A stretch of DNA of 25,183 nucleotides, from IMG/VR virus record IMGVR_UViG_3300046009_002774, positions 1 to 25,183 of that record; one strand, given 5' to 3'. The notes beneath the pieces were generated by a model. It ran no database searches. It worked only from the letters and a program-made list of their open reading frames with translations, and was not told the origin of the DNA. A program made the translations under genes and the position numbers. This DNA is from a virus. Numbering within the stretch: the stretch's first letter is position 1; each line of letters opens with the position of its first letter. Shown piece by piece: positions 1 to 25,183 of the stretch.

Positions 1-424
1 ACTTAGTAGATGACTCGGTGTTAATTGCATCACGCACTAAATTACGCAAATAAACGTGTGTAATTTCATCAATACCTTTGCGATATTTTTGGAATAAAAC
101 TGGAATTTTATCTGGTTGTAATGTATAAGTAATACCAATATCAGCGTTTACAGAAAGGCCTTCTTTAGTTTGGAATGTAATTGACTCATCTTCGTTACGA
201 CCTTCAGCACGAGATCTAGTCCATGTATAGTTTTGCATAAATGTTGGGAACGTATACAGTTGTTCATTTATACCAATCCAATAACGTCCTGGAGTTAATT
301 GCTCAGTGTCAACACCTTTATCACCGCCTAGTAAATGTACTTTAATGCCTACTTCGCCTACATTAACATTTGAACAGCCAGAAAGTACAGTAGCCATTGC
401 TGCAACTAATAGTAATTTATTCAT
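1..424 (-). CDS. Band-7/SPFH (prohibitin-like) lipoprotein, 3'-truncated by window edge
   Basis: The first 141 codons are present; the gene runs off the left edge. The N-terminus MNKLLLVAAMATVLSGC is a lipoprotein signal peptide with lipobox LSGC, so Cys17 should be lipidated and the protein anchored in a membrane facing the periplasm. After it come a short beta-rich stretch (TPGRYWIGI, residues 44-51), then TKEGLSVNADIGITYTL (about 86-102) and a helix with IPVLFQKYRKGIDEI and LRNLVRDAI (about 107-134). This order (strands around 'G.xVxVDxxIxY', then a helix ending in 'R..vRd.i') is that of SPFH/band-7 domains. Such proteins form oligomeric membrane scaffolds; the role in phages is unknown. 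The start ATG overlaps the stop of the upstream 69-aa gene (TAATG), and AAGGA lies about 9 bases before it, so the two are translationally coupled and share the promoter at 664-692. The family call is from residue pattern only. Confidence 0.8.
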   Translation of the reverse strand, partial: MNKLLLVAAMATVLSGCSNVNVGEVGIKVHLLGGDKGVDTEQLTPGRYWIGINEQLYTFPTFMQNYTWTRSRAEGRNEDESITFQTKEGLSVNADIGITYTLQPDKIPVLFQKYRKGIDEITHVYLRNLVRDAINTESSTK

Positions 425-633
425 TATTTCACATCCTTAAAAAGTTCGTCAACGGGTTTAACTGCATCCTTCCATAATTTGTAAATTACAATTGGATCAA
501 TGATTAATAAAATAAACCAACCTAGTGTAAATTCCCACCATTCGTTTGATGACATGTAGTACGGTAGTACAAAAATAAACTGTAGTAGAAAGAATAATAA
601 TACAGCTAGCACCTTAAAATAAATTAACAACAT
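424..633 (-). CDS. Small two-helix membrane protein
   Basis: A 69-aa protein with two hydrophobic segments (about residues 4-25 and 36-53), joined by a short loop with Trp and Glu (SSNEWWEF), and a charged C-terminal tail (KDAVKPVDELFKDVK). It has no signal peptidase site and should be an integral inner-membrane protein with both ends on the same side. AAGGAG lies 5 bases before the ATG, a strong ribosome binding site, and a sigma70-type promoter is immediately upstream. Its stop overlaps the start of the SPFH lipoprotein gene, so the two are one operon and may act on the same membrane; small membrane partners of SPFH proteins are common in bacteria. I do not recognise a family. A holin role is possible on topology alone, but the early-type promoter argues against it. 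Confidence 0.75.
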   Translation of the reverse strand: MLLIYFKVLAVLLFFLLQFIFVLPYYMSSNEWWEFTLGWFILLIIDPIVIYKLWKDAVKPVDELFKDVK

Positions 634-663
634 AGTTGCTCCTTAGTAATTAAATAAAAACAT

Positions 664-692
664 ATTATACTATATTAAATGCATTACTGCAA
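664..692 (-). promoter_or_regulatory. Sigma70-type promoter for the membrane-protein/SPFH operon
   Basis: Reading on the minus strand: -35 TTGCAG (687-692), a 17-base spacer, and a perfect -10 TATAAT (664-669). The -35 box matches the consensus at only three of six positions, but the spacing is ideal and the site lies 30 bases upstream of the 69-aa gene. The strong Shine-Dalgarno AAGGAG follows. No T4-type late box is present in this gap. Confidence 0.65.
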
Positions 693-694
693 GT

Positions 695-1615
695 TTACAG
701 ATTGCCTAATCGTATTAATGTAGCAGATAAATTAATCTCTGCATCACATATTAGCGCATGATCGACTAGACCTTGTTTAATAATAAGAATTGCTTTGCGT
801 TGTTTATCTTCATCGCCAAATACACTAATATTATCGTATAACCATCTATAAATCTCTTCCATTTCTTCCGGACGTGCTTGAGAGCATAATAATTTACGGG
901 CAGTATCAATTTTACCTGCTTTAAATAAGTCAACCATTTCAAGTTTGTAGTCAGGAAGTCCTGCATCACCAGTAGCCGACGTTTTAAGTACACCAGATAT
1001 GCTATTCATTTGAATAGTGTTAATACATTTTCTTAAATCTGGATAAGTTGCTTTAACATAAGTATCAAGTGTATCTAACTCAAATTCAATGTTTTCTTCC
1101 ATTAAAATTGTAGCAACTCGTGCAGTAAATTCTACACTATCAACTTTTTCAATATGGAATCCTTGACATCTCGAATGAATAGCAGGAATAATTTTATTTG
1201 GGTAGTTACATGTTAGTACAAATCTTGATGTATCGGAATATTCTTCCATAATACCACGTAAGCTAGCCTGTGCAGGCGGTGTTAAGAAGTCAGCTTCGTC
1301 AAGTAGCACTACTTTAAACTCACCAAACGGTATCATTTGAATAAAGTTTGTAATTCTATCTCGCATTGCGTCAATGCCGCGTTCACGAGATGCGTTGATT
1401 TCTAAAATATCCAAATCATCTATTTCTAATTCATTAAATAATATTTTTGCAAGTGTTGTTTTGCCCACACCTGCGCCGCCACTAAACAATAAATGCGGAA
1501 TACTTTTTTGTTCAATCCAACTCTGTATCTGTTGTTGTTGTCTGTCGTCTTTGAATACATATCCGTCAAGAGTTGCAGGACGGTAAGATTCTACCCATAA
1601 TGATTTTGTTGCCAT
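695..1615 (-). CDS. 44: Clamp-loader small subunit (T4 gp44-like AAA+ ATPase)
   Basis: A 306-aa AAA+ ATPase of the clamp-loader family; T4 gp44 is 319 aa. In T4 the gp44/gp62 complex uses ATP to load the gp45 sliding clamp on primer-template junctions. Visible motifs: N-terminal WVESYRP (7-13), Walker A GGAGVGKT (46-53), Walker B VVLLDEAD (102-109), sensor 1 TCN (135-137) and the SRC arginine-finger motif (148-150), which is the hallmark of clamp-loader small subunits. The last ~140 residues would form the helical collar. It has its own consensus sigma70 promoter (1646-1674), which suits early expression. The start is the ATG before ATKSLWVE, consistent with the family's usual N-terminus. A gp62 homologue is not in this window. 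The stop lies 31 bases upstream of the -10 box of the next operon. Confidence 0.95.
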   Translation of the reverse strand: MATKSLWVESYRPATLDGYVFKDDRQQQQIQSWIEQKSIPHLLFSGGAGVGKTTLAKILFNELEIDDLDILEINASRERGIDAMRDRITNFIQMIPFGEFKVVLLDEADFLTPPAQASLRGIMEEYSDTSRFVLTCNYPNKIIPAIHSRCQGFHIEKVDSVEFTARVATILMEENIEFELDTLDTYVKATYPDLRKCINTIQMNSISGVLKTSATGDAGLPDYKLEMVDLFKAGKIDTARKLLCSQARPEEMEEIYRWLYDNISVFGDEDKQRKAILIIKQGLVDHALICDAEINLSATLIRLGNL

Positions 1616-1645
1616 TGTGATACCTATTGATTAGTTTAAAAGTGT

Positions 1646-1674
1646 ATTATAGCGTAAAAGACGCAGTATGTCAA
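1646..1674 (-). promoter_or_regulatory. Consensus sigma70 promoter for the clamp-loader gene
   Basis: On the minus strand: TTGACA (1669-1674), 17-base spacer, TATAAT (1646-1651). Both hexamers match the consensus perfectly at ideal spacing. The -35 box coincides with the loop, plus one stem base, of the 12-bp inverted repeat at 1658-1686. The leader from the expected start site to the ATG at 1615 is roughly 24 bases. Confidence 0.85.
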
Positions 1675-1686
1675 ATACTGCGTCTT
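1658..1686 (-). terminator. 12-bp perfect hairpin: terminator of the co-chaperonin unit and/or operator
   Basis: AAGACGCAGTAT (1658-1669) and its exact complement (1675-1686) flank a 5-base loop. The hairpin lies just after the co-chaperonin stop (1693-1695). On the minus strand a short run of four T's follows the stem, which fits a modest intrinsic terminator for the leftward late unit. The repeat also brackets the -35 box of the clamp-loader promoter, so it could instead, or also, be a binding site for a dimeric regulator. The sequence alone does not decide between the two. Confidence 0.7.
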
Positions 1687-1692
1687 CACAGG

Positions 1693-2076
1693 TTAGTACA
1701 TTGGCTGACTAAAGTCAAACTCTTGTACAGTTGATGCGTTTGATGCGCCTAGGTTGACGTCTGTGGGTAAATGATCTGAAACTGCAATAATTGCTTTAGT
1801 TTCAACTCGTCTAACAGTAACAATGCTACCGTCAGTGTCTTCAACTTCGACACCACGTGTCCATCGACCATGTTCTATTAAAATCCAATCACCGACGTTA
1901 ACGTCAGATTGATCTGGACCAACTTTAAATACTTTGCCCCAACGAGGTTTAATACCTTCAGTTTTACCGTTGTCACTGCTAACAATAATCCCGCCTGCAG
2001 AAAATTGTTCTGCAAAGTTCATATCTGTAATTAACACATTATCATGAATAGTATCTAGGTGTCCTGTTACAATCAT
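1693..2076 (-). CDS. GroES/gp31-like co-chaperonin
   Basis: A 127-aa protein of the Cpn10 fold. The opening 'HDNVLITDM' and GGIIVSSDNGKTEG (about 28-41) match the first strand and the mobile-loop/roof region of GroES, followed by RWGKVFKVGPD and NVGDWILIEHGRW, the typical 'G.V..vGpg....vGD.Vl' pattern of the family. T4 gp31 (111 aa) replaces GroES on host GroEL to fold the major capsid protein. A similar role here is inferred from family and context. The C-terminal ~25 residues (from about PTDVNLG) go beyond a standard GroES and may be disordered. Its start overlaps the stop of the 114-aa gene (ATGA), indicating translational coupling. It is the last gene of the leftward unit before the hairpin at 1658-1686. 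Confidence 0.85.
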   Translation of the reverse strand: MIVTGHLDTIHDNVLITDMNFAEQFSAGGIIVSSDNGKTEGIKPRWGKVFKVGPDQSDVNVGDWILIEHGRWTRGVEVEDTDGSIVTVRRVETKAIIAVSDHLPTDVNLGASNASTVQEFDFSQPMY

Positions 2077-2417
2077 TGTTTACCTTTATTGTTGTTAGCT
2101 TTAGTAAAATCGGATGCAACTGATTCGACTATTGGCTCAAAAACCGGAGCCGGTGTAGTTAATGCCGGTTGTACTTTAGGTTGTTCTTTAATTATAGGTT
2201 GTGCAGTCTGTACTGGTGCAGAATATATTTCAACTGGTGTTCCTGTAGACGGAACATGTGGAACATCCGGTTGTTTACGAATAATTTGACCACCTGGACC
2301 TAATTCGTCGCCTCTTGCGTTAATGCGAACGTTGCTTACTGCAACTGCAAGTTCGTTTTGACTTGCTAGTCTAGCCATATCAATTACTTTACCTTTAGCT
2401 GTTTTGTATAATGCCAT
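2073..2417 (-). CDS. Conserved phage protein with a Pro-rich tail, function unknown
   Basis: A 114-aa protein. Residues 1-48 (MALYKTAKGKVIDMARL..., with NVRINARGDELGPGG) resemble a small uncharacterised protein I recall from T4-like phages of aquatic bacteria, with a conserved 'M..lYrTA.Gk.iDm..L...Ne' start and an 'nARGD' segment. The rest is rich in Pro, Thr, Val and Ala (about 49-100), probably disordered, and ends in a basic Asn/Lys tail. AAGGAG stands about 7 bases before the ATG. The gene overlaps the co-chaperonin by four bases, so the two are made together; given that coupling, a role in virion assembly is possible but unproven. No enzymatic motif is visible. Confidence 0.75.
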   Translation of the reverse strand: MALYKTAKGKVIDMARLASQNELAVAVSNVRINARGDELGPGGQIIRKQPDVPHVPSTGTPVEIYSAPVQTAQPIIKEQPKVQPALTTPAPVFEPIVESVASDFTKANNNKGKQ

Positions 2418-2439
2418 GTTATTCTCCTTTATTAGTTAC

Positions 2440-2949
2440 TTATCTTAAAAACTCTCGCCAATCTAAATTATATTTAATACTATCTATTTTGTGAACATTT
2501 AACAAATATAACACGAAACTAGAAACACTAGATCCTCTTCCTACGCCCCAAATAATATTTTCTTGTAAACAGGTATCTACAAAAAATTTAAGCCATTGCA
2601 GTAATCGAATCATGTTTCTTTTTTTAAATTCTGCTAGCTCATCTAAAACTCGTGTTTGTTCAGTACTAGATGTACATTTTGATATACAATACTCTTGTAC
2701 ATCAAATGAATAATATTCAATTGGCATAAACCAGCAGTCTTGTGATTTGCTATCAAACTCGTCAATCGATAAGTCGTATGTTGATGAATCAAATGTAGCA
2801 AAGGTCATCTCTGCTATTTTAGAAAGTTGTGAAAATTCGTAAGTGTTTTCAACTACAATATTTGATAATGATGTTTGATGTCCTGAATACAAGACATCAA
2901 ACACATCAGATTCGTTAAAAATTGGGTTTGCAAATTTATCTAATTTCAT
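2440..2949 (-). CDS. Truncated DNA polymerase III alpha (DnaE)-like palm fragment
   Basis: A 169-aa protein. Its C-terminal third (about 110-169) follows the bacterial replicative polymerase DnaE just before its active site: a helix RLLQWLKFFVDTCLQENIIW, then GVGRGSSVSSFVLYLLNV (like GPGRGSAAGSLVAYLLGI in DnaE), then KIDSIKYNLDWREFL (like DPLKYdLlFERFL). In full-length DnaE the catalytic aspartates follow shortly after FERFLNP; this protein stops at FLR, so it lacks them, as well as the thumb, fingers and PHP domain. The N-terminal 100 residues are not recognised. The next gene downstream is unrelated, so this is not a broken gene with its remainder nearby. The ribosome binding site is weak. 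A non-catalytic nucleotide- or DNA-binding role is the simplest reading, but nothing proves one. Confidence 0.7.
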   Translation of the reverse strand: MKLDKFANPIFNESDVFDVLYSGHQTSLSNIVVENTYEFSQLSKIAEMTFATFDSSTYDLSIDEFDSKSQDCWFMPIEYYSFDVQEYCISKCTSSTEQTRVLDELAEFKKRNMIRLLQWLKFFVDTCLQENIIWGVGRGSSVSSFVLYLLNVHKIDSIKYNLDWREFLR

Positions 2950-2958
2950 GTATGTATT

Positions 2959-3189
2959 TTAACTTACATTTATTAGTTTGTCAAGTCCTTTATTTCTAGA
3001 TTCCATTACTTTATTCCATTCCTCACGTTGTCTATTACTTAACTCTTCCTTATATGCGTCTAACATAATAGTAATTTGGTTTTGTAATTCATAATTTGAA
3101 GTCATAAAATATTTTTTAGTTAAGTCGTTTATCTTTGCTTCTAACTCAGTAGTCTTTAACTCTGATAAATTATATACTAATGGATGCAT
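2959..3189 (-). CDS. Small helical (coiled-coil-like) protein, unknown function
   Basis: A 76-aa protein, almost wholly predicted helix: LSELKTTELEAKINDLTKKYF (about 8-28) and ELQNQITIMLDAYKEELSNRQREEW (about 34-58) have heptad-like spacing of Leu/Ile, with a 'YNL' start and a basic end. It resembles small helical proteins I recall from T4-like phages of aquatic bacteria, without a known role. The start lies two bases after the stop of the 191-aa tail gene, and the stop lies nine bases before the DnaE-like gene, so it sits inside the leftward unit with no room for its own promoter. No catalytic motif is seen. Confidence 0.65.
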   Translation of the reverse strand: MHPLVYNLSELKTTELEAKINDLTKKYFMTSNYELQNQITIMLDAYKEELSNRQREEWNKVMESRNKGLDKLINVS

Positions 3190-3191
3190 AA

Positions 3192-3767
3192 TTAAAATTC
3201 ATAACGACCTAAATATCTGTAAAACACATTTGCACCGCCGTCGTAACTAAATGCTTCAATTGATTGGAATGCCACATTATCAATTTCTAAAACTGGAAAT
3301 CCAGTTTCTTCTATCACGTTGCCGCCTTGCGCAGTTCCTAGTGTTATAGCTACTGTGTTTGACGTTCCAGCAATTAAATGTAATCGTATAATACCGTACA
3401 ATCCGGTAACTGGCCAATGGCTAAAGGTAAGTGAAGTATTTTGCGTTAATGTAAATTTTTGAAACTCACCGTTCCACAAAGAAACATCAACACTAGTATC
3501 AGTAATAGTTGCAGAATAAGATGTAGCGTAAAATTTATTATATCTACCGTTAAGAATTATGCCTGCTGCTAAATCGTTTGTTGAAACACCTGCGCCGGCT
3601 AATGGTGTTTTTAATACTGCACGTGTTTCAAATTGTTCAAGTTCTGCTTTAGCTTGAGCTAATGCAGTTTGAATTCGTGCAAAATTGTCACGAAATCCTT
3701 TACTGTCGTTATCGACACCCGCTACCGGGTAATGAATATCGATTGTTGTTGCTACTATATTACTCAT
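3192..3767 (-). CDS. Putative tail-fibre-associated structural protein
   Basis: A 191-aa protein. The N-terminal segment (IDIHYPVAGVDNDSKGFRDNFARIQTAL, about 9-36, then a helix AKAELEQFETRAVL) is a module I know from structural proteins of T4-like aquatic phages; its 'DS..RD.F..' core recurs at the N-terminus of the giant fibre at 10734. The rest is beta-rich (FTLTQNTSLTFSHWPVTGLYGIIRLHLIAG and so on) and ends in FYRYLGRYEF. Such C-terminal halves are common in phage tail-tip or capsid decoration proteins. The start overlaps the stop of the 871-aa fibre gene (ATGA), and the ribosome site is a weak AGGA. A possible additional late promoter (GATAAATA) lies 27 bases upstream, inside that gene. 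The exact position in the virion is unknown. Confidence 0.7.
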   Translation of the reverse strand: MSNIVATTIDIHYPVAGVDNDSKGFRDNFARIQTALAQAKAELEQFETRAVLKTPLAGAGVSTNDLAAGIILNGRYNKFYATSYSATITDTSVDVSLWNGEFQKFTLTQNTSLTFSHWPVTGLYGIIRLHLIAGTSNTVAITLGTAQGGNVIEETGFPVLEIDNVAFQSIEAFSYDGGANVFYRYLGRYEF

Positions 3768-6379
3768 TGGAGGTTCCTATTATTAAATGCAATATATTTA
3801 TCAGTGTTATCACCGATAATTTTGTTTATTATTACTCTATCAACTGTGTAATCTATTAGTTTAAAATCAAAATTACTATACTTAATATTTAACAGTATGT
3901 TGTCAGCTGTTCCGACCTTACAAAAACACAACGGAACTGCTAATGTAAATCCTAACTGCGTTCTAGAATCCGGTTGCACTGATCTCATCCACAATGGCAT
4001 ATAATCCCATTTTAATTTACCAAGCTTTGAAATTTGAGACCGCCATTGTGTGACATTATTTTTATCATATAGCGTATCTGCTAACATTGGATCTATCATT
4101 TTCACGTATATTACTTCATAAACTGGTGTTTTAGTACCGGGGTTATATGCAATTGCTTTATAAACGTTTTCAAATTGGAATCGTTTAATGGTTTCGGTTG
4201 TTAATACACTAAAATGACCTAAATCACTTGTTTCAATTCCGGCATATAGCAACATTGACAAGTTATCTTGTATTCCAAACAGTGAATCGTATGGTCTATA
4301 AATATTGTCTGGCGTAAATATTGCGGAATCGTTAATAAATTTAGACCAAATTACTCGATGTGCCGGATTTAAGAACGGTTTAACTGATATATTGCTATAT
4401 TCAATATTATTTGGTACTTCTATTGCTATTTTAAATGATCTAACCGATGCGCTATAGTAATATTGATCAGATGCAGTAACTGTAAAATTGTATACTCGAT
4501 CAATAGTTGTAAGCCTATTATCAAATGTAGTAGAATCAATGTATAAATCAAATGACGTTAGTCCGTATTCTTTGTTAGTTTGGTTAAATGTAGTTGTGTT
4601 TAATACTGATCCGATTGTTGTAAGATTAAAATCAAACGTTGTGTTTTTATCTTGCAAACCAGATGCCGGATTTAATGTATAATTAGCATCTGCTAATAAC
4701 GGGAATAGTCTAAGTTTGTAAGTATCAAATGTAACTCTGTATTCTAACTCATCTGTATCAAATGTAGTAGCGTTATTGTCAAAGTTAATAGTATTACCAA
4801 ATTGTTGTACTTTACCAGTTATTTCACCGTCAAATTCTAATGATAATCCCGGAGGTAACTGTCCAGAAGTTATATTATAAATTATGCTTGCATTTGGGAT
4901 AGACGTAGTAGCATTAATATTAAGTAATGAAACGTATCCTGCATCAACATGGCCTAAGTTGCTAGGAGTATTCCAAGTAATAGCACTATCAATTTCTCCA
5001 ATAATATCAACTGTAAAGACTCTTGACACACTATTAATTTCAGTAGTATTTACATCGCCGATTCGAATTGCAGTTACAGTAAAGCTATATGACTTTGTAA
5101 TTGCAGACTGTGCAGGTACTTTTCCAAATACATCTCCTGAAATTTCATCAAATCGCATACCTAGAGGTATTTCACTCTTTGTTCCAATAAAAAACTGTGT
5201 TCCGTTAGTTAAACTAACATCAAGGGGAGAGTGTAATGTAAGAGTGTACTCGTTAGTTGTGTAGGAATGCACTTCTGCAATTCTATTAAATATTTTAGAA
5301 CCAGCAAATTTTACGTAATGCCCGACTACCGGTGATACAACAGTTGCAGTTGTAGTAACAATATAACTACCAACTCTGTTATAATCAAATGATCCGCCAT
5401 CTTGCGGTAATCTACGAGTGGCGGTTGCTAAAGATAAGGCATTGATAGGTTCTAATTTGTAGTATAACGAGTATGTATCAAATACATCAAGTACTAATGT
5501 TACATAGTTGTTTGCTCGGTATGTTCCTAAATTAGAGGATGTAAGCCATACCGGAGCTTGGACGTAAGTTGTATCTGCAGTGTATACGTTAGAATTTGAA
5601 ATTAACGATTCTGAGTCAGCTCTAAACGATGCCGGGTTAACTACATATATTTGAAATTTGCGATACGGTGGGGAAGTAGTGTCTCCGTCAGTTACAGTTA
5701 CAACAAATTCGTAGTATCTATTAATTGCTTTTGGCTGTGGTATAAAACTTGAATCATATCCCATAGTATAGTCGTAAACAATTACATCGTAATTGTTTTG
5801 CGATGGCGGATTTGCAAGATCATAATTACCGGCATCATACAGGCCGTAATCATACTTACCATTACCTTCTCCTACTTTTAAGCTAGTTACTGGTTCTACA
5901 ATACCATAAATTACACCATCCGGTGTAAGAGACAACCCTGGAGGTAGGGTACCTTCTGTTATAAAGTATGTTAATTTTTGTCCTGCAATAGTATCAGTAT
6001 CAAATGCGTTTATTTGGTAATTAATAAATGCGTTGTCGATCATAAACAATTGTTTATGTGGTCCGATGTTTAATAAGCCAGGCGGAGTTAAAATTACAGG
6101 GTTATCTGGTCCGCTGATTGTAATAGTGAATGTTCTATCAGCAATTTGATTATTTTTACTTGCTCTAATACAAAAAGAAAACTTTGTATTTCGAGCAACT
6201 TCATACGGAGTACCTAGTATGTGGTCGTGGTTTAACCATAACCCGCCAGGTAGTTTTCCTGAAATAACCTTGTAAGCAATAGTGCTGTCATCGTTAACAG
6301 GTAATTGTAAATTAAAATTAGAGTCCTCTTGGAATGTACCAAGAGACCCCGATGGTTGTGTCCAAACAGTTAGTTCCAT
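3764..6379 (-). CDS. Large tail-fibre protein with putative Ig (He_PIG) domains
   Basis: An 871-aa structural protein. Four copies of the 'LPpGLsl...G.i.G.p' motif of putative Ig/cadherin-like domains are visible: LPGGLWLNHDHILGTP (43-58), LPPGLSLTPDGVIYG (145-159), IPLGMRFDEISGDVFGKV (404-421) and LPPGLSLEFDGEITGKV (508-524), each inside a beta-rich domain with 'FTVT'-type strands. Such domains form the rod or adhesive parts of bacterial and phage surface proteins. The C-terminal ~200 residues (from about 660) have no Ig motifs; they contain WRSQISKLGKLKWDYMPLWMRS and a LGFTLAVPLCFC segment, which I associate with aquatic T4-like virion proteins of unknown role. A perfect late promoter (6398-6405) lies 18 bases upstream. 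The gene starts the leftward structural unit and overlaps the 191-aa gene by four bases. Confidence 0.8.
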   Translation of the reverse strand: MELTVWTQPSGSLGTFQEDSNFNLQLPVNDDSTIAYKVISGKLPGGLWLNHDHILGTPYEVARNTKFSFCIRASKNNQIADRTFTITISGPDNPVILTPPGLLNIGPHKQLFMIDNAFINYQINAFDTDTIAGQKLTYFITEGTLPPGLSLTPDGVIYGIVEPVTSLKVGEGNGKYDYGLYDAGNYDLANPPSQNNYDVIVYDYTMGYDSSFIPQPKAINRYYEFVVTVTDGDTTSPPYRKFQIYVVNPASFRADSESLISNSNVYTADTTYVQAPVWLTSSNLGTYRANNYVTLVLDVFDTYSLYYKLEPINALSLATATRRLPQDGGSFDYNRVGSYIVTTTATVVSPVVGHYVKFAGSKIFNRIAEVHSYTTNEYTLTLHSPLDVSLTNGTQFFIGTKSEIPLGMRFDEISGDVFGKVPAQSAITKSYSFTVTAIRIGDVNTTEINSVSRVFTVDIIGEIDSAITWNTPSNLGHVDAGYVSLLNINATTSIPNASIIYNITSGQLPPGLSLEFDGEITGKVQQFGNTINFDNNATTFDTDELEYRVTFDTYKLRLFPLLADANYTLNPASGLQDKNTTFDFNLTTIGSVLNTTTFNQTNKEYGLTSFDLYIDSTTFDNRLTTIDRVYNFTVTASDQYYYSASVRSFKIAIEVPNNIEYSNISVKPFLNPAHRVIWSKFINDSAIFTPDNIYRPYDSLFGIQDNLSMLLYAGIETSDLGHFSVLTTETIKRFQFENVYKAIAYNPGTKTPVYEVIYVKMIDPMLADTLYDKNNVTQWRSQISKLGKLKWDYMPLWMRSVQPDSRTQLGFTLAVPLCFCKVGTADNILLNIKYSNFDFKLIDYTVDRVIINKIIGDNTDKYIAFNNRNLQ
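3795..3802 (-). promoter_or_regulatory. Possible late promoter (GATAAATA) for the 191-aa tail gene
   Basis: GATAAATA on the minus strand, 27 bases before the ATG of the 191-aa gene and inside the end of the 871-aa gene. It is identical to the boxes at 6440-6447 and 10685-10692. Because it lies in coding sequence and the gene is already coupled to its upstream neighbour, chance occurrence is possible. Confidence 0.4.
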
Positions 6380-6397
6380 ATTTGTTCTCGTTTGCAG

Positions 6398-6405
6398 TAT
6401 TTATA
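6398..6405 (-). promoter_or_regulatory. T4-type late promoter (TATAAATA), leftward
   Basis: An exact TATAAATA on the minus strand, 18 bases before the ATG of the 871-aa fibre gene. T4-like late promoters consist of just this -10 box, recognised by RNA polymerase carrying gp55 with gp33 and the gp45 clamp. There is no sigma70 -35 box. A GAGAAC weak ribosome site follows. Confidence 0.8.
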
Positions 6406-6439
6406 AGATTTCCGTGTGTCTGATACTCGCCATAATTAT

Positions 6440-6447
6440 GATAAATA
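6440..6447 (+). promoter_or_regulatory. T4-type late promoter (GATAAATA), rightward
   Basis: GATAAATA, 18 bases before the ATG of the 485-aa fibre gene, exactly the spacing of the divergent TATAAATA at 6398-6405. The first base of the box is known to vary in T4-like phages of cyanobacteria (NATAAATA). A GAGA ribosome site lies between box and start. Confidence 0.7.
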
Positions 6448-6465
6448 TTAAAAAGAGACTTAATT

Positions 6466-7923
6466 ATGACACATATATTTAATATTCAAAACGATACCGT
6501 TCTTATTGATAAGTTAGCTGTTTCAGAAATCAATAGTAATGTTAGTATTAATGGTAACACAATAACACACGGTTCAGTTAACATTTACGGTGATTTGCAA
6601 TCTCGTAACATTACTGCAAATACATTACGAGTTAAAGAGTTAATATCAGAGACTACTGATTTTGGTAATTGGTATGCAAAAACGTTTAGTGAGCTAAACG
6701 GCAAAGGTATTACATGGACATGTGAAGAAGGTGCAACCCAGTTAATTTATCGAACAGGCAATCGCATATGGACTTCTAGTAACATTGATATATCAGTTGA
6801 GTCATCATACTTAATTGACAATACTGCAGTGCTAAGTTTAACTTCGTTAGGTCCAACTGTTACAAAGAGTAATCTTAGACAAGTAGGTGCATTAACTGCA
6901 CTTTCTGTAATAGGGTCAGCTGCTATTGGCGGATTTGCATATTTTGATGAAAATACAAATCGGTTAGGGTTAGGTACAACTGATCCATCAGCATCAATTA
7001 GCATAATTGATAATAATGTTGAGATTTCAATAGGTAGTCCAGCAAATAATATTGCATCAATTGGAACTAACTCAAATCATGACTTTTCTATTATAACCGA
7101 TAATATTGATCGAATTTTAATTAAACACTCAGGCGATGTTGAAATTGGTAATCAGTTTAATAAATCAGCTGTATTAAGAGTGTTTGGTTCATTACATGCA
7201 GATTCGGTTGTTTCTGATATTCGTGTTGAAAGAACATCGTCGTTAATGTTTAACGAGACAACTACAGAAGGCATATACAATAAAGGGTTACAATGGAATA
7301 ACGTCAATAATACGTCATCGCATCTATTATTAAAATCTGATCCATGTAGATTGTGGTCAAGCGAATCGATTGATGTGTCTGCAGATAAATCATATTTTAT
7401 TAATGGTATAGAAGTTATTTCGGAAACTAAGTTAGGTGATTCCGTCGTAACTTCTAAATTAGAATCTGTTGGAAACTTAAAAGAGTTAACAGTTGCCGGT
7501 GATACAACACTATCTGGAAATGTAACTGTTGGTAAGTTATTGATTGATTCCATTGAGACATCAAAATTAGTAGCGGTTACTGCTGTATCAATGAGTGTAG
7601 ATGATAATGCTGTACTATATGCTTCTAATTCTGAGATAGTAATTGGATCTTTACAAAATACCCGTCGTCCGGTAAAAGTATTTGGGCCAGTATCTATTGG
7701 GATCAATAATCCTGATCCGTCTGTTAGTTTTTCAGTCAGCGGAGCTGTTAGTTTTAACAATAAGAAATTTATAGTAGGTGACGGAGTACCGGCAGCTGGA
7801 GAATACACCACAGGGGATATTATATGGAGTAAAAATCCAATAAATGATGGGTATGTAGGATGGGTATGTATTCGTAGTGGCACCCCAGGTGAATGGAAAC
7901 CGTTTGGTGCTTTAGGAGTGTAA
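6466..7923 (+). CDS. Tail-fibre protein with internal duplication
   Basis: A 485-aa beta-rich structural protein. The first ~60 residues read as short repeats (VSINGNTITHGSVNIYGDLQ), typical of triple-stranded fibre shafts. A segment of about 72 residues occurs twice (79-150 and 273-345): GKGITWTCEEGATQLIYR...RIWTSSNIDISVESSYLID matches NKGLQWNNVNNTSSHLLLK...RLWSSESIDVSADKSYFIN. The motif LGLGTTDPSASISI (167-180) recurs as SIGINNPDPSVSFSVSG (410-426), the 'GIGT..P...L.V' form seen in many fibres and surface proteins. The C-terminus (TGDIIWSKNPINDGYVGWVCIRSGTPGEWKPFG) is a common ending of phage tail-fibre proteins and probably forms a trimeric tip. No S74 chaperone domain is present. A late promoter lies directly upstream. 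The stop overlaps the start of the next gene (TAATG). Confidence 0.8.
   Translation: MTHIFNIQNDTVLIDKLAVSEINSNVSINGNTITHGSVNIYGDLQSRNITANTLRVKELISETTDFGNWYAKTFSELNGKGITWTCEEGATQLIYRTGNRIWTSSNIDISVESSYLIDNTAVLSLTSLGPTVTKSNLRQVGALTALSVIGSAAIGGFAYFDENTNRLGLGTTDPSASISIIDNNVEISIGSPANNIASIGTNSNHDFSIITDNIDRILIKHSGDVEIGNQFNKSAVLRVFGSLHADSVVSDIRVERTSSLMFNETTTEGIYNKGLQWNNVNNTSSHLLLKSDPCRLWSSESIDVSADKSYFINGIEVISETKLGDSVVTSKLESVGNLKELTVAGDTTLSGNVTVGKLLIDSIETSKLVAVTAVSMSVDDNAVLYASNSEIVIGSLQNTRRPVKVFGPVSIGINNPDPSVSFSVSGAVSFNNKKFIVGDGVPAAGEYTTGDIIWSKNPINDGYVGWVCIRSGTPGEWKPFGALGV
6700..7500 (+). repeat. Two-copy internal duplication in the 485-aa fibre gene
   Basis: Copies at about 6700-6915 and 7282-7500 encode about 72 residues each. 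Shared positions include 'GK/NKG(I/L).W', 'R(I/L)W(T/S)S..ID(I/V)S...SY.I', 'LG..V..S.L..VG.L..L(S/T)V.G'. The copies are clear at protein level but diverged in DNA, so the duplication is old. Confidence 0.7.
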
Positions 7924-8321
7924 TGACAAATGACAATAATAGACAAGGAACAATAGATGAGCACACCGTTGAATTGGAAATAATTTATCGTCAACGAAGA
8001 ATGTGGCTGTATGCTAGTTCAATAGTAGTAGTAGCAGTATGTTGCATAATTGCTAGCTGGTTTTATCTGTCTAGTCTTAATAACAATTTAATTTGGTGGG
8101 GTATTATTTCGGTTAGCTTAATAGTTAGTATAAATTGGTGGTATTGGACGGTTAGTACAATAGGTAAGTTAGTTAGAGCAATACATAATGAATATCAGAT
8201 ATTAAATGACATTTCAACAGATCTTGAACATGTAAAGATTATTGTAAATTGTAAAGCAACTAATACTGATATTTGCAATGAATGTCCAGCAGTAGATAGT
8301 TGTACTGAAATGAAGAAGTAG
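7923..8321 (+). CDS. Two-helix membrane protein with a four-cysteine tail
   Basis: A 132-aa protein. Hydrophobic segments at about 29-50 (LYASSIVVVAVCCIIASWFYLS) and 56-78 (rich in Trp, Ile, Val) are preceded by a basic RQRR and followed by a helix-forming cytosolic tail. The tail ends with Cys at 110, 118, 121 and 127 (CKATNTDICNECPAVDSC), a spacing that could bind a metal. I chose the ATG at 7923, not one 30 bases upstream, because it overlaps the fibre stop as TAATG and has AGGAG at 7914-7918. It is co-transcribed with the fibre gene from the late promoter. I do not recognise the family. Late expression and topology would allow a holin-like or lysis-related role, but the long soluble tail is unusual for one. 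Confidence 0.7.
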   Translation: MTNDNNRQGTIDEHTVELEIIYRQRRMWLYASSIVVVAVCCIIASWFYLSSLNNNLIWWGIISVSLIVSINWWYWTVSTIGKLVRAIHNEYQILNDISTDLEHVKIIVNCKATNTDICNECPAVDSCTEMKK

Positions 8322-8322
8322 G

Positions 8323-8351
8323 TTGACTTCTTGAAGCAATGATTATATAAT
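8323..8351 (+). promoter_or_regulatory. Sigma70-type promoter for queD
   Basis: TTGACT (8323-8328), 17-base spacer, TATAAT (8346-8351): eleven of twelve consensus positions at ideal spacing. It starts two bases after the stop of the upstream late gene, so queD is uncoupled from the structural unit and should be expressed early. Confidence 0.85.
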
Positions 8352-8378
8352 ATAGCTTTTTAATAGACAGGCAATTAT

Positions 8379-8912
8379 ATGAAATGGGAAATAGATAAAG
8401 AGTTTCATTTTGAAATGGGACACAGAGTATGGGCACAAAAATTAAATCATGTTGAGTTAAGTATTTCAACTGACTGTGCCTGCAAGCATTTACACGGACA
8501 CAGCTATTCAATTAAAGTATTTTTAGGTTCTGATACGTTAGATCATTCAGAAATGGTTACAGACTTTAAGAATTTAAACTTTATGAAACAATTTGTAGAT
8601 GATGTGCTAGATCATAAGTTTATGATTGATATCAATGATCCAAACTTTAAGTTAATTACAGGTAACGAATGGAGCAAAGCCAAACACCCATTTGCAAACT
8701 TTACTAACTTAGGAAGTTACAACTGGGTTGGATTAACTGAAGGTGAACAATTACATTATAACAGTTTTGTACTAGTAGATTTTGTACCAACTAGTGAAAA
8801 CATTTGTAAGTATTTGTTTGAATATGCTCAATCACGTATAGGTGATGTAGCAAAGGTTACTGCAGTTGAGCTGTGGGAAACTCGCAAAAGCCATTGTAGA
8901 TATACAGGATAA
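8379..8912 (+). CDS. queD: 6-carboxy-tetrahydropterin synthase QueD
   Basis: A 177-aa member of the QueD/6-pyruvoyl-tetrahydropterin synthase fold. It should convert dihydroneopterin triphosphate to 6-carboxy-tetrahydropterin, the second step towards preQ0. Key residues are in place: zinc ligands His15 (GHR), His39 and His41 (HLHGHSY), catalytic Cys35 four residues before the HGH, EMVTDFKNL (58-66), the DH of LDHKFMID (Asp78-His79), PTSEN (137-141) and the C-terminal VELWET Glu167. E. coli QueD is about 120 residues; the extra length is mostly an insert at about 85-130 (WSKAKHPFANFTNLGSYNW and so on). In phages this pathway supplies 7-deazaguanine bases, either for DNA modification that resists restriction or for tRNA queuosine. 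The other genes (folE, queE, queC, a DNA transglycosylase) are not in this window. It has its own sigma70 promoter and ends at a strong terminator. Confidence 0.93.
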   Translation: MKWEIDKEFHFEMGHRVWAQKLNHVELSISTDCACKHLHGHSYSIKVFLGSDTLDHSEMVTDFKNLNFMKQFVDDVLDHKFMIDINDPNFKLITGNEWSKAKHPFANFTNLGSYNWVGLTEGEQLHYNSFVLVDFVPTSENICKYLFEYAQSRIGDVAKVTAVELWETRKSHCRYTG

Positions 8913-8913
8913 G

Positions 8914-8941
8914 AAAAAAGGCAGCGTAAGCTGCCTTTTTT
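8914..8941 (+). terminator. Bidirectional intrinsic terminator between queD and uvsE
   Basis: AAAAAAGGCAGC (8914-8925), loop GTAA, and the exact complement (8930-8941): a GC-rich six-base stem core flanked by six A's on one side and six T's on the other. It therefore works as an intrinsic terminator on both strands, for rightward queD (stop at 8912) and leftward uvsE (stop at 8947). The loop GUAA is a GNRA-type tetraloop on the rightward RNA. Confidence 0.92.
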
Positions 8942-8946
8942 ATTGA

Positions 8947-9942
8947 TTACATAAATTCTTCTTTAAACTGGTCAAACAGTTCAAATGATGCTAGGTTCTT
9001 AGCTTTAGATTCCGCCATCATGTTACCCCATTCAAGATGTGTTAGTGCCCATCTGTTAATATCTTTATTTGTATAAAAATCACTATGAGCTCGTAATTTA
9101 CTTTTAGAAGTAGATTCAAGTAATGTTTCCATAGTTGTCATACCAGTACGAGGTATTAATTCTGATTTTGATTGACTGTAATGGAATGTTGGTCTAACAC
9201 CTTGCCAACTTTCAAGTACACCTTGTATTCTAGGATCAGATGCTTTTATATATTCGCCTGTTTTAATAAAATGATGATGTATATCAAGCACGATACCAAC
9301 CTTGTCTTTCAAAGCTAACAACTCATCTAAACCTTGTTGGTACTCGTCGTTCTCTAATGTTAAACAGTTACGCAGTTCTGGACTCATTCGTTGCCATGCA
9401 GCATCAAAACCTGCTATACCACGTCTACCACTAAGATGTACATTAATCTTAAGATCTAATTTAGACTGACCGAATCCCATAAATCTTGCCATGTCAGCAT
9501 GATATTCAAGTTCTTCCAAAGATCGAGTAATGACATCATCTCTGTCGCTAGCAATGCAGACAAACTGACCAGGATGAAAACTGAGACGAATATTAGCATC
9601 TTTAGCATATTGTCCAATCTTAGATAAGTTTTGTTCGATAATTTTAATTCTTGATGGTTCTTGCCAAAAGCTGCGATATAACTCATGAGTATACATTGGA
9701 ATAACATCAGACCCAATACGAACCATACGTAAGTGTTCATCTAAAGTACCTACCTTTCTAATGAGATTAGAAGTTGCTGTGAGATTTTGCATTGCAATGT
9801 CCCACAACTTTTTTTCTGCTACTTGTGTAGATTGGCGTCCTAACCATGCAACTGTAGTAGCACCCATATTTAATTCTTTAACAGATTCAAATCCAGTTTT
9901 AGTTCTATTAACATATTTGCAAGCAAATCCAATTTTTTTCAC
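8947..9942 (-). CDS. uvsE: UV damage endonuclease (UVDE/UvsE)
   Basis: A 331-aa TIM-barrel endonuclease of the UVDE family, which nicks DNA just 5' to UV photoproducts to start excision repair. Expected motifs: IGFACKYVN at the N-terminus, NMGATT (25-30), RIGSDVIP (75-82), RLSFHPGQF (119-127), KINVHLSG (165-172), LENDE (196-200), VLDIHHH (218-224), FHYSQS (253-258), HSD (286-288) and MAESKAK (309-315). Likely metal ligands are His123, His169, Glu197, Asp220, His223, His254, His286 and Glu311, all present. The start codon is GTG (9940-9942), chosen because AAGAGGTG precedes it at good spacing and the family N-terminus begins here. T4 itself uses the unrelated pyrimidine-dimer glycosylase DenV. 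The gene has an early-type promoter and converges with queD on a shared terminator. Confidence 0.93.
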   Translation of the reverse strand: MKKIGFACKYVNRTKTGFESVKELNMGATTVAWLGRQSTQVAEKKLWDIAMQNLTATSNLIRKVGTLDEHLRMVRIGSDVIPMYTHELYRSFWQEPSRIKIIEQNLSKIGQYAKDANIRLSFHPGQFVCIASDRDDVITRSLEELEYHADMARFMGFGQSKLDLKINVHLSGRRGIAGFDAAWQRMSPELRNCLTLENDEYQQGLDELLALKDKVGIVLDIHHHFIKTGEYIKASDPRIQGVLESWQGVRPTFHYSQSKSELIPRTGMTTMETLLESTSKSKLRAHSDFYTNKDINRWALTHLEWGNMMAESKAKNLASFELFDQFKEEFM

Positions 9943-9972
9943 AGTAGCACCTCTTAGTTAATATAAAGTATT

Positions 9973-10001
9973 ATAATAACATACTTGTGCAAATATTGCA
10001 A
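9973..10001 (-). promoter_or_regulatory. Sigma70-type extended -10 promoter for uvsE
   Basis: On the minus strand: -35 TTGCAA (9996-10001), 17-base spacer, -10 TATTAT (9973-9978) preceded by TGT, i.e. an extended -10 (TGnTATTAT). It matches four and five of six consensus positions and leaves a leader of about 24 bases. An overlapping TATAAT three bases further on has no partner at a usable distance. Confidence 0.6.
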
Positions 10002-10016
10002 ATTTATATGTATCTA

Positions 10017-10343
10017 CTATACCTTATCTTTTTTAGGACGACCTTTTTTCTTAGTTGGTAACGGTTGTACAAGTTGTACAATTTTTGCAGGTTCAGATTT
10101 AACTTGTTTAGGGTTGGTTTTCTTAGCTGCAGGTTTAACACCTTTAGCTACTGCAGGAGTTACAGGTTTAACTGGTTCAACTTCTTTTAATTTAGTTACC
10201 TTTGGTTTTTTTGGTTTTACCTCTGCTAATGAAACTTCTGTAATAACAACACTCTCGCCAATATCTGCATGGATTAACACAGGATCTGATGATTGAGTGT
10301 TAGCAGGTTTTCTTTTAAATAATGATTTGATAAATTCAAACAT
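10017..10343 (-). CDS. Lys/Pro-rich basic protein with C-terminal AT-hook-like motif
   Basis: A 108-aa protein. It opens with a short amphipathic helix (MFEFIKSLFKRK) and an acidic stretch (about 20-42), followed by a long low-complexity region of Lys, Pro, Val and Ala (KPKKPKVTKLKEVEPVKPVTP and on), like the tails of histone H1-type proteins. It ends in KKKGRPKKDK (98-107), whose GRP core flanked by Lys is the classic AT-hook that binds the minor groove of AT-rich DNA. The genome here is AT-rich. The strong AAGGAGATATT leader and a perfect TATAAATA box 16 bases upstream mark it as a late gene, so it could be packaged with, or condense, progeny DNA. Function is inferred from composition and motif only. 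Confidence 0.7.
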   Translation of the reverse strand: MFEFIKSLFKRKPANTQSSDPVLIHADIGESVVITEVSLAEVKPKKPKVTKLKEVEPVKPVTPAVAKGVKPAAKKTNPKQVKSEPAKIVQLVQPLPTKKKGRPKKDKV

Positions 10344-10359
10344 AATATCTCCTTTTTCA

Positions 10360-10367
10360 TATTTATA
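10360..10367 (-). promoter_or_regulatory. T4-type late promoter (TATAAATA) for the AT-hook-like gene
   Basis: An exact TATAAATA on the minus strand, 16 bases before the ATG at 10343. It overlaps the stop codon region of the upstream zinc-ribbon gene. The ribosome site AAGGAGAT follows at the right distance. Confidence 0.75.
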
Positions 10368-10650
10368 ATTGGTCTAATGTCTTTAGACTACTAACTGGCA
10401 TTTCCCATATTTTTCTTCTTTCAACACCTTTTGATTGTGCAAATTGTTTAGCATTACAACTACTACATACATGATAGAATTGATTAGTTAATCGTGCCGG
10501 ATCCATCGAACCTTTATTACGAGTAAACATTAAATTGCAATTATCGCATCGTAATGTAACTATAGTTTTTTTTCGAAAATAGGTATGGGTGTTTCCAAGT
10601 TTACTAATTCTTGTATATTCATTAATACAGTATTCTGTAGAGATAATCAT
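10363..10650 (-). CDS. Small zinc-ribbon protein
   Basis: A 95-aa protein with two CxxC pairs: Cys35/Cys38 (LRCDNCNLMFTR) and Cys62/Cys65 (HVCSSCNAKQFAQ), a typical treble-clef or zinc-ribbon arrangement. Between them lies NKGSMDPARLTNQFYH and after them KGVERRKIWEMP, which I recall from small zinc-binding proteins of T4-like aquatic phages; function unknown. A longer open frame reaches 10800, but it would run through the late promoter and into the divergent giant fibre gene, so I start at the ATG at 10648-10650. No good Shine-Dalgarno precedes that ATG, so the start is the weakest part of the call. A TATAAT box lies 18 bases upstream of it. Possible roles are nucleic-acid binding or a remnant of an HNH-type domain. 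Confidence 0.65.
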   Translation of the reverse strand: MIISTEYCINEYTRISKLGNTHTYFRKKTIVTLRCDNCNLMFTRNKGSMDPARLTNQFYHVCSSCNAKQFAQSKGVERRKIWEMPVSSLKTLDQL

Positions 10651-10668
10651 ATTTGTATTTACATTAAG

Positions 10669-10698
10669 ATTATAAAATTTTTTTGATAAATACCACAA
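10669..10698 (-). promoter_or_regulatory. Possible sigma70-type promoter for the zinc-ribbon gene
   Basis: On the minus strand: TTGTGG (10693-10698), 18-base spacer, TATAAT (10669-10674). The -10 box is perfect, but the -35 matches only three positions. The spacer contains the rightward GATAAATA late box, so the two promoters overlap on opposite strands. Confidence 0.4.
10685..10692 (+). promoter_or_regulatory. T4-type late promoter (GATAAATA) for the giant fibre gene
   Basis: GATAAATA, 41 bases before the ATG at 10734, preceded by a run of T's. It matches the boxes at 6440-6447 and 3795-3802. The leader carries AAGGAG at 10718-10723, ten bases before the start. The leader is longer than at the other late genes. 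Confidence 0.65.
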
Positions 10699-10733
10699 AC
10701 AAATAACATTCTCACACAAGGAGTGACACGTAA

Positions 10734-13700
10734 ATGCAAGAACAAATTCAAATCGGTGTACAAGGCAACGACGGCACTGGTGATAGTATAAGAGACGCAT
10801 TTCGTAAAGTTAATGCAAACTTTACTGAAATATATGCAATTTTTAACCAAGGCGGCCGTATTACCTTTTCTGATTTAGCAGATGGTTGCGATTATTCAAC
10901 AGTAGATGATGTATTAGTTGGAAATCAAATTATTATGGGTAATGCAACTGGTACCAGTTTAACTGCTAGAAAATTAGTTAAAGGTAATAAGTTTATTGAC
11001 ATTAATATCACTGACACGTCGATCGTTATATCATCAAAAGCATCTCAACTTTCAGAAGATGAAACTCCTGAAATTAAATATCCGTTTAATGCAAATGGGT
11101 TTCCTATCGGAAGAGTTCCGGATCCAAGCGATGCATTAGTTCAATCATTTAACACCTTATGGGCTCCTCTTAATGTTACAACTACACTTGACGAGTTAGT
11201 AGTTAACGTTGGTTATGCAAATAAAAATTATGTAAGATTAACAGAAGACGGTACTATAGGTATAGTAGATTCAAACGGTTCAATTGTACCAGGTCCAGTA
11301 AGTGCGCGTAATGAACCGATTGCACCTGATACATCTGCAGGAAGCACATACGATTCAACATTAACTAGTAATTATTTGCCATCCGAAGTACTACCTCGTA
11401 AGAATACAATATACCGCGGTGGTGATACTATGACAGGGCCGCTGTATTTACATGATCATCCAAAAGAATTAGCAGGTATAGTTGGTATTGATAATAAAGA
11501 TGATTTACAAGCCGCAACTGCGTTTTATGTTGATAAAAAAACATTTTCAAGTAATGTTAATCTATACATAGCAACTAGCGGCGATGATTTACAATCACAA
11601 ACTCCTGCAGGTAAAGAAGGTAGATTTTGGAATTACGCTTTTAGGTCGGTCGGTGCTGCAATGTTACATGCAGAGTCATTAATTAATGTAGCAAGTCAAG
11701 AACCAGGCCCATACAAACAACGTATTTCCTATACGATAAGTGCTGATCAGTATTTTTCAAAAATTCAAAAAGTGTCGTTAACTGGTGGAAATTCTAGCGA
11801 TTCTGGGTATGTTGCTGCATTTAATTTATTACAAGCAAACAAAGGTTTTATTCAAGCAGAAGCAATTGCGTATATTAATAAAAAATACGTTAATCCGTTT
11901 GCCTATGACACTAATACACTTAAAGATAAGATTAATGTTTTATTAACAAATATCGGAACCGATTTAGTGCTAGGCGCATCTAATCCAGATTCTGCTACGT
12001 CGGGTACTAATTACAATTCATACTGGGAAGGTGTAAGTTATGTTCACGATAATCCAACTAGTGATGGTTTAATTCAGTGGGTCGAAACTGTTAACTTTAT
12101 AAGAGATCAAATTATCGATTTCTCATATAACACAGTTGCATTACAAGCATATACTTTACAATTAATTAATGCAATTAAGTACGATGCATTGTTTAAATCA
12201 AATTATCAAAGTGTTCAAACAGCAATTGCATTTAAAAATGCTGGTACTAATATAAGTGCTGAACAATTAGCATCTATGTTAATTATTAATCCAATATCTA
12301 TTAAATCAGCAGAGTGTGACGGATCTCAAATAACATTATTCTTTAACACACAAACATCAATTTTGTATCCAGTAGCAAGTGAGATTCTTATTAATGCATC
12401 TCTAATTGGTATAGATATTGCGTCTGATGCGGTTACAATTTCTTCATTTAATAACAGTGCAGTTGTTTCGTTTGTAGTTACTAGATCAACCCTTACTTCA
12501 GTTTCGTTCTCAAATACTACATTACAATTAAATGCTGGAAGATTTAGTGCAACTGGTACCATAGATCGTAAAAATTTAATCAACTTGTTAATGTTAACAC
12601 CGGCAATTCGTAATCTACCAGCGGCATCAAAAACAAGTTTAATTATTTCAAATATTAACGTTATTCGTAACTACGTACTGTACGGAACATTGCCTGCAGT
12701 AAAGTATCCATTACCTGCAAATCCAGCAGTAGGGTATGATCTAGTTGGGCATGCATCAGCTAAACAGTTATTGTTAGAAAATATTGCATTTATTCAAGCT
12801 GAAACATTGTCGTTTTTAAGTTCAAAATATCCAAATGTAATTTATGATAGAGCGTTAAGCAATCGTGATATAAAATATATTATTTGGAGTTTAGTATACG
12901 ATTTAACATACGGCGGTAATAGTCAAAGTGTGTATGCTGGAAAACAATTTTGGGCTAACGCATCATCTAATTTTATTAAAGATTCAGAATCAGAAGCATG
13001 TATTGCAGCAATTAGACATGTCAACGTATTAGCACAATCAATTATTAAAAACGGTACATTAAACGTATCATATCAGCAATCTGTAAGACAATATAGAAAT
13101 GATACACTATCTAATGGTATAGTTGCGTCGTTGTCAGTTTCGTCAAACATTACGTTAATTGCAGATATTTTAACTGATATTGCAAATGTGCCAGTGTCTA
13201 CTACATACCCAGATATTACAACCGGCAATAGTGATTTGCAAACAGTCTATACCGGTATTGGCAATACAACTGCTGTGTATACAACCGGACCTACTACATC
13301 TACATCTTGGTTTATGAATAAGTTTTATCCAGTAATTGATACTGAGATTAAACAAACTAAAATTATAAGATTATTCAAAGTTATAACCGATATTATACAA
13401 TCTGGTAAAGTTCCAACAACGTTACCAACGTTTCCTGCATTAAGTTCGAATATAAAAGTTAACACTAATCAAACTATTACTGCAGCAATGATTGATCAAA
13501 CTAGATCAATTTTTACATATAGTATCATTAACAATATTGCTACTAACACCGAATTGTATGTATATGATAATCAAGATATCGGAGAACTGTTTTACGGCGT
13601 TACTTATGATCGAGTAAAGATGGTTCAGGAATTACAAAATATTGTAACTGCGTTGTTATATGATATAACGTTTGGTGGAGATTCGGCATTATATCGAGCA

Positions 13701-16700
13701 AGTCAACAATATACAAAAGTTGGCGATGCACCAGGTAACACCAACGGTACAACAAACATTTTTAATCGTGTAAAAACTTTTGCTACTGCACAAATTACTG
13801 CTAATTATTCCGGCACTGCGCCTCAACTATCTGCAATAACTGCGTTAATTAACGATAAAGTTGACAAAGTTGTTAACTTTTTAACTGTTGCCAGCCCTAC
13901 AATAACGCTAGTTAACGAAGATACATTTACTAATAATGATACAAATGATATGTATAGAAATGCAATATCATTAAGAAATCTTATTATAAACAATTCAACG
14001 TCAATTGTTAACAGCACTGTTGTGTATGTTAATACTACATTTGCAGGCGGGTTTGTATACGATGAATCGTTGTGTTATAGAGATTTAGGATTTATCATTG
14101 ATTCAATGTGTATTGATTTAATAACAGGCGGAACATGGCAAGCTATTAATTCAGGAAAAAGTTTTTATAAAAATGCTAGTGCAAGAACTATTGCAGTTGG
14201 CGGCACACATTATAAACAATCGCTTGACGGATTACAATTTGCTAAAACAGTTGCATTGCAGGTCTTAAATAAAGAAACTGCAGTTAGATATCAATCGTTG
14301 CCTCAGCTTGTTTCATTCTCAAATGCAAGCGAGTTACCGTCAACTTCTATATTTGTACAAGGTAATATAGCAGCAAATGTTGCATCATTAAGATCAGTAT
14401 CGTTTGTTGATATTGGCGATTTAGTTGTTTTAACTAGCCATGGTCTAACTAACGGTACATCAGTATCATTCTCATCTATCACAACAACTACTGGTATTGT
14501 TACCAATACAATTTATTATGTAGCAAATGCAACTACTCATAATTTTAAATTAACTACATTAACTGGTAATTCTGTTACATTGACATTAAATGGAACAGGT
14601 ATATTAAATTCAAATGATTCAATAACAAAATTTACTAATAGTTTTGATACAGTTCTTAATATTCTTCAATACGGTGTCGGCGTAGCACCAGTTGCATCAT
14701 ACGGCACTGGAATATGGCATGTTTGTGTTAACAATGGTGGTAGAGGATTTGTTGATCAAGGGTCACCGTCAAACAACGATATTTTTCCTGCTAAAGTAGT
14801 ACTTGGTGTCGGTTCATCAACAGTTGATGCATCGGACGCATATGGCACAATTGTAAAATATGTGCCGGCACAAGATACATCGTTAACTATTATCTCAATT
14901 GACAGTCTTACACAATTTACACTATCGGTTAATCATAAAACTGCAGGCAGTATTACAATCACTGTTGGAACAGTTACTGGATTATCTGCTACGTTGTCAA
15001 CTGGCACTGCAGTAGTTACGTTAACATCTGGAAATACAGCTGAATTAAGTATTGGTCAAACCCCAACTGCGATAACAGGACCTGGTGAGTTTGGTGTAGG
15101 TACACTAGGAAATGTTGATACTGTACAAGTTCGGTTATCTAAACCTGGATTCTTTACATCATCTTATATTTTATCTAATGTTACCTGGGCATATTCAAAT
15201 GCTAATATTATAGTTACTAGTAACAATCACACAGTTACTGCAGGAACAAATATTATTGTAAATTCTGCTAATTTTTCTGGTAGTAACACTAATGCACCAA
15301 CAGGTTCATGGGTTGTATCATCTGTAACGACTAATACATTCTCATTTACTGCAGATGCAATACCAACTGGTACTAGCACAACATTAACTGTTGTAATTCA
15401 AGTTGGTGAGGAATTAGAATTTGGTGAAACTGTTCGTGATTTACAAATTACAGTATTTGTAGAAAGTGGTATTTACTACGAAGATTATCCAATTAGATTA
15501 CCCGCTAACGTTTCTATTAAAGGTGACGAATTCCGTAGAACAATTATTCGACCAATTGACAGAATTAGTCAAAGTGCATGGGTTAACATGTTCTTTTATC
15601 GTGATTCTATTATTGATGCACTAGAAATTGGTAAAGTTAATTATAACGGAACTGATGATTCACCTGTAGTATCAAGTTTTGTGTCATTTACAGATACCGG
15701 TGATTTAGTTACATTAGCATCGCATGGTCTTATTTTAAATTCAAAAGTAAAATTTGTAACTATTAGTACAACTACCGGGTTAACTACTGATATTGATTAT
15801 TATGCAATACCTGTTTCAGAAAACACATTTAAAGTTAAATTGTCTATTACTGGTAGTGCATCGACGTTAACTAACAACGGTACCGGTATAATGACTCATT
15901 ATACTGATTATTCTCCAGTTGTTTCAACTAACGTGTCTTTTACTGATTCCGGCGACTTAATTACATTAGTAAGTCATGGATTTTTATTAAACAATCGAGT
16001 TACATTTTTATCAGTTAATACAACTACTGGGTTAACATTAAATGTAGGGTATTTTGTAATTCCTGTTTCAATAAACACGTTTAAGGTTGCATCTGTTAAA
16101 GATGGAAGTGCTGTGTCGTTTACTAATAACGGTACCGGTGTAATTTCACACAATATTACTGCATCATTTGACGGTGTATCAAATAAGATCGTTGTTACAT
16201 TAGGTAGTAACTATCAAGCATTATTATCATGGGTTGGTAGAGTAATTGCTGATACATCGACTACTGATAATAAAAAACGAGGAAGAGCAGTTATTGATTC
16301 AGTAAGTGGCAACACTATGAATTGTACTGTAATTTATCCATTTGATCAACCAGGGATATATCCGTATTCTGTTATTGTAGCAGGTGTAACTAAAATAGTT
16401 ACGTGGAAATTGTTTGATACTAACAATTACGGACGTCATTACTTAACTGATCCGTTAGATATCAACAGTACACCTAAAAATAATAAAGAAATTGACGTAT
16501 TTTTATGTAATGAAGGAAACAGGGTTTTAGGTATGACATTCCAAGGTCATGGCGGATTTGCTATGGTACTTGATCCAGAAGGTAACATTAAAACTAAATC
16601 ACCATACATCCAAGAATGTTCTAGTTTCTCGCAAAGTAATAACTATAAAAGATTTGCAGGTGGTCAATTGATTGACGGGTTTGCAGGTAGATTATATGGT

Positions 16701-19700
16701 ACAATTACTAACATTGCAGATCAAGGACTTACTGTAACAGTAATAGGTGAAGACAATAGTGGTTTAGATGTTAGACCGCCACAACCACCTTGCTCTTTCT
16801 ATGTACGTGGTAACCGATATCAGATTGATGATATTGCAAGTTTTGATGCATCAACTAAAACAGTGGTGTTAACGTTAGATAAGTCAACTACGTATATGTA
16901 TGATCCTGTTACCCATGCACTTACTTATGACTTATTAAAAGCACAACGTGACGTTGGGTTTGTTCTTGATGCTGCAATAACTGATGCTATATTAGGAACT
17001 AACTATCGATCAATACATGCAGGTAGATCATTTTTAAGAACGTATTCAAGCTTATTAATTGGTGGTTTGAAAGATTTAACAATTTCAGGTATTGACGAAT
17101 CTGCAAGATTGGCAAATTTATACTTTGCAAATACTAGTTTATTATCAAATAATATTAGAATTATAACTGGTATGATTAGCAACGGGGTTAATGCAACACC
17201 TACTATTACTTGGCCTACTAGTGCAACCAGTGATTTAAATAAAGTTCGTGATATTATTCAAAACAATAAAGAGTTTATTAAAACAGAAATTAGTGCATGG
17301 CTTGCTGCTGGTAGCAGCGGGTATAATATTAGTAAGTTTGCTAATTATAACGTGTTAACTAGCGAAAGAGATACCGGGTACATAATTGATGCTATCACGT
17401 ATGACATTTTCTTTGGTGGAACAAGTCAAACTTATGATAGTGCTATTTCATTTTATTATTATGATACTGCTAATAATATACAAAGTGTTATTCCGGACGA
17501 ACTTGAATTATGTAAACAAGCATACATTCATTTAAAATCTATATTGCAAGATATTATAGCAAATAATGTAATTACTAAATCGTCCGGTAACGGTGTAAGC
17601 CAAATCTTTTATACCACACTACCGACGTCAACTTCTACTTATGTAACTAACGCAGGCAATTTGTGTGATATAATAATTGATTATGTTGTTGATCATGCAT
17701 GGACAGCTATTCCGTCAGTTGCTATACCATGTAAAGTTGTATCTGCAACTATATCAGGAACACAAACTGGCACATATGCAGTTGGTAATTTATTAACAGT
17801 ATCCGGAGTATCTGGAGTAATTGCATATGTTACTGCAGTGTCGTTAACTGGTGCAGTAACTGCAGTTAGTTTTACAAGAACAGGAGCAACTGCTGGCAAC
17901 TTTACATCTACTCCGGCATCATTAACTGCCCTTGCAACTGCAAATAGTAATATATCTACAGGGTACGGTGCAGGTGCATTGTTAACACTTGTTATCGGAC
18001 CGCAGTACTTCCCATCATTACCAACTGGAGATAATACAGATGATTACGGTACAGTGTTAACCGATATATCAACTATTGCATCATCGGTTACTACTTTCTT
18101 AAATAATGGTGCTAATTTACGGATTAATTTAGAAACTGGCGGTAATCGGTCTATGTTAGCAAACGACTTTGCTATGTTTAATGATTTAGCATATGGTATT
18201 CTTGCAACAAATGGTGCGTTTACTGAACAAGTATGTACATTTACGTATTATGCACATACCGGGCTTTGGGCAAACAACGGTAGTAACTTAAGAGGCGTAG
18301 GCTGTTCAAACACCTTTGGTAATTACGGTATGAGGGCGTCGGGGTTTGACGTTACTGAATTACCAGATAGTACTAACCTTGCTAACCACATGATTCAAAC
18401 TGCAATAGTGTATAAACAAGGGTTAACTATTAACGAAATGACTCCTACTGCTACAACTTCTGCGGTATCTGTGTGGATTAGTGGTTATGATTATAAACCA
18501 ACAAATGGTTCTACATTAGAAATTGATCATACAGTAAATGGCGGTATTATTACTAAGTATTCAATCACATCAGTTGAGTATACTTCAATTTTAATTGGAA
18601 CTAAAACAGTTCTTAAACTGAACTTATCTGCTTCAACAAGTTCAACTAGTGCAGCATCGGCTGGGTTAGCAAAAGAATTGTACCATGGGCAGGTAGTAAC
18701 TATTCGTGTAACAACTAACGTAAAATTTAATAATATTGATAACGTTAAACCGACTAGACCATCAACTGCATTACAATATAATGACAACTTAAATGATGTA
18801 TATCGTATTGTTGCATATAACTTAACAGAATCAACTGGTGATTTATTAGATCCAAACGTTGCAATTTTACAAAGTGATAATGATTTTGCATATTACAGTT
18901 TTATTGTTGACCCTGCTAACATCGTAAATGGTGATCCTTCTTCAAATATAACAGCATCTATCGTATCCGGTAGTGTTTCAAGTACTACAATAACAGTTAA
19001 TAATGTTGTCGGAATAATCGAAGCTGGACAAACTATTGTAGGCATTGGGTTTACAGGACAAATTGTATCAACTGTAACCGGACCAATAAGTAGTGTTTAT
19101 ACTATTACATTAGGGTCGGTAACTACATCAACTGCAAATCCAACAATTACTCCAGCAGGCCCGGTGTCGTTCTCATTTAAAACACAAGGATCTAAAGTTA
19201 GTGATACTAAAATAGCAGTAAGTCGTATTACACAAGATTCAGTTATTGATCAAATCAATAAAGGAACATATATCACTTCATGGAATGGTAGATTACATCG
19301 TGTATTAAAATATGTAGTTCCGACTTTTGCAGCATCTAGATTAGGTGTAGAGTATAACAACACTACTCAGATATTAGAAGTTTCAGGAAATTCGGGAACA
19401 ATTGTTCCTGGAACAATTATTGTCAGTAAAGTGTTAGTTGGCGGAGTATCTACTGTTGAATTTATTGGTACTGTTGTAAGTTCAGAAATTACTGTAGGAA
19501 ATTTAACGCATACTAGTATAACTGTTTTAAATGGTGTAGGTACTGTTACTGCAGGAAGTGAAGTTACATTTGGTGTTAATAACAACGGCTATCTTGAAAT
19601 TTCAGCTAATGCAATTATTAATAATTCTGCAGACGGAACTGGTATTCCTGCAATGGTGTTTGCAAGTAGTACATTACAAGTTGACAGCACAGTTAATAAA

Positions 19701-22700
19701 TTAGTAACATTTAACATTCCGTACAATAAGGATAACTTAATACCAAAAGTTGATAGCTTTATTACAATTAGCGGAAATTCAAATTCTAATTATAATGTTC
19801 CGTTGCAGGTTACTTCAATAAAAGATCAAACTACCTTAACTCTTCCATCGGTTGAAGGGTATGTGCCGGGAATGATCATTACATCTGAATATATTGTAAC
19901 AACTATTGCTAGTGGTACTACATTTACAACAATTGCAGAAACTGGTCTATCTACAGGTGATATAGTTAAGTCAAATACTACAACTAATGGATTAGAAAAA
20001 GGAATTATCTATTATGTAAAATCAACTCCGTCGACATATACATTTACGTTAACTACAGGATCACCAAGTAACGCAGTAAAAACTGATTTTATATCTGGTA
20101 CTAGTTTATTGGTATCAATCAAAACACCAACTACTGCAAATATGAACTCGGAAACAATTGTTCAATCAGTTGATAAAGATACTAACAAAATTGTAGTAAG
20201 TCCGTCATGTTGGGCACCAAACGGGTCTCCAATTAGAGCAATATTAGCAGCTAGTGTAAAAAGAATTTATATATCAGATGGCGGTACTGGATATACTGTA
20301 CCACCACCTATCACTATAGTAGGTGAACCGTACACTCAACAAGCAACTGCATCATGTAATGTAGTTAATGGTGTTATTACACAAATTAATTTAATAAGAC
20401 CAGGGTCGGGTTATATAACTACGCCAACTGTTCAAATTGGTATTGCTCCAAATGCTCCAGCACGGTCATCACAAGACCGTGATGCAGTAATAATAATAGA
20501 GCTAACAACACCTGTTTATAGAACGTCTATTGCATCTACCGGTGAAACCGTTACACAATTAACTACGTTGTTTTCTGGAGATCCTGGTGTTTTTGGTGCA
20601 GATACTGCTGCTACAATTGTTAATGCCAACACAGGTCTTCCAACATTAACTACTTATAATGGTGTTGAAGGGTATTCGGTAGCATATAATTATTCAACAT
20701 TAGGATCAGCTCTTACTGCAGGAACTTGGTACCAAATTGCAGGAAATAGCAGTTTACTTTATAACGGATTTGTACAAGTAATTTCAAGTGCTGATGCTAC
20801 CCATGCTGTTATATTTTATCCGTATAATCCCGGATTATATGGAACTGGTACTACTACAATTGTTAGAACTAGTACATCTGGATTAGGTGATAGTTTAGGT
20901 ATTAGTAAACCGTTTAGTAAAACATCATCTTATACTTTAAAACTTGGGTATGCAGTTGATGTAGGCGGCCAAGTAACGACACGTATTAGTACCTGTCGTG
21001 CAACAGGACACGATTTCTGTGATATAGGTACCGGCGGATATAGTACTACAAATATTCCATATTCAATCTACGGTGATCCTGCATTAGCAAGAAACCCTGC
21101 ACACGAAACATTAGACGAAGGTGTAGGACGTTGTTTTTACGTTTCAACTAATCAAGATGGTATATTTAGAGTAGGACGTTTCTTCTCAGTAGACCAAGGT
21201 ACTGGTACTGTAACGTTTAGTGCTAAGATTTCGTTATCAAACATCGAAGGGTTTGGTTTTAGTAGAGGGGTTGTTGTTAACGAGTTTTCATCTGATTCAT
21301 CATTAACTAACAATGCATCTGAAATTGTTCCTGTTCAAAGTGCAGTACGTGGGTATATTGATAAACGATTAGGATTAGATCACGGTGGTTCATTGATGCC
21401 GTTTACGTCAATTATTGGACCTGGATTCTTACCATTAAATGGTATTACTGCTATGAACGGCCCTATTAACATGAATGGCGAGCATCGAATTACTGGCTTA
21501 AATGGACCTGCAGTAGATTCAGATGCTGCAACTAAAGGTTATGTAGATACTCAAATATCGTCAAAAGATGCAGTTTCAAAGTTAGGTGATGTTAAAGTAA
21601 CAAGTACTCCACAATCTGCACAAGTGTTATCATATGTAATTGGACCAACTGACAGTGGATTGTCAACAGAGTATAAATGGCGTAATAAAACGATTATCGG
21701 AGATATAACGTTATCGGTTGTTTCTGAAACAATTTCCGGAATAACATATTACAATTTAACTTCTATAATCGGTGCTGGTAAGATTGTTAACAGTATGGTT
21801 AGTTCAACTGCTGCAGTTGATCAAAGTAAACTCGCACTAACTGCTGCACCTACAGCGTCTACTGTACCAAGTAGTTTTGTTCAGGCTAATTTAGGTGTTG
21901 CTAGCTTTAATAGTAATCAATTTAACGCAACATACGGTTGGATCGATCTTAAAAATAACGGTGTTGCGTTAGGTAAACTAGCTGCAATAAGTACAGGGAA
22001 TGTATTAGGAAATAATAGTGGATCATCGGTAGCACCTACTGAAATATCATTTGGTACAGTTGTTACAGGCGGTGACGGTATTACGAATGCGGTATTTGGT
22101 AGTGGTACTACTGCGTTAACTAATTATGTTATGTTAGCGTCTTACAACGGAACAACCACTTCTCAAAATACCTATAGTTTAATAGCTACAACTACTACTA
22201 ATGATCTAAGAAATAGAATAGTAAAAACTGGTGATGTTGGTGATATTAATGCCGAACAATATAAAATTGACGGTTCTAAAATTATTGATACTATAGGAGC
22301 AGGTGCGGCAGAAACAATAAAGGTAGTATTTACAACTCCTGGTTCTTCTGACTTTTTAACTGCAGTAGGTAATGGTACTAATTTAGCACCAGTTGTAGTT
22401 AAAGTTTTAGGAACATTAGATGTTTCAGGTAATACAATAAACGCATCTACACTTAATTACAGTGGTACTAACCTTACTGGTACAATTTCCGGATCATGGA
22501 CTTTACCGACAGGAAGTACATTTGATGCAAGACAGGGTACATTTAGATCGTCCGGTGCAGGATTAGAAGCAAGTGATACAAGACCAAAAGTAAAACCAAC
22601 CGTAATGTTTGATTTTGCTAATAGTAGAACATTAGATCCAAGGATTACATTTACGCGTGAGTCAATTGGTACATATTATGATATGTCAGGAGTAATGAAA

Positions 22701-24014
22701 GTTGCAATTGCTAATCAACCAAGGTTTACATATAATACAGTAACTAGAATGTCATCAGGGTTATTAATCGAAGAAAGTCGAACTAATTATATAAGATATT
22801 CTGCGTTATTCACGTTAGGAGTAATAACAGATGCTACAACATGGTATGATACACGTATTTCAAGAGATCCATTATCTGGTGTAGTTGCTCCGGATGGAAC
22901 TACTGCAATTAAATTTACAGCTGATAGCGGTACAACTGCACTTGCTCCTGCAAAAATTATGTTCCAATCTGCTCCTGCAGGCGGTCCTATTCCTAGAACA
23001 TTCTCAATATGGATTAAGAGAGTTTCAGGAACAGGAAGTATACAATACACAATGGATCCAAATACCCCAGTAATTGAGTCTTCAGAGCCATCTTGGTATA
23101 CAATTCCAGTAACTACAACACTAACAAGATATGATTTTACTGACAATACATCAGATCATGGTGTAGGTATTAAGTTAGAAACAGCAGGTGATTCGATTGT
23201 AATGTGGGGTGCGCAATTAGAAGATGGAGGAATGGTTACAAGTTATATACCAACTGTTACAACTATTGTAACACGAGAAGCAGATACGGTTTATGTTGGC
23301 GGTACTAATTTCTCAAGATGGTATAATCAAAATGAAGGTACTATATTAATTTCTCAAGCTGCAACTGCAATTGATAAGTCAATTACAGTTAAAGATTATG
23401 GTGGTGTGTTTATTGAAAACGTTAATCAATCTACAACTATCGCAGTAGGTGGGTTAACTACTGGCACGTCGTCAATGATTTATAAAGCAGTTGGTAAAAC
23501 TAATACATCGACAACACAGTTTAATCTTTCTAGTATAACTACTGCAGTTTTAAATAATGAAGTTACTCATGCAGTAGCGTACAGATCAACGTTATTACCA
23601 GTAGTAATTACTGCATCGGCATCAACTACAACAACTACTACATTTACATCAATTGCAGTAATTAATGGAATATTTCCAGGTGCAACTATTGCAGTAACAA
23701 CCGGAGTAGGTTCATATCCTGCAGGAACTTATGTTGTTTCGGTATTAGGAAACACCTTAGTAACTTCACAAGCACCATCAACTACTTTATCGGCAAGTGT
23801 AGTTATCACTGTTACAAATGCTATAGTGTCTTATATTTCAAATGGTGATAATGCAACATTAGTAACTGATAGTGCTTCAGATATAGTCGATTCTGTAAAT
23901 CCTATGCAACGGTTAAATATAGGTAACGAAACAGGTGCTCAAACAATTTCTAAAATTGCATATTATCCAGTAAGATTAAATGATGCAGAAATAACGGCAA
24001 TTACAACCCAATAA
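10734..24014 (+). CDS. Giant mosaic tail-fibre protein (4,426 aa)
   Basis: One uninterrupted frame of 13.3 kb. Domain order by residue: N-terminal attachment motif GNDGTGDSIRDAFRKVNANF (11-30); GGDTMTGPLYL (about 228-238) with AATAFYVDKK; six helical repeats of the form 'FI..E...yi...Y....RD.gyi.dai.yDi..GG.sqs..ag..fy' (about 365, 680, 943, 1107, 2065 and 2177); three beta repeats 'F...GDLV.L.SHGL....V.F..I.TTTGL' (1221-1290, 1648-1719, 1732-1804); a pectate-lyase-like beta-helix opening VESGIYYEDYPIRLPANVSI (about 1576); GRHYLTDP..DINSTPKNNKEIDVFLC and QGHGGFAMVLDPEG (about 1900-1970); GNRSMLANDFAMFNDLAYG (about 2470); RISTCRATGHDFCDIGTGGY and GIFRVGRFFSVDQGTGTVTF (about 3417-3526); a second GPINMNG...AATKGYVD module (about 3576); and a C-terminal lectin-like domain from MFDFANSRTLDPRITFTR (about 3955) to IAYYPVRLNDAEI. 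All are modules of aquatic T4-like fibres, so a host-adhesion role is likely. A late promoter and AAGGAG precede it. Confidence 0.9.
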   Translation: MQEQIQIGVQGNDGTGDSIRDAFRKVNANFTEIYAIFNQGGRITFSDLADGCDYSTVDDVLVGNQIIMGNATGTSLTARKLVKGNKFIDINITDTSIVISSKASQLSEDETPEIKYPFNANGFPIGRVPDPSDALVQSFNTLWAPLNVTTTLDELVVNVGYANKNYVRLTEDGTIGIVDSNGSIVPGPVSARNEPIAPDTSAGSTYDSTLTSNYLPSEVLPRKNTIYRGGDTMTGPLYLHDHPKELAGIVGIDNKDDLQAATAFYVDKKTFSSNVNLYIATSGDDLQSQTPAGKEGRFWNYAFRSVGAAMLHAESLINVASQEPGPYKQRISYTISADQYFSKIQKVSLTGGNSSDSGYVAAFNLLQANKGFIQAEAIAYINKKYVNPFAYDTNTLKDKINVLLTNIGTDLVLGASNPDSATSGTNYNSYWEGVSYVHDNPTSDGLIQWVETVNFIRDQIIDFSYNTVALQAYTLQLINAIKYDALFKSNYQSVQTAIAFKNAGTNISAEQLASMLIINPISIKSAECDGSQITLFFNTQTSILYPVASEILINASLIGIDIASDAVTISSFNNSAVVSFVVTRSTLTSVSFSNTTLQLNAGRFSATGTIDRKNLINLLMLTPAIRNLPAASKTSLIISNINVIRNYVLYGTLPAVKYPLPANPAVGYDLVGHASAKQLLLENIAFIQAETLSFLSSKYPNVIYDRALSNRDIKYIIWSLVYDLTYGGNSQSVYAGKQFWANASSNFIKDSESEACIAAIRHVNVLAQSIIKNGTLNVSYQQSVRQYRNDTLSNGIVASLSVSSNITLIADILTDIANVPVSTTYPDITTGNSDLQTVYTGIGNTTAVYTTGPTTSTSWFMNKFYPVIDTEIKQTKIIRLFKVITDIIQSGKVPTTLPTFPALSSNIKVNTNQTITAAMIDQTRSIFTYSIINNIATNTELYVYDNQDIGELFYGVTYDRVKMVQELQNIVTALLYDITFGGDSALYRASQQYTKVGDAPGNTNGTTNIFNRVKTFATAQITANYSGTAPQLSAITALINDKVDKVVNFLTVASPTITLVNEDTFTNNDTNDMYRNAISLRNLIINNSTSIVNSTVVYVNTTFAGGFVYDESLCYRDLGFIIDSMCIDLITGGTWQAINSGKSFYKNASARTIAVGGTHYKQSLDGLQFAKTVALQVLNKETAVRYQSLPQLVSFSNASELPSTSIFVQGNIAANVASLRSVSFVDIGDLVVLTSHGLTNGTSVSFSSITTTTGIVTNTIYYVANATTHNFKLTTLTGNSVTLTLNGTGILNSNDSITKFTNSFDTVLNILQYGVGVAPVASYGTGIWHVCVNNGGRGFVDQGSPSNNDIFPAKVVLGVGSSTVDASDAYGTIVKYVPAQDTSLTIISIDSLTQFTLSVNHKTAGSITITVGTVTGLSATLSTGTAVVTLTSGNTAELSIGQTPTAITGPGEFGVGTLGNVDTVQVRLSKPGFFTSSYILSNVTWAYSNANIIVTSNNHTVTAGTNIIVNSANFSGSNTNAPTGSWVVSSVTTNTFSFTADAIPTGTSTTLTVVIQVGEELEFGETVRDLQITVFVESGIYYEDYPIRLPANVSIKGDEFRRTIIRPIDRISQSAWVNMFFYRDSIIDALEIGKVNYNGTDDSPVVSSFVSFTDTGDLVTLASHGLILNSKVKFVTISTTTGLTTDIDYYAIPVSENTFKVKLSITGSASTLTNNGTGIMTHYTDYSPVVSTNVSFTDSGDLITLVSHGFLLNNRVTFLSVNTTTGLTLNVGYFVIPVSINTFKVASVKDGSAVSFTNNGTGVISHNITASFDGVSNKIVVTLGSNYQALLSWVGRVIADTSTTDNKKRGRAVIDSVSGNTMNCTVIYPFDQPGIYPYSVIVAGVTKIVTWKLFDTNNYGRHYLTDPLDINSTPKNNKEIDVFLCNEGNRVLGMTFQGHGGFAMVLDPEGNIKTKSPYIQECSSFSQSNNYKRFAGGQLIDGFAGRLYGTITNIADQGLTVTVIGEDNSGLDVRPPQPPCSFYVRGNRYQIDDIASFDASTKTVVLTLDKSTTYMYDPVTHALTYDLLKAQRDVGFVLDAAITDAILGTNYRSIHAGRSFLRTYSSLLIGGLKDLTISGIDESARLANLYFANTSLLSNNIRIITGMISNGVNATPTITWPTSATSDLNKVRDIIQNNKEFIKTEISAWLAAGSSGYNISKFANYNVLTSERDTGYIIDAITYDIFFGGTSQTYDSAISFYYYDTANNIQSVIPDELELCKQAYIHLKSILQDIIANNVITKSSGNGVSQIFYTTLPTSTSTYVTNAGNLCDIIIDYVVDHAWTAIPSVAIPCKVVSATISGTQTGTYAVGNLLTVSGVSGVIAYVTAVSLTGAVTAVSFTRTGATAGNFTSTPASLTALATANSNISTGYGAGALLTLVIGPQYFPSLPTGDNTDDYGTVLTDISTIASSVTTFLNNGANLRINLETGGNRSMLANDFAMFNDLAYGILATNGAFTEQVCTFTYYAHTGLWANNGSNLRGVGCSNTFGNYGMRASGFDVTELPDSTNLANHMIQTAIVYKQGLTINEMTPTATTSAVSVWISGYDYKPTNGSTLEIDHTVNGGIITKYSITSVEYTSILIGTKTVLKLNLSASTSSTSAASAGLAKELYHGQVVTIRVTTNVKFNNIDNVKPTRPSTALQYNDNLNDVYRIVAYNLTESTGDLLDPNVAILQSDNDFAYYSFIVDPANIVNGDPSSNITASIVSGSVSSTTITVNNVVGIIEAGQTIVGIGFTGQIVSTVTGPISSVYTITLGSVTTSTANPTITPAGPVSFSFKTQGSKVSDTKIAVSRITQDSVIDQINKGTYITSWNGRLHRVLKYVVPTFAASRLGVEYNNTTQILEVSGNSGTIVPGTIIVSKVLVGGVSTVEFIGTVVSSEITVGNLTHTSITVLNGVGTVTAGSEVTFGVNNNGYLEISANAIINNSADGTGIPAMVFASSTLQVDSTVNKLVTFNIPYNKDNLIPKVDSFITISGNSNSNYNVPLQVTSIKDQTTLTLPSVEGYVPGMIITSEYIVTTIASGTTFTTIAETGLSTGDIVKSNTTTNGLEKGIIYYVKSTPSTYTFTLTTGSPSNAVKTDFISGTSLLVSIKTPTTANMNSETIVQSVDKDTNKIVVSPSCWAPNGSPIRAILAASVKRIYISDGGTGYTVPPPITIVGEPYTQQATASCNVVNGVITQINLIRPGSGYITTPTVQIGIAPNAPARSSQDRDAVIIIELTTPVYRTSIASTGETVTQLTTLFSGDPGVFGADTAATIVNANTGLPTLTTYNGVEGYSVAYNYSTLGSALTAGTWYQIAGNSSLLYNGFVQVISSADATHAVIFYPYNPGLYGTGTTTIVRTSTSGLGDSLGISKPFSKTSSYTLKLGYAVDVGGQVTTRISTCRATGHDFCDIGTGGYSTTNIPYSIYGDPALARNPAHETLDEGVGRCFYVSTNQDGIFRVGRFFSVDQGTGTVTFSAKISLSNIEGFGFSRGVVVNEFSSDSSLTNNASEIVPVQSAVRGYIDKRLGLDHGGSLMPFTSIIGPGFLPLNGITAMNGPINMNGEHRITGLNGPAVDSDAATKGYVDTQISSKDAVSKLGDVKVTSTPQSAQVLSYVIGPTDSGLSTEYKWRNKTIIGDITLSVVSETISGITYYNLTSIIGAGKIVNSMVSSTAAVDQSKLALTAAPTASTVPSSFVQANLGVASFNSNQFNATYGWIDLKNNGVALGKLAAISTGNVLGNNSGSSVAPTEISFGTVVTGGDGITNAVFGSGTTALTNYVMLASYNGTTTSQNTYSLIATTTTNDLRNRIVKTGDVGDINAEQYKIDGSKIIDTIGAGAAETIKVVFTTPGSSDFLTAVGNGTNLAPVVVKVLGTLDVSGNTINASTLNYSGTNLTGTISGSWTLPTGSTFDARQGTFRSSGAGLEASDTRPKVKPTVMFDFANSRTLDPRITFTRESIGTYYDMSGVMKVAIANQPRFTYNTVTRMSSGLLIEESRTNYIRYSALFTLGVITDATTWYDTRISRDPLSGVVAPDGTTAIKFTADSGTTALAPAKIMFQSAPAGGPIPRTFSIWIKRVSGTGSIQYTMDPNTPVIESSEPSWYTIPVTTTLTRYDFTDNTSDHGVGIKLETAGDSIVMWGAQLEDGGMVTSYIPTVTTIVTREADTVYVGGTNFSRWYNQNEGTILISQAATAIDKSITVKDYGGVFIENVNQSTTIAVGGLTTGTSSMIYKAVGKTNTSTTQFNLSSITTAVLNNEVTHAVAYRSTLLPVVITASASTTTTTTFTSIAVINGIFPGATIAVTTGVGSYPAGTYVVSVLGNTLVTSQAPSTTLSASVVITVTNAIVSYISNGDNATLVTDSASDIVDSVNPMQRLNIGNETGAQTISKIAYYPVRLNDAEITAITTQ
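11826..17466 (+). repeat. Six diverged copies of a ~50-70-aa helical fibre repeat
   Basis: Copies begin at about 11826, 12771, 13560, 14052, 16926 and 17262. The best conserved core is a helix with RD(I/L/T/V)(K/G)(Y/F)(I/V)I, then YD(L/I)(T/F)(Y/F)GG(N/D/T)SQ(S/T), then A(G/I)..F(W/Y). For example LSNRDIKYIIWSLVYDLTYG (copy 2), LCYRDLGFIIDSMCIDLITG (copy 4) and LTSERDTGYIIDAITYDIFF (copy 6). Copy 1 is the most diverged. Several are preceded by a helix 'N..FI..E...(F/Y/W)L'. The repeats are recognisable only at protein level. Confidence 0.65.
14394..16145 (+). repeat. Three ~70-aa beta repeats (SHGL/TTTGL type) in the giant fibre
   Basis: Copies at 14394-14603, 15675-15890 and 15927-16145. 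Each reads 'SF.D.GDLV.L.SHGL....V.F..I.TTTGL......YV......F K......G.....NGTGI'. Copies 2 and 3 are adjacent, separated by 12 codons, and still similar in DNA around the GATTTAGTTACATTA/GACTTAATTACATTA core, so they are a more recent tandem duplication; copy 1 is about 1.1 kb upstream, separated by the beta-helix opening. Confidence 0.75.
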
Positions 24015-24024
24015 GGAATTAAGA

Positions 24025-24081
24025 ATGAGACAAGAATATAATTTTAAAGATACATTAACACTTTCTAAGGAGTTAAATTAA
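24025..24081 (+). CDS. Possible 18-codon minigene coupled to the S74 fibre gene
   Basis: ATG at 24025 opens MRQEYNFKDTLTLSKELN and ends with a TAA (24079-24081) that overlaps the ATG of the 357-aa fibre gene as TAATG. AAGGA at 24013-24017 stands seven bases before the ATG. The end of the frame contains the AAGGAG (24067-24072) used by the next gene. It could be a real short peptide ('FKDTLTLS' resembles fragments of fibre N-termini), a leader that couples translation of the fibre to the giant gene, or a chance frame. The TAATG overlap matches the pattern seen at four other junctions here, which favours use. Confidence 0.4.
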   Translation: MRQEYNFKDTLTLSKELN

Positions 24082-25154
24082 TGAGTAGTTTTATTGGAAC
24101 AAAACCAAATCAAGTGCCGACCAATGGAGACTTAGGTCGGCTAGCGTTTTTGGATTACTTAGGAGTAGATGATGTCGGTGCGTCTGTTCCTACTATTCCT
24201 GCTGCTAATAGTATTAGTTTATCAACTCAAATTTCTTTTGTTAGTGGAACTAGCAGTATTTCAAATATTAATCCTCCAGTAACATTTGTTAACGGTGGAC
24301 AGATTACAATAATACCAACCGGAAAGTTTACTATTAATGCAACAGGAAACGTTTCAATTGCAATTAGTGCCGAAATAGGTAAACCGTTATACTTAACATA
24401 TGTAGTTAGTAACAATATCGGTGAATGGTATCCAAGTTATTCAAATACCCTTAATCGATTAACTGTTACTGCTCCTGCAAATGGATCAACCTTAACAATT
24501 CTTGATACAAAAGTATTAACTGTAAACAATACAATAACATTAGCAGGTGTTGATAGTAAAACGTTAACTGTAAATAAATCAATGACACTAGATAGTGCTT
24601 CTGACAATAAAACGTTAACGCTAAATTCGTCTATATCATTGAACACTATAAACAATACTTCAGAAACAGTTACATTTAACGGATCCGGTACAGTTGCGTA
24701 TGTATTAAATCCGACATTTACCTCATCAACTGCTGCTGCGGCTCTCACTGCATCTAGTTCATTTTCTTCTGCGCCGTTGGCTATTTCTACAACAGGAAAT
24801 ATAAGTGTTGGTGGAGATATATCTGCTACAGGTAACGTTACTGCGTATAGTTTATCAGATAACCGATTAAAAGAAAATATTACTCCTATCACTAATCCAA
24901 TTGAAAAATTAATGGCATTATCTGGTAATACATTTAAATGGAATAGAGAATTCTATGCAACACAAGATCAATCTTTATTTAAAAAATACGATGTTGGAGT
25001 AATTGCACAAGAAGTGCAATCAGTATTACCAGAAGCAGTTAACGAACGAGAAAATGGAATGCTAGCAGTTGATTATGCAAAATTAATCCCGTTACTGATT
25101 GAATGTATTAAAGCACAACAAGTAGAAATTAACGAGTTAAAAGGTAGAGAATAA
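24081..25154 (+). CDS. Tail-fibre protein with self-cleaving S74 chaperone domain
   Basis: A 357-aa fibre protein. The N-terminus MSSFIGTKPNQVPTNGDLGRLAF is a well-known start in T4-like aquatic phage fibres. A beta stretch follows, then three short shaft repeats with 'K(V/T)LT(V/L)N' (about 144-190), a Ser/Thr/Ala-rich hinge (about 211-236) and GNISVGGDISATGNVTA (239-255). Residues 259-357 are the intramolecular chaperone of the peptidase S74 (endosialidase) family: SDNRLKENI with the Ser259/Lys264 dyad, FKWN, DVGVIAQEVQSVLPEAV (304-320), VDYAKLIPLLIECIK and a C-terminal coiled coil. In this family the domain drives trimerisation and then cuts itself off just before the Ser, here between Leu258 and Ser259. 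AAGGAG lies eight bases before the ATG. The stop overlaps the next start (TAATG). Confidence 0.9.
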   Translation: MSSFIGTKPNQVPTNGDLGRLAFLDYLGVDDVGASVPTIPAANSISLSTQISFVSGTSSISNINPPVTFVNGGQITIIPTGKFTINATGNVSIAISAEIGKPLYLTYVVSNNIGEWYPSYSNTLNRLTVTAPANGSTLTILDTKVLTVNNTITLAGVDSKTLTVNKSMTLDSASDNKTLTLNSSISLNTINNTSETVTFNGSGTVAYVLNPTFTSSTAAAALTASSSFSSAPLAISTTGNISVGGDISATGNVTAYSLSDNRLKENITPITNPIEKLMALSGNTFKWNREFYATQDQSLFKKYDVGVIAQEVQSVLPEAVNERENGMLAVDYAKLIPLLIECIKAQQVEINELKGRE

Positions 25155-25183
25155 TGACACTACCATTAGAACGAAATCCCTTC
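25154..25183 (+). CDS. Start of a further gene, truncated by window edge
   Basis: The ATG at 25154-25156 overlaps the TAA of the S74 fibre gene (TAATG), the usual junction in this genome. Ten codons are visible, MTLPLERNPF. Too short to assign; position suggests another protein of the late structural unit. Confidence 0.55.
   Translation, partial: MTLPLERNPF

Follow-up and report, generated by a model that had tools for sequence, protein, structure and literature searches.

A putative terminator-promoter with its -35 box in a hairpin loop, conserved behind the groES-like gene of uncultured jumbo phages

The stretch of DNA analysed here, hereafter the window, is a viral record of 25,183 bases. 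Two genes on its minus strand frame the locus of interest: a GroES/Cpn10-like co-chaperonin gene at 1693..2076 (PF00166, E 3.9e-6; phrog_3188/931), whose stop codon precedes the element described below, and downstream of it a gene for a gp44-like AAA+ clamp loader at 695..1615 (phrog_168, E 1.9e-78; PF00004 with Gp44_lid), whose ATG is at 1615. These profile matches bear out the neighbours named in the initial annotation, which had placed a hairpin behind the co-chaperonin stop and a promoter before the clamp-loader gene. Elsewhere in the window, a 169-aa ORF at 2440-2949 (-) has its only match (PF07733; phrog_11127) in part of the NTPase domain of DNA polymerase III alpha and is perhaps a polymerase fragment or a split gene, and a single ORF of 4,426 codons occupies 10734-24014 (+), with no Pfam match.

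Read on the minus strand from 1686 to 1646, the element is AAGACGCAGTAT-TTGAC-ATACTGCGTCTTTTACGCTATAAT. Its arms at 1675..1686 (-; AAGACGCAGTAT, the 5' arm of the hairpin in groES-sense RNA) and 1658..1669 (-; ATACTGCGTCTT, the 3' arm) make up an inverted repeat of 12 bp in which every base pairs (100% complementarity), and are separated by 5 nt. Those five bases, TTGAC at 1670..1674 (-), are the hairpin loop and also the first five bases of a -35 hexamer, TTGACA at 1669..1674 (-); the last base of the hexamer is the first base of the 3' arm, the remainder of which lies in the promoter spacer. A short U-tract, UUUU at 1656..1659 (-), two bases of which are paired at the base of the stem, is followed by ACGC and would make a weak terminator tail. 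The -10 hexamer TATAAT stands at 1646..1651 (-), 17 nt from the -35 box. The sequence itself, a promoter scan, a pattern search of the whole record and a repeat finder were all concordant, and the initial description of a TTGACA-17-TATAAT promoter overlapping a perfect 12-bp repeat, with the -35 box made up of the loop and one stem base, stands on all four.

RNA of the groES sense folds at -18.9 kcal/mol over the element compared with -7.5 in shuffles (z -4.65), and by chance the 25,183 bases would be expected to contain about 0.03 hairpins with a perfect 12-bp stem and a loop of 3-8. TTGACA-17-TATAAT, a 12/12 match to sigma70, occurs only once in the whole record. With about 0.03 such hairpins expected in the window, and about 1.0 perfect promoter in a whole shuffled genome of 372 kb, the likelihood that both fell in this register by chance is negligible.

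The features expected of a sigma70 promoter are all found here, namely TTGACA, a spacer within 16-18 nt, TATAAT and a downstream gene on the same strand. The clamp-loader gene would be driven by this predicted promoter (1646-1674), and transcription would be expected to start near 1639. In a relative of 372 kb (IMGVR_UViG_3300042367_000228), 29 perfect (12/12) sites were found against about 1.0 in dinucleotide shuffles, so this phage group evidently uses host-type promoters widely; 27 of the 29 are on one strand, and 22 of those 27 lie outside ORFs of at least 100 aa. Most of these perfect promoters have no overlapping hairpin. At 336624-365918 (+) this relative also has a run of sites in which the -35 box is the variant TTTACA and GCTATAATATGT recurs as the -10 region; they differ from the TTGACA sites of the opposite strand and possibly represent a second promoter class.

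Relatives were gathered by scanning viral contigs with the clamp loader and the GroES-like protein as queries, and later with a GroES alignment, giving 81 groES-homologous loci (the window plus 80 on contigs). The same layout was present 3' of the groES stop in 67 of the 81, represented by 41 distinct sequences. In these 67 loci the -35 box begins 14-30 bases past the groES stop and the spacer is exactly 17 nt in every case; for one version of the element, all 63 copies were directly behind the groES gene. The gene that follows is far less constant, being the clamp loader in 19 of 44 cases and another gene in 25, and these downstream genes include various small genes. At the element the groES unit has a border that stays in place, and the neighbour downstream of it can change. 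Blind inspection of 48 distinct regions revealed three lineages (L114, L115 and L123) with a strong hairpin at the site that no canonical promoter spans; their loops are TTTAATAC, ATCT and TGCAT, respectively, none of them TTGAC. That hairpins without the promoter have other loops indicates that it is the promoter that fixes the loop, and the RNA end that maintains the stem. In L124, TTGACA falls in a larger loop of 18 nt, as judged by eye from the sequence, and in three further regions of the 48 (L126, L129 and L130) no element was found.

Taken together, these observations make it probable that the element is a compact bifunctional terminator-promoter. Transcripts through the groES-like gene would fold the stem-loop just past the stop codon, and at the U-rich run that follows the stem in the genus-wide consensus the polymerase would tend to terminate, or the 3' end would be stabilised. 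As duplex, the same DNA would act as a strong host-type sigma70 promoter, with TTGAC of the loop serving in the -35 box, a 17-nt spacer made up of the 3' arm and U-run, and TATAAT following; from it a fresh transcript of the downstream gene, the clamp loader in the window, would be started. Both promoter firing and termination at the hairpin are predictions from sequence.

How strongly the hairpin would terminate appears to differ between copies. The T content just past the stem is 3.2 of 5, compared with 1.4 of 5 at the corresponding spacer positions in a set of 36 perfect promoters that have no such hairpin (p 4e-8). In a d'Aubenton-Carafa-type score the relatives range from -41 to +42, and among the 41 distinct elements 15 have a terminator score above 0, several of them at 27-42, near the score of a strong terminator elsewhere in the window (8911-8944); the remaining 26 fall below 0. 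Textbook U-tails are found on deep branches (eight T in L088; seven in L010 and L044). The window copy scores -5.7, its hairpin of -18.9 kcal/mol being followed by four U, compared with the G+C-rich hairpin and some 7-8 U of a classical intrinsic terminator. Tail and stem compete for the 17-nt spacer, and the subclade of the window has longer stems and shorter tails. Termination at the window copy is probably only partial given its four U, and the element as a whole is probably a terminator of varying strength; low-scoring copies may be weak terminators or only protectors of the RNA 3' end. The hairpin at 8911-8944 is itself strong and has a U-run on either strand (scores of about +39 and +34), a predicted bidirectional terminator between convergent genes for a PTPS-like protein and a UvdE-like UV endonuclease.

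Protection or processing could also be the main role of the hairpin beside the promoter, the stem-loop shielding the groES message from 3' exonucleases or being cut by RNase III while most polymerases read through. The subclade of the window, with its long stems (13-14 pairs), poor U-tracts and scores of -5 to -41, would fit such a role, but the strong U enrichment behind the stem over the whole set and the classical terminators with 7-8 U on the deep branches L010, L044 and L088 speak against it, and as a general account it is unlikely.

A variant of the terminator-promoter reading is termination-coupled reinitiation, in which the polymerase releasing the groES message would be recaptured with sigma70 on the overlapping promoter and start the next gene. 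Purified E. coli polymerase stays on DNA after intrinsic termination and reinitiates at nearby promoters (PMC6978380). In the literature searched, no natural element built for such coupling was found, and we regard this variant as rather doubtful; if true, the fused layout would hand the polymerase from one unit to the next. The proposal that early and late units meet at the element is not supported: T4-type late boxes (TATAAATA) numbered 3 against 6.5 expected. None was present near the groES gene. A T4-type late promoter feeding the groES unit was rejected, the box being no commoner than chance, and the designation of groES as a late gene is unsupported.

How the element is maintained was examined by covariation. 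Over the 13 stem pairs of 16 sequences the covariation was 0.629, compared with 0.261 in shuffled alignments and at most 0.174 in slid registers, and 11 of the 13 pairs had changes on both sides. With 35 sequences, including many found later, 73 double-change cells were counted against 20.5 in shuffles. Relatedness among the sequences inflates counts of this kind, and the changes were therefore also mapped onto a GroES protein tree; on about 37 occasions along its branches both partners of a pair changed with pairing retained, compared with 0-1.7 in slid registers. The same tree places 163 changes in the 24 arm columns, one in the five loop columns (TTGAC) and eight in the six -10 columns. Mean arm identity is 52-60%, falling to 15-23% in pairwise comparisons, and the promoter boxes are 99% identical. 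The change counts indicate that what is kept in the duplex signal is its sequence, and in the stem its pairing alone; selection thus acts on both the stem pairing and the promoter boxes. Mismatches in the inner stem (eight G-U against four A-C) do not by their counts alone separate selection on the sense RNA from selection on the DNA.

These data also bear on the second of the two models initially offered, an operator symmetrical about the -35 box, to which a dimeric repressor or activator would bind and shut the promoter off. The dyad symmetry over the -35 box is indeed perfect, but a binding site would keep its letters, and here the arms are almost wholly different between relatives while the boxes are constant, the changes arriving as compensating pairs; a symmetric half-site conserved among close relatives, as a dimer operator would have, was absent. 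With arms varying freely while pairing is kept, the operator is disfavoured and now seems very improbable; rescuing it by a regulator that co-evolved lineage by lineage is possible, but would take many coordinated changes. Conservation of both arms in close relatives, suggested at the outset as a check, is found for their pairing and is not found for their sequence. The terminator-promoter, the other model, agrees with the free but complementary arms, the fixed loop and -10 box, the U-rich tail and the three hairpin-only lineages. A DNA cruciform, extruded so that supercoiling exposes or hides the -35 box, is scarcely credible: the perfect 12-bp arms and short loop would suit it, compensatory changes would preserve it too and the G-U and A-C counts are not decisive, but the one-sided U enrichment, the fixed placement directly behind the groES stop and the hairpin-only lineages without a -35 loop all point to the groES transcript instead. 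Short AT-rich arms seldom extrude as cruciforms in vivo.

Comparable composites are known from T4-like phages, the promoter-terminator motifs termed PeSLs (promoter-early stem-loops), whose primary papers are cited in PMC4503421. Like a PeSL, the element fuses a strong sigma70-type promoter to a stem-loop between co-directional genes, with a neighbouring gene that varies. PeSLs are characterised by an effective terminator stem-loop, by dispersed copies that serve as recombination sites, and by shuffling of adjacent genes. The strong sigma70-like promoter is present in the window (12/12 match, spacer 17), and the adjacent gene changes among relatives (19 clamp loaders and 25 others). Dispersed copies were not found: each genome examined, the 372-kb relative among them, has a single strong -35-in-loop site, tied to the groES 3' end, and the carrier is not a T4-like (Straboviridae-related) phage: the best isolate match is PA5oct (Arenbergviridae), with 55.8% for the clamp loader, and all isolate matches are below 60%. 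The lack of dispersed copies and of a T4-like carrier sets the element apart from PeSL members. Arbiol 2010 and Comeau 2014 are reportedly the primary PeSL papers, and PeSLs are said to have been described in RB49. When 99.9 kb of RB49 were surveyed, 15 of 41 strong promoters had a strong hairpin nearby or overlapping. The hairpins lay upstream of the -35 box (6), around the -10 box (6) or in the spacer (2), in contrast to the window, where the -35 box is the loop; the one RB49 case with the -35 box in the loop (30176) is inside a coding sequence, whereas the element of the window is behind groES. The best reading of this comparison is that the element would work like a PeSL, differing in register, in its tie to a single locus and in phage lineage.

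Where an ordinary intrinsic terminator precedes a tandem sigma70 promoter, there is likewise a stem-loop, a U-rich tail and then a promoter for the next unit. Terminator and promoter are ordinarily separate, whereas in the window the -35 box, spacer, stem and tail share bases, so that every position of the 3' arm and tail belongs to two codes.

A closely similar arrangement was found in the jumbo phage PA5oct of Pseudomonas at 186478 (AAAAGGGCACTTGACAAGTGCCCTTTTTTTGCCATATAAT), with the -35 box in a hairpin loop, a U-run and TATAAT as in the window. It differs in having a spacer of 18 and in lying about 1.9 kb before the groES-like gene of that phage; the PA5oct groES and clamp-loader genes are 13 bases apart, with no element between them. 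Bacillus phage Troll, which is unrelated and has a Gram-positive host, shows a related but imperfect hairpin-plus-promoter layout after a DNA helicase gene (78037-78070; L242). Two further weak DNA-similarity matches in other isolates were not convincing.

Within the group itself, a genome-wide repeat family was considered and rejected, strong -35-in-loop hairpins being no general promoter feature in the 372-kb relative. In that genome a 12/12 promoter and a long loop-centred stem occur together only at the groES site, and a covariance model finds the element once per relative. Hairpins in other registers do occur. At 146772 (-) in the 372-kb relative and 49423 (-) in another genome (G006), a perfect 8-bp hairpin (ACACCGCC/GGCGGTGT) sits wholly within the promoter spacer, between the -35 and -10 boxes, just downstream of the point where a reading frame of about 370 codons ends, and TTGAC falls in the 5' arm of a hairpin at 261553 in the 372-kb relative and at 83107 in G002. 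At three of these four sites an upstream reading frame ends just before. Fusion of hairpin and promoter is thus recurrent, and it is the -35-in-loop form that is fixed behind groES. The window holds a candidate second composite at 8313-8351 (+), where AAGAAGT-AGGTTG-ACTTCTT overlaps TTGACT-17-TATAAT; it overlaps the stop codon of an ORF at 7893-8321, precedes a 6-pyruvoyl-tetrahydropterin synthase/QueD-like gene (PF01242) and has almost the same sequence in both relatives compared.

The same 30 bases thus carry a fixed duplex signal (the -35 and -10 boxes) and a free-running RNA pairing that are separately selected. The dozens of natural arm variants are a ready series for work on the packing of terminator and promoter, on interference between them and on polymerase handover, and experiments are possible in PA5oct, the nearest isolate, because it has one -35-in-loop site. 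For uncultured jumbo phages, the element offers a practical flag for the borders of transcription units.
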